From the NCBI GenBank assembly GCA_964036295.1, contig OZ038462.1, positions 22,506,363 through 22,570,362 of the forward strand: a stretch of DNA of 64,000 nt, given 5' to 3'. The notes beneath the pieces were generated by a model. That model ran no database searches. It was not told the origin of the DNA and was given only the letters and a program-made list of their open reading frames with translations. Source of the stretch: Plumapathes pennacea. Taxonomy: Eukaryota; Cnidaria; Anthozoa; Antipatharia; Myriopathidae. Of this stretch, positions 1 through 64,000 are shown piece by piece (positions within the stretch are counted from its first letter, which is position 1; each line of letters begins with the position of its first letter). Both the position numbers and the translations under genes were made by a program.

Positions 1-194
1 TGGCGGCCGGAAGGCAAAAATACCTGGATAATAATAATAGGCCTCGTGTGGCGCTCAAAATGGGAACCTTTTAAATTAACTCCAAGAAACTGCGGCAATC
101 ATTAGGAATTTTTAAATTCTGGATCTCTGAACCAGAGCGAGACTGTCGCAAGCCAGAAAAGACAGGAGTTATTTGATGACCGCGGACTAGTGAC

Positions 195-1170
195 TTTTTT
201 TTTTGAAAACTTTTTGGTGACTGCAGGGTGGTAAAACTTTGCGGTGCCCTTCCCCCGGAGGGCCAAGTCACGCAGGCTAGCGGTGTAGTGAAAAGTTTTG
301 AAACATTTTGCTGACCGCGGAGTCGTGAAATGTTTTGAAAAATTTTGGTCACTGCGGGGTGGTGAAAATTCTCGAAAACATTTGATGACCGCCAGGTGGT
401 GACCATTTTTCAAAATTTGATCACTACGGTGGGTGCACAATTTTGAAAAACGTTGATGACCGCGGGGTGGTGAAAAATTTTGATGACCGCGGGGTGGTGA
501 ATTTTTTGAAAAATTTTGGTGACCGTGGGATAGTTAAAATTTTGTAAAATGTTGATCTCCGTGGGTTGGTGAAATTTTTTGTAAACTTTAGATGACTGCG
601 AGGTGGTTAAAATGTTGGAGAAATTTAGATGACCGCAGGTAGTGAATTTTTTTGAAAAATGTTGATGACTGCGGGGTGGTGATTTTTTCTGTAAACTTTT
701 GCTGACCTTAGGGTGGTGAAAGTTTCTAAAATGTTGATCACCGCGGATTGGTGGAAATTTTTGTTGAAAGTTTAGATGACTGCGAGGTGGTTAAATTTTT
801 GGAAAAGTTTGTAAGGCTGCAGGTGGTGAAAAACTTTGTAAAACTTTGATGACCTCGAGGTGGTGAACAGGTTTAAAAATTTTGGTGACTGCGGGGTGGT
901 GAAAATTTTTGAAAAAAATTGGTGGCCGAGGTGGTGAAAATTTTTGATGACCCCGCAGTGTTGAAAATTTTTGGTGACTGCAGGGTGGTGACTTTTTGAA
1001 AATTTTTGATAAGCGTTAGGTGGTGATTTTTCTTTTATTTTTGACGACCACGGGGGGGGGGGGGGTGAAATTTTTAGAAAAATTTTGGTGGTGAAGTTTT
1101 TTGAAAAATGTTGATGGCCACGGGGTGGTGAACATTTTTGAAACATTTTGATGACCACGGGGTGGTAAAT
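195..1170. repeat. AT-rich/GC-patched minisatellite
   Basis: A degenerate tandem array of roughly 40-50 bp units. Each unit alternates a T/A stretch (tttttgaaaaattttg) with a GC patch (gtgaccgcggggtggtga). Unit edges drift, and a run of 13-14 G lies near 1054. Apparent reading frames on the minus strand only reflect the repeat. The array lies downstream of the last visible exon of the SMC6-like gene, so it is either intronic or where that gene ends. Confidence 0.85.
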
Positions 1171-1476
1171 GCAGGTCTTTACAAAAAAATGCAAGGGGGG
1201 ACCCTGATAAGTGCCAAAAGTGCAAGAGGGGAATCTAATATACATAGTTGTACATAGTTCAGTATGTAGGTGATTAGCAGGTGGCAGGTGATTAGAGCAG
1301 TCAGAAGCAAACTTGTCCTTTCAATACATAATCAGCTGTATGTAGTTCAGTATGGAAAAATGGTACATGATCTCTTGCTTGGATTCAAGCTGGTCAGATT
1401 ATCAATATTCTCATAATACTACTCTGTATATTTTGTTTAATACAACACAAACATTGGGAGATTTTAGTTGGCTTAC

Positions 1477-4400
1477 CCTGTATCTGTCAATGGGGCTTGA
1501 GCTTTGTAGAAGGCTCCTGCTCATGTCTTGATTTAAGATAGACAGAGGACTATCAACCTGAGAACACAGAAGACAGACAATTTAATCACCACATAAAATG
1601 TGACAAAACAAGGGAAATCATTCTGAGATGAAAAAATTGATGGGAACAATTTGAATCAGGCTAAATCACAATAATGAATCCATTTGCTCATTAAATATGC
1701 ATGCTGCATGTTGCATGTGATTGACTGTCATGTATTGGGAACCCCTGTGACCTCTGACCCCTAGAACCTCCCTCCCTCCCCCCCCCCCAATAGCTCTGTG
1801 CCCTAATTGTGCTGGGACCCAAATTCCTGACCTGAGCCCTCCTGCTTTTAAGATTGCTACCTAAAATCAGATGCAATGAACTTGATCTATATGCCCGGCG
1901 GGGGGATCTCACAAAATGCATATACCTGTATATTAAAATGATCCAGCATACTTTCTAGTTCATCCTTTTTATTTGAGATCACTTTCCCTTGGAAAAACAA
2001 GAGAAATGCATCAGCAGGCTGCAATCCAGTAAAGCCATACAAGCTACCACAATTTTACATAAAAGGCTACTAGCTAGATTGTCCTGACAACTGGGCTCTG
2101 TTTGCATGAACTACTGTGGTTTATGGCTTTACAAGCTGCCAATTCATCATGCCATGATCAGACCAATTATATCATTGTTCTCGACGTATTTATCTTTCTC
2201 CATTATCACCATGATTGTCAACATGACAAACTAACCACAACCAGCAACAGCTGCAACAGCAACATCAAGATCGTCACCACTCCAACATTTCTTATCAATA
2301 ACACCATGTGCTTTCAATAATTATTGTCATTATCGCCACATTGATTACCACAAAAATCTGAACTCATTTAATTCCATTACAATTGTACAGGGCACAACAA
2401 AAATTCATTGACATATGACACACTTTTATTATAATTAAACCCTTACCCACTGCTGATTTCATTTTATATGTTGCAGTTCCATCAGACGTTATGCGCCTCT
2501 CCACTATCACAGATTTTCCATACAATTCTTCTTTAAAAGCATCGGCCCCCTGGTTCCTTAGTTGCACAGAAACTTGGGCATAGCTACAATGTAAGCAACT
2601 CTGTAATGAGTGCTTATTTAAGTCATACACATCAACATTAATAAATTTACAAGCAGGACATTCAGATCTTGGGTGCAGATAGGGATGGTGATTTATTGGT
2701 ACACTGATGTTTAGAACTTACAATAACTTTTTTCTAGCTGACTTTTATGTCATATAAACTATCATATAATTAAAAGAAAAATGAAAGTTCCAATACCATT
2801 TGCTCTGTAGGATGGGAGATTGACACAAGGTCACACCAATCACTTCCAGCCACTACAATATTGAACCCCTGGGACAAACTCAAATTGTTGTGGGCTGGTG
2901 GGTTGTTGGGGGAGGGGGGTGGGGGATTCATTGATTGCATTACCTGCATCCCTTCTTGATGAAGTCTTTAAGGGAAGTTCCTCTGTTGGTAACAGAGGCC
3001 TTTCCCCCCAGGGCAACAACAATTGCTGTAGCTATGCTACTCTTTCCACCTGCAAAGGATTCAAGCACAGCCAAAACTTGCTTCTGTAATTACAGACCAT
3101 TTCTGAGATGTCTGTTGGCCAAGTTCAAAACCATTTTTTTAAAATGAGTTTGATTTCGTATGAAAATGAGAACTTTTGTAAGAAACAACAAAATATTGCA
3201 CCATACATCTCGTTTTGAAAGAGGGAGGCAACAGGCATCTTTAAAATGGCCTATTCAACCTGACCAAAAATCAGTGAAAGAGATATCTTCTGATCTTAAT
3301 CAAACTTACTGCCATTTCTGCCAATGATGAAGTTAACATTGCGGCCAAGTGGCACTTCCAAATAACTGTGGCATGTAAAGTTAATTAATGTGATTTTTTC
3401 AATGATGCCCACTGTATCTTCTTCTTCTTCCTAACAAGATAAAAAATATTAAGATATATTATTTACACCTAATATCACACAACATGATAATCCCCCAACC
3501 TGTCACACAATTACAAACCTCACTCAGTATATTAACGATGGAGAGGTGTGATAGAGGCCAAAGTTCTAGGATACAACAGCAAAGATACCCAAAGAACACA
3601 ATTACCAGCTAATCTATTCATTCTGAATAAACTGCTATTCCGTCTGTTCTGCTATCAGCAGCAGAATACTATTCCCTTCATTTTGGAATTAGAATAGGTC
3701 CCAAAAGAACACGATTTGCACAAGTATTAATGACCATCCATTCCGGAATAGGATTTGATGGAATAGTCCCAAAAGAACATGCCCTGAGATTGCTTATAAT
3801 GCATGGATCAACTTAAACCCTGACCCCCCTCCCCCACCCTGGGATGATGTGGGGATAAGAGGGGCATTGAGGGGGATTTGATATAAAATGATGCTTGAGG
3901 GGGTGGGGGATTTGGAGTGAGTGGTAAATTTCAGTCCCTAGGCTGACCAGGATTTGCAGAAGAAAAAGATCAGCCACCCGGGGGGGGGGGGGGGGGGGGG
4001 GATGTGCTATACGGGGATGTGCCACTCAACAGGGTATACTTTTTGCCTCTCTGACTCTGGAACAGGGTATACAAATCACCATTTCTCTCTGGAACAGGGT
4101 ATATTTTTCATTCAGTCTGGCTCTGGAGCAAAGTCGATATTTCTTCCTGCCAGAATCCGTGATGATTCATAATGGAGTCTGTCGCTGCAAAACAGCACTG
4201 AACTGTTGCTTTAAATCACGCAACGCCACATGTTTATTCCAGCACGTCATTTCCAATTTGTGGAGTAGCCTCTAGTCTGGAACAGGGTATCTATTTTCAC
4301 CATTTTGTCTGTAACAGGGTTGCAAAATTGCCTTTCTTTACTCTGGAACAGGGTCAGGGTCACAGGGACTCAGCTGCACACCCCCATACTTAATTTAAAG

Positions 4401-4940
4401 GAGTGGCATGGCAAGCGCAAACGAATACGCTAGAAACCGGTTCACACGATAAATTTTCTAAAGCAAGCGCAGTTCTTTCTTCACTTGTCTTGCGCTTGCT
4501 TTACTCGTGTGAACTAGCCTTCACACCGGAATAGAAATAGACGGAATTCAGACCAGAAACGTGCTAGCATATTTTGACGGCAGTAAATTTGACACCACAT
4601 CAATCCCACGACCGACGCTGGTGCGTAGTCGTGCAAAATACCGTATCTTGCCAGTCGCTTTTGTCACTCAAATTACAATCTTTTCTTTTGAGATAACACT
4701 TAATTAGAACCGGCTTTCATGCGATCAAGCAAAAGCACGCGAAACGTATTAAAATATGTTGGACACTTCGACACATTCCCGCGAGACACACTGTCATGCA
4801 TTGCACGTTTCATGTCGCCTCACCAACAACATTGCTTTGCAGTCGTTTTGCAGTACCTCATTACTTGCACTCGTCCTTCTTCTTCTCTTCTTTGGATGGA
4901 CATTCGCTTCGAGATCATCGATTCGTCTCTTCCCCGACAT
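1477..4940 (-). CDS. SMC6-like paralogue, N-terminal ATPase head exons (partial, runs off left edge)
   Basis: Five exons match exons 2-6 of the complete SMC6 gene in this window: 3310-3430 (121 nt), 2944-3049 (106), 2447-2583 (137), 1926-1987 (62) and 1477-1557 (81). The last four have exactly the lengths and phases of the SMC6 exons; all have AG/GT borders. Seen: the family start of the head ([20 protein letters not shown]), a Walker A with GRNGSGKSS split by an intron at the same codon, and [11 protein letters not shown] likely first exon starts with the ATG at 4938-4940 ([14 protein letters not shown], followed by a KKRRRR basic patch). Its donor is either at 4857 or at 4824; both give phase 0. 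SMC6 is an ATPase of the SMC5/6 genome-maintenance complex. The sequence is clearly diverged from its neighbour yet shows no stop codon, so it may be a working second gene. Coiled coil, hinge and C-terminal head are not in the window. The call on exon 1 is an inference. Confidence 0.8.
3590..3790. repeat. Short dispersed repeat with ggaatag/cccaaaagaaca units
   Basis: Inside intron 1 of the SMC6-like gene, variants of attccggaatag...gtcccaaaagaaca occur at least twice. Related 'ctggaata/ccggaata' sequence appears at 53458-53590. No coding potential is seen. Confidence 0.4.
3980..4380. repeat. G-tract and 'ctggaacagggtat' repeat block
   Basis: A run of about 21 G at 3980-4000 is followed by at least five dispersed copies of ctggaacagggtat (consensus) at irregular spacing. 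It is the same style of repeat as the 'ctatttcagacc' elements at 7030 and 12305. It lies in intron 1 of the SMC6-like gene and is non-coding. Confidence 0.6.
4425..4535. mobile_element. Small MITE-like inverted repeat (ggttcacacg / cgtgtgaac)
   Basis: Inverted arms ggttcacacga and actcgtgtgaac enclose gcaagcgca/tgcgcttgc arms, so the segment can fold on itself. A related unit lies at 18851-18957 (ggctggttcacatg...gtgtaaacc). No target-site duplication was established. Confidence 0.5.
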
Positions 4941-5225
4941 AATGCAAAGTTTCTCCAGTAAACAAATCCATTCCAAGTGAGGTTTCTCCCCAGTCTCTCT
5001 TGCTGAATCGTCACTTCCGGTTTGGAACCTCAGTGGCGGGAAAAAACGAACAACCCAAAACTAAACAAACAAACAATCAAATGCTGCGCTTCGGATACCT
5101 TCTCGTACAAGCCCATGAGCCAAACGCACTCCCCGGCACTTTCATCTTATAGTTTTTCTGGGAGTTCAGTTTTCCTTTGCAGCGTTCACGGCCACGCAAA
5201 GGCTTCTGGTGCTGATTCGAGTTTT

Positions 5226-6565
5226 TCCCTGAGCGTAAGCGAGGGTAATAATCACGACGCTAACGGTGCAGTATCTCGCTATTTTGAGATTCCAAGTGGG
5301 TCGCCATCTCAAAATCTAATGTTCGTCTGTCAGTATAGTCAGTCAGTCAGTCAAGGGGCAGACAACACTTCATGTAAAGACTAACGGAAAACTATTCTAC
5401 TCCTTATAAGGCAGTTCGTTCCTTATAAAGGTTGCGTGCGTCGGATCTGATTTTGACAGATTTGAACTAAACTTTGAAGGAATGATTGATTGATTGATTA
5501 ACTGTTTTATTGATTGACATTTCGATTAATAAGTTTTTGAAATTGCTGCCACAAAAGGATGATATGACAGAGAGTATTAGAAGCAAAAGCGGACACAGCA
5601 GACAACTGAACTCCGCAAAGACAACAGCGCAAGAAAGCGGATCGGAATCAGCATCGTAAGCGGTTTTTTGAGGCATCTGAGGACAACAAACTCCCGATCG
5701 GCACTTATTCAGAAAGGACAAACAACAAAGGTTAGTCAGTGGAAATCGAACAATCACCGTGACAAATATATTCTACCCGTATCTGGTAACCCGATCACTT
5801 CAAGAATGTATGAAAATCTGTATGCTGATCATTTTCCCTCGAAGTATTGTTTTAATACGCTCCTGTCACCAGTTTCGGCCACCGTATTCGCTCAGAGCAA
5901 TCGGAACTTGGAGTCTTGAATGATTTAGCCAGATGTCTTATTTTTTCTTTCAAGACCAAAACTGTAACAGATGCTGTAATCTAAACGCGCGGTGATTGCA
6001 GCGAGAATCGTTCACAAGCCCTTTGAAGTATGACTGGGTCTGAAGCCCGTGTATAATTTGAAGTAAACCGTTCGAGTTTTGCTTTGATTCTGGAAGAAAT
6101 CATGCTGTTTTGAGCGAGTTCACATACAAAACAATTCAAGCTCATTAAATATGCATGCCTGGGTCTGGTGCATGCAGTCCAGAGTAAAAAAAAAAATCGC
6201 ACAGGAAGCCTATTTAATTGTATTGCCTATGAATTCAAAATTGGAAAATTAGTGTTCCATTTTTCCAGTACTACGGCGGCCGACGAACTTTAAGTATTAA
6301 ATTTTGAGAACGTGCAGAATGTGGCAGACTGTATGAATTTATAATTTGACGTGCCGACCGTGAGAAATACGTACAGCGTCACGCAATCGACCCTTTTTTC
6401 AACGCAAAAGTATAACACACACCATTCTTTTTCTCCTTCCTTTGCGTGCAGCACTTGATTTCGAAGAAAAGATTGGTAAAACAAAGGCTGCTCTTGTTGA
6501 GGAGTACCAAAGTAAGTCCAATCAATGGCAGAGCAAGGGGGTATCTGCGATTATCGTATTTCTAG
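5226..6565 (+). mobile_element. Helitron-like element, degenerate copy
   Basis: Shares several blocks with the better-bounded copy at 38321-39164: the 5' start TCCCTGAGCGTAAGCGAGGG, a cagacaacacttcatgtaaa block, a gtggaaatcgaacaatcacc block, a cgcgcaatcga-like block and the 3' end tatctgcgattatcgtatttctag. It ends in CTAG followed by T, as Helitrons do. The preceding base is T rather than the expected A. It is longer than the other copy because of extra internal sequence. No intact replication/helicase protein is visible. Another fragment of the family lies at 6685-6775. Confidence 0.5.
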
Positions 6566-7029
6566 TAATATGTGAAATCGTATCTTCTCTCTTTTTAATG
6601 TATTCTTCTCCGATGACTCTAAATTAGTATACATAATAAATTAGTCCTAACTCAACTTAAAATAGGATTAATCCCCGAGATCCTCTAATGACGCTAATGC
6701 TGTAGTATCGCGTTATTTGGAGACTCCAGGCGGGTCGCCATCTCGAAATTTAATGTTGTCAGTCAGTCTGGCGTACGACCTCCAGGCGCGGTTACTCAGC
6801 AGCTCAACTTTTAACCGCCATTTTGGTGATAAGCGATAGAGTACGAACGGAAGTGATTTTGTACAACAAGGTGTGGATACAAGGCCAAGCAGTTCGACGG
6901 ACGGCTGTAAACTGCCCGGATATTTTGCCACTGTATGGGAGGCAAGCTTGCTAGCCGTGAAACAATTTCTTTAAGGCATCGACTGGCCGACCTGAACATA
7001 ATCCCAGGCCTCCTGATACCTTAAAGGAG

Positions 7030-7310
7030 TGCAGCGCACTAGCAGCCCGGGGGAGGGGGTACTCCTCAAAATTTTGGGTGGGAGTGTGCCGCCCGGGGAC
7101 TGAAAACCCTTACCCTATTTCAGACCAAACTTTGCAATTTTCGGCCCTATTTCAGACCAAATATCAAATCTCTGACCCCATTCCAGACCAAAAGCTCAAA
7201 ATCAATACCCTATTTCAGACTAAAATGCTGAAAATGATACCCTTTGGGGCGGCACATACCTATATGGCTTAAATATGGGGGTACCCCCCTCCCCCTTGGG
7301 TAGGAGTCAT
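7030..7310. repeat. 'ccctatttcagacc' interspersed repeat, forward copy
   Basis: About four units of ccctatttcagaccaaa spaced by roughly 35 bp are flanked by gggggagggggtactcctca on the left and gggggtacccccctccccct on the right. The same element occurs in the opposite orientation at 12305-12545. The two copies form a long inverted pair across the 3' end of SMC6. It is non-coding. Confidence 0.8.
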
Positions 7311-8510
7311 GTAGCACGGACCTTGCATCAGTCATGACGATCACAACAGATGAACTCTTACGATATTTAGTAGTGACAAGGTTCTCTAGTTGGCCGACTT
7401 ATAAACGAGATATTTACGAGATTTTAATGGTGTGGACCGCGCCCACTCCAAGCGTTACTTTGCGCAACGTTATGGGGACTTTGAAGAACAATTTGAAACA
7501 ATGGGAAGTCCGGAAACAACTCATTCTGTCTGACACAAATAGCGAAGAGAAGCGAAATTTGACAGGTTAAAATGACCTGTCACCTTAACTGAATAAGAAC
7601 AGCAAGACAAAATTAGTTCAAAATGTTTTTATAACAATAAACTCAGATTTATATAACCTCTTGTTCTATCTATTCTTTTGTTTGAGTTCGTACAAAATGG
7701 GGGATAGATCTAATTTAAACTTTATAAAAGAGGTAAACGGAACATATATTTCATTATTTTCCTTTTCATTCCAATGTTTTTTTTTCTGTAATTTAGGGAT
7801 GGTGGACCCTAACAGGAACGATTCGAAGGTCACTGCATTCTACGTCGAGTACAGAATGCGTGATTTTAACCAAGCTTTTGCACTTGATCGTGCATATTTA
7901 AGGAAGACGCAATCGTCAAAAACGAATTGTCTCAGAGTATAAGCCACTTCCACAATCATGCGCAGTTCGTGACAGCTTGGTGGACCACCTGATTTACTAG
8001 TCAGACACTCGTTTATACGAGCACTAAAAAGTACATCTCCTTCCCGGTCTCTCACGGCCAATTGTATTTTTCGTGGTTTTTTTTTTGTGTGTGTGTGTGT
8101 TTTTTGTTTTCGCCACCGGGGAGGGAAAGGAGGGCCTGATCGCAAGTTATATTTGCTACCGCGCATGATTGTGAAAGTAACTTATTGCGAACAGTGCATC
8201 AAAACCGATAAAAATCCGAGAGTCAACAGCTAACAGGCAGTGTTTGCCGAGGAACTGGAGAAAGCCGCCAGGAGCGAAGAAAGAATTTAGATGAAGTTTT
8301 CTCATCGGATCCAGTGGTATTTTGTTCCTGCTGCCATCGCCAAAAGCGACGTCGTTGTTATAGAATTCTGTCTGGATGTCTTGCTTCCATCAATAAACCC
8401 CCTACAACAGAGCGCTTGGGCCAGTGAAGCTGTACGACCACCAAGCCACAAAGCCGCGTCGCTCGTAAGAGTACAACTTAGGCCATTTCTGAGAAGCCCG
8501 TTGCCTGTTT
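7311..8510. other. Intergenic DNA between SMC6 3' end and repeats, no recognised gene
   Basis: I recognise nothing with confidence here. A 78-codon frame at 7334-7570 has no recognisable domain. An exon-like piece follows ctgtaatttag at 7797 on the plus strand and reads GMVDPNRNDSKVTAFYVEY before ending at 7942, but no partner exon is evident. Confidence 0.4.
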
Positions 8511-8511
8511 T

Positions 8512-8622
8512 AAAGCGAGGCCTGGTGCGAAACCTTTCTTGCGGAAATTAGTTTGATTTACATGAAAACGAACATGCGAATTAAACTAATTTTCATAAAG
8601 GTTTCGCAATAAACCTCGTTCT
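8512..8622. mobile_element. Imperfect palindromic MITE
   Basis: The left arm (gaggcctggtgcgaaacctt, then ggaaattagttt) is answered by the right arm (aaactaattttc, then aaggtttcgcaataaacctc). The whole stretch can form an imperfect hairpin. It lies about 180 bp beyond the SMC6 stop codon on the downstream side. Confidence 0.6.
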
Positions 8623-8803
8623 GAAACAAAGGCAGCAAGTATCTCGGAAAACCGCTAGCCAGCTTACTCGTGCGACCCTCAATTCCAAGACGAGGCAAGA
8701 TGGGGCGCTACACTTCATGTACGTGCACATATTGAGTACTGCAAGCGCGGGATGGTTGAGTGTCCAGACAGCCAGTTCCCAACTTGTCTTGGCGGTTCTC
8801 GAC

Positions 8804-10777
8804 TTAGGCACTGTGGTTAAATTCCAGTGTCGTTTGATTTCTCTCGGGGTCCCTCAGTTTAAAAATCCTTACGTTCCGGCTGCTGCCGATGGCACTGTAT
8901 AAGAGAAGAAATGTTTACGTCAAACTACGTCATGTAAGTTCAACTTTAGCGTCAAGCAGTCCAACTCGGCACGACGCAAGGGCTTGAAAAAACCTCTTCT
9001 GTCTCACTAGCTCGAATTCAGGTAACTCTAGTCTTGAACATAATGCTCTTCTCATTGTCAACTGCTACCATGTCCGGAAAAGTCCACTAGCCCGTCCGGC
9101 ACAAAACAAACGTTTCTTGGCAGCCCTATGTCAAATTTTGCTATCCCCGGGTGTCGCACATTAATTAGTGGCAAATTCTCCATACTGTTTCATAATCTTT
9201 GGCGAGAGATTGAAGAAAATATAAAGGTTAATCACTCGGGGAGTGAAAGGGTTAACAATATAACGACGCAAACTAGTTCTCGAAAGGATTATCGCAGCAA
9301 TCCACAGTTCTCAGACGGACCAGCATTTCATTGTCGGCCCAGGCTACTCTAGCAAAGCAGAAGAAAAGTAAACACGAATCTCACCTCATGTCCTGTGGAG
9401 TGAGCAGAATGAACTGGCGATTTTCTTGCTCTTTGGCGACTTTCAGCAGCATTTCCATACTGATGCGACGGTTTACCATGTCCTGTACACACAAACACAC
9501 ACCAGAATAAACCATAACACCAAGGGTTAAGCATTTCCATACTGATGCGACGGTTCACTATGTCCTGTACACACACACAAACACGCACCAGAATAAACCA
9601 TAACACCAAGGCTTAAAATGTAACAAGGAACAAACATTTATAGAGAAATAAAATCATGATCAAAAATCCTTGGGACACTCCCATAACTGTTTGTTTGTTT
9701 TGTTTTTGTTTTTGTTTGTGTTTGTGTTTGTTGTTGTTGTTGTTGCCAAAATTGCTATCTTGAATATCACCGTGTATAATGCCAAATAGGTTTAAACAAA
9801 AAACAAACAAACAAACAAACAAACAAACAAACAACAACAACAGCCATCCGTTCCAACTGAACAATGTTGCACAAAAGATGTGCAAAACGTAACAAGGAAG
9901 TTGTGTTATGATGAAAACAAAGTTTGGACCTAATCCAGGATTAACCTTTGAACAACTAGAACTGGTGCACGACTCACCATGAACACATCAAATTCGTCCA
10001 AGCAACGGAATGGAGACTCCATCGCTTCCCACAGCGCCATGATGAACGAGACAGTGGAGAAGGAGCGCTCGCCACCCGACAGACAACGTGTGTCCTTTGT
10101 CAGCCTCTTGGTGCCCTTCTCAACGTTGACCTGAAAAAAACGATAGACTTTAACTCCTGCGAGTATTCAACTTGTCTGTTCGTCGCTTGTTGATTAGTTT
10201 AAGTCATGTATGTCAGTGCCTCTGTCATTCTCTGTCTGCCTTTGTCTCTTGTCTGTCTTTCTGTCTGACCGTCTACCTTTGTCTACCTGTCTGTCCTTGT
10301 CCGTCCGTCCGCGAATCTCTATCTTTTTGACACCTCAGTCGATTCATTTTATACGTCTATCTCCACGCCGACGCAGTCCAAGTTTAGTTTCCCTTTCTGG
10401 TAGTTTTCCATTTTATCTTTTTGTCTCCCTTTCCGTCTCGCAATGCATTGCTTGGTCTGTCTTAGCAAAGGGATGTTAGCACGCCAAAAATAAAACTCCT
10501 CACAAAGTTACAACCGGCTGGACTATCGCGACTACACGCAACACAGATGAGTGTAGCTACTAGATAACAGGTGGTGAATTATATAAAGACATGGAACGCA
10601 AACAAAGTCTTCAGAAACCTGCACAGTGAGCGCTTCGTTGTTGTGATCAAACTGCATCTTGCCGCCGTAACCGCGCTGCCCCAACATCATCTGGAAAAAG
10701 AACTTGGCTCTGACGGCAATAAAATGCCGGTAACTCACGTACGCTTTCGCGCGCCTTGCCATCACACCGTCCAATCG
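8804..10777 (-). other. SMC6: SMC6 C-terminal ATPase head (exons 27-30)
   Basis: Exon 27 holds [19 protein letters not shown]. Exon 28 carries the ABC signature [13 protein letters not shown] and Walker [12 protein letters not shown]. Exon 29 has [17 protein letters not shown] and FILLTPQDM. The short last exon (8804-8894) reads [20 protein letters not shown] and ends NHSA with a TAA at 8804-8806. It was located by its acceptor (tctcttatacag) and by its match to the ending known in SMC6 proteins. Confidence 0.9.
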
Positions 10778-13700
10778 CTGTCAAAAAACAACAACAGTAA
10801 GAGGTCACGTGAACAAAACTCGTTCAATATCTGAAGAGAATACGAAAAAGATCACGTGACTATCACACTGTTCAGTCATTGTCGTGAGAGAAACAAGAGG
10901 AGAGGTGAACAGAACTTGGGAGAAAACTGAACAGAAACAACGCCACGACGTACCTTGCTGTACTTTCTTAAACTGTTCATCGAGCCTTTAATATTATCAT
11001 ATTTTGTCTTCGCTTCAAAGTATTGTCTTGTGATCACTTCGTGTTTTCCATGACTGGAGAAAGTGAAAAACAACAACAACAACAAGAGATTTAGTCGTCC
11101 TCGCCACGTTTCTCTGAGCACTGCAACAACTTGAACGCTGCTGTTAGAATGTAATCACTGAGAGCTTTCATTTGAGTGCTCACATCTTTAGGTTTCATTT
11201 GATAGTCCAGGACGTGTAAGTGAACACTGCTGTTAGAATGTACTCATTGTGAGCATTCCTTTGAACGATTAAGCTTCATTTGACAGTTCAGGAATTGGAA
11301 GTGAACACTGCTATTAGAATGTACTGATTGAGTGCTTTCATTTGAATGGTCACACCTTTAGGTTTCATTTGACAGTTCAGGAGTTGGAAGTGAACACTGC
11401 TATTAGAATGTACTCATTGAGAGCTTTCATTTGAGTGGTCACACCTTTAGGTTTCACTCGACAAAATATGAACTCTGCCCAAGAACGTGAACACTGCTTA
11501 CTCAAACCCACAGCATAAAGAGAGCAAAACCAGCCCAGGAGCAGGAAACTCACTTCTTTTCTTCTGCTCTTATTCTCTTTTGTTTCTGTAGGATCTCGGT
11601 CTCCAGGTTTCTCACGCTTCGTCTCGTGCTGATGCGTTCGCACACGTCAGAAGCCTTCCTTATCTTCTCCTGGAAACCAAAATGTGAAGGTAAGAAAACT
11701 GTCCAACTGTCCGTGAAGTAAACAGCACTGTTATCCAACTCCCATAGTAACGTGCAAAATATACAGCCATACTGCACGTTAATAAGGGGGTTGGATAATA
11801 AGTAACGGCTGTATATTATTACTCATCGTTTGTATTTTGGCGAGCATTACTACTTAACGCGATAAAAATGACAAAAACGTTTATACCTAATTCCGGATTC
11901 GCCTAAAAGTCGTGCTTTGAGAAAGTGGGCCCAGACCAAATCCAATGCAAGTTCTTCGTTTGGCCAATCCTCTGTGTCAACTTGCTTTGACTTCGGCCTA
12001 GCTCAAATTTGCACGTAAGCGCCAACGCAAGTTTTTCACCATTTGGCCAACTATCCAGGGCTCGAAAAATCCCTTAGCTCAACGCCCCTTGTTGCCCGAC
12101 GGGCTAGCAGACTTCCTCAATTTCCTCATTCTTTGTGAGGGTAATCAGTGGTTTCCTTCGGGGTCCTCGAAAAAATGTTATTCAGTTTCTGGCCTATAAG
12201 TTATATCAGCTTGTTGACAACTTGACAAGTTTCCGGACATGTGCATAGTTACGCGACACGCGCGAAGTAAACGGCAGTTGATTACGACAACTAATGAGAA
12301 CAGTGCACCCGGGGGGAGGGTGCTCCCATATATGAGCCATATAGGTATGTGCCGCCCCAAAGGGTATCATTTTGAGCATTTCAGTCTGAAATAGGGTATC
12401 GATTTTAGCATTTTAGTCTGAGATAGGGTCGGTGATTTTGATATTTGGTCTGAAATAGGGTCGAAAATCGCAAATTTTGGTCTGAAGTAGGGTAAGGGTT
12501 TTCAGTCCCGGGGCAGCACACTCCCACCCAAAATTTTGAGGAGTGGAGAAAGACGTACGATGAATCGACTAAGGGTTGATGTGTGAAAACTGGACGGCGT
12601 TAAGAAATTTGAGCTGACGTTTCAAACGTTAGCCCTGACCCTTTAGTCTAGTCATCATTATACATGACGGCTTTGGCTTTGGCCTTCGGTGTCCTTGTTT
12701 CTTCATATCAACCATTACCATTACAATAAGGCAAAGCGTGAATACAATACGACATTTGTGTTACCTCTACATGTTCTTTCATCTGCTCGTGGTCCCCCTC
12801 GGCTTTCTTGATGGCATCTTGAAGTTCTTTCCGTTTGTTCTCAAAGTGTTTTCGGTGACTTTTCTCTTTGGCGATCAGCAGTTTGATTTCCTGCTGTTGG
12901 GCCTGTGCGATGTGATGTATACAAGAAAGCCCTCATGAGAATTGCTAGACTGCGAACAGTTCCTCCTTTTCCCTCCATAATCGTATTGCAAGAGTTCGCG
13001 ACTGGGCTCCCGCAATACAATCTTCGAGGGAAAACGAAAATCGCGCGAAGACAGACAGAAAAGCACAAACATGAACCCCCCACGTCAAAGCCCAAGCAAT
13101 CCTTCTGTTATGCCTGCATTGTTATTTACCTGTGTTGACTTCTAGATTTACCACAACACACTAATTTCTCGCTCTCTGACTGGTCGATTTACCGTGGTAA
13201 ATAAAAGTCCAGACAACGATACTGACGCTAGCTGACGACAGCGTGTCACGCTTTTCAACGAAATACAACGAAACGTCCACGTAAATTTTAAATATTGTGG
13301 TTAAAAACAAATTTCCACTGGTTTGCAGTGGTGTGGACTCTTACTTACCACGATTTACGTCATCACATGGTCAAAATTAGCTGTGGACTCACTCGGCGAA
13401 GCGCCTCGTGAGTCCACAACATTGGGAATTTATTAATTAGATTTGTATGTAAACCTGACTGTGAAGTTCTCACACAAGTAAGTGGCGTGTTCTCGCACTG
13501 CTCATTGACAGGTTTCAAAGTAAAACTAAACGCAAATTACTTTGGCATCTGATTAGCTGAATATACTTTATTACAGCCTTTGTGATTGGCGGTGTAATTA
13601 CTTTAATTGGCCTCTGATTGATTGAAAAGTACTTATTGCTGCCTTTGTGATTGGTGGTGGAATGCTTTGAATCTTCCCTCATACCTTCAGCTGTTCAGCC

Positions 13701-16700
13701 TTCTCCACGATTCCCTGAATGACCTCTTTGTGTTTAGTGTTCTTTAGCTCTTGCTTTGCGAGCGCGTTTTGGGTGCTCTCGTAATCTTCTTGGGTTTGTT
13801 GAAGCTGTGCAGAGAAGTACAAAGTTTACATGAGGAGATATTCTACATCACTCATGCATTTTCTTCTTAAAAGGTAGGGAGAATCTGCATTTTGAGCTTA
13901 CCTGTTCATCCAACTCCTCGATTTGCTGAGTATACTGCTCCACTTCCTCCTCCTAAAAACACAAAGATATTAGTTTCGTGTTTACGGAGTACAGCAAACC
14001 GAGCGTTCATTCCTCGAGTTTACAAAAATGCGTTAAAAATAAAACATAAGTACAGCAAATATCTCCATCCGTATAGAATCTAATCCACATTGTTCGTGAC
14101 GTTGAGCAATTTTCTTATTTATAAAGCTGAATGAACAGCAATTTTAAATGAATAGTCGCCCGATCGCCTCAAAATATGTTCAAGCGATCGGGATGATTAT
14201 ATGGAAACACTTTCGACGCAACCCCTGACGGTTGCAGAGGATCTGGACGAAAACGTGGATGCAACTGCAGCCGGAAAAAAAAAAAAAAACGAAAACATTC
14301 GCTGACTGCAAAATGTAACACCACGTTGCTTGGGTTGGAAAATGGCGGGCGGTTTTAGGACCTAGGGGTGGTTAACGTTATTTTACCACAATTAATCAGA
14401 TGCTAAAACGAAACCGAAATACACACACACACACACACAACAAAACCAACCAACCAACCAAACAAACAAACAAAAACAAAGCTGTACCAGAGTTGTCACA
14501 TCAGGCAGCTCTTCCTCTTCGTAGTCCTCCAACTCTTGGATTTCCTGTGGAAAAATAATAACTGCGATAAGCAACAGCGCAGTTTTCGGATGACTGTCGA
14601 AAGTAATCGGTCGATCCCTTTGGCTTTGGTTTGTAACGCTTTCCCGGATTGGCGCAAACAAGTCTGGCAGCATTCTCGGTCAATCAGGAACAAAAACAAA
14701 ACGCGATGCCAATCTTCTGAAGCGAGCAAGCAATCGGCGATGGCGTTCTCTCGCACTGTTGATTGTTCTCTTTTTCAACCTGACACCAAACGTAAATTAC
14801 TTTGACTTCTGATTGGTTGAAAGTGTTTTCTTACGGCATTTGTGATTGGCGGTATAATCATTTTGGTTTTGGTTTTGGGGAAGTCATCCAAAAACAGAAC
14901 AGAATGCACCCAGAGTGCATGCTGTGACTGACCCACTATCTAACCTCAGTGCGGCAGTGTCTCAGGGGTCCTTAACACTAAAATCGAGTAAATATTATGC
15001 CCCCTCAGCCCCTCCAACCACAACGGCAGTCAGAGGGGTCCCTTAGATGTCGGCACACTTGCAGGAAAAAACCTGCCAGTACTTTGTGCGCAAGGATGAT
15101 CTCATCACTGGGGACGTTTGTTGGGTATCGTCGGATAATAAACAAGTTCAACGAGTTTATTTAGGAATACATATCGTACAAAGCAGTAAAAAAATAATGC
15201 AACCTGTTTAAATATGCAACTACGGTGCGTGCATGATTTGGTCGTCACTTACCCCAAGGATTTTGTTAGTCGATTCTTGTTCTTTAAATGCCTTCTGTTT
15301 TGCTCTGCTATGTTCTCTCTGAAATAAACACCAACCGTTACTTTTGAAGATAAAGTGATGATGATGATGGCGATGATGATGACGCTTGACGACGGTGATA
15401 ATGGACAAGCTCTAATCTTTCGAGTGAAACGGTGTCAACACAAAGAGCAATGTTCTTACCGTGTGTTCTCTGACTGAATTCTCGACTTGGTTCTTCTCTG
15501 ATTGTACATCTTGTAATTCACGACTTCTCTCCTGCAACTCCTGTTCAAGCCGCCTAATGACGAAGCAAAAACGTCAAACAAAAATCACTTTCAATTGTTT
15601 TAAACGATCCTTTTTTACCTGATTTCCGTTTGGATGTTTTTCTGTAGATAACGAGCTTCGCTGTAAGAGGCAGCGAAAGATTTCGCCGATCTTCCTCCAA
15701 ACAACTGATCTCCATTGCCAGCATACGCCTGAAAATGTGGGGTTGTTTAGTAGTTTAAAATTTGGACATAAGATTTGCAGTACTTCCAGCGCCTCCAAAA
15801 AGCAACTGGGGCCACAGAAGCGGGTGCAGAATGCGTTACGTTACATAGCCTGATGTCACAAAACGTAACCTGGCGATGCAACATGACGTACTCGGTGATG
15901 TCACATGAAGTAACCCGGTGACGTCACATGACAACCTGGTGACGTCACCTAAAGTTTCGTATCGTATCGTACTATATTGTCTTGTTTTGCATTGTATTGG
16001 ATTGTAGTTATTGACCATCTCTAACTTACCATCTTGACTTTTGCTGGAGGGCGATGAAACATGACTTCACGAGCTTGTCGCGGATCTTTGATCAGCAGGA
16101 TGTTTTCAATCCCCAACTGTAAGAAAGATACAAAAAGTGGTTTTATGCAGCGTTTTATGTAGCATTAGTCAGGTGTATACGGTATACTATACCCTACAAT
16201 ACCCGAATATCTTGATCCTAGTTCTCCCAACCTTCCCGAACAAATGTATGAATAATGTTAGGAGAATTGATAGTCTGACCAGCATGAGCCCAAGCAAGAG
16301 ATCACCTAATTCTCCCAACCTGCCCTGAACAAAAAGGGTGAGTACTCTTAGGAGAATTGATAGTCTGACCAGCATGAGCCCAAGCAAGAGATTGCCTTTC
16401 CACACTGAACTACACGCAGTCGACTGTGTATTGAAATAAATCCTTAGTTACTCACCTGGTCGATCAGCGCGTTGGTGATGATTGGATTTTCGATCGACAG
16501 CACGTCGAGAACTGTGGGGAACTCGCATCTCGGTTTCTACATTTCAAGCGCAAGACAAAAATAAATAAATAAATAAATAAAATTATTTGAACCAAGTCAA
16601 GTTATTATAATGCAGAGTGTGTTGGCTAACGTTCCCTTCGTCAGACCAATATTGACTAAGCTCAGAACGTCAAGTAATATATGCTTGACGTATATTTGCT

Positions 16701-17977
16701 TCGCCATTTTTTCATATGGCAGAGGATCCGCAACAGCAGTGAGCCAATAACGGCGGGCTCTGTTGGCACTGAGGGTGGTCCTTGGTGGTTCGTTTACGTC
16801 TCCTTTGATTTTTTATATCTGGAGACAAGAGTACTGCCATTTAAGTGGTAATCCACATCCATGAGCAGAGAGCCAGGTTTTTACACCTCATATTTCACTG
16901 CACTGCCTTGAGTGGGGATTGAACCCGTGCCCTCGGCGTGAAAGCCGACCGTGCTAACCGTTAGGCTCTCAATAGAGCCTTCACGCTCAGCATTTATTAC
17001 AATTATTATCCACATCAACATTTCGTTCCTATTTGGTCTGTGCTTAAAATACAAATGGACCCTATCTTGCACTTTGCTCTTCTACACTTAGCTACTATCT
17101 GAGCAAGCTATCAAAAGCCGAGCTTTCCTTACTGTAATTTATATATTTCTAGTGAGAAACTGAAGGAGAAAATCAAAGTTGATCACTCTTGGGAGTGAAA
17201 GGGTTAATACTTACGTTTCTCGACACATCGTACACGTGATCCTGCCAAACGAAAATGCACAAGGTTACTACAAATTGTTACCCGCTCGAACCCTTCTCTA
17301 AACTCCGCTCAACAACTGAACAACAAGAACATTTACTATAATGGATATACTCATTGAGAGCTTGCATTTGAGTGGTCACACCTTTAGTTTCATTTTACAG
17401 CTCAAGAGGTTGAAGTGAACACTGCTATTAAAAAAGTACTCATTGAGAGCTTTCCTTTGAATAGTCATTTGACAGTTCAGGAGTTGGAAGTGAACACTGC
17501 TGTTAGAATGTACTCATTGAGAGCTTTCATTTAAGTGGTCAAACCTTTAAGTTTCATTTGACAGTTCAGGAAGTATGAGAGGGGAAGCCGGGTACCACTG
17601 GGCCGAACGGACTGCTGTATTCATCCCTTTACCTGATCGTTTATAATTACTATACACTTCAGAACACAGAAATGACCTTGAATGAACTTGCTACGATGGT
17701 CGGCACCTCCCTTGGACACACTTGCATCATCATCTGTTTGAGGATGCGGGCGTCATGGCTGTCATGACAACAAAATGACCACCCGTGCCCCTTAAGACAC
17801 GCCTCCACCGCGACGGCCCAATGCTGCTCCTTTAGTGTGAGGTGGGCTCCTGTTGATCAGCCGCAAACAAACAAACAAACAAACAATAGTTAATGAACAA
17901 TCAAAAAAAGACAACTTGTTTCCAGTGTGCTGAATCCAAGGAAACGCTTGTGGTTGTCGCGCGCAGTTGTTGTCATG

Positions 17978-18014
<37 letters not shown>

Positions 18015-21000
18015 AAAAAACTGTTTAATTGCGCGATGACGTGATGTTGTAAGCACAAGAGATTGTTCAGTTCTGGGAAGTTGTTGCCTGTCGCGTCGTG
18101 TTCATTCAGTGCGGCCTGGTGCCCGTGACGTCATCAGCCCCAGCAGAGTCAACAAACAAACAGCCAAATCAGCGAAATGTGGCATTTTGTAGAGAACAGA
18201 GGACGAAACGCCTCCTAACAAGAGTGGGTAGAGACAAGTTTTGCTTTTGTTCCTGATTGGCCAACAATACTTCCAAACTTGTTTGGACAAATCCGAAAGA
18301 GCTTTGGTTTGTGTTTGCTACGCTTTCCTAACAAGTTTAGCAACATCATTGGCCAATCAAGAGCAAAAGCAAAACCTTGCATGGTTGCAATATTCTCATG
18401 CAAGAAAGCAAGTGGCGATGGCGTGTTCTGGCAAAGCTGATTAGTTAGTAAAACCAGTCGCAATTACTTGGTCTTGGTTTTGCTCGTACTTCTAATTGGT
18501 CGGACGTGTTTTTGCTCGCCTCATTGATTGGCTCTGTAATTGCTTTGGTTTTCGTTTTCGACAGTCATTCGAAAAGCGCTCTAACACCACTTGAAAACGG
18601 TTCTTTTCTTACCGATGGGGCCGATAGGAAGTCGATGGAACCTGTTCTTATTCTGCTGGATCCTCTGTAGCAGCTGTGGAACCCATGAGCCGAAGATCTT
18701 CAGTCTGTTCTGCTTGCTGTCCTGCAACTGCTTTAGTTGTCTCTCCGTGCTTTCCAGTTTCTGTCTGGCGTCCATCAGGTCCGTTCTGGAAAGAAAAAGT
18801 CAAACTTTACGTCGCTGTGCTCACGCCGCCAGTGTGAATCAAGGTTTTAAGGCTGGTTCACATGGTGAAGAAAAAGTTTCCATTTTCTTGCGCTTGTTTC
18901 ACAAATTTTACTATGTGAACCTGTTGCTTGCGCCTGCTGTGCTCGTGTAAACCGACCTACAGTTGATATTGCACTGCAGAATTCAAGCCCGGCCTGGTCA
19001 AACGGACTTAGAACTCAGTTGCGATGGATGGCCGAACGGACTCGCACGTTCAGTTCCATAGCAAAAGCTGATGCGATCAGCTTGTGTTGACGTGGGTTGA
19101 CCGGCATGCAAGTTTTTAAGCTCGACCAAAGTCGATTCAAGTGGGTTACCACACAATACGCAAGATGGAATGCAAGTCGAAAACTTGGCTTGATTTGTTA
19201 GTGCATTTGACCAGGGCACTCGTTCACAAGACTCGGAGCTCAAAATATAGATTCTCTCAACTATTCAGAATCAAAGCAGCCACGCCGCTGAAAGCTTGGC
19301 TATCCCTAACCAAAAAACTGTTAATTAAGATTGACAGATTTTGTCGCACTTTTCAAAAGCCTCCTCGCACAGTAAGTTCCGTTTTCAGTTTAAACCACAT
19401 CCGGTTTTTGCAGCCTGACCTGAGCTGATATCCCCTTTCCTTGGCTCGATTAATGGCGTGCTCCAGCTGCCCTTTGTGGTGATTTGTGGTTGACAGTTGG
19501 CTCTCCAACGCATGCAGTTCTTCTCTCTTCTGCTGCAACTGCTCCTGCCGTTGTTGGCGCTCAGACTCCAGGTCCCGCATAGCTCTGAGAACAGGACAGA
19601 AGTGTGCACGTTATTGGACAAAGTAAGGACCTTATTTATTATGGCATCAGTTGCTTGGTACATTGAAGCTGGTTATATAGTAGTCAAGGCATGAAGGTGC
19701 TGCGACAGTTGACTAATGTTCAAGTTCTATATTTCTCAAAGTCCTTGTACGGATAGAAAGACGTCACAGAACCCTGACTGGTTTGGAAACAACTCATCTT
19801 CTTCAGCGAAAAGGCAAAACGTCAAGTAGTTTAAAAGGATGCTTCAACAACAACAACAACAAATCCATAGTTAATCAAGGATGATTTCAGTCGCCAATAC
19901 ATCATAAGGATCAGAGATCTCAAACACGACCGACTTTCGTGAAATCTGTGATTCAGGTTTCATTTACCATAATTCATTGCGTGCATCAAGCCAACAAGGC
20001 CCATTGTGGATCGTTGGAAAACCGCAAAAAAAAAAAAAAAAAAAAAAAAATCCAAGTGTGTTGTGTACATATGTTTGTGATGACCTGCAAAATGAAAACG
20101 GCTTCTTGTTCTCACTTGAAAATGAGACGACTTTGTCAAGTGAATTTTTTGTTGTGCAACACAAAACATATTTTGATGCAGCCAAGTTAACTAGATTGGA
20201 ATCAAAAACAGTAACGCGCGCCCTTACGTCTGCTTAATCTCCTGAATCCTGTCCGTGAGTTGTTTTCTGTCGTTGACGGCTGACGATTTATCTTGTCTAA
20301 GTTTCCTGCACTTCGACTGAAACAGGAAACACAACAAAAGTAAGCACCGCATAACTTAATTTGTAAATAATTAATATTATGGTTATACACTAGAACCCGG
20401 CTATCCCGAACTCGGTTATCTCGACTCCCCGTTATCTCGAACAGAATCCGAACTTAGAGAACACCGCTACATAAATCTCGATTCCCCGCTATCTCGAACT
20501 ATTTTCTCGCTTCCCTTGAGTTTCACGGTAGTTTGTTTATTGATAATATCAAGGATGATGGTAATGGTAATAGTGATGGTGATGATGAGGTGGTAGCAGG
20601 GAAATGGTCAGTGGTGATGATGGTAATAGTGATGATGATGATTGTGACGTGATGGTAATATGGTGATGGTAATGATGGTGGTGGTGGTAATGATGGTAAT
20701 GATGAGGCCAAACAAAAAAATGTTGTGGTTCCGGTAACATTGACTAAAAAAATAGGGTCGGTAGGTCGGTATCAACTTTTTATTTTTGTAATTTTTTTTA
20801 TTATCAGTTTAATAAAGAAAGAAGACCGGCTGATCTGAACAATAACCTGAACACATGTAGATACTTATGCAAAGATCGAGCTTCACATTTTAAGGACAAA
20901 TCGATCAGCAAGTTCCAAATCACCGGCCCACTGGATCAAACGTGAACTTTTCAGTAACAATGGATAGTATAAATAAAAACACGACCAACACATTATACAG

Positions 21001-24000
21001 TTGAATCCCACTGTCTCGAACTCGGTTTTATCGAAGTTCCCACCATCCGAATTCTCCACTATCAGTCAAAATCAAACCCATTTCCCTTGGATTTGCCCTT
21101 TCAGTCATGCACTATCGGCTATCTCGAACCCCCTGTATCTCCAACTGTACTATTCTTCATCACTGTCCTCCGCGTTGTTACACTAATATAGTCCACGTTC
21201 CTTGATTCAAGGGTGCCTTTGCTTTGCTTCTCACATCGGAAGTTGATGTTATTCGCCCCTCTGAAGTTCGCATTTAAGTCTGCCAGTGTCAGATTCAGGT
21301 GTAGATCGTACGGCTGATTAGCTATTGTTGTTGATGTGCTTATCGCATACAGCTTATGATCGTAGCCTCCATGCTCTTCTTCAAACACTTGACTGATCAA
21401 AAATTTCATTGGAACGGCGCGAACTTTTCTGGGGAACGCAATCATGACTAAACATGTCAGCGTGCTCATAGCCGCCATATTTTATCACAACCTCGTGGGC
21501 CGGGAGATGACGGAGCCTGGGAATGAGGTTGGTTTTATCACACGTTCTCCCACGTGCTCGCGAGCGGAAGGAAGTAAAATGACCGGAAGTTCGTAGATCA
21601 ATTCGTGAAAAAAAGTTTTAGGGTCGGTCGGGTTACCGGAACCACAACATTTTTTTGTTTGGCCTGATAAGGATGACAAATATGACAAGGACATGGTAGT
21701 AATGTCAATGGTGATGATGATAACAGTGATGAGACGGCTGTGGTAATGATGATAGTTTTGACAAAAGGTGATGATGATGATTGTGACGTGATGGTGATGG
21801 TGGTGATGATGATAAGGATGACAATTCACAAATATGACAAAGACACGGTAGTAATATCAATAGTATGATGGTAATAGTGCAGATGAGACGGTTATGGTAA
21901 CGATGATGGTTTTGACAAAAGGGAATTGGCATGTCATTGAAAATCCTATGGTATACAATATACAGCACCTGTTTTTCTCTGAAGGCAGCTTTCTTCTGGC
22001 GCAGTTCAGTGTTAATCTGCTGTGTCTCATCTTGCAAACTCTTGGCCTCATCCGTCACACCATCTACCTGTTCCTGCACTGCTCCCCAGTCAGCCTCTAG
22101 CTTCACAACCTCCGCCTGTAGACAGACAGACAGACTTTTATTTACACCAAGAATGTGTTGGCTGGCATTTTTAGTGTTAGCCCCTTTAAGTCTTTCACTC
22201 CCAGGAGAGATCAACTTCGGCTTTCTCTTTTCAGTCTCTCGTCAGAGATCTATCATACAGTTGGGAGAACCTGCAATGATCTCCCTGACTTACGTGCACT
22301 GCAAACGCATGTCGCTTCTAAAATTGTGTATACAGTACTCAAAATCAAAGAAATGATTTCAAAAACGTGCAGCAGGAATCTTATAAAATAGGTTCCATTT
22401 CCGGCCATCTGCTATCTACACGAAAACTGTCAAATTTGTAAGCGGAAACGTACGACCGTGATTTCTGTTATCGTTATCTGTTATCGTTATCGTTATCTGT
22501 TATCGTTATCTGTTATCGTTATCTGTTATCGTTATCTGCTATCGTTATCTGTTATCGTTATCGTTATCGTTACGTTCTGTGAGGAGGCCATGTGCAAATT
22601 GTACCTCAAAACTCACTCAATTGCGTACGAGAAACACAGTCTTATCAAGCAACCGCGTAAGAGCTTTTCCGCGTAAGTGCGACCTCTGACATGGCTTTTG
22701 ATAGCTTGCTCAGGGTATAGATGATTGGACTATCAATTCTCACTATATCCTCTTCTTGAATGATTGGGAGAATTTGTGTTCTGAGCTCACGAGTAAAAAG
22801 GTTAAAAGGACTACATGTAGTTGGTCTGAAGAGGTCTTCCTCTGCTGTATAAAAGGCTGTCACTCACTTGGCACTTGTCAACCTTCTCATTGTACCGCGG
22901 TTCTCGCAGCTTCTGCTCTTCCACCCTCTGAGCAAGTGGATCAAGTTTCTACGATTCAAAACATATCGGATGATATTTAAGCTAATCATGATTGCTTTGG
23001 AGAATTAGACTGCAGGCATGCATTGCGCTGTGTAAATTGTCCCCTCAGCCCCTCCAACCACAACGGCAGTCAGAGGGGTCCCTTAGATGTCGGCACACTT
23101 TCAGGAAAAAAACCTGCCAGTACTTTGTGCGCAAGGATGATCTCATCATCGGGGTTCACTCCCTGAGAGCGATCAAATTCAAAGCTCTTTTCTCATTCTC
23201 TCACAGTACAACCAGAACAAGGATCAACCCGAAAGCGTAGCAAATACATTTAACAAAAGTAATTACATTGCTTTTGCTGTTATGTACTGTACGCACATCA
23301 ATAAAATTAAGTCTTGAGGTTTTAGGAGCGCTACATTTAACTACAAAATCTACACGGTTTTGTGCAATAACATCTGAACGGCCGAAAAACGTATTTCCAC
23401 GGTGTCCTGTACATCTACATGTATTCTTTCATTGCAGCCAGTGTAATAAACATTTTTGGACATGTACCTTTTCAAGTTCGATAACTTCAGCCCAGATTCG
23501 TTCTTTGATAAGCTCTTCCACCTGCTCCTTCATGCTCTTGAGCTGCGCCAGGTCTTTGTACTTCTCTTCTAATCGCAGAACTTGTCTCTGCATCTCTGGA
23601 AGGGTCTGAGAATTTTTATAGGGACAGCACTGATCAGTCAGAGCTTCAAATGGGTTCAGATACTGTCGCTAATACGACCAAAATATACAGAACTCTGGCA
23701 AATAAAATTTCTCCAGTAGTCTGCCAATTTGACAGCTAGGTTTAAACTAAACTCTTTCATTATTTACAGTAGTGCGGCCAACTGGCCAGTGGAAGCCAGC
23801 TCATTTTCTGAATGGAAGATATTTGTTGAGCCCCATCAGCTGTATAGTGGTACATGAACAACAAGTTATGCCACAACACAAAACAACATGAGTGCATGGT
23901 GAAATGTCATGATCATCACCTCTTGTTTCTTGTCCAGTGTATTCTTGATGATTGCTTGCTGTTCAATAATCAACTGGTAATCGGTGCTCATTTGTTCAAG

Positions 24001-27000
24001 TTGAGTGGCCTTCAGGAAGAACTGAAACAAACAAACAGGCTCATAAATAAATCATAGAATATGTTAAACAATCAAATAAACAAGAAGCGAGAAATACCTG
24101 AAGTAAAGACAAACAATCAAGAAAATATGCTACAGTGTTTTACATGAGAAAAGGTCCTGGACCCAGCTGTGCGAAGCTGGATGCTAATACCCAAGATTAA
24201 CCACATTTCTTGGCCAACAAACTTTGAAGTTTTGATAAAAGGCCACTTGAAAAGCTTGTTCTAGTTCTTAAAACACAAAAGTCGAGTTGTGAGTGAAAGC
24301 TTATTGCAGGCTTAAAAATGGCAGCAACTTTCCGACCTAATCCAGGATAAATTTACTCATGCTTGAAACAATTGACCCTTAGTCATTCTTACTTTGTACT
24401 TATCCTTTGGATCTGAGGAGTTCAGAAAATGTCTGCTGGTGTCTTGGTTTAGCACAGACACTGGATTATCAACCTGAAATAGGATGAGAACAAAAAAAAA
24501 AAAAAAAAAAGAAAAACACAATTTAGTATACAGTGAACTCTCTCTCTGATGGACATTCCCAGGACCTGGTCTAGGTGTCCAAATCTTACAGAGGAGTCTG
24601 GCTTATTGACTAACTGAAATATGAAGCTACAGATAAATATTTACCAAAAATACAGAGAAAAAAACTTATCAGACAAAACAATGCAGCTTCATCTGGTATT
24701 TATAGTACCTTCACATATGCACAGTACAGTATGTGTTGTTTTCCGCTGGCTGAGGAACGAAATAAGCGGAAAACCTATTTCTCACAGGGCTGGGAGCCTG
24801 GGCAATAATGTGCCAGGTGGTCAGGGGAAGTGCTGGGTTGGTAGTTTTTCTTGTTGTCATTGATGTGACCCGACCTACCCACCCACCCACCCATGTTAAG
24901 AGTTTGAAGTCTAGACATTCTATTTCACAAGATATATAGATATACATGTTTTTTGTTGTCTAGGTTTTGAGGAGAGTTAATGGGGGCGACTGGTCTGTTC
25001 TCAGGTCAATTTTTTTTTGCTTAGTTGTTGTGACTGGTTTCTTTACTGAATAAAGGCCAGGTGCACGCTTTGGCTGACATAGCTCCCAGCGGTGTGTGAG
25101 AACATACTTTATTAAATACAGATATTGATGCAATTACCAGGATTTCTTCAATTCTAAAAACTGACATTTTCATTGCACGCAATATATCTTCACATGTGAC
25201 GGATAAAAGTGATATGTTCACTGTGCGCACAATTTTTGAAGATAGCAAGTTCTGATAGGAAATAAAGGCTGTGAGACATCACAGTACCTTGTTCTGGATA
25301 TTTCATCGATATCTAGTATGCAATAAACAGAACACTACATGGCCGCTTGGAGATACAAATTTTACCTTCTCGTGCTGATGATCCCTCACTCCTTCGCTGT
25401 GCTCACTTGTGAGAGATATTATCAACACTCGAAGATAAAATTTGTATCTCCGCGTGGCCACGTAATATCTTCTGTATATACCTGGATGTTAAACTGGTCC
25501 AAGATATGGATGAGCTCATCTTTCTTAGTAGACACCACTTTTCCTGAAGGACAAATTGATACATGTGGCTCAGGTTGCTATAGAGGAAGGAAAAAGTACT
25601 GGAGAATCTTCAATAAGTTTGAATAACATTGGCAAATCAAAATCTTGTTTCTTCTATCATTCCCCAAATTCTTGTGTCCTTTCTGCTCCCTCCATGCAAG
25701 TTTACCTTACGACTTTAATAACTTTCACTAATACAGTACACCTTGTATTGAAGACAGATTTGATATTTAATATTCTGGCACCTGAAGTACCCCCACAGTA
25801 ACATAATTTGTGAAAACAAGGAAGGATGGGAAAGAGTAAAGAATTGGGACTCCGAGAGGAGATGAAACAGAAAGCTGAGAGGAAACACAGGAAAAACATA
25901 AATTAATGCTCTTGCAATAAAATATTTTTTTCCATTCAGTGCAAGTAAGTGATACCATTTTTTATGCCCTAAAACACTCAAAGAAGTACCAGTGATGGAA
26001 ATATGAAGAAAAAGAAAAAGCACATAAAGCTGTTTACCATCGTGTGATTTGATCTTGTATGAGGAACCTCCATCGGCATTAATTTTCCTCTCAACCAGAA
26101 TAGATGGACCATAATCATCTGGTCGGTAGGCATCCTGCCCTCTGTTCCTCAACTTGATAGTTATTTGACAGGAACTAACCAAATGAACAGCAGTGTTATT
26201 TATGCACTCACTCTCTCAGCCGTGATCTTAGAAATGATCAACTACAATCAAGTCACAATGATTAAAATAAAACACAATCCATTTTCTCTCAAGAGTGATC
26301 AACTTCAATTTTCCTATTCAGCCTCTCACTAGAGATATACAAAGAGGTTATTACACGGGAAGGAGTGCAATACGGCGGAGTATTTTTACGAGTCAGTTTA
26401 TTTTTTCGAGCCTGCTTCAGGTGAGAAAAAATAAAACTGACGAGTAAAAATACAGCCGTATTGCATGACTTTTCGCGTAATAAATTGTTTATTACACGAC
26501 AAACGAAGCAAGGCAAACATTCTCGCCGTGCGCAAAATGGAACAAAAAATGACGCGTTCGTAAACTTTGCTTGCGAAAACTGATCACGTAAGCTAATAAA
26601 CCAGTTGATCTGGTTCCTGACGAGTGCAATATGCTCCCATTTTTGCACTCGTTTTGGCCCGTATTTGCACTCGAAAATGTGAAGTCGTGTAATAAAGTAC
26701 AGTACCACACAGTATGGAGAATTTGGCTTTTGATAGAAGAAAGCTGATTGAACTATCAGTTCTCACTACATCACTCATATGCTTCTTTTTAAAAGCTTGA
26801 AAAAATCTGCAGTTTGAGCTTAGGAGTGGAAGGGTTAAATAACTTGCAGCAGACGGTAATAATAACTTTAAAATACATGTATGGCAGGGCTACAAGAACC
26901 TGCTAGTTCAATGCTGGTAAGGTAATCAAAATCTGACACAATTAAGTTTGGCAGCATTCTCAGGCCAATCGGAAACAAAAGCAAACCTGTATGACTACGA

Positions 27001-29524
27001 TCATTTCATGTGTAAGTAAATGGCAATGGCATTTCCATGCACTACTAATCCAAATGCAAACTGGCTTCTGATTGGTTGAAGTGTTTCTTATAGTGTCTGT
27101 GATTGGGCATTTAATTTCTTTGGTTTGGTTTTCAACAATCATCCAAAACTGCTCTAGTTGATTATTTCTTGTCCAGTTGCTTACTTGCACTTGTCCTTGA
27201 TAAAACCTTTAAGGGAGTTGCCTCTGCTGGTCATCGTTGCTTTTCCACCAAGCCCCACCACCAAGCCAGTCATGATTGCACTTTTGCCACCTGTCAAGAA
27301 AATCCAGCAAACAATAAAATTAAACCAAGGAATACTGTATGAACACTACTTTTGATGGAAATCAAAGTATCTCAAAGGATTTTAGGCTGGGCCTTTTACC
27401 TAGGTTCATAATGCATATTCTCCCAACAATTTTAAACAAATTGTATGAGTGATGTTGTGAAAATCAATAGTTCAATCAGCTGTCATCTAAGCAAGATAGC
27501 AACAGCCAATTTCTTCACACTGTATGATGTATCTCTGGTGACAGACTGAAAGAGAAAATTGAAGTTGATCTCTCTTTGGAGTGAAAATGATGTTCAACCA
27601 TTAAAGCTTAACCCTTTCATTCCTGAATGACTGACTTCAATTTTCTCTTTTCGCTCTCTCCCACCAGAGATGCACAGTACCATAGAGTGTGGAGAACTCA
27701 AGGTATTTGATACCCACAGTAGCTTGCTCTGATGGCCATTGAGAGTATAAAATAAAGGGATACCAGTATTTTGCACTGCACATGATGTACCACAAGATAA
27801 AGGAAGTCAGAAGGGAGTATCCGGGATACATCTACATCTACATGTATACTCACTTCCATTCTTTCCAATCACAAAATTGACATTTGGCCCAAATGGGACT
27901 TCCAGCATTGTGTGACACATGAAATTGACCAGGACAACTTTTTCAATGATGCCAACCTCTGCTTCATACTGCAAGCCAAGAATATTAGAGGATTTGCAGT
28001 ACTCTGTATAATGACATGAAAAACCTGGAACACTGGGAAGTGAATCATATTCTTGAAATTTGATATATTCTAATGATGCAAACACGTAAACAAAGATCCA
28101 CCAATATGATCAATGCATTATCCTCAGCAGAATCACACACTTGACCTGCTCCCATATGACTTCATATTATAGCTCAGTAGATAGAGCATCACACTGATGG
28201 GTTTGACTCCCATTGAAGCCTGGACTTTTTTTTTCCTGGGCTATCTGCAGTTCATATATACCATGTGTCATGAAATTTTCATGGGAGTTTAATTTCGTGG
28301 ATTGATGATTTTTTGCGTTTAACGGGAAGAAACTTTCACGAATTTTGATTTAAGATTTTACTGCTGGGAACAAATTTTTGCAGATCTCAGGCAAGTTTCT
28401 GTCTGGTATTTCACCTTTGGCACTGGTACATAACAACAAGGGATTTCACTTTTTCTTAAAATCTTGTTTATTAATCTCTAATTTACAAAATGTCACAAAA
28501 TGTCCATCACAACTCAAAGCTACAGTATACGGTAGGTGGTCGGCCTGGAAAACACGTAACATATATAGTGCTGGACAAATTTAATAAATACACAGAGTAC
28601 ATTTTTGCATTTTTTTTTTTTTATTCGCGGGAGTATATTTTCGCAGGATTTAATTTTCGCGAATCGTCGGAAAAAACGGCAAAATAAACTCCAGTGAAAA
28701 TTTATGCCACACGGTATGTGCTTTCTCATATATAAATTGTAGCAATATCCTCTGTTAGGCCATAAATGTTTGTTTCCCACACTATAATACATGTTCATAA
28801 ACCTCCATAAATTTTTGAAGATGCTGTCCACATCACACACTGCATAAAAAAAACATCAGTGTGAATAGAAGAGAATGCATAACTGAAGACACCAAATTCT
28901 AGGCCCCTCCATATTTTATCCAAATCTTTTTCGACAGTACAGGAGGCAATGGGACCCATCATTCACATCTTATCTGTGACTACAATAGGGGGATAATTGC
29001 GACCACTCCTCCAATTCTTTTATTCACTTTCTAGACGTTTTTAGAAGTCCTATTGCCAATTTGTTGTGGGTTCCTGCTAACCTGGTAATTATGCCGAGTA
29101 CTGTACCCACCAGTATAGTCTCGATCCTACGCACATGTTTCTTTGGACTCGATCTTCACTTTGTGCAGGAGCAAAAAAGCTACCACTAATATATTGCTGT
29201 GCATACACTGTGAAGTACACGCGCGATCTTCATTTATGCACCCTATTTTAAGGGTGTAAAGTGCTGCGCTGTGCTCGATTCGCAGCAGTAAAAAGTGAAA
29301 CACCACGTGGAAAATGATAAGCAACTCACCTTCGCCACAACTGGGAAATCCGGATTCTGTGAACAGTTTGGATCATCCGAATCAACTTCCATGTTTTCTT
29401 TATCACCTTCATCGTCAGACGAAACTTTCCTCCTTCGCTTGGTTTTCTTGACTGAGGAGATCGAGTCGTCCCCGCTGTCAACCTCGAGATCTTCGGTTTC
29501 TTCCCGCCGTCGTCTTCGCGCCAT
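8804..29524 (-). CDS. SMC6: SMC6, structural maintenance of chromosomes protein 6 (complete, 30 coding exons)
   Basis: ATPase of the SMC5/6 complex, which acts in nuclear chromosome stability and recombinational repair. Coding exons in order: 29330-29524, 27854-27968, 27185-27290, 26038-26174, 25482-25543, 24393-24473, 23920-24021, 23468-23605, 22868-22948, 21969-22115, 20228-20316, 19420-19584, 18613-18785, 17677-17849, 17215-17241, 16456-16536, 16030-16116, 15619-15728, 15460-15553, 15253-15318, 14488-14544, 13902-13952, 13685-13804, 12765-12902, 11554-11669, 10954-11053, 10619-10777, 9978-10130, 9385-9482, 8804-8894. All have AG/GT borders and compatible phases. The sum is 3312 nt, i.e. 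1103 residues plus stop, close to the usual length of about 1090. Residues: acidic/basic N-terminus 1-65, Walker A GKNGSGKS about 100-107, long coiled coils, hinge about 520-655, signature [10 protein letters not shown] about 1007-1016, Walker B CLDEFD about 1033-1038. Weak donors: 17677 (gtcatt) and 10619 (gtttct). No defect is seen. Confidence 0.95.
9689..9845. repeat. Inverted simple repeats (tttg)n ... (caaa)n
   Basis: A (tttg/gttt/gtt)n tract at 9689-9745 is followed after about 50 bp by a caaacaaacaaac/aacaac tract at 9795-9845. The two can pair into a long hairpin in the intron between SMC6 exons 28 and 29. A tandem 67-bp duplication containing exon-29-like sequence (atttccatactgatgcgacg) lies just to the left at 9508-9560. 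Confidence 0.7.
11125..11500. repeat. Minisatellite of about 81-91 bp, about 4.5 copies
   Basis: Units contain gaacactgctrttagaatgt, actcattgagagctttcatt, gagtggtcacacctttaggt and ttcatttgacagttcaggag. Copies begin near 11131, 11222, 11303, 11392 and 11488. It sits in the SMC6 intron between exons 25 and 26. The same unit recurs at 17320-17580 and 44530-44650. Confidence 0.85.
12305..12545. repeat. 'ccctatttcagacc' interspersed repeat, reverse copy
   Basis: Reverse complement of the repeat at 7030-7310. It contains about four units of tctgaaatagggt with the same flanks (gtgccgccccaaagg; acactcccacccaaaatttt). Located in the SMC6 intron between exons 24 and 25. Confidence 0.8.
14575..14900. 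mobile_element. Dispersed 'CCAAT-rich' MITE family, copy 1
   Basis: Starts gcagttttcggatgactgtc and ends attttggttttggttttggg then gaagtcatccaaaaac. The ends are inverted relatives. Inside are actttgacttctgattggtt and gcatttgtgattggcggtat. Related copies lie at 13480-13660, 18235-18580, 26945-27160, 42180-42350 and 54165-54375. The family is non-coding. Confidence 0.6.
14960..15115. repeat. Dispersed ~120-bp repeat, copy 1 (copy 2 at 23038-23150)
   Basis: The stretch from cccctcagcccctccaacca through gtgcgcaaggatgatctcat recurs almost identically at 23038-23150, in another SMC6 intron and in the same orientation. There is a one- or two-base difference around the central cagg. Its identity is unknown. 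Confidence 0.8.
16220..16405. repeat. Two-copy ~91-bp tandem repeat
   Basis: Each unit contains ttctcccaacctkccc and gagaattgatagtctgacca then gcatgagcccaagcaagag. Copies start near 16221 and 16312, in the intron between SMC6 exons 16 and 17. Confidence 0.8.
16860..16985 (-). mobile_element. tRNA-derived SINE (tRNA-Glu-like head)
   Basis: Read on the minus strand, the head has an A-box-like TAACGGTTAGCACGG (16949-16963), a CTTTCAC anticodon-loop region and a perfect B box GGTTCAATCCC (16915-16925), with tRNA spacing. The acceptor ends do not pair cleanly, and the sequence runs on into unrelated intronic DNA. I therefore call a SINE or tRNA pseudogene rather than a working tRNA gene. Confidence 0.6.
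17130..17212. mobile_element. Right end of a 'ttaaccctttcactcc' MITE
   Basis: Ends in gatcactcttgggagtgaaagggttaa, the inverted terminus of a family that starts ttaaccctttcactcc. It stops two bases before the donor region of the 27-nt SMC6 microexon 15 (donor at 17206-17214). Other family pieces lie at 9225-9256, 22187-22350, 22675-22860, 26280-26840, 27420-27720, 50165-50300 and 54380-54460. Confidence 0.65.
17320..17580. repeat. Second array of the gaacactgct minisatellite
   Basis: Three degenerate units of the unit described at 11125-11500 lie in the SMC6 intron between exons 14 and 15. They are in the same orientation. Confidence 0.75.
17978..18012. repeat. Homopolymer A run of about 33 bp
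   Basis: Uninterrupted poly-A in the intron next to SMC6 exon 14. A similar run of about 26 lies at 20025-20050 and a poly-T run at 39396-39414. Confidence 0.9.
20390..20530. mobile_element. pogo/Tc1-like terminal repeat remnant
   Basis: Contains tagaacccggctatcccgaa, ctcggttatctcgactcccc and gttatctcgaac, the style of terminal repeat seen in pogo-like elements. Related remnants lie at 20998-21140, 43604-43676, 47545-47735 and 49570-49690. No transposase is present. Confidence 0.5.
20540..20705. repeat. (gatggt/gatgat)n microsatellite, split by a DNA transposon
   Basis: Imperfect gatgatggtaat repeats run to the left end of the element at 20706 and resume to its right at 21665-21870. The element therefore inserted into the microsatellite. 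Confidence 0.8.
20706..21664. mobile_element. Non-autonomous DNA transposon with perfect 33-bp terminal inverted repeats
   Basis: Begins GGCCAAACAAAAAAATGTTG and ends with its exact reverse complement. The arms 20706-20738 and 21632-21664 match over 33 of 33 bases, and the element is 959 bp long. Flanks are gatga on the left and tgata on the right, so any target duplication is at most TGA. It carries pogo-like remnant sequence at 20998-21140 and a 119-codon minus-strand frame. It lies in the SMC6 intron between exons 10 and 11. The superfamily is not assigned. Confidence 0.85.
21119..21478 (-). CDS. Unrecognised 119-codon frame inside the 959-bp transposon
   Basis: Begins [20 protein letters not shown], with a weakly hydrophobic start, and later has [21 protein letters not shown] do not recognise it. 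It is the longest open frame within the 33-bp-TIR element and could be a captured exon or an accident of composition. No splice partners were identified. Confidence 0.2.
   Translation of the reverse strand: MAAMSTLTCLVMIAFPRKVRAVPMKFLISQVFEEEHGGYDHKLYAISTSTTIANQPYDLHLNLTLADLNANFRGANNINFRCEKQSKGTLESRNVDYISVTTRRTVMKNSTVGDTGGSR
22455..22576. repeat. (ttatcg/ttatctg)n tandem repeat
   Basis: Tandem tgttatcgttatc units over about 120 bp in an SMC6 intron. Minus-strand and plus-strand frames here are trivial repeats. Confidence 0.9.
25336..25464. mobile_element. Foldback MITE beside the SMC6 exon 5 donor
   Basis: The left arm tacatggccgcttggagatac (then aaattttaccttctcgtgctgat) is answered by the right arm atcaacactcgaagataaaattt (then gtatctccgcgtggcc). 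The arms are about 40 bp with few mismatches and a short loop. The right end stops about 10 bp from the exon 5 donor (25475-25481). Confidence 0.75.
26335..26705. mobile_element. MITE with tattacacg / cgtgtaata ends
   Basis: Starts gttattacacgggaaggagt and ends gaagtcgtgtaataaagtac. An internal pair gtatttttacgagtcagttt / aaactgacgagtaaaaatac also folds. It is nested inside a 'ttaaccctttcactcc' family member (26280-26840) in the intron before SMC6 exon 4. Confidence 0.65.
28160..28235 (+). mobile_element. tRNA-like SINE fragment
   Basis: Contains agctcagtagatagagcatc and gggtttgactcccattgaag, resembling A- and B-box regions of a tRNA. A better preserved homologous piece, inside the duplicated segment, lies at 62070-62140 (agttagagcatcc, catgggtttgattctcgttg). 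It does not form a full cloverleaf. Confidence 0.4.
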
Positions 29525-30200
29525 TTTTTACAATTTTTTTCGAAATCAAAAGCAAACCTTAGACTACCACTACAGTAAAAGCTAATACCTTGCGACGGTA
29601 ATAGCTAAGTAACTCAAAAAGTTAAAAAACAGGTATAATCAATGATAAAACAACAACTTTCCCTCGCGCCACAAATTCAAAATGGCGCCAAACAAAAGGA
29701 AATAGAAGTGCATTCCAAGAGAATGGGAACCAGTTATTTTTAGGACTTGTTCTCAGCCTCTTCAGATTTATGACAGAATGCGGCCCAGGCCCTCTCCATT
29801 TATCTCCAAAACGTAAGGATGTGGGATCAAGGCGCAAACCGCAAAGTTGATAGGGCCAAAGGTGTCTTTTATGATTCTGCTTCTCAGCTTTCGAGTTTTT
29901 GCTTTTCCCTACACTTGATGATATTTTATACAAGGTTTTCTCAGTTCTCTAATGCTGGCTAGGTGAAGTGTCTACGACCATCCGCATGAAAGACAGCTGA
30001 GCAGTTTTGGATCAGGTTCTGAGCAGAAGGTATTTTTGAGATCCGCACTGTAAGATTTGACGCAATCGAACCTGGAGTTGCCTCAGTCGAAAGTTTTACA
30101 CGTTCGGTTGCCCGCATGAACAAATTCAAGTGCGCAATGCACTGTGGTCTGCACGGCACAACTTTTGCACTACAAAGAAACTAATTCTTTATTTAAGAGA
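29525..30200. promoter_or_regulatory. SMC6 5' flank (probable promoter and 5' UTR region)
   Basis: About 650 bp upstream of the SMC6 start codon are conserved, with small changes, in the segmental copy ending at the right edge (63046-64000). No TATA box is clear. The region's assignment as promoter follows from its position only. Confidence 0.4.
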
Positions 30201-30392
30201 TAATTCCTTCTTATAGTACATAAGAGTAGGTTTAAAAGGGTGTCTGATCTTTTTAACTAACAATTAATAGAATGCGCCAGTCGCAAGTCCAAATGAGATA
30301 ACACAACGGAGGGCTTTCGAACTATTGCACTGTATAACTAAAACCTTGTATAGTACAAAACTAATTCCATATAAAAATACGTCTCAGTTTAA

Positions 30393-30972
30393 AGGCCCTG
30401 TTACACCTTGCAGTTTTCTCACCAACTTGTCTCGCAGCGCCGTTGTGTAGTATAAGGACTGCCTTGTAACCTCCCGCGACGCATGCGCAGAGGAGATTAA
30501 AACATGGCGTGTTGACCCGTTCCTGCTTGCTAACGAAAGCATACACAACACGTTACAAGGTAAGTTGCTGAAGAATTGCACAGTGTAACAGGCCTTGTGT
30601 CGCAATTTTTTTTGTTGCGCGCAACGTTGCACGAAGTAGAACTCAGTTCTAATTTTCGCAACGCGTTGCAGCAACTTGCAACGCCATTGCACAGTGTAAC
30701 ACCCCTCCAGCAACTTGTCTCGCAATTTTTGCCTTGGCGCGATCAAGAGCGCATGCGCACTTCTTTATAATTATTCAAAATCCGCCTTGTTGACGTCTGA
30801 AATTTACATAGCGCCAATCACAATTCCTTCCCAACTTTCCTCAACATAAATCGTTGCAAGTTGCTGAGATCGCGTTGCACAGTGTAACACCCCACCTCCG
30901 CAACTGCAACAATACTTTTTCAACCGTTGCGAGACAAGTTGCCTGAGAAAATTGCACAGTGTAACAGCGCCT
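30393..30972. mobile_element. Harbinger-like MITE with TAA target duplication
   Basis: The left end AGGCCCTGTTACACCTTGCA and the right end (reverse complement AGGCGCTGTTACACTGTGCA) form terminal inverted repeats of about 45 bp. They are followed by ttttctca and acttgtctcgca on both sides. TAA flanks each end (30390-30392 and 30973-30975). Internal copies of gcacagtgtaacac show nested or repeated structure. A 3-bp TAA/TTA target is typical of PIF/Harbinger. No transposase is present. Confidence 0.75.
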
Positions 30973-31890
30973 TAACTAAATAATGTTCAATGTTCGCAGT
31001 GATATTATAGTCTTATTAACCGAGTGCATGCACGGAGGAATATTTTACCTGTCTTTGTCCGAGGCGCTTCCTATTCACGATGCGCGGCAATAATTTTGCC
31101 GGTTTGTATGGAATACGCATTACGTATCAACCGAGCATTTTAATTGGCTAAGGAGCCGGACCGACAGCGCGTATAAATGAACCGTCTTCGTTTATACGAG
31201 AATCACTTTGCTATTACGCATTTAGACAGGGGAGCGAGTTTTTGAAAATGGCTTATTCGATCTACTTCGATCAAGGTTTTGAAGGTTAATTCGTAGTCAA
31301 AATTGCACAGAAGGTACACATCAGGCGAAACGAGATTACCTGGCTCGTCGCTTCTGACATGCCGTTTTTTATTTCAGCATTTCTTCATGTAGAAGCTTGA
31401 GTTTCGGCTCCCTCCCCTGGAGAGGTGTAAAGTGCATATCACTAGAAAATGCGAGAACGTTAAGTGTGGATTTCACGAGCGATGCAAATTCTAAGGAAAA
31501 AAATTCTTATTTCGCAGTAAAAGCAGGCTCGTCTCAAACACCACTGGCGCAAAGCTGCAACGTCTTGATATGTAAATCTTCCACGTTCCGTTATATTTAT
31601 TACACACTGTCGCCCTGCCAGATACCGAACGTAGGACACTGAAGGCCGTTAGCCTGGAACCATCTTGTCTTATCCATTGCACACGTATACTTCGCATTGG
31701 AACCTGGGAATGTATATGCACTAGACAATTTATATTTAGGCCCGATTCCCTGCTTATTCCATTGCATACTAAACTAACAAAAAATTATGTGCCGTTCAAA
31801 AGACTTGGTTCAATCTATGCGCCAACAAATAGCAATTTTACCCGTAACCTCCATTATTTGCTGTTTTAGGAATTTATAAACGAATCCCGC

Positions 31891-32766
31891 TTAAGATTGA
31901 TTAATTTGTACCAAATATTTCCTACAATACAACAGTCGTTTCAGTTCTTTTCTGATTTTTCTTTTAAAGAAAAAGTACGCAACAGGATTTACGGCAGAGT
32001 TCATGAGCCTCAGTAATTCGATGAGTACTTGAAGAATTTCATTTCGTGAGAATAATAACTCGTAAACACCATAAACAGCGTCCAGTAAATAACAAATCAC
32101 GAAGATTATCACTACGGCACCAACCATTTTCGCTGACGCAGTTTCTTGCGCCTTGAACGCCACCCGAGGTTGTATTCTGTGGTTAAAATTCAGCTGGGCA
32201 ACTACTGCAGCATTTTGTCTTGCAATGCATTGGACGATAAGAAATACCCGTGCTGTGGCGAATGACAACGTGAAACAAACGACAAGGTAAAGAACAGCAA
32301 CGCACAACCAAAAGATCGTTTGTATAGTCTTGGAAAAGATTGCAGATGTGTCCATCACTAAGACAGGAGAAAGAATCAAAAACGCCACGCTCCACGCCGC
32401 AAGTATGAGGAGAGCCACGCGCTTCTTCGTCATGAAGGTGACGTACCTCAGTGGTTTAACGATGGCGAGGTAACGGTCCAGTGTTAGTGCGCACAGGTTT
32501 GTCACTGAGGCGAATATGAAAAATACCCCGATTAAAGGGGGGATCACTTTAACGTACTCTTGTGTGAAACTTTCGGAAATTAGACGTAGAACTGGAAAAG
32601 AGATTGCTCCGACACCAAAATCGGCCACCGCAAGTGACAAGACAAACCAATTCGTTGTTGTTCTGAGGTTTCGTTTCGTTGTGACCAGAAAGATAACCAG
32701 ACCGTTACAAATGACTATGACAGCGGTCAAAATCCACCCGAGAATAAGGCCCCACAGGGGCAACAT
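31891..32766 (-). CDS. Rhodopsin-like (class A) G-protein-coupled receptor, intact single exon
   Basis: A 291-residue seven-helix receptor without introns. Seen: TM1 with CNGLVIFLV, TM2 with LSLAVAD, the TM3 end DRYLAIVKPLRY (DRY motif), TM4 with AAWSVAFLI and TM7 with NSAVNPVAYF (NPxxY), then a short basic tail (KRKIRKELKRLL). The N-terminus before TM1 is only a few residues and has no signal peptide. TM6 reads VICYLLDAVYG and lacks the usual CWxP, so activation details may differ. It resembles the large amine/adenosine/melanocortin-type receptor sets of cnidarians. The ligand cannot be told from the sequence. A decayed tandem copy lies at 36242-37104. Confidence 0.9.
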   Translation of the reverse strand: MLPLWGLILGWILTAVIVICNGLVIFLVTTKRNLRTTTNWFVLSLAVADFGVGAISFPVLRLISESFTQEYVKVIPPLIGVFFIFASVTNLCALTLDRYLAIVKPLRYVTFMTKKRVALLILAAWSVAFLILSPVLVMDTSAIFSKTIQTIFWLCVAVLYLVVCFTLSFATARVFLIVQCIARQNAAVVAQLNFNHRIQPRVAFKAQETASAKMVGAVVIIFVICYLLDAVYGVYELLFSRNEILQVLIELLRLMNSAVNPVAYFFFKRKIRKELKRLLYCRKYLVQINQS

Positions 32767-33810
32767 TTCTCTTGTGTTTCAGAAGAAAAACACAAACGCC
32801 AATCCGAGTTGATCAGAAATGATATATCCTGAAGAATGACAAACAGAAGGTTAGTGCTGCTACACGGCGAGATGGCGTAAAAACTAAAACATGGATCAAG
32901 CTACGTTAAAAACTGACAGCGAATCAAGACAGCAACAAACTATCTTACGAGTACTGGAAAGTAATGAAAGCAGTAAACCATGAATCTTACTTACCTTGTT
33001 GTTTTTTTAAGCTGTTTCCTTTAGATTTTCCTTCCTGTAGCGTATTTGGTAGATGTTTATTACTTAACATACCTGTTGTAATTTATTCTTAGAGCGCTTG
33101 ACAAGTCTGATCAAATGATTTCTGATTGGTCTAATTCTTCATTTTATTTAACTGTTTGTGTGCTAGTATACTTGTCGCAGCTGAAACAGCGACCATGTGG
33201 TTTGCAGACATTGATGGGACATACATGTAAAATGAAATTGAAAAACAAAGCAGAAAGCTAAGCATTCAAGTTTTTTCTTGTTTTTTCTTGTGTTTTATAA
33301 AAACTTGCGGGCTGATTATTTTCTAGTTCCTCTTGCCCAAAAACATAAGGGGCATGTTTGCCTTCTGGCACTAACTTGACAGCGACTTAATCGTTTAACT
33401 CATTTGTTTATTACGGAACATGCATGCTTAATCCACTGTCTTGCCAAACGTTTTCTCGCAATTTTTTTTTCTTCAAATTATTCTCTGCTTAAGAAAGTTC
33501 TGTAGGTGCAAGATAGAAAATTTCCGCAGTCCGCGAAACGAACCATTAAGCGCTTGGAAGTGGCATATGATTATTTGCGCTTTACACCAAGCTGTTTTCT
33601 TTTTTATCTTATTGAGTGATAACTCCGAAAACCGCTCTGTAGGTTTTGTCAATTTGGACTGTCCGCACAGAAAGCATTGCACAATAAACAGAACTACCAA
33701 AGCAAACAACGAAAACTAATTCACCCCACTCCTGCTAACTTCTGTTATTTCCTGCGGTGTTCTTTACCAAATCAATTGTCTGTTATTTAACATATCCATA
33801 GCGTCGATAA

Positions 33811-33814
<4 letters not shown>

Positions 33815-33842
<28 letters not shown>
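33815..33842. repeat. (TA)n microsatellite
   Basis: About 13 TA dinucleotides in the 5' flank of the intact GPCR gene. Confidence 0.95.
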
Positions 33843-34645
33843 CTGAGAATATGTTTTAATTGCTTCTCGTGTCAAATAAAATGTTGCAGGGTTGCAGCTA
33901 TAAACTACACTAAACGCTAAAAGGGAAAAAAAAGAAAATTGATTACTTTTGGCATTTTCTAATTATTTGAAAGTACAGCGTGACTTTTTATTTTTGGTCT
34001 CTAGATTTTGACTTTAATAAATAATCATATATTTTTGCTCTTTGACGCGGAAAATGTGTTGCACAAAACAGTATGCGTACGCCATATACTTACGATGCCG
34101 TAAGTAAAGCTTACGACCAATTTCTTTCATACGCCAGTTTTGTGAGTACAGCCCCTGCATGCTAATAAAATTTGCCTGACAAAGCGGTGATGCATTTCGC
34201 TAATGAATGGCTCACAATAATTAAAATATTAAAAAAGTAAATATTCAGGCTCGAAGTACTCAGTTTAGATAGTACATTAGATCATTCGCTTTCTGAATAA
34301 ACTGTCACTACTGCACAAAAACTCATAAAATGAACTATTTTGTTGTTCTAAAAACCATTTTCACTTTTGATGTCAGTTGTTGATGCTCAGATATTCTGGC
34401 GAGACTCGCGACGATCAATTTTATTGGGCAGAGTGGAGGACCACTGTATATTTACTTCACAGCCGCTTATTTATATGGGAATTAAAAAGTATTGTTAGAC
34501 TGAGAGTTTGAGCTGCATTCCCTGTAGAGGAAATGTAACGTTCAGCCTAATTTTCAAGAGCGATAAAAGCACAAGAGTCCTTATTTCGGAGTAAAAACAG
34601 GTTCGCCTGAAACGCAAGTATTGGCGCAAGCGCAAGGATCACTTA

Positions 34646-35311
34646 AGGCCGATTTTCACTAGTGAAGTAAGCGGAGACGGAGACGTAAGACAGTTGCGCG
34701 CGTGTGAAAATTAGCGAACGGAGACGAAAGCGGAGAAGGAAGGAGATGCTATTTTTGGCGTACGGTCGCGCGGTCAGTGGGCTGGGGACATGTTTTTATC
34801 GGCCTCAACATCTTTGTAAACATGGAGGACGACGCTGATAAACTACTCCTGTTTCTTTTCCTGTTCTTGAAGCGGCGGAGGAGGAGACGAGAACTGGCTT
34901 GTCAGAGACAACCAAAGAGATTTTGGGTCAGGGAGATGTTTCTGAAGAGGAAAACCCATGGGCAGTTCGAAAACCTGATAAAAGAAATCAGGTTAAATGA
35001 CATATTTGTTTCTGTTTGGTGGCAAGACGCGTTGGGCATGGGAACTATTAGTATTTTAGCCTCGGGAGACGCCTTCTGATTGGTTGATTCGTTCCGTCTC
35101 CGTCTCCGCTTCCGTTCAATCGATTTTCACAGGAACGTAACCGAAGTAAACGGAGACGGAGACGCAAGAAAAAGAAAGCCTTCCGTTCTGCTTCCTTCAC
35201 CGCTCCCTTCTCCGCTTCCGTCTCCGTTCGCTAATTTTCACACGCGCGCAAGTGTCTTACGTCCCCGTCTCCTTCTCCGTCTCCGCTTACTTCACTATTG
35301 AAAATCGGCCT
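34646..35311 (+). mobile_element. PIF/Harbinger element, 666 bp, with transposase N-terminal fragment
   Basis: Terminal inverted repeats start AGGCCGATTTTCACTAGTGA on the left and, read inward, AGGCCGATTTTCAATAGTGA on the right. They continue with agtaagcggagacggaga. TTA flanks both ends (34643-34645 and 35312-35314), the Harbinger 3-bp target. The plus-strand frame from 34819 encodes MEDDADKLLLFLF, an arginine stretch, then RFWVREMFLKRKTHGQFENL and IKEIRLNDIFVS. This matches the basic N-terminal region of Harbinger-type nucleases; the DDE core is absent. It lies between the two GPCR copies and is deletion-derived. Confidence 0.85.
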
Positions 35312-35319
35312 TTAAGATT

Positions 35320-36240
35320 GTGCTTGCGTTTTTGTTTGAGTCGCTCGTTTTCTGTTGATTCATATTTATAGTGCTAACCTTAATACTTGCGTCAATTGTT
35401 TTAATTTGCTGCTTGTGTTTGCAGTTCATGAAAATGCATGCTGCTGTGCGCATCTTTGTATGTTGAAATCGACGTGAGAAGAACCCGTTGTGATCCCGAT
35501 GTTTTTCTTGTTCTTTGTGAGATTCGAGTTCCTTTCAAGTATTGCTATCGTTAATCCTTAGTAGCGATAATAACATTTTCTTCTCGTTGTCGTTTCTTTG
35601 TACGAACGCTTTTCTCTTTCTTTGAATTCAAGTCTGAACACTAAGACACAGAAAGTGCTTAACAACACGTTTTATTGAATTCTCAGAGTAGGGTGGTATA
35701 TTTTATAATACAGTCATTTGTTCTGTGATACTAAGAAACTAGAACACGATGGGAGCCTTCTTTAATCGCGGTTTAGCGTATGCACATGCTACAACTGTTA
35801 TCAGTCAATAGAAACCCTGAAATATAGATATTGCTGTGTTTATCATACAAGGCGGAATATTACGAGGATAATAATATACATTACAATACAATTTTCTCCA
35901 CAATACTTGAAGACACCCATGCGGTCCGAACATTTATCAAAACTAGATATAATGTCTGTGATAACCAGTGCAGCTGGAAAAATGCTGGATAGGCGCTTAA
36001 ACCACTTTGTATAAAGCTATAACTATATTGTAGTGTATAAGCTTGGTGATGGAATTGAATACTTCCTTCTTTATTGACAAAACATGTTATGAAGGAAATT
36101 TGTATTTACGCATCAGTCCCTAATTCAGAGTAAACTAAAATATAACGTTAGTAAAAGCGGTTTAAGTAAAAAGCCATTTGGTGCAAGTTCTACAATATAC
36201 AACAAAAATCCTGAAAAACAATTTGTCTCTTGTGTAATAA
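35320..36240. other. Intergenic AT-rich DNA, no gene seen
   Basis: Between the Harbinger element and the GPCR pseudogene I see no coding sequence, RNA gene or clear repeat. Confidence 0.5.
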
Positions 36241-36241
36241 C

Positions 36242-37104
36242 CTAATATTTTTTACAAGAAAGCAGTCGCTCCAGTTCTCTTCTGATTTCTCTTTTAAAGA
36301 AAGCGTACGCTACAGGATTGACGGCAGAGTTTAGCAGCTTCAGTAAAGTAAGAAGGATGAAGAGTTTCTGTTTGGAACTCTAAATATAAGAGAGTGTCAA
36401 CTAAGTCTAGTGAACTGCAAATGACGAAGATTGTCACCACAATACCAACCATTTTCGCTGACGCAGTTTCTCGTGCCTTGAACACCACCCTGTGTTGTAT
36501 TCTGTGGTTAAAGTTCAGCCGGGCAACCACTGCAGCGTTTTGTTTTGCGAATCGCCGGATGATGAGAAATATCCGCGCTGTAGCGAATAACAGAAAGACG
36601 CAGACTACAAGGCTGAGAAGAACAATGCACCACCAGACGATCGGTTCCATTATTTCAACCGTTTTTCGTGATACAGCCAACTTCATTACAAGAAGAAGAA
36701 TAACAGGTACAAACGCCACGCTCCACGCCGCAAATATGAGGAGAGCCACGCGCTTCTTTGTCATGTCAAGGCGACGTACCTCAGTGGTTTAACGATGGCA
36801 AGGTAACGGTCCAGTGTTAGTGCGCACAGGTTTGTCACTGAGGCAGAAAGGAAGAAAACCCCAATGGAGAATGCAATAACTATAACTTCATTGGCGCAGT
36901 TTTGATCGGTTACCCAGCATAGAGAAAAACGTGGATAATAAACACTCCGAAACCAAAATCGGCCACCGCAAGTGACAAGACAAACCAGTTCGTTGTTGTT
37001 CTGAGATGTTGCTTCGTTGTGATCAGATAGATAACCAGGCTGTGACCAGCGATGATGACAGCGGTCAAAAGCCATCCGAGAATCAGACTCTAAAGGGGCA
37101 ACAT
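36242..37104 (-). pseudogene. Decayed tandem copy of the class A GPCR
   Basis: Homologous over its whole length to the receptor at 31891-32766, including the start region (37102-37104), TM2 (LSLAVADFG), DRYLAIVKPLRYV and the NSAVNPVAYAFFKREIRREL ending. It is disabled by a TAG at the fifth codon and a stop plus frame change near 36915. Another frame change occurs near 36765 after the DRY helix, and one near 36355 before TM7. The shared 5' flank (37570-38310 versus 33000-33790) shows the whole gene unit was duplicated. Confidence 0.88.
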
Positions 37105-38320
37105 TTTGCTCGAGATTCAGAAAAAAACACGGACGCCAAGCTGAGCTGATGGAAAAATTATGTATCCTGTAGAACCTTTCGACAAGCAGAAGATTATTTA
37201 CTGTTACAAGGCAAGATGGTGTGAAAACTACAACAGCAAAACAAGATACGTCAAGCAGAAAAATAACCTGTGCGAGTACTGAATTATTAGAATCTAATGA
37301 ATTTACTGCCAAAAGATGATGTAGAAGTATCCCGGTTTTTGTAAGTAATATATTATTTTCCGAACTGAGAATTTTTGTATTGTAAGCAGCGCATAGGATA
37401 TCACAATTAAAATTATACTTGAAACAGGCATTCGGTTGTGGCACAAATGCTGTTTCTTCAAATTTTCTGTTTACAGCGAGTTTAATTTCTGCAGCTTGGC
37501 CAATTGTTTCATTTCATGCGCAAGTCGAGCGGCACTTTATTCTAATTAAACAACCAAGCCAATTAACCATGAATCTTACTTACCCTTTTGTTTTTTAAGT
37601 TGTTCTTTAGAGCTTCGTTCGTGTAGCGTATTTGGCTATCAGCAGGGACTGTTTATTACTTAACATACCTCTCGTCATATATTCGTAGAGCGCTTGACAA
37701 GTCTTATCAAATGATCAGTCGTGATGTTCATCCATTGGTCTCTTCATTTGTCGCAGCTGGAACAGCGACCATGTGGTTTGCAGGCATTGATGGAACATAC
37801 ATATCAAATTAAATATTTGAAAGAAGCGGAAATCTAAACAAGTCTTTTTCTTGTTTTTCTTGTTGTTTAATAAAAACTCGGCTAATAGTTTTCTAGTTCT
37901 TCTTGCCCAAAAACATAAGGGGCATGTTTGCTTTCTAGTGCCAACTTGACAGCGACTTAATCATTTAACTCATTTATCCGTTAAGGAACATGCACGCTTA
38001 ATTCACTTGTCAAACTTTTTGTCGCAGGTTTTTTCTAGTTCTGAAGGTGCAAGATAGAAGATTACCGCAGTCGAAACGAACCATCAAGCGCTTGGAAGTG
38101 GCAAATGAGTCGAAAAATTATTTGCGCTTTACACCAAGCTGTTTTTCCTTTTTATCTTATTGAATGACAGTTCCTAAAACCGCTCCAAAGGTTTTGGCAA
38201 TTTGGACACAGAAACTTTGCATAATAAACAGAACGACCAAAGCAAACAACGGAAACTTACTCATCCCACTCCTGTTCGTCTGTTATTTCCCGCGGTGTTC
38301 TTTATCAAATCATCTATTTA

Positions 38321-39164
38321 TCCCCCGAGCAAAGCGAGGGTTTACTAAACGTGACAGCATTTGATCGAGTGAATGTTCGTCTGTCATTCAGTCATTCAGT
38401 CAGTCAAGGCAGACAACACTTCATGTAAAGACTAACGGAAAACTATTCTACTCCTTATAAGTTCGTTCCTTTCGTAATTGCGTTCACAATATTTCAAATG
38501 AATTTGAAAACTGGAAAACTTAAAACAGAACGGTCTCGCGAAGCTCGTCTTCAAATAAGAAGGGAACAGGCACGGGCAAGGCGAAATCGTGAAACGATCG
38601 AACAGCGCCAAATCCGTCTAGAGAAAAGACGACAAACATGTTATAACCGACAGCATCATGAACAGAAACGTGCCGAAGAAACGGCTCCGTAAAGGGAATA
38701 GCGCTTGAAAGCAAATCGGGTGCTTCAGACGTCGTTTTGTGTTAAACTCAGATACTTATTCAGAAAGGACAAGCAACAAAGGTCAGTCAGTGGAAATCGA
38801 ACAATCACCGTGACAAATATATTCTATCCCGTATCTTGTAACAACAAGTTCCCGTACTACGGCGGTCGACTATTAAACTTCAAAATTCAAGTATTAAATT
38901 TTGAGAACGTTGCTTGGCAGACTGTATGAATTAATTTGACGCGCCGACCATGGGAAATACATACGGCGTCACGCAATCGACACATTTTTCAACGCAAAAG
39001 TATAACACACTATTCTCTCCTTCCTTTACGTGTAGCACTTGACTTCGAAGAAAAGATTGCGTCAACATTTCGGTAAAACAAAGGCTGCTCTTGCTGAGCA
39101 GTACGAAAGTAAAAGTCCAATCAATGGCAGAGCGAGGGGGTATCTGCGATTATCGTATTTCTAG
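38321..39164 (+). mobile_element. Short Helitron with A|TC...CTAG|T borders
   Basis: Begins TCCCCCGAGCAAAGCGAGGG directly after an A and ends cgattatcgtatttCTAG directly before a T, exactly the Helitron insertion rule. The element is 844 bp long. A 64-codon frame (38498-38692) reads RSREARLQIRREQARARRN, then RETIEQRQIRLEKRRQTCYN. This is the style of the charged N-terminal part of Helitron replication/helicase proteins. The helicase and nuclease domains are absent. It inserted into the 5' flank of the GPCR pseudogene. Confidence 0.7.
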
Positions 39165-39479
39165 TAAAAAGTATTATTAGAAGCCAAGATTTAAAAGGGT
39201 ACTGCCAAGGAAAATGTCCAACATCATATGGCGTTCATTAGAAAATGTTCTTAGAATTCTATAGCGTGCGCTATAAACAACTGCTAAACACAACATTATT
39301 TGCAGATGAAATTTTATCAACCTTCATTCATTCACACAAATTTTATTGCTTGTCACATGACTGGCTGTGCTGGAAAACAAAATGTGACACCAATTTTTTT
39401 TTTTTTTTTTTTTTGCCTGCACTTGTTGATACGATAAACATTCTACTCGTTTGCCGCCACATTAAGTTTTGGTACGTCG

Positions 39480-39660
39480 GCAATCACTGCGCATGCCCAG
39501 CGGTTCATTACCTCTGCCCTGTACGTGTATCTGGTTTGTTTGTCTGCAGAGAAGACGCAACGCAGCTCGCCGTAGCTGCGGTATTCTGAATGCGTAAATG
39601 ATGGGATTTACCATGGAATTGGCCAACATGAGAAGTGTTAAGGAGCACTTTGTGGGTAAC
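39480..39660 (-). pseudogene. Fragment of a third class A GPCR (TM7 and tail)
   Basis: Minus-strand frame with LTLLMLANSMVNPIIYAFRI and PQLRRAALRLLCR: a TM7 with NPIIY followed by a helix-8-like basic tail. Nothing upstream resembles TM1-TM6, and the frame begins in unrelated sequence. It differs clearly from the two receptors at 31.9 and 36.2 kb, so it derives from another receptor subtype. Confidence 0.7.
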
Positions 39661-40740
39661 TCCGCAGATTTTAGTTGCAGGGGAAACTCGCTTCGCTCAG
39701 CCACCGAAGGGACTACCAACTCCTTCTCTTGAACAGGTCGCGTTTATTGCCAGACGAAGTCTAAGCGTAAAAGACCTCGATGTACAAAAGTCGGTCCGTA
39801 TATATAAGAAAAAGGACGCTAAAACTTAATTAAAACCTAGCACACAATTTCTGGAGTTAATTACTCACTATTACGCATACAAAACTCTCGCTATTGTTGA
39901 AACCGAAGCCGCGAGAGCACGTACCATCTCTGATCTTATTTTAGGTGACTTTTCAGGATCCTGGACTGGTCACTACGAGCATCTTTGGTTCGCGAAGTGT
40001 TGGGACCAGGAAAGCTAAGCTAAACCCTTAGGGTCACAGGTGCATCTTCGAGGTCGAGTACTATATTAATTTTTCCAACAAAGGTTTTGTTGAACAAAGG
40101 AACCTAAGTTCGTCATTTAAACGAGGGTCTAAGCAAACATTCGATATTCCCAAGCGCGCAATCTATAAAACTAAAACCTCACGCATTACTCTATCACTCA
40201 AACAAAGAGCACAGTATCGTCATCATACATTATTGAAAGTAGCCGAACACAAAAAGAAATTTAGTCAAACCAAACCTCACGAACTAAAAACATGTGTACG
40301 TCATACGTTACTTTATAATTAAACAGGTGGCTGGGCCAGAATATATGAAAATTTTACAATAGTTAAAAACTCTTTCAAAACAAGTGAATTACCCAATGGT
40401 ATCGAGCTTGACAGGTCACATCTTACAAGTGCGATTTGTTTTCATGGCGGACTGTCTTTGTCCTGATGTGGATACATTCATCGAGTTGGAATGGCTAACT
40501 TGACTTTTAAAGCTGTATTCTGCACTCGGGATGAAATGTCATAAAACTGTATGTCCATATTTGGCAATGCTCGCCAAATGTTAACAGCTGTGACCCGTCA
40601 AGCTTGCACGCACGCGCATTTGATGCACACTGCTCATTCGAGTCTTTGCTTTGATACTAACACTATTAAAATGCTTACAAATCTTTGTGATGAGTTTTGT
40701 GGCTACGTTCGGTGTTCCCATGGCTACGAACCTCTCATAC
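39661..40740. other. Intergenic, no gene seen
   Basis: No recognisable coding or RNA features. A coral-type short repeat (gaggatattacacggcggca) occurs further on at 40950-41060, inside the last SLC28 intron. Confidence 0.5.
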
Positions 40741-40745
40741 GGTGT

Positions 40746-43700
40746 TTATGAGGCAACTGTGGCTGTTGTGGGGGCAACTGTGGCATTTATAAGAGCAGCT
40801 GCTTCGTATCTGCTGGGATCGTACAGTACACCTGAGAATTGGAACAGAACAAAAAACAGCGGACGATATTATATTTGAATTTATAGGATTAAGTGAACAG
40901 TACGCGCGATCTGATTGGTCAACGCTGACAAATGCCGCGTGCATTATATAGAGGATATTACACGGCGGCACGAAGATATTAATTATATTTTCGAGCGGTA
41001 AAAATATTGTTTTTACGACGAGAAATATAATTCATATCTTTAAGACGCAGTGCAATTTTCTTTTTAATATATAGACAAGAGTGTTTTGCAAGAAAATGCA
41101 CAAGCAACCGTGCAAAAACTGGAAATGATGCCATCGATATCCTCACTAGTGGATATATGGAAATTATACCACTCGGGTCCCGGATGTAGTTTCGTATGGA
41201 TTTTACGCAGAGTGTATTTCTCAGTAAAACACTCGTATCTATATAATAAAATTCGTTATAAGATAAGATAGAGAGTAGTAAACGCTTACGAATCCGCGTG
41301 CATTATACTTCAACATAGCACACACGTGTTAATTTGAAGTCGACTTGCGTCAAACTCGATTATCTTTTTTCTCGTACTTGTAAAATAAGTTATCGTGAGC
41401 GTGCTATGTTAAGTCGATCAGAATCACTTGGGAATTTAAGACAACAAGAGTGTGGAGAAGCATTCCACGGAGTCGTCTTTCTCCACACTTCTCTCTTGTT
41501 CTTTCAAATCCCCGCACGTTTTCTATAGCTCAACACAGCATGCTGACAAGTGTTTTCCTTAATTGGTCGTTTTATTTTGTGACATACCAGCGACGCACGC
41601 GGTCATAAAACACGCCATTGAGCCCGCGAGCAACGCTCGCAAAGCAACGGTCGCCATGTCACCACGCCTGCCCGGCGCCATGGGACCCAGTCCCCCTAGC
41701 TGAATGCCGATGGCGCTAAAGTTTGAGAAACCACACAGTGCGTAGGTGGCGATGATCTCAGAACGGATCTGTTGGACAAATCAGACGAAGATGAGTTGCA
41801 ATGACTTGCTCCACATTAAAAAAAATGACTACGCATGATCCTGCCCGCCCACCCCACTCAAATACGTTCATGACGTCACTTCCGTTGGTCAGCATTCGTC
41901 GCCATTACATTGTAACTCGGTCTGACTCGCTCGTGTACAAACCCCGTTTTTCTTGTGCACAAATTATGTTATAGAGGTTTTACGAGCTTCTAAACTGCAA
42001 AATCTGCAATTTGCAGTTTTTATGCAATGACCGCTGACTCCAGAATAAGGTGACCGCCTGGCCGAAGACTCCGGCGTATTTCCGCGATGTCGAGGAACAC
42101 GCTAAAAGAGCAGAAAAAGACAGACGCAAACGGACAGACACAGAGACCAACACAGAGGCCGAGATACTCAACAGACAAATAGCGACGACGTTTTCTCGCA
42201 CTGCTACTTGGAACCTTCTTCAATATGAAAACAATTGTAATAAATTTTAGATTCTGAGCTAACTTGAACGGGTTTTCTGGCGGATTCTGCGCCTGGCGCT
42301 GCGTGACTTAGGTTTTTGGTTTCACGAAAGACAATCAAAAACTGCTCTGTAGTTTTATAGTATCATTTTTCTAAGGCTCCGGTAGTTGAGTTCCACAACT
42401 TTTCAGTCAATCTTATGACGAAAACATACACAAGAGGCACAGACAGAAACATACACAGACGCTCGGAAAATGAACCACAGAGGGGTGGAGTGGGGACTAA
42501 CCGAAATCGTACGACCATCAAGAGATTCCCTCCTGTTCTTGATGTATCCTGACAGCTGGATGTAAGCCACGAACTCATTTAAAAACGTCTTGATGCCGAT
42601 CAGTTGTGCCACTATGTCACAATCCTCCCACTTGACGCCCATCATGAAGGCCAGGGGCCTCAGCACGTAGGAGCAGATATACTGGGAAGAGATAAAAGAG
42701 AGAATGTCAAGACAAAAGATGACTGGGAAACGTCCATAAGGAAGACCACACTGGCCTCAGCACATTGGAGCAGAAGAACTGGGAAGAGATTAAAGACTAA
42801 AGGACTGGGAAACGTCCATAAGGAAGGCCACAGGTCTCAGCACATTGGAACAGATGGACTGGGAAGAGATAAAGACTAAAGGACTGGGAAACGTCCACAA
42901 GGAAGGCCACAACGCGTGCACATTGGGACCTGGTGCCCACTTCAGTGCCTGAGCACAAGGTCACAGGCATTGTGCCCGAATCACAGTAGTGCCAAGTGAG
43001 AATCGTACTCCGGCACAATGATTAGGCACTAAATGTGAACGTAGCCATTTGACTTCGAAAAAAATGGCGGAACACCAGAAATAGCGGACACTGAAACAAA
43101 AGGAAAAACATGACAATTATGGCAGTCACTTGCACAAGCCCTACATCAAAGTAGGCATGGATTTCTTCTTACCTCGAAGGTGAACTCGGGATGCCCCACC
43201 ATGGATCCAAGCCAAGATAGCGTCGCATTGAAAAAAGCTAAGAAAGCCAAAAAGGCGATCAAATTGGCCGCGATATTTGCCACAAGCGCGATGGAAATGC
43301 TCGCTCCTTTGGCGGCTGCTTCAAGAACATTGCGTTCATCACTACAGGTGCAGAACAGAAAGCAAAGGAAAATTAAAACCTATTTGCGCACTGGAAGTAC
43401 ATATTTCTACCAATAAAGTGCATAACTTCTGAACGTTTGACAAACATAGAGTTAGGTTAAGGTTTCAGCCCCCCATCGCCCCCCTTTCCTAATGTTCGTA
43501 ATAACTACTTTCCAGCAATTTTTTTTATTAAAATGGCATCGATTGACGAAGCATAGGCATGTTTTATATCGCACTGTTTGTTATTAAACTGTCCAGTTGT
43601 CTCTACAGTAAAACCTCACTATCTCGAACTCTCAAGGGAACCGAGAAATAGTTCGAGATAGCGGGGTTTTACTATAATACTGTCTGTTATTGATAAAAAT

Positions 43701-46700
43701 AATTAATTGGCAAACATTACTGCGCCATCATTGACATCACAGGTGTTTTGATATTTTTGAACGAAACCAATTGATTACGAAACGGCCAACGGGGTCTCAA
43801 TTTCTTGAAATTTTGCTTCAAAATTTTGTTATGATCTTTCATATTTTACCACTTGATAAACTTACGGAGCATACATTAAAAAGTTTATAAAAGATTTTAA
43901 AGTAAAATTTCAAAATTATGAGAACTCTCTTGTAGGCCCCATATTGAGGGACATTAAGTTAAAATATATATAGTCTAGGGCGCCATTAATTGTTCCGATT
44001 CGGTTATTTAGTATTGCTTCAGCCTAATGTTTAAAAAAAAGGTGTCTCAACACTTGCAGTTGGTTCCCCGCCTCACCCTTCCCCATCCAGTGTATAGGCA
44101 ATCCCCTTAGTACCCCTCCACAGTATAAATTCGACCACTGACCTGTCGGGGAGCTCGATATCATCCTCGTGCAACGTCTCTGGTTCCTCGGTCTCCGGAT
44201 AAAGGAGTTTGGAAATTGCAAGAGCAGCAGGAGCCGACATCACTGAGGCGCTCAACAGATGCGAGGCGGACACGCCAAACCCAATGAACGCGGCCAACAC
44301 ACCACCGGCGATGGTCGCGAAACCTCCAGTCATGATTGCATGTATTTCAGACATTGTGCAATACTGCAGAAATGGGCGCACCAAAAGTGGGGCTTCCGTC
44401 TACAGACAGAGAGAGAGAGAGAGAGACGTAAGCAATGCCAAGGGTACCTTGCGATGAGTTTTAAAGCTTTATTACCATCTTTCCCAGACTGTGCAAGTCT
44501 CCGCTCAAGAACATCGTGACAACAATGTATATATTGAGTAGTCACACCTTTAGGTTTCACTGTATGGTCGAGGAATTGGAAGTGAGGGCAATGCTATTAG
44601 ATTGTGATCATTTCATTTGGTCATATGCACCTTCAGGTTTTAGGAATTTAAAGCATGGCCACTTAAGCAGAATCAAACTCAAACTAAAATAAAGCTCTCT
44701 CGAGCAAGGAATGTTTTCTCAAAATTCCGAGGGTTAAAGAAAAATATACATACACGGTAAGCGCGTTGTGCTGCTTTTAAAGAATAACCATGCCTCATTT
44801 TGTTTTGCCGTTCTCAGTTGTAAACATGTCTTTAACCAAGAACAGCACGCGTTATAAACATGGTTTTCAACCAATGAGAGGGTGCGTACTGTCCAAGTAT
44901 TTGTCCCACGTTACCTGTCCGATGAAGATGTTTCCAGCGGCGTTGAGGGACTCCACGGCAGACGTGCCCATGGTAACTTGCATCAGCCATGCGATTTTCT
45001 TGATGACAATTTGCATCAATCCAATGTAGTAACAAACGGAAATGAAGGAACTAAAGAACACAATGGTCGGAAGGACCTGCAAGAGAGCACTTGTTAATCC
45101 CTCGACTCTTGCTGAGCTCAGGATACAAATTCTCCGCACCACCCAATATGAAAATGTATGAGAAATAAAGTGAGAGTTTGGTGTTCGATCAGCTTACTTC
45201 AGCGAGCAAAGTGAAACTCTGAGAGAACGTTGAAGTCGATCTCAATAATCTCACTCGACCGCAATGCTTCGCGCGTTGTAATTGTTTTCATCCGGAGACT
45301 TGACATTCGACAAACAAATCAACGCCCAAATCATATAGAAACAAGACTTACTAGGTCTACTGCGTCAAAAAATTGTGATTGTGTAAGATTGTGATGTCAA
45401 GCGGAAGATCCCGCTAACGAAGTCGGAGCGCCCAAAGCATCATGGGAAACGCAAACACAAAGAGATCCCGGATGCGAACATAAACGGCAACCACGAACGA
45501 CGAACAGGATGTACAAAAACAGTACCAACGCGAAATTGAACGGCATCAGGACAATCTGGTCGTCATTAGAAACGAAAAAGCAAAAGGAAGAAAGGAAGTT
45601 TTATGGTTACCGTACCTTAAATGCGAAAAAGTGCACTTTGTAGTTTTCTCCGAATACAAACGCAGATCCCACATCGGTGTATTCCAGGAAAATTTGTACT
45701 TCATCACCGAGAGCCTTGAAGGCCTTGAAGCCAGCTTCTGTTCTTAGAATCAACAAACCAAAGATGAACTGAAGACCGAGGCCCCAGATAACCGGACGCC
45801 ATTTTACCTATTGGAAGGAAATACGTTGTATTGTAAAACTTGATGTAGACATTCAGGTTATGATGGTGATTGAGATGGTGATGACAATGTTATGGTGACT
45901 GGTGATGATGATAATCGTAATCATAATGGTGATATCATCATGATAATGATGCTCATTTGGTGATGATGGGTGATGATAACGGTTGCGATGAGGTGATGAT
46001 GGCGACAATGATGATGGTGATAGTTATGATAATGATACTAAGAATAATGATAATGGTGATGATTACGGCAGTGATAATGATAATGGTGATGGTAGTGCTA
46101 CAAGATAATAATTGAAAACATATTTCGTTTGTAAACATTGGTATGTAAACATTACCCTTCGGCGTCTCTTAGAGCAAATCCAACAGAACGCGACGCAAAG
46201 CAGCAATCCACCCACAGAAATAAATCGTTCTTTTTCTTTAGCTGTATCAAGTCCAAACAAGAGCCCCAGCAGAATCAAAAAGATCACAAGCAGTACCCTG
46301 CGAAAAACAAATTGTCAGTAATATGATATCAGCAAAATAAAATCGGTCCATAACTCAATACGATTATCGGCCGTGCGGTCACCCTATTTTTGATTCAGCG
46401 GTCATCCTACAAAACTGTGGATTCAAGCTGCACATTTTGTTGTCAGTGTAACGTTCGTAAAACGTCAAGACGTAGCCAAGAAACTCATTACTAGGACTTT
46501 ATACCCAATATAAGTTAGTTCGATGCATTTTCTATAACAAAATGCCGTGCATAAAGAAAAAAGAGGCTGGCATTAACACGATGTGAAATTTTACCTCGAT
46601 CTAGAAGAAGTTACTAGATAGCAATGGCGAGGGACACTGATCTTCGACACTTTACTTACCAGCGTAACCAATACCACTGCTCCTGAAGAACATCCACAAC

Positions 46701-47193
46701 AGGCTTGATAGCAGCATGGTAGATTTGCCTCCCAAACCGGTCCCGGATAATCATATACACCATGCAGAACCACAAGAACATAGTAAGAAAAAAGAGCCAC
46801 TTGACTTTGTCAAAGCCACTATATGCTATGGCCACGATGGAGTAAATGAACAGCATTATAGTGATGGGGATTACGACGAGAGAGAAAGAATGCTTCCTCC
46901 AGATTTCAGCAAACTTGGATCTCTCTGGAACATTGTCCCAGTTGCTTTGTGGCGATGGTGAGGCCATAGAGTCCTTTGATTGCTTGAAATCTTCGAGCTC
47001 GAGGGGATCTTGCTGCGTGTAGAAAAAGTGAGTGTCATGCAATACTAGTGGTAAAGTGTGACGGCACAAAATGATATTTTGTTCTGAATAAACAACAAAC
47101 AAATATCAGAACATAAATATCTGATAAAATAACAGTATCAGATAAAATAACAGTGATGATGATGATGATGATGATGTCGAGGATGATGACGAC

Positions 47194-47239
<46 letters not shown>

Positions 47240-49295
47240 TCGAGGATGATGATGATGATGATGATGATGATGTCGAGGATGATGACGATGATGATGAAAT
47301 AACCAAGCTAACATCAAATTACAAGTTTGTATTTGTATTGTTTATTTGAATAAGGGCTGATCTAAACTCTATGTAAGCATCTTAAGACAAACCTCTAAGC
47401 TTTCACAACGGGATATGAAGATACAAAAGATGGGACACTGCAAATTGTCAAGCAATATTATGTCATCGACTAATAAATCAGTACGAGCTCAATTAAAATT
47501 CGATATTTCCAGCTTATGCTCTGATGTGTTGTTTAATATTTGTCCATAGAAGTTGACACAGAGTTCGAAAAAACGGGAACAAATATCTGTTCGAAATAGC
47601 AGCGAGTTCGAAGTAGCCGATAGTAAATGACAGAAAACATGACGGTAAATCCAAGGGGATGCGGCTTGACTTCGAAATAACGGGGGATTCGAATTAACCG
47701 AGTTCGAAAAAGTGGGGTTCGACTGTACTCTTTCGTCAATCAAAAGAAAGGAATGAAATGCCGCTACAACGATTTGATTTGAACGGTTTGATAAGTTTTG
47801 ATGATTGAATCGAGTAATATGCTTCTTAAGCAGCCAAAGGGCCCCGCGGTAACTGGACTGTTTTGATAGTTGACAATTAACTAAGCATCCAGAGAAAAAC
47901 GACAGCTTCTTCGAAGTTTGATGACAGCTCACCGACATCTTCGGCGACAAAGCGCTTTTTTTTCACTTGACAAGTTGTCATCAGTCGACAAAAATCTCAA
48001 GTGGGACCATTGTGGCACGTTGCGTGACAACTGAAAGCAGTAAATGAAACAAGGCTCACGCTCGAAATGTCTCTCACAGTTACCATGGCATGTTGTGCTC
48101 CACGCCGACGAAGTCCAGTTCTAGTCGGCTCGTTCTAGTTCGCTTTCCAATGAGACAAAACATCCTTATATCACTCCTCGACGACAAACTCCAGGGAGAG
48201 GGAGGCATTTGCGAATATCGTATTTTTTGTATTTACATAACCTCGTAAAACTCCGGTCGCTTACGATTCGAGAACACGTCAGCAGCGGCGAGTCTTCCAT
48301 GTTTTCTTCGAATGTTTCTCATAAGTGAAATATTGCTTCGTTTGACTTCCAACATCTGACTTGCCGTATAAACTTCGAAGACTGGTGTGATGCCCGAAAG
48401 GGCATCTCACGCCAAAGATCAGTGTTGGGCTGACTTTGTTGTACCAGGTTTATCCGAGGTATTGGCCTGTATTATGCACGAACATAATACGACTGACGAA
48501 CTTTCATGAGCACTGGAGTGTATCCCTTAAACACACTTTAGTCCGTGGCAAAGCAGTACATACCTTGTGCGGGAAGAACAATTTCACCCGGGATATAACG
48601 GCATGTGTGTCTGTAGTAAATCGTATTGTGCGAATTGTACTCAAATCTTGAGTTTCTTTTAATGGTTTTGAATTATGCACTCTCTACCGACTTGTCACTG
48701 GGGGGTCTTTCAACCTTACTTCATTTATATAAATGGAATTTTACAGCTCGAGGAAGTGGTCAGTCGACATCAAGTAGAAATATTCTGGGCAGTTAGCCAG
48801 TTCAACAAAAGAAAAACCGAGTACGTTTTAGAAAGGTCCAGGGACTTTAAGATACACGACGTCAATAAAATTAGTTGCACTAGACAAAAGTAGAACGTGA
48901 GTATCTGAAGTTGACATGATCTCGGGATCGTCGTTCTCTTGCGTGCGACTTCAAATGCTTCCTTTTAGGTTGTTAACAGGACATGGACGACATTTCGAGA
49001 AATTGCGACAGTCGTTCTTCCTAGTAAGAGATACTAAAATAACCTCGGCAAGAACGGAACAAGTTGAGCAACCTAAGAATAAGGAAAGTTACAAAGACAA
49101 AAGAAATATTGAAACACTCTTTTCCTGATTCTTTCTTTGCCGTGGCCGTTGTAGCCCTCAATTAAACTCCAAAATGCCGGCGTAACCGAGCCGCAACGGA
49201 CCAGAACCTTCTGTCGTATTTTAAACATTAAACCGAAATCTTATATTCACTGAACTCGACAAGTAGCAATAAGGTCCGTAACTTACCGAGGCCAT
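40746..49295 (-). CDS. Concentrative nucleoside transporter, SLC28 family (complete, 10 coding exons)
   Basis: Sodium- or proton-coupled nucleoside importer of the plasma membrane (CNT family). Exons in order: 49287-49295 (MAS only), 46660-47012, 46156-46297, 45616-45807, 44915-45076, 44143-44399, 43173-43341, 42502-42681, 41588-41768, 40746-40831. All have AG/GT borders and compatible phases. The sum is 1731 nt, giving 576 residues. Recognisable blocks: [152 protein letters not shown]. The [11 protein letters not shown] and NEFVAY motifs are those of the nucleoside site. The tail after the last helix is short ([13 protein letters not shown]...). The 9-nt first exon and the last exon were found by splice phase. 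No defect is visible. It is related to vertebrate SLC28A1-3 but not clearly one of them. Confidence 0.93.
43604..43676. mobile_element. Minimal pogo-like MITE (73 bp)
   Basis: TACAGTAAAACCTCACTATC ... gagatagcggggttttactata folds end to end, with TA at both ends and a short spacer. It is the smallest member of the 'tctcgaac' family seen here and lies in an SLC28 intron. Confidence 0.75.
45860..46100. repeat. (gatgat/gatggt)n microsatellite
   Basis: Imperfect gatgat repeats in the SLC28 intron between exons 3 and 4. Confidence 0.9.
47150..47300. repeat. (gatgat)n microsatellite with gtcgag interruptions
   Basis: A near-pure gatgat tract with three gatgtcgaggatgatg interruptions in the first SLC28 intron. 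A serine-rich minus-strand frame here is an artefact of the repeat. Confidence 0.95.
47545..47735. mobile_element. pogo-like terminal repeat remnant
   Basis: On the minus strand the end reads tacagtcgaaccccactttt then tcgaactcggttaattcgaa. A degenerate opposite arm lies near 47560 (gttcgaaaaaacgggaac). Located in the first SLC28 intron. Confidence 0.6.
47736..49286. other. Rest of SLC28 intron 1, no gene seen
   Basis: Several short frames but no recognisable domain. A piece at 48195-48235 (gagggaggcatttgcgaata then tcgtattttt) resembles the 3' end of the Helitron family described at 38321. Confidence 0.4.
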
Positions 49296-50406
49296 TTCAA
49301 TACGGGTCCGATTTTCTTTTCCTGATCACGAATGCCCAGTGAGAATCAACGGAATCAACAATGTGCCGCTTCGTTCGCACGCTATCAATCACAGTAAACA
49401 ACTTAAAATTTGGAGTGGAAAACTGGGAATGAGTCGAGAACAATGTTCAAACTGGCATGCATGGAATGTGTTACCTTTAAAGCACGGAATGAGATAAACA
49501 ATAACAAACCGATCGCGGCGATCAAAGAGTTATTAAAACTTTTGTGGAAGTCTTTCACCAGCGATACAATGTATTGCCGATATTAAGAACCTCCAAGGGA
49601 ATGAGTTATCGGAGGTAAAAATTATACAGGGAAGACAAATCAAAGGGAACTTTCGGGTTCGAGTTATCGGGATTCCATTGTATTTCAGAAAATCGCTGAA
49701 AATTTGTCCGGAAATCTGCATAGAGCTGGAGTTTCATGTGCTATAGTGGCCGTCACTGATTTACTAGTCGTCTTTGTTAATGTGCTGCAAAAACTTAGCT
49801 CGGCGATCATGTATCTTTCACAAATATGTCATGCATGGCTCAACTTCAGATTCAGGCCTGACCGAACTTCCATTCGATATCGCTGCGGTAGTATAATCGA
49901 TATAATTGCTGAAAAAAAAACGCTGTGAAATCGGAACAATTATTTAGAAATATAACATGCACAGACAGAAATGGAAAACCGGTCAGCTATCAATATTACA
50001 GTATCTTAACTTTCTTGGGGTGAGCTCATATGAAAACCAGGCTTGGATCTGAAGTGAAGTGAAGTGCGTGAAACACATACAGAACTAGACTGGCCTTGCC
50101 AGTGAGCTCGCGGCGTGAGTTGGGTCGAGACCAGAATATAAAATGAAAGTAGGGGTCTCAGAGCGGACTCCCAAGAGAGACTTCCATTTTCTCACCATAA
50201 AAATATCACACAGTATAGAGAACTTGGCTTTTGACACCTTGATTAAACTAAAAAATATTATTACAACACTCATACACTTGCTTCTTAAAGGTTGAGCGAC
50301 CCTGCATCTTGAGAATGCGTGACATATCTTTTTATGTACAATCGATTATGACAGTTTGACCTTGACTCATATTTCTAATCAGAGGCCACGATTAATCCAG
50401 CCTTCG
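49296..50406. other. 5' flank of SLC28 and intergenic DNA
   Basis: No gene recognised. A pogo-like remnant at 49570-49690 (gagttatcgg ... tcgagttatcgggattccattgta) and a piece of the ttaaccctttcactcc family at 50165-50300 are present. Confidence 0.45.
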
Positions 50407-51660
50407 CTTCACTACTTATGTGTTTTCTTTTATTAACTCAATACGTTTCTTCTATCAGGCTTTCGAGTATTCGTGCTCTGTAACAAATATAAAATTGAAA
50501 GCGAGGAATGTCACACGAGAGATGTTTACAATATCATTGCGGTTTTGTTCACAGTGTGTTCAGTCAGTTTGTGACTGCAAACTCAATCCTCAGAATTATT
50601 TCGGTGTATTTTTTATTTCTGGTATTTAATGAACATTGCGAAACAAAGGCTACATGATCGAATGAAAGAAACACTTCAACAGGCAACGTACGATACGCAG
50701 AAGAATTTTATGAGGCAACAGATGTCATGTACAGAGTAAAGCATAAAGCGTCATTGTTTTACGGCTAAAGCTCACCGTAGCTTTGGTTTCTGTTTTCGCC
50801 CTGTTATCTTCCCAAAAGTATTTCGTGTCGCCACAGAAAGTTTCGTCGGGACTAAATACTTATCGGCGACAGAGATATTTGCAATACCCCAGCGGTATCC
50901 ATCAAACATTTGTTTACGGCTATTCTCAAAGCTTGTGCGGCGAACGCGAGCCAAAATCTTTTCCTAAAATCCAGTTTATCCGTGCTTATTCCACAGAGCC
51001 AAATGGCGTTGAGTTTGAATGGGATGCAGTTAACTTTTTCGCTTTACTACTTATGTGTTTTCTTTTATTAACTCAATAGGTTTTTCTATCAGGCTTTCGA
51101 GTATTCGTGCTCTGTAACAAATATAAAATTGAAAGCGAGGAATGTCACACGAGAGATGTTTACAATATCATTGCGGTTTTGTTCACAGTGTGTTCAGTCC
51201 ATTTGTGACTGCAAACTCAATCCTCAGAATTATTTCGGTTTATTTTTCATTTCTGGTATTCAATGACCATTGCGAAACAAAGGCTACATGATCGAATGAA
51301 AGAAACACTTCAACAGGCAATGTACGATACGCAGAAGAATTTTATGAGGCAACAGATGTCATGTACAGAGTAAAGCATAAAGCGTCATTGTTTTACGGCT
51401 AAAGCTCACCGTAGCTTTGGTTTCTGTTTTCGCCCTGTTATCTTCCCAAAAGTATTTCGTGTCGCCACAGAAAGTTTCGTCGGGACTAAATATTTATCGG
51501 CGACAGCGGTATCCATCAAATATTTGTTTACGGCTATTCTCAAAACTTCCGCGGCGAACGCGAGCCAAAATCGTTCCCGAAAATCCAGTTTATCCGTGCA
51601 TATTCCACAGAGCCAAATGGTGTTGAGTTTGGATGGAATGCAGTTAACTTTTACACACAA
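50407..51660. repeat. Tandem duplication, ~638-bp unit, two copies
   Basis: Copy 1 starts near 50409 (cactacttatgtgttttctt) and copy 2 near 51047. Matching landmarks are all offset by 638 (for example tagctttggtttctgttttc at 50777 and 51415), with few mismatches. On the minus strand copy 2 has an 84-codon frame ending VADKYLVPTKLSVATRNTFG then KITGRKQKPKLR (stop 51406). Copy 1 carries a 20-bp insertion near 50875-50895 that shifts this frame. The frame is unrecognised. Confidence 0.9.
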
Positions 51661-52550
51661 GTAACGAGCAATTCACTGGCCACATCTCGAGTTGTTTAGC
51701 GAAGTCAATTACGTCATCGCCCAGCACGTGATAATATGAACCAATCACCGTGTGCTGATTCTCGACTCACAAAAAGGAAAAAAATGAAAATAAAAATTTG
51801 CGTTTTTAAGCTCGCTTGGGCCCCAGGCCCCCGCGATCAAAAAGGAGCAAAGGAGCTCTACAATTTAAAACTAACTTCAGATATATTGAGAAAAGAAAAT
51901 ATCCTTATCCTGGCTAAAGGATTCACAAAAACATGTTGAGGTGTTGTCTTAGTATGTAGTCACGATGTAAGGGAGTCAGTTGAGCGCCTATGCTTGGTAG
52001 CACAATACAGAGACTTTGACGATTGAATGCTAACTAAATCCTTTGAGCACAGGCGACGGAACAGTGAAAGTACACATTTCCCGGCTTTCTGAAAACTTGC
52101 CCACCTTGAAAACATTCCCATTTCTGTTCGAAACAACGACAAAATAAAAAATCAGCCGGTGGATCACTTATTACGCCACAGAGCTGCTTGAGTGCATGGA
52201 TTGAATCAAGAGACCATAAGGTCTCTCAAGTGAGTACAATTCGGTGCATTGCCGGCGAGAACGCGATAAGGACGTACCATATGTGGCTGTGGCTGTACAG
52301 CAGTAAAACTCGGATTTGTGGACTTGGATGGAGCAGCTGATAAACTTATGACTGTTGCTCTGAGTGTCGGGGCTGTGGCTTTCTAGGGTGTGAAGTAGGT
52401 AGGACTTGAGACACGTTTTCAGACCCGATTACGATTCTTTGCACAGTAGAAGAGGACTGCGGGGTACTGTGTATCCAAGTCAGCCATTGACCCTATATTT
52501 CAGACCGGTCCCCCAAACTCATAGCCAGGGATATTTGTCGTCTCGGCGCG
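51661..52550. other. Intergenic, no gene seen
   Basis: Downstream of the kinesin pseudogene. No recognisable coding sequence or repeat. Confidence 0.45.
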
Positions 52551-52554
52551 AGGC

Positions 52555-54923
52555 TTACTTGGGGACTTTTGATACGTTCTTGACAGCTTTCCCGAGCTGA
52601 ACTTGCTTGACAGCAGAGCCAAAGTGAAGCGTACTCAAAGTCTCAGCAACATTACTGAAAGAGGGACTGACATTCACAAAAACGCACGCTTTTCCGTCTC
52701 CACCAAGCGAACTCTGCAACAACTGTGTGAGCTTCGAATTTCTATATGGCACGTGCATAGCATTCGTCCTTAGCGCCATAAACACCTGTCCTAAAGCCGT
52801 TAGTGATTTGTTGATGGCGGCTGCTTCGACAAGTCTCTGTCCGGTGGCTTCGGTCTTGGAGATTCGTTCCGATCCGGCCAGGCCGACCAGAGTTAGCGTT
52901 CCGTGCGAGACGGCGTGCGAGATGTGATCCGAACCCTGAACGCGCAAAACGAGGAGAAGATGCGAACGGGAGCTGTTTGTGTTCATTTGGTGGAGCCCAC
53001 GGAACGATTGTCGTGGCCTGGCGTAAAAAGATACACAAACAAACAAACAAACAAATAAACACCAACTTTAAAATTTGCAAATTTGAGTCAAGCATCGTCA
53101 GTCAGCGTAAACCGCCGTTAGACAAGGAAAATAGTGAAGGACTTACAGATTTAAAGAGCTACAGTCCACGAATTCAAGCAAATTCGAAAACTAAGGGCAC
53201 GCGTTTGTTTGAGATGTTACTAAAACGAGGAATGGGGAATGGGGAATGCCATCAAAGAAGCCGACAGAGCTAGGGTTAGGTTTAGAGTTGGTTTTAGGGT
53301 TAGGTTATGGTTATGATTAGTTGTACCACAAACCACAAGTAGAACCACAAACCTAACCCTAAAACTAACCCTACGAAATTTAGCTCTGTCGGCTTCTTCG
53401 ATCTCATTCCCCATTCCCCATTCCACGTTTTAGTAACATCCGTTCGTTTGCGGGACTATTCTGGAATAAGAATAGCCGGAATAACGCACACACGCGCGTT
53501 TGCCTGGGAGCTATTTCTATTCCGGAATATTGGATTATATTCCGCCTATTCTGCTCCAGGGGCATAATAGCTAGAATATTCTGGAATAATGATTTCATTT
53601 GTCATTTGTTCGTGAAAACAAAGATGGCGACGTTTTCGGACGCGAACGAAAACTCATTCAGCCGAACCAAGGGAAAAGATGACATTTTCTTGGAAGCACA
53701 GATGATAATCTGTACCTAATTGCAAATTTTAAGGAATACTGTGAGACTCTTTTGCGTCAAAAACCGCAAGCTCGTCAGAATAACCGTTCGTTTAGGAAAT
53801 GAGAATATGTATATTCCGGAATAGTGCCAAACAAACACGCCCGACGTTGATGGCAACTCCACCCACCTTTGCTCATGATTTGCTTGATATCATCCGCTGA
53901 CATCACTGGAAGTTCTGTCAAGTTTGACACGACAACTTGCTTTCCCTTGGTCTGGACATTCAGCTGCTGTTGCGCCTTATCACTCAGCAAATCTCGCAAA
54001 GTCTCGTTGTACACTTCTACCATGGAGACTTTCATGGCATAGTCTATGTTCTCCCTGTCTTTGCAGATTTTTAACAGCTCCTTGATCGATCTAATATTTA
54101 CTCCCGGGTTCGATTCTGGACCCATCATGGTGTACGTCTTCCCTGAACCTGCGTGAGAAACCGAAACATTCTTGGCCAGTCAGGAACAAATACAAAACCT
54201 GATTGCGATCTACTCACGAAAGCCAGTCAGTGACAATGGATGACGGCGTTTCTTCGCACTGCCGATTGGTTAAACGCAATTTACTTTGGCTTCTGATTGG
54301 TTGAAAGTGTTTCCTGCAATCTCTCTGATTGTGGTCGGTACGTTGGTTTTAGGTTTCCACATTAATCTGAAAACCACTCAGCTGATATCTGATTGAACTA
54401 TTAATTCCCCGGACATCATTTTGTACAGTTTTCTACTCGAATAATTGGGAGAATTAACAGCATACCTGTTTGCCCATAGGCCATAATACAAACATTGTGT
54501 AGCCGTCAGCACAAGATGTGATAAGTGGAAGAGTGTCTTGGAATACTTCCTCTTGAGTACTTGAGGGCGCGAACACTCGATCAAAGTGGAACACCTTCTC
54601 CTCACCAACACTGGGCACTTGAATTTCCTGCTCAGACGGAAACTGAAATGCATCTTTACTGCTGGCATCAAACCGACATCTACAGAACACCCGGATGTTT
54701 CCACGTAGCTCCCGCAGTTTGTTGTACAACAGTCTACGCTGAAAGACCTCTTTGTGGTACAAGCTTCTAAGTTCCTCAATTTCACTTGAATGGTTGTTCT
54801 GCTGGGATTTGATCTCTCTAACCAAACCAACAGCCTGGTTTAAGACGAACTGGATCCCACTGACCCCTTTTGAGAGTGTTTCTCTGACACCAAGTAAATC
54901 TTCTGACAAGGATTTTGCAGCAA
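52555..54923 (-). pseudogene. C-terminal-motor kinesin (kinesin-14, KIFC3-like), motor exons with disabling changes
   Basis: Minus-end-directed microtubule motor family. Three exons are seen: 54466-54923 (neck coiled coil, then ELRGNIRVFCRCR and HFDRVFAPSSTQEEVFQD), 53867-54148 (GSGKTYTMMGP, VSMVEVYNETLRDLL) and 52555-53017 (NTNSSRSH switch I, GLAGSE switch II, YRNSKLTQLLQSSLGG, stop at 52555-52557). Two frame breaks lie in conserved motifs. An extra AC pair near 54497-54500 comes just before the P-loop (…DGY | NVCIMAYGQTG). A missing base near 52988 sits in STNMNTNSS. Splice phases work only in the unbroken frames. The switch II aspartate (usually DLAGSE) is glycine. An open stretch above 54923 in a different frame may mark a third break. 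Neck placement before a C-terminal motor fits kinesin-14. The coiled-coil tail is missing; a transposon lies where it should be. Sequencing error could explain single breaks but not all changes. Confidence 0.85.
53213..53440. mobile_element. 228-bp MITE with telomere-like core
   Basis: Ends gatgttactaaaacgagga ... tccacgttttagtaacatc are inverted over about 60 bp, including ggaatggggaatggggaatg and gaagccgacagagct. The core holds tagggttaggttta, ttttagggttaggtt and aaccctaaaactaaccct, which resemble TTAGGG repeats. It lies in the kinesin intron between the second and third visible exons. Confidence 0.85.
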
Positions 54924-55144
54924 CTATTCATAGCACTAAGAGTTGTTGGAGATACACGCTGCCTTTGTGGGATGGGCTGGGGAATAGGAACTGAAGTATT
55001 ATTTTGGGGGTGGGGGTGTGGCAGTTAACCGTTCCTCTGCTAGATTAAGATCACGGATCATTATCGCTTTCTGGGCACGGAGCCTTATATAAAAACAAAG
55101 AATAGCATAAGAAAAAGACCCTCTATGTAAGTGTACTGTTTTAC

Positions 55145-55350
55145 ATAGCCGTTCTAAGGATTCTTACAGAGCCGCTCTAAGGATTCTTACAGAGCCGTTC
55201 TAAGGATTCTTACAGAGCCACTCTAAGGATTCTTACAGAGCCGTTCTAAGGATTCTTACAGAGCCACTCTAAGGATTCTTACAGAGCCGTTCTAAGGATT
55301 CTTACAGAGCCACTCTAAGGATTCTTACAGAGCCGTTCTAATGATTCTTA
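55145..55350. repeat. 23-bp tandem repeat, left arm
   Basis: Nine 23-bp units of agccgttctaaggattctta plus cag. From the third unit on, gtt and act variants alternate (agccgttct / agccactct). This implies duplication of a 46-bp dimer. Confidence 0.95.
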
Positions 55351-56139
55351 GTTTGAATTGTGTAACGGGTATTTTGACCCCTGTGCTATTTTATTAAGAT
55401 TAATGGTGGATGAGTTATATGAGGTTAAGGGAGTGATCGAGTGGCGAAGTGAAGTATAAATTAAAATGATGTGCGTTAGTACGTGATTATATGCTGCAGC
55501 GCTAAAATGGGGTCCGTGTCAGGGCTTGTATTTGTGTAGGGAACATTTTCGGTAGGGAGACATGTAGTTGGGGTCGGTAGTTAACACGTGTGTTGGGTAA
55601 CAAAGGGGACGGGAGCGAAGAGCGAATAAAACCGAGAATACAATAAACAGAGAACTGAGAAACGAAGGGATTAGTGAAGAAGCTAACACAATAACAGTAA
55701 TTAATAGAAGTGGAAGTTAAACGGGTGGTGTAGGAAAGAGCGCTCTAAAAAGTGTGTCGAACTAATGAGCATCATTTGAGGTTTGTCCGTCGAAGCAACC
55801 GCGCTATTCTCATCAGGGGCATAGTAACGCGGTTGCTCTATGAAGGTGAAAGTTCCTTCAATAGTACGTGTTTCGAAATGGTAGGCGCGCGCCATCCATG
55901 CCCTACACGATCAACGGTTACAAACTTTTGGCCCTGGCCGAGTTGAGGGTGAAGGGAGAAAGGCGGGGAAGATAGTCAAGACTTCGACACAAGGAGGGGA
56001 GGGAAAAAAATTAGGTGGAAGGAATTGACTTACCTCGATAGATTTCCGAAGATCGATGCCGTAGGACTGCATCCAAACGCTAAGTAAAATACTGGGTTGC
56101 AATACGACAGGCAGTTGTAAACGAAGTCGAATCGTGGCC
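55349..56139. repeat. 791-bp direct repeat, copy 1
   Basis: Runs from TAGTTTGAATTGTGTAACGG to gaagtcgaatcgtggcc. It is identical in length to copy 2 (57447-58237), and I see only two differences (near 55629 C/T and 55974 A/G). On the minus strand it contains a terminal-exon-like frame with a stop at 55701 and a gtaagt donor after 56034. Confidence 0.95.
55701..55902 (-). CDS. Possible terminal exon of an unrecognised gene (copy 1)
   Basis: Acceptor gatcgtgtag, then a 67-codon frame containing MARAYHFETRTIEG, FIEQPRYYAPDENS and QMMLISSTHFLERS. The stop TAA is at 55701-55703. The frame is preserved without change in the second copy (57799-58000). No domain is recognised. Confidence 0.35.
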
Positions 56140-56226
56140 ACGTGAAATGTAAAGTGACCTTTGGTTTGTGGGGGCGTACCTTTTGCTGGCCAATAGGAGG
56201 CGGGTATAGAGAATTATTAACAAGGA
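56034..56226 (-). CDS. Possible penultimate exon of an unrecognised gene inside the foldback element
   Basis: A minus-strand frame reads KVRPHKPKVTLHFTWPRFDF and ends SIFGNLSR at a good donor (GTAAGT, 56028-56033) in phase 2. It joins in frame to an exon beginning at 55902 (acceptor gtgtag) that reads AWMARAYHFETRTIEGTFTF and ends at 55701-55703. Further upstream the same frame runs through the variable repeat. The function is unknown. A chance combination remains possible. Confidence 0.3.
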
Positions 56227-56229
56227 AAA

Positions 56230-57285
56230 CGGCGACTGGGAGGGCGGGTCGAAGGGGAAATTGTTTGTAAAACACATTTGTTTTTGGAAACAGGAAAAGG
56301 AGTTTCGTCGTAGTTGTTTCTGTTGGGTGGGGGAGGGGGAGTTGTTTGTGAAACACATTTGTATTTGGAAACGGGAAAGGGAGTTTCGTAGTTGTTGTTT
56401 CTGTAGGGTGGGGGAGGGGGAATTGTTTGAGGCCTGGGGATCGGGGGGGGGGGAGTGTTGGTTGTAGAAAGTTGTTTGAGGGGAAAATTGTTTGTGAAAC
56501 ACATTTGTATTTGGAAACGGGAAAGGGAGTTTCGTAGTTGTTGTTTCTGTAGGTTGGGGGAGGGGGAATTGTTTGAGGCCTGGGGATCGGGGGGGCTGTA
56601 GAAAGTTGTTTCAGGGGGGAATTGTTTGTGAAACACATTTGTATTTGGAAACGGGAAAGGGAGTTTAGTAGTTGTTGTTTCTGTAGGGTGGGGGAGGGGG
56701 GAATTGTTTGAGGCCTGGGGATCGGGGGGGGGGGGGGGGGTTGTTGGTTGTAGAAAGTTGTTTGAAGGGGAAATTGTTTGTGAAACACATTTGTATTTGG
56801 AAACGGGAAAGGGAGTTTCGTAGTTGTTGTTTCTGTAGGGTGGGGGAGGAGGAAATTTGTTTGAGGCCTGGGGAGCGGGGTAGGGGAAATGGAAAGTTGT
56901 TAGGGAAAAAAAATTGTTTGTGAAACACATTTGTATTTGGAAACGGGAAAAGGAGTTTCGTAGTTGTTGTTTCTGTTGGGTGGGGGTAGGGGAATTGTTT
57001 GAGGCCTGGGGATCGGAGGGGGGGGGGGGGAGGTTGGTTGTAGAAAGTTGTTTGAGGGGGAAATTGTTTGTGAAACACCTTTGTATTTGGAAACGGGAAA
57101 GGGAGTTTCGTAGTTGTTGTTTCTGTAGGGTGGGGGAGGGGGGAATTGTTTGAGGCCTGGGGATCGGGGCGAGGGGGAATGAAAAGTAGTTGAAATGGAA
57201 ATTATTTGTAAAACACATTTGTATTTGGAAACGGGAAAAGGAGTTTAGTAGTTGTTGTTTCTGTTGGGTGGGTCGCTCGTGCTGC
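56230..57285. repeat. G-rich variable-number repeat, 8 copies of about 134-152 bp
   Basis: Units contain ttgtttgtgaaacacatttg, tatttggaaacgggaaaggg, agtttcgtagttgttgtttc and tgtagggtgggggagggggg. A g-tract of up to 18 follows gcctggggatc. aaacacatttg recurs near 56270, 56351, 56497, 56631, 56783, 56923, 57073 and 57211. All three minus-strand frames are largely stop-free because that strand is rich in C, T and A. The longest is 356 codons (56217-57287). Confidence 0.95.
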
Positions 57286-57446
57286 ATAAACTGTATAATT
57301 GGATTACAATGACGTTACGGTAAACATTAAGATGTAATTGGAACGGAAATGTGAATTAATAAGTAAGCGGGGACGGGGTGTTGTGAAATAATAAACACAA
57401 GGGGATCCTTGGTTAGGATCGCTCTTTTCCCCGGTAAATCAGAACA

Positions 57447-58237
57447 TAGTTTGAATTGTGTAACGGGTATTTTGACCCCTGTGCTATTTTATTAAGATTA
57501 ATGGTGGATGAGTTATATGAGGTTAAGGGAGTGATCGAGTGGCGAAGTGAAGTATAAATTAAAATGATGTGCGTTAGTACGTGATTATATGCTGCAGCGC
57601 TAAAATGGGGTCCGTGTCAGGGCTTGTATTTGTGTAGGGAACATTTTCGGTAGGGAGACATGTAGTTGGGGTCGGTAGTTAACACGTGTGTTGGGTAACA
57701 AAGGGGACGGGAGCGAAGAGCGAATAAAACTGAGAATACAATAAACAGAGAACTGAGAAACGAAGGGATTAGTGAAGAAGCTAACACAATAACAGTAATT
57801 AATAGAAGTGGAAGTTAAACGGGTGGTGTAGGAAAGAGCGCTCTAAAAAGTGTGTCGAACTAATGAGCATCATTTGAGGTTTGTCCGTCGAAGCAACCGC
57901 GCTATTCTCATCAGGGGCATAGTAACGCGGTTGCTCTATGAAGGTGAAAGTTCCTTCAATAGTACGTGTTTCGAAATGGTAGGCGCGCGCCATCCATGCC
58001 CTACACGATCAACGGTTACAAACTTTTGGCCCTGGCCGAGTTGAGGGTGAAGGGAGAAAGGCGGGGAAGATGGTCAAGACTTCGACACAAGGAGGGGAGG
58101 GAAAAAAATTAGGTGGAAGGAATTGACTTACCTCGATAGATTTCCGAAGATCGATGCCGTAGGACTGCATCCAAACGCTAAGTAAAATACTGGGTTGCAA
58201 TACGACAGGCAGTTGTAAACGAAGTCGAATCGTGGCC
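57447..58237. repeat. 791-bp direct repeat, copy 2
   Basis: Second copy of the unit at 55349-56139, offset by 2098 bp. Right of it the sequence differs from that right of copy 1: tacttgggttgtg here, against acgtgaaatgtaa there. Confidence 0.95.
57799..58000 (-). CDS. Possible terminal exon of an unrecognised gene (copy 2)
   Basis: Same frame as 55701-55902, with acceptor at 58001-58002 and stop at 57799-57801. Its candidate upstream donor at 58125-58131 is also preserved. The upstream part is cut off by the repeat boundary at 58237. Confidence 0.3.
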
Positions 58238-58280
58238 TACTTGGGTTGTGTACTCCCCTCGATTTTTATTTCTGTTTCAG

Positions 58281-58334
58281 GTTTTTCTGATGGGATTTAT
58301 TAACTGCTGGCAAGAAGTGAATCAGGCAGCGATG
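58281..58334 (+). other. Exon-like segment on the plus strand inside the foldback element
   Basis: A strong acceptor (ttatttctgtttcag) and donor (gtaaga) bracket 54 nt reading VFLMGFINCWQEVNQAAM. No partner exon was found with confidence; a possible later acceptor tttatag lies at 58481-58487. It may be a remnant of a gene carried by the element. Confidence 0.25.
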
Positions 58335-58499
58335 GTAAGAGCTCTTTTCTCTACTTATTTGTTAATCATTGAACTTTGCTTTTCCTTCTTTCCTTTGTGG
58401 CTATATCTTACTGACAGTGATATGTTTCTTGGCATTATATGGGTGATGCAGAATTAGTACAAATTGCGTCCTTTGTATTGTTTATAGGAAAGTAGAGTG

Positions 58500-59375
58500 A
58501 CATCAGACGAAAGTTGAGAAAGACAGACATATGGGAGAACAAGAAGACTTAAAAATTACGGCCACAGATGCCCACAAAGAGGGAGTTGTTACATGAGTGG
58601 TTTTCAAATGCCATGGATAACACGATTGAAGACAGGGAATGAACATCAAAGTGGATGAAAATTCAAGCTACCATAGTTTATGCATTCATATATACCTGGT
58701 TGTACGAACAATATTGTTTAAGTCTTAATTTGATATGTATATTTCATTCTGGTTCAGCATTTCTTTTTTAAAGTGATTTACACTGTTTCTTTGTTTTTAG
58801 GTTTTAGACACTCCTATACAGAATTGTAAATGTAACTGTTTACATATTGTAATGCTATTATTATTGTTATTGTTATTAATATTAAATGTAATACTTCCAA
58901 CAGCAAAAAGGCTCCTGTTGTTTTTTGTTTTGATTGTTTATTTTTATTTTTTTATGGAGGTTCAAACAACGAATCAAAATTCAAAAAGGAAACGTTGTAC
59001 GTTTTTGTTAAACTGACTCATGGTTCATGGAAACCTCCATACCTATTTTGCGTTTCCTTTCTCCTAACTCATCTAATATTGGACATTTCGGTCGCAAACC
59101 TTCAGCAAATAAATAGCACAATAGCAAAACTAGACGTCCCCATGTGCTCCGTGCTACTGCTTTGTTGACCACCAAATAATGATCAGACAATATGACGATA
59201 TAAACTCGTATTTATATACCATAACGTATTTATAAGCTGATCGAACAACGACCCTGAGTTTTTGTGTTCTCACTACATCACTTTAATGCTCCACCCCTCC
59301 ACTCCTCCCCGGGTCTCCCGGCCGTCCCCTGCCCCTCTCCCAAAATTTGTTATATAAAGTTTAAAACGAGGTCTT
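58500..59375. other. AT-rich interior of the foldback element
   Basis: No recognisable gene. Simple repeats ttattgttattg occur near 58860. Confidence 0.5.
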
Positions 59376-59379
59376 TGAG

Positions 59380-59632
59380 CGGCGCTGTAAGAATCGTTAG
59401 AGTGGCTCTGTAAGAATCCTTAGAACGGCTCTGTAAGAGAATCGTTAGAGTGGCTCTGTAAGAATCCTTAGAACGGCTCTGTAAGAGAATCGTTAGAGTG
59501 GCTCTGTAAGAATCCTTAGGGTGGCTCTGTAAGAATCCTAAGAATGGCTCTGTAAGAGTCCTTAGAATGGCTCTGTAAGAATCCTTAAACGGCTCTGTAA
59601 GAATCCTTAGAACGGCTCTGTAAGAGAGGCTT
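59380..59632. repeat. 23-bp tandem repeat, right arm (inverted)
   Basis: About eleven units of ctgtaagaatccttagaacg plus gct, more degenerate than the left arm. It includes units with an inserted ga (ctgtaagagaatcgttagag). Confidence 0.95.
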
Positions 59633-59724
59633 ATGTAAAACAGTACACTTACATAGAGGGTCTTTTTCTTATGTTATTCTTTGTTTTTATATAAGGCTCC
59701 GTGCCCAGAAAGCGATAATGATCC

Positions 59725-61203
59725 CTCCATCCACTACACAAATTGCTTGCTAAGGGAACACCATGGAGTTGGAAGCAGGAGCAGTCAAAAGCGTTCCAGA
59801 GATTTGAGGAACTATTGATCAAAGCAAACCTACTGGTGCATTTTGATAGCAGCAAAGAGATTGTACTATCGTGCGATGCCTTCCCCTATGTAATTGGCGC
59901 AGTGTTCGCCCACAAGATGGCAGATGGATCAGAACGACCCATCGCCTATGCCTCACGCACATTGGCGCCATCAGAAAGAAATTATACACAGGTTGAAAAG
60001 GAAGGACTAAGCGTCGTCTTTGGTGTCAGAAAGTTTCAACAATACCTGTATGGCAATTGCTTCACAGTTTACACCGACCACAAGCCTTTGTTGGGACTGT
60101 TCAATGAGAAGCAACCAGTGCCAACCATGGCTGCGGCCCGCATCCAACGATGGGCACTCACACTCTCAGCATATGAATACACCATCCAGTATCGCCCTGG
60201 GAAAGACCATGGAAATGCAGATGCTTTGAGCCGGCTTCAACTGCCAGAGTCAATCAGAGTACCCCAGTATGATTCTTTTAGTGGACCAACTGGAAACCAC
60301 ACCAGTGACAGCCCAGAAGATCAGCCAATGGACCAGAAGGGACCCCACCATGCCCAAAGTTATCGCATACATAACCCAGGGGTTGTCATCAGTACTGCCA
60401 GCACATGAAGAGGAACTGAGACCCTACTTCAATCGGGGGCTGACAACAGAGGTAGGTTGTCATATGTGGGGGCAGAGGGTTGTGATACCCCATCTAGGCC
60501 GTAATCTAATGATGGCAGAGTTGCATGTGGGACACCCAGGCATTTGTCGCATGAAAGCATTGGCCAGGTCAATAATGTGGTGGCCAAAGATGGACAATGA
60601 CCTGGAGTAGCGTGTCGAGAACTGTAGCCCCTGTCAAGAGAACAGGCAGAAGCAGGCCAAATTGTTCAAAGTACTGTTCCAGTACAGAATCACGCCACAG
60701 ACTACAACAGGGCAATCTCCAGCTAAACTGTTGATGAATCGCACATTGAGATCACGCCTTGATCTCATCAGACCCGACACAGGAAGGAGAGTGCGGGGGA
60801 AACAAGAAGACCACAAGAGTCAACATGACATGCACGCAAAGGAACACAGTTTCCAGAAGGGACAGCCGGTGTATGTCACCAACTACGGGCGTGGGCAGAA
60901 ATGCTTCCCTGGAACCATCGAATCCAAGACTGTCAGACTCAGAGCTAGTGAGGAGACACCAGGATCAAGTGGGAGAGAGACATTGGGAACCAGAACCAGT
61001 CAGTGGGAGTGAGGAACCTGACCTGACATCAGACTCAGCACCAACCCAAGCTGCGCCCACAATCACTGAGTCTACCCCACCCACAACTGTGGTGACATCA
61101 GCTACACCAGCAAATCCAGCCAGTTGCGAGTCCACCCAGAGGACATACCCTGTGCGTGACCGGAAGGCACCCAGCTATCTGAGAGACTTTGTGCGCAGCT
61201 GAA
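59725..61203 (+). pseudogene. gypsy pol remnant: RT end, RNase H, integrase pieces
   Basis: RNase H block with SCDAFPYVIGAVFAHKM, RPIAYASRTLAPSERNYTQV, KEGLSVVFGVRKFQQYLYG and YTDHKPLLGLF (catalytic D, E, D visible), then YRPGKDHGNADALSRL. A frameshift near 60275 leads to the integrase zinc-binding segment (HVGHPGICRMKAL ... WWPKM ... CSPCQENR), which has an in-frame TAG at 60608-60610. The catalytic core is deleted between CQENRQKQAK and LFQYRITPQTTTGQ, near 60660. A further frameshift near 60960 precedes the tail (YPVRDRKAPSYLRDFV). The element is dead. Confidence 0.92.
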
Positions 61204-61284
61204 ACATTTGCGATTAGGACTGTTTATTTTGTCTTGAGGCATTGAGTTTGTTTAAATAGAGCTTTAAGACTAAGGATGAAGGAA

Positions 61285-61427
61285 TGTGGAAGCGTGACGC
61301 GTGACTATTACAATTGCCTTATTAGGAGGGGCAGTAAAACTACTCGAGGTCTGACCTGTATCATGCGGTGTTTTATCAAATGTAGTTGCGTTCCAAGAGT
61401 GTTTATTGGAGTAAGGATACTACAACA
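61285..61427 (+). mobile_element. gypsy 3' LTR (143 bp)
   Basis: Starts TGTGGAAGCGTGACGCG directly after a purine tract (aaggatgaaggaa, 61272-61284) and ends actacaaca. The next bases (agatacacc...) match the SMC6 5' intron (around 27668). This fixes the outer border. The 5' LTR is absent from the window. Confidence 0.75.
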
Positions 61428-61765
61428 AGATACACCATACAGTGTGCAGAACTCAAGGTATTTGATACAGTAGCTTGTTCTGATGTAAGCTAATTAAACT
61501 ATCAAATATTATTATGGGAGAAATTTTGTGAGTACCAGAGTGAAAGAGTTAAATTTCCCGCTAAACAATAAACCGTCCACTAGATACCCTTTTAGAAAAT
61601 AAATAGTCATACACCACAAGATATACATTTGAATGGGTATCCTTTTGAGTAAATGTGATCTGATGGGCATTGAGGGTACAAAATAAAGAGATACAAGTAT
61701 TTTACCTTTACATACTGTACTACAAGTACTAAGCAAGTCAGAAAGCATCATACATCTGTACTCAC

Positions 61766-63045
61766 TTCCATTTTTTTCAATCACAAAATTGACATTTGGC
61801 CCAAATGGGACTTTCAGCATTGTGTGACACATGAAATTGACCAGGAAAACTTTTTCAATAATGATTACTTCTGCTTCCTACTGCAAGCCAACAATATCAG
61901 AGGATTAACACTCTACTATATATAATCACCTGACAACCTGGAACACTGGGAAGTAAACCATATTCTTGAAATTTGATATATTCTAATGATGCAAACAAGT
62001 AAACAAAGATCCACCAATAGAATTGATCAATGCGTTGTTCTCAGCAGAATCACACACTTGACCTGCACCCATGTAGTTAGAGCATCCACCGATATCTCGG
62101 AGGACATGGGTTTGATTCTCGTTGAAGCCCAGACTTTTTTGTCCCGAGCTATCTTTGCAACTGCTTAAGTTGCTTCTTCCAACTGCAAAGGTCACTTTCA
62201 CTGTTATTCTCCATCCGCAGTTCATATATATGAGCTTCCTCATATATAAATCATAGCATTATCCTCTGTTAGGCCATAAATATTTCCCACAATATAAATA
62301 CATGTTCCAAAATCTCCATAAATTTTTGAAGATACTGTCCACACTAAACACTGCTTAAAAAACATCAGTGCGGATAGAAGAAGAGAATGCGTAACTGAAG
62401 GTACCAAATTCCATGACCCTCCATATTTTAATCCAAATCTCTGTCGACAGTACAGGGGCAACGGGATCCGTCACAGTTCACATCTCATCTGTGACTACAA
62501 TAAGGGGATATCGCGACCCCTCCCTCAATTCTTTTATTCACTTTTTAGCCGTTCTTAGAAGTCCCATTGTCAATTTGTTGTGGGTTCCTGCTAACCTGGT
62601 AATTATGCCGAGTACTGTACTCACCAGTATAGTCTCGATCCTACGCACACGTTTCTTTGGACTCGATCTTCCACTTTGTGCAGGAGCAAAAAGGCTACCA
62701 CTAACATATTGCTGTGCATACACTGTGAAGTACACGCGCGATCTGCATTTTATACACTTTATTTAAAGCGTGTAAAGTGCTGCGCCCTGCTCCATTTGCG
62801 GCAATAAAAAGTGAAACACCACGTGGAAAATGATAACACCTGTGTAACTCACCTTCGCCACAACTGGGAAATCCGGATTTTGTGAACAGTTTGGATCATC
62901 CGAATCAACTTCCAAGGTTTTTTTATCACCTTCATCGTCAGACGAAACTTTCCTCCTTCGCTTGGTCTTCTTGACTGAGGAGATCGAGTCGTCCCCGTTG
63001 TCAACATCGAGATTTCGGTGTCTTCCCCCGTCGTCTTTGCGCCAT
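61766..63045 (-). pseudogene. SMC6 exons 1-2, dead copy
   Basis: Exon 1 copy 62853-63045 (193 nt against 195 in the gene) keeps the ATG and donor. A frameshift after about six codons runs into TGA at the fifteenth. Exon 2 copy 61766-61880 (115 nt, as in the gene) has TAG in place of its first codon. The Walker A region reads IEKNG in place of IGKNG. Later exons are absent; the gypsy LTR sits at the break. Confidence 0.9.
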
Positions 63046-63163
63046 TTTTTGCAATTTGTTTTAAATCAAAAGCAAACCTTAGACTACCACTACAGTAAAA
63101 GCTAATATTTTGCGACGGTAATAGCTAAGTAACTCAAAAAGTTAAAAAACAGGTTTAATCAAT

Positions 63164-63475
63164 GTTAGTATATACCAAACAAGTGAATAGTGCTTTACGC
63201 GCGCTCTGATTGGCTCCTCAATCTCGGAATGTCAAGTACTATTCACTTCCCAGCGGCTTCCGGTAAAACAAAATGGCGCGCAAACCCAATTTTTGCCCAC
63301 TTTTGTCGGAAATAAACTAGCTATTTGGGAGTTGGCTATTAAACTTTTATGGTATATACTAAAACAATCATTCGCCTCAGTGTCGGTGAATATCGGTGGA
63401 TATTTTCCTCGCCGAAACGGCTCGGTAAATATCCACCGATATTCACCTCCACTTCGGCAAATAATTGTTAAATAA
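63164..63475. mobile_element. MITE insertion(s) in the SMC6 segmental copy
   Basis: Absent from the parental locus (around 29630). ttagtatatacc at 63165-63176 and ggtatatactaa near 63350-63361 are inverted. Next comes a perfect 21-bp hairpin stem starting ggtgaatatcggtggatat (63385-63405) and its complement (63427-63447), with a 21-base loop. These may be two elements or one composite. Confidence 0.8.
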
Positions 63476-64000
63476 AACAACAACTTTCCCTCGCGCCACA
63501 AATTTTAAATGGTACCAAACAAGGAAATTGGGGTGCACTCTAAGAGAATGGGAACCAGTTATTTTTAGGACTTGTTCCCAGCCTCTTCAGGTTCACGACA
63601 AGAATGCGGCCCAGGCCCTCTCCATTTATCTCTGAAACGTAAGGGATTGTGAGATCGTCAAGGCGCAAACCGCAAAGTTGATAAAACCAAAGGTGTCTTT
63701 TATGATTCTGTTTCTGAGATTTCTAGTTTTTGCTTTTCCCCACACTTGATAATAATATATTTTATACAAGGTTTTCTCAGTTCTCTGATGCTGGAGTGAA
63801 GAGTCTACGACCATCCCCATGGAATAAGACAACTGAGCAGTTTTGGATCAAGTTCTGAGCAGAAACTTTCAAGATGCGCACTGTCAAAATTTGACGCGAT
63901 CGAAACTAGTGGAGTTGCCTCAATCAAAAGTTTTACACATTCCCGGATGAACAAATACAAGTGCGCAACGCAGTGTGGTCTGCACGACACAACTTTTGCA

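Follow-up and report, generated by a model that had tools for sequence, protein, structure and literature searches.

The window analysed in the present study is a stretch of 64,000 nucleotides, in which a repetitive element with inverted ends lies between a host kinesin exon and a gypsy-type coding sequence. The features of this locus are as follows.

54457..54927, minus strand: left neighbour, host kinesin exon (Pfam Microtub_bd 1.4e-20)
55055..55147, plus strand: 93-bp A-end block of the terminal inverted repeat (GGATCATTATCGCTTTCTGG...), 99% complementary to 59632-59724
55141..55350, plus strand: A-end array, nine unit cores; 23-bp units repeated as 46-bp dimers (TRF period 23 x 9.1; period 46 x 4.6)
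55349..58237, plus strand: foreign nested repeat of a separate family, two 791-bp copies around a G-rich tandem array
58236..59372, minus strand: inner part of the B-end, common to family members (94.1-98.9% identity between 58236-59724 and the B-ends of nine further copies)
59373..59627, minus strand: B-end array, ten unit cores; unit length 23 bp, interrupted here and there by steps of 22 and 25 bp (TRF)
59632..59724, minus strand: terminal inverted repeat block, B-end, partner of the A-end block (99% complementary)
59722..60405, plus strand: right neighbour, gypsy-type RNase H coding sequence (Pfam RT_RNaseH 2.2e-33)

The boundaries given by an earlier sequence-only reading, 55055 and 59724, are exact, with GGATC running from the first and GATCC up to the second; the element starts with GGATCATTATCGCTTTCTGG and finishes with the reverse complement of GGATCATTATCGCTTTCTGG. 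That reading had also described a unique block at each end and arrays of 23-bp units in opposite orientation, and both were recovered, with the arrays behind the blocks, although the blocks measure 93 bp rather than the 96 bp proposed. The alternating 46-bp dimer noticed in the left array is real, because a 46-bp period gives 98% matches, against 91% for 23 bp. The right array is less regular (TRF: 59381-59625 at period 23 and 59373-59627 at period 71), and its 22- and 25-bp steps are also present in the B-ends of other copies. Among the 15 ends counted, the window A-end included, the number of unit cores per end was 8-21, mostly 8-11. The left and right arrays are joined by complementary arms of up to 102 nt with 92% complementarity, and the inverted repeat including the arrays extends over approximately 296 bp, at roughly 90-94% when the B-ends of other copies are compared with the window A-end. 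Long inverted repeats made of tandem arrays, the structure that marks foldback elements, were thus found at this locus.

The middle of the element is occupied by sequence of another origin. Two 791-bp copies (55349-56139 and 57447-58237), 99.7% identical, surround a G-rich tandem array at 56253-57272, and at least 41 matches to this nested repeat were observed genome-wide (40 of 326 candidate places scored), with copies in tandem elsewhere in the genome. No match of 150 bp or more to 55349-58237 was found in nine other transposon copies compared, and the 791-bp repeat was ruled out as a transposon component on the basis of its many unrelated sites and varying boundaries. Once this foreign middle is set aside, a 296-bp A-end and a 1,490-bp B-end remain, the A-end being 92.9-98.0% identical to ends of its type in seven copies. 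No coding function was recognised in the inner B-end, and one ORF from its counterpart in a 24.5-kb copy, E24, had no Pfam match. The nested repeat, the family-derived inner right end (from 58236) and the absent target duplication had gone unmentioned in the sequence-only reading.

With respect to the neighbours, the left exon also matches Pfam Kinesin (3.3e-6, below its cut-off) and PDB Ncd (2.4e-12), the best PDB matches being kinesin-14 motors, and on the right the gypsy-type open frame starts within the last bases of the element. No empty site for the window copy was seen, because no other gypsy copy spans the junction: among four genome matches to the gypsy sequence, no other copy holds the first 48 bases. 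The window copy carries no transposase, and its left flank AAGATCAC and right flank CTCCATCC contain no target duplication; these junctions would fit either a later rearrangement or transposition with the ends of two copies.

The genome (290 Mb, 24 contigs) was searched with these ends. The terminus GGATCATTATCGCTNNCTGG occurs 68 times, compared with 0 occurrences of a reversed control, and at least 111 matches versus 1 for the control were obtained when up to two mismatches to the terminus pattern were allowed. Using the first 106 bp (55055-55160) as a query, at least 44 matches were observed (40 of 73 candidates scored), so that a search with the terminal block, as had been suggested, does yield many copies with defined ends. 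By their two variable letters, the 68 termini comprise 27 TT (the window family), 13 AT, 17 AG and 11 AA. Facing TT ends delimit copies of approximately 0.6 to 37 kb, with a further 0.4-kb pair at C4:13314393. Nine TT copies were taken whole and named by size in kb: E4 (C12:7936136), E5 (C12:5307686), E7 (C8:6680135), E12 (C11:12191217), E16 (C11:6705211), E17 (C2:14124944), E24 (C4:22982028), E37a (C2:14457729) and E37b (C2:13884268), the last two being located in a duplicated chromosome segment. Aligned with E24, the small copies retain its ends but have lost internal parts, E24 and E37 hold copy-specific insertions, and nested repeats are common among the copies.

Target duplications, the other property proposed for examination, are 8 bp long and perfect in 8 of the 17 pairs checked, the remaining 9 having no perfect one. 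In the TT family, 5 of 12 pairs examined have perfect duplications, namely E24 (C4:22982028-23006563, 24,536 bp; AGAATACC), E4 (AGTATCTG), E5 (CAAACTTG), E12 (CCTCTCGT) and E7 (AAAATCTG). None was found for the window copy, E16, E17, C3:8972922-8974715 and C4:6015811-6016442. E37a and E37b, which represent one insertion because both lie in the duplicated segment, are readable as a 7/8 match, the left end lacking its outermost 8 bp. In the sister families described below, perfect duplications flank three of five pairs: C1:12678506-12700468 (22.0 kb; ACAACTTG), C2:20789573-20809824 (20.3 kb; GAAACTTG) and C8:7885286-7904522 (19.2 kb; GATAAATG), and are absent from C8:6320219-6339825 (with either right end) and C10:11669944-11687724. 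At least four units of 19-25 kb have therefore inserted whole, since perfect 8-bp target duplications flank them. E4, E5, E7 and E12 have perfect duplications yet no transposase match, as would be expected of copies that moved in trans or lost the gene later. The lack of a duplication at the window copy itself would agree with a local inverted duplication that is not a transposon; however, these ends recur at numerous unrelated places, and the 8-bp duplications at several of them differ, and we regard this explanation as practically negligible. A one-off local inversion is refuted by the same genome-wide copies and their different target duplications, and the earlier view of a transposon with foldback-type composite ends is upheld. 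Polinton/Maverick elements, which duplicate 6 bp of the target, were rejected as a candidate identity because the duplications here are 8 bp.

The sequence-only reading had further proposed looking for a full-length copy with a transposase, and E24, the fullest well-preserved copy, encodes one. The gene lies on the minus strand (element positions approximately 16239 to 14635) and comprises three exons, two GT...AG introns and 302 codons (302 aa). The same gene is also intact in E16; its third exon is open in E37b and contains a stop in E37a, and both of these copies have an insertion of approximately 3 kb between the first and second exon regions. The E24 protein matches Pfam DDE_Tnp_IS1595 (3.3e-14) and NCBIfam IS1595 (4e-20; 72.6 bits, just under the cut-off of 75). 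Blocks reading CDESQF, (S/T)DDW and HTQE are present in the TT and CTAT families, and the latter two also in CTAG; we take these blocks to carry the catalytic D, D and E. According to PMC8101967, members of the Merlin superfamily (IS1595/IS1016-related) share a DDE_Tnp_IS1595 transposase, 5'-GG termini and inverted repeats measuring 24-462 bp, and they duplicate 8 or 9 bp of the target. The present family has this domain, 5'-GG at both element ends (GGATCATTATCGC), a 93-bp inverted repeat and, in 8 of the 17 pairs checked but not in the window copy, perfect 8-bp duplications. We therefore place it in the Merlin superfamily on the basis of the terminal GG, the duplications and the domain. The suggestion of an undescribed transposon type was accordingly not borne out, because the transposase of the long copies belongs to this known superfamily; a match to a known transposase was, in this respect, found.

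The transposase also leads to related families. With the last transposase exon as a query, 114 genome matches were obtained, ranked as five near-identical ones followed by seven at 65-69% identity. One of the near-identical transposases, C7:9679142, is without TT ends. Six of the seven at 65-69% sit between facing termini, five of them exact (C1:12689518, C2:20800627, C8:6329552, C8:7893176 and C10:11679618) and one, C7:4897110, with termini 57 kb apart and one mismatch each; for the seventh, C2:22564301, no pair of termini was present among the matches listed. The related families, whose transposases are 65-70% identical, are 18-22-kb elements with a terminus as in the window family, and in the C1 sister family a similar terminal block is followed by an array of 15-bp rather than 23-bp units. 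Transposase exon identity between the three families is 68-79%. Judged from sequence comparison, this looks like a lineage of giant (18-25-kb) Merlins with foldback-type array ends and further conserved ORFs.

An alternative is that the foldback element belongs to another superfamily (P/Galileo, Mutator/Tm1 type or KDZ) and simply harbours a nested small Merlin. E37a and E37b do contain further ORFs of transposase-like appearance, which presumably resemble KDZ-type proteins and which received no KDZ-type Pfam call, and nested repeats are frequent in these copies. Foldback-like ends are moreover on record for Galileo (P superfamily), with long, internally repetitive inverted repeats as here (PMC3688188, in part), and for Tm1 (Mutator/Foldback, root-knot nematodes), with composite inverted repeats of variable length and both MITE-like and coding members, again as here (PMC3169594, in part). 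However, the terminus and the transposase occur together in three diverged families, the gene is at a homologous place in E24, E16, E37a and E37b, and neither E24 nor E16 contains a match to the KDZ-like ORF. A search of 4 kb of E24 for GG-ended inverted repeats around the transposase found none; the candidates inspected and rejected were 69- and 41-nt inverted pairs, which lie to one side, and a bracketing 23-nt pair (78%), which has no GG start. Tm1 differs in its Mutator-type transposase and 9-bp duplications as opposed to 8 bp here (PMC3169594). The Galileo transposase is P-type with a THAP domain, whereas that found here is IS1595, and no P-type/THAP transposase was found among the selected ORFs scanned (6 + 10 ORFs and 4 peptides, few short ORFs included). 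A nested small Merlin is highly improbable, and the co-occurrence in three families suggests that the Merlin transposase would act on these ends.

Two accessory ORFs accompany the transposase. First, one ORF of E24 matches RING and TRAF-type zinc fingers, zf-TRAF scoring above its cut-off at 2.1e-6. RING/TRAF homologues, obtained with two queries and merged into 35 loci, near-identical and duplicated copies included, are found within 10 kb of 17 of 98 transposase loci, compared with approximately 0.24 expected if placement were uniform; these counts are non-independent, because near-identical and segmentally duplicated copies (E37a/E37b) are included. The 98 positions were entered for the 114 transposase rows, with second fragments of a locus omitted. 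Each of the seven transposases at 65-69% has a RING/TRAF ORF 3.8-6.3 kb away, and no listed transposase lies within 20 kb of 18 of the 35 RING/TRAF loci. Second, an ORF on the opposite strand starts approximately 270 bp from the transposase start, head-to-head. All 11 genome rows of this divergent ORF (10 loci) are on contig stretches bearing a Merlin transposase, 9 of the 10 loci within approximately 5 kb of it and one (C7:4927881) approximately 31 kb off, inside the 57-kb pair. Identity between the three families is 49-58% for the divergent ORF and 29-50% for the RING/TRAF ORF, the latter only 29-31% between the TT and sister families, in which its orientation relative to the transposase also differs; independent capture of the RING/TRAF ORF is therefore possible. 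Third codon positions vary more than first and second positions in 9 of 9 comparisons of the transposase, divergent and RING/TRAF ORFs, the excess being weak for two RING/TRAF pairs at 29-31%, and both accessory ORFs show signs of coding constraint.

The large size might also be accidental: nested repeats and captured host DNA may have enlarged what were ordinary small Merlins, and the RING/TRAF and divergent ORFs would then be passengers. The copy-specific insertions in E24 and E37, a reverse-transcriptase fragment in E24 (RVT_1 1.3e-6, below the cut-off), the 57-kb pair on C7 and a RING/TRAF ORF that may have been captured more than once all point in this direction. Nevertheless, families with 65-79% identical transposases are 18-25 kb long with the same neighbour ORFs, the divergent ORF is confined to the vicinity of Merlin transposases, and the codon-position pattern extends to both accessory ORFs. 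Accidental swelling is, on balance, unlikely.

Herein, we propose that the window element is very probably non-autonomous and derived by internal deletion from a giant cut-and-paste Merlin transposon; its 18-25-kb relatives end in the terminus that it carries and contain a DDE transposase of Merlin type together with a RING/TRAF ORF and a divergent ORF. The transposase of full copies would recognise the GG-ended blocks, and the cut-and-paste step would be that of Merlin transposases, as suggested by knowledge of the family and by co-occurrence. The 23-bp arrays (15-bp in the sister family) may provide extra transposase-binding sites, because the similar ends of Galileo carry several mapped sites bound by the DNA-binding domain of its transposase (PMC3688188, available part). 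Small copies such as the window copy would have arisen by internal deletion and then been mobilised in trans; a subsequent rearrangement, or recombination between copies, might have removed the target duplication of the window copy, whose middle was also entered by another repeat. From its domains one might guess that the RING/TRAF protein engages the host ubiquitin system in the element's favour.

Some Merlin families are known to contain internal tandem repeats; the lengths given are 762 bp, 1.29 kb and 2.57 kb, and no accessory gene is described except an overlapping ORF thought to be due to chance (PMC8101967, available part). Unlike the Merlins described in that part of the source, those observed here are 18-25 kb long and have introns, a RING/TRAF ORF, a divergent ORF and foldback-type array ends. 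Polinton, Teratorn and enlarged CACTA elements (16-20 kb) are alike in size and extra genes but use other transposases or integrases (PMC6431247, in part), and the word Merlin occurs 0 times in this review of giant transposons. No description of giant Merlins with foldback ends or accessory genes was found in the open-licence literature searched, nor any account of foldback elements in corals. The lineage, in which Merlins reach 18-25 kb, carry arrays at their ends and retain additional conserved ORFs, therefore seems undescribed. A fuller version of this proposal, plausible though short of probable, is that an undescribed giant-Merlin lineage has a conserved three-gene core (a spliced transposase, a head-to-head divergent protein and a RING/TRAF ubiquitin-ligase-like protein), that the accessory proteins would be needed for the movement of 20 kb or for anti-silencing, and that foldback arrays arose afresh, with unit lengths that differ between families. 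If the lineage is real, Merlin would join the few giant eukaryotic DNA transposons, at roughly ten times the 2.57-kb example (PMC8101967, available part), foldback-type ends would gain another transposase superfamily, and the RING/TRAF gene would become available for tests as an accessory factor of a transposon. Because one genome hosts several open-frame families with matching target duplications, experiments could address end recognition and size limits directly.

Further coding sequence was observed in E24. No viral genes were recognised among the ORFs scanned and no relative was found among viral contigs. For two further 3' exons (relative positions 21.9-22.3 kb), a UBX domain suggested by eye was rejected for want of support from Pfam and PDB sequence searches, which gave no domain for these exons. 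Homologues of the two exons fall into two groups: nine loci have 92-98% identity in the better-matched exon, and eight of these lie within or next to TT-ended copies; another nine loci have 61-68% identity.

Several further arrangements of the giant Merlin lineage were observed in the present study. First, a pair of termini, each with one mismatch, was found on contig C7:

C7:9671570-9692490, two termini 20.9 kb apart

This interval contains a transposase (54%), a RING/TRAF ORF, i.e. the zinc-finger accessory ORF of giant Merlins (52%), and a homologue (68%) of the 3' exons of E24, a TT-family copy on C4, together with a TT-type transposase (98%). The interval might represent a fourth giant family with a fragment of the window family, TT, nested within it. 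Second, three TT-family copies, E37a, E37b and E17, are located on one contig:

C2 (G000) 13.88-13.92, 14.12-14.14 and 14.46-14.49 Mb, E37a/E37b/E17 loci

The flanking DNA is common to E37a and E37b, which probably represent a single insertion within duplicated segments. E17 looks like a rearranged relative, because its right flank begins with the same DNA as theirs, it carries a B-end (right terminal region) at each side and its left flank is different.

E37a also contains additional ORFs, present in E37b as well:

L031 8541-9999 and L032 723-1316, additional ORFs of E37a

These ORFs may resemble OTU/KDZ transposase-like proteins, and a single, weak CXC match below the cut-off was obtained. 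The segment carrying them is absent from E24, and a 94% copy lies at C1:12448586, approximately 4 kb from C1:12444576, one of five RING/TRAF-like ORFs far from the Merlin matches listed:

C1:16289431
C1:18087500
C12:5657423
C1:12444576
C2:17886178

Each lies in a 171-aa frame, and the five are possibly cargo of some other mobile family; the region of C1:12448586 and C1:12444576 is perhaps another large element.

Termini duplicated or nested at short distance are common in this lineage:

C11:6705211
C2:14141839-14141888
C1:12699341-12700468
C8:6339384-6339825
C5:9515195-9516295

At E7, a TT-family copy (L050, C8:6679635-6687790), an inverted, 100% identical copy of 341 bp of left flanking DNA lies between the outer right end and an inner one, and this looks like flank capture through fold-back copying, at insertion or afterwards.

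Within the window copy, positions 55349-58237 are a separate high-copy repeat, with 791-bp direct copies approximately 2.1 kb apart and a G-rich array between them. A possibly comparable arrangement of direct repeats is described for KolobokP. The repeat is also present in tandem elsewhere in the genome.
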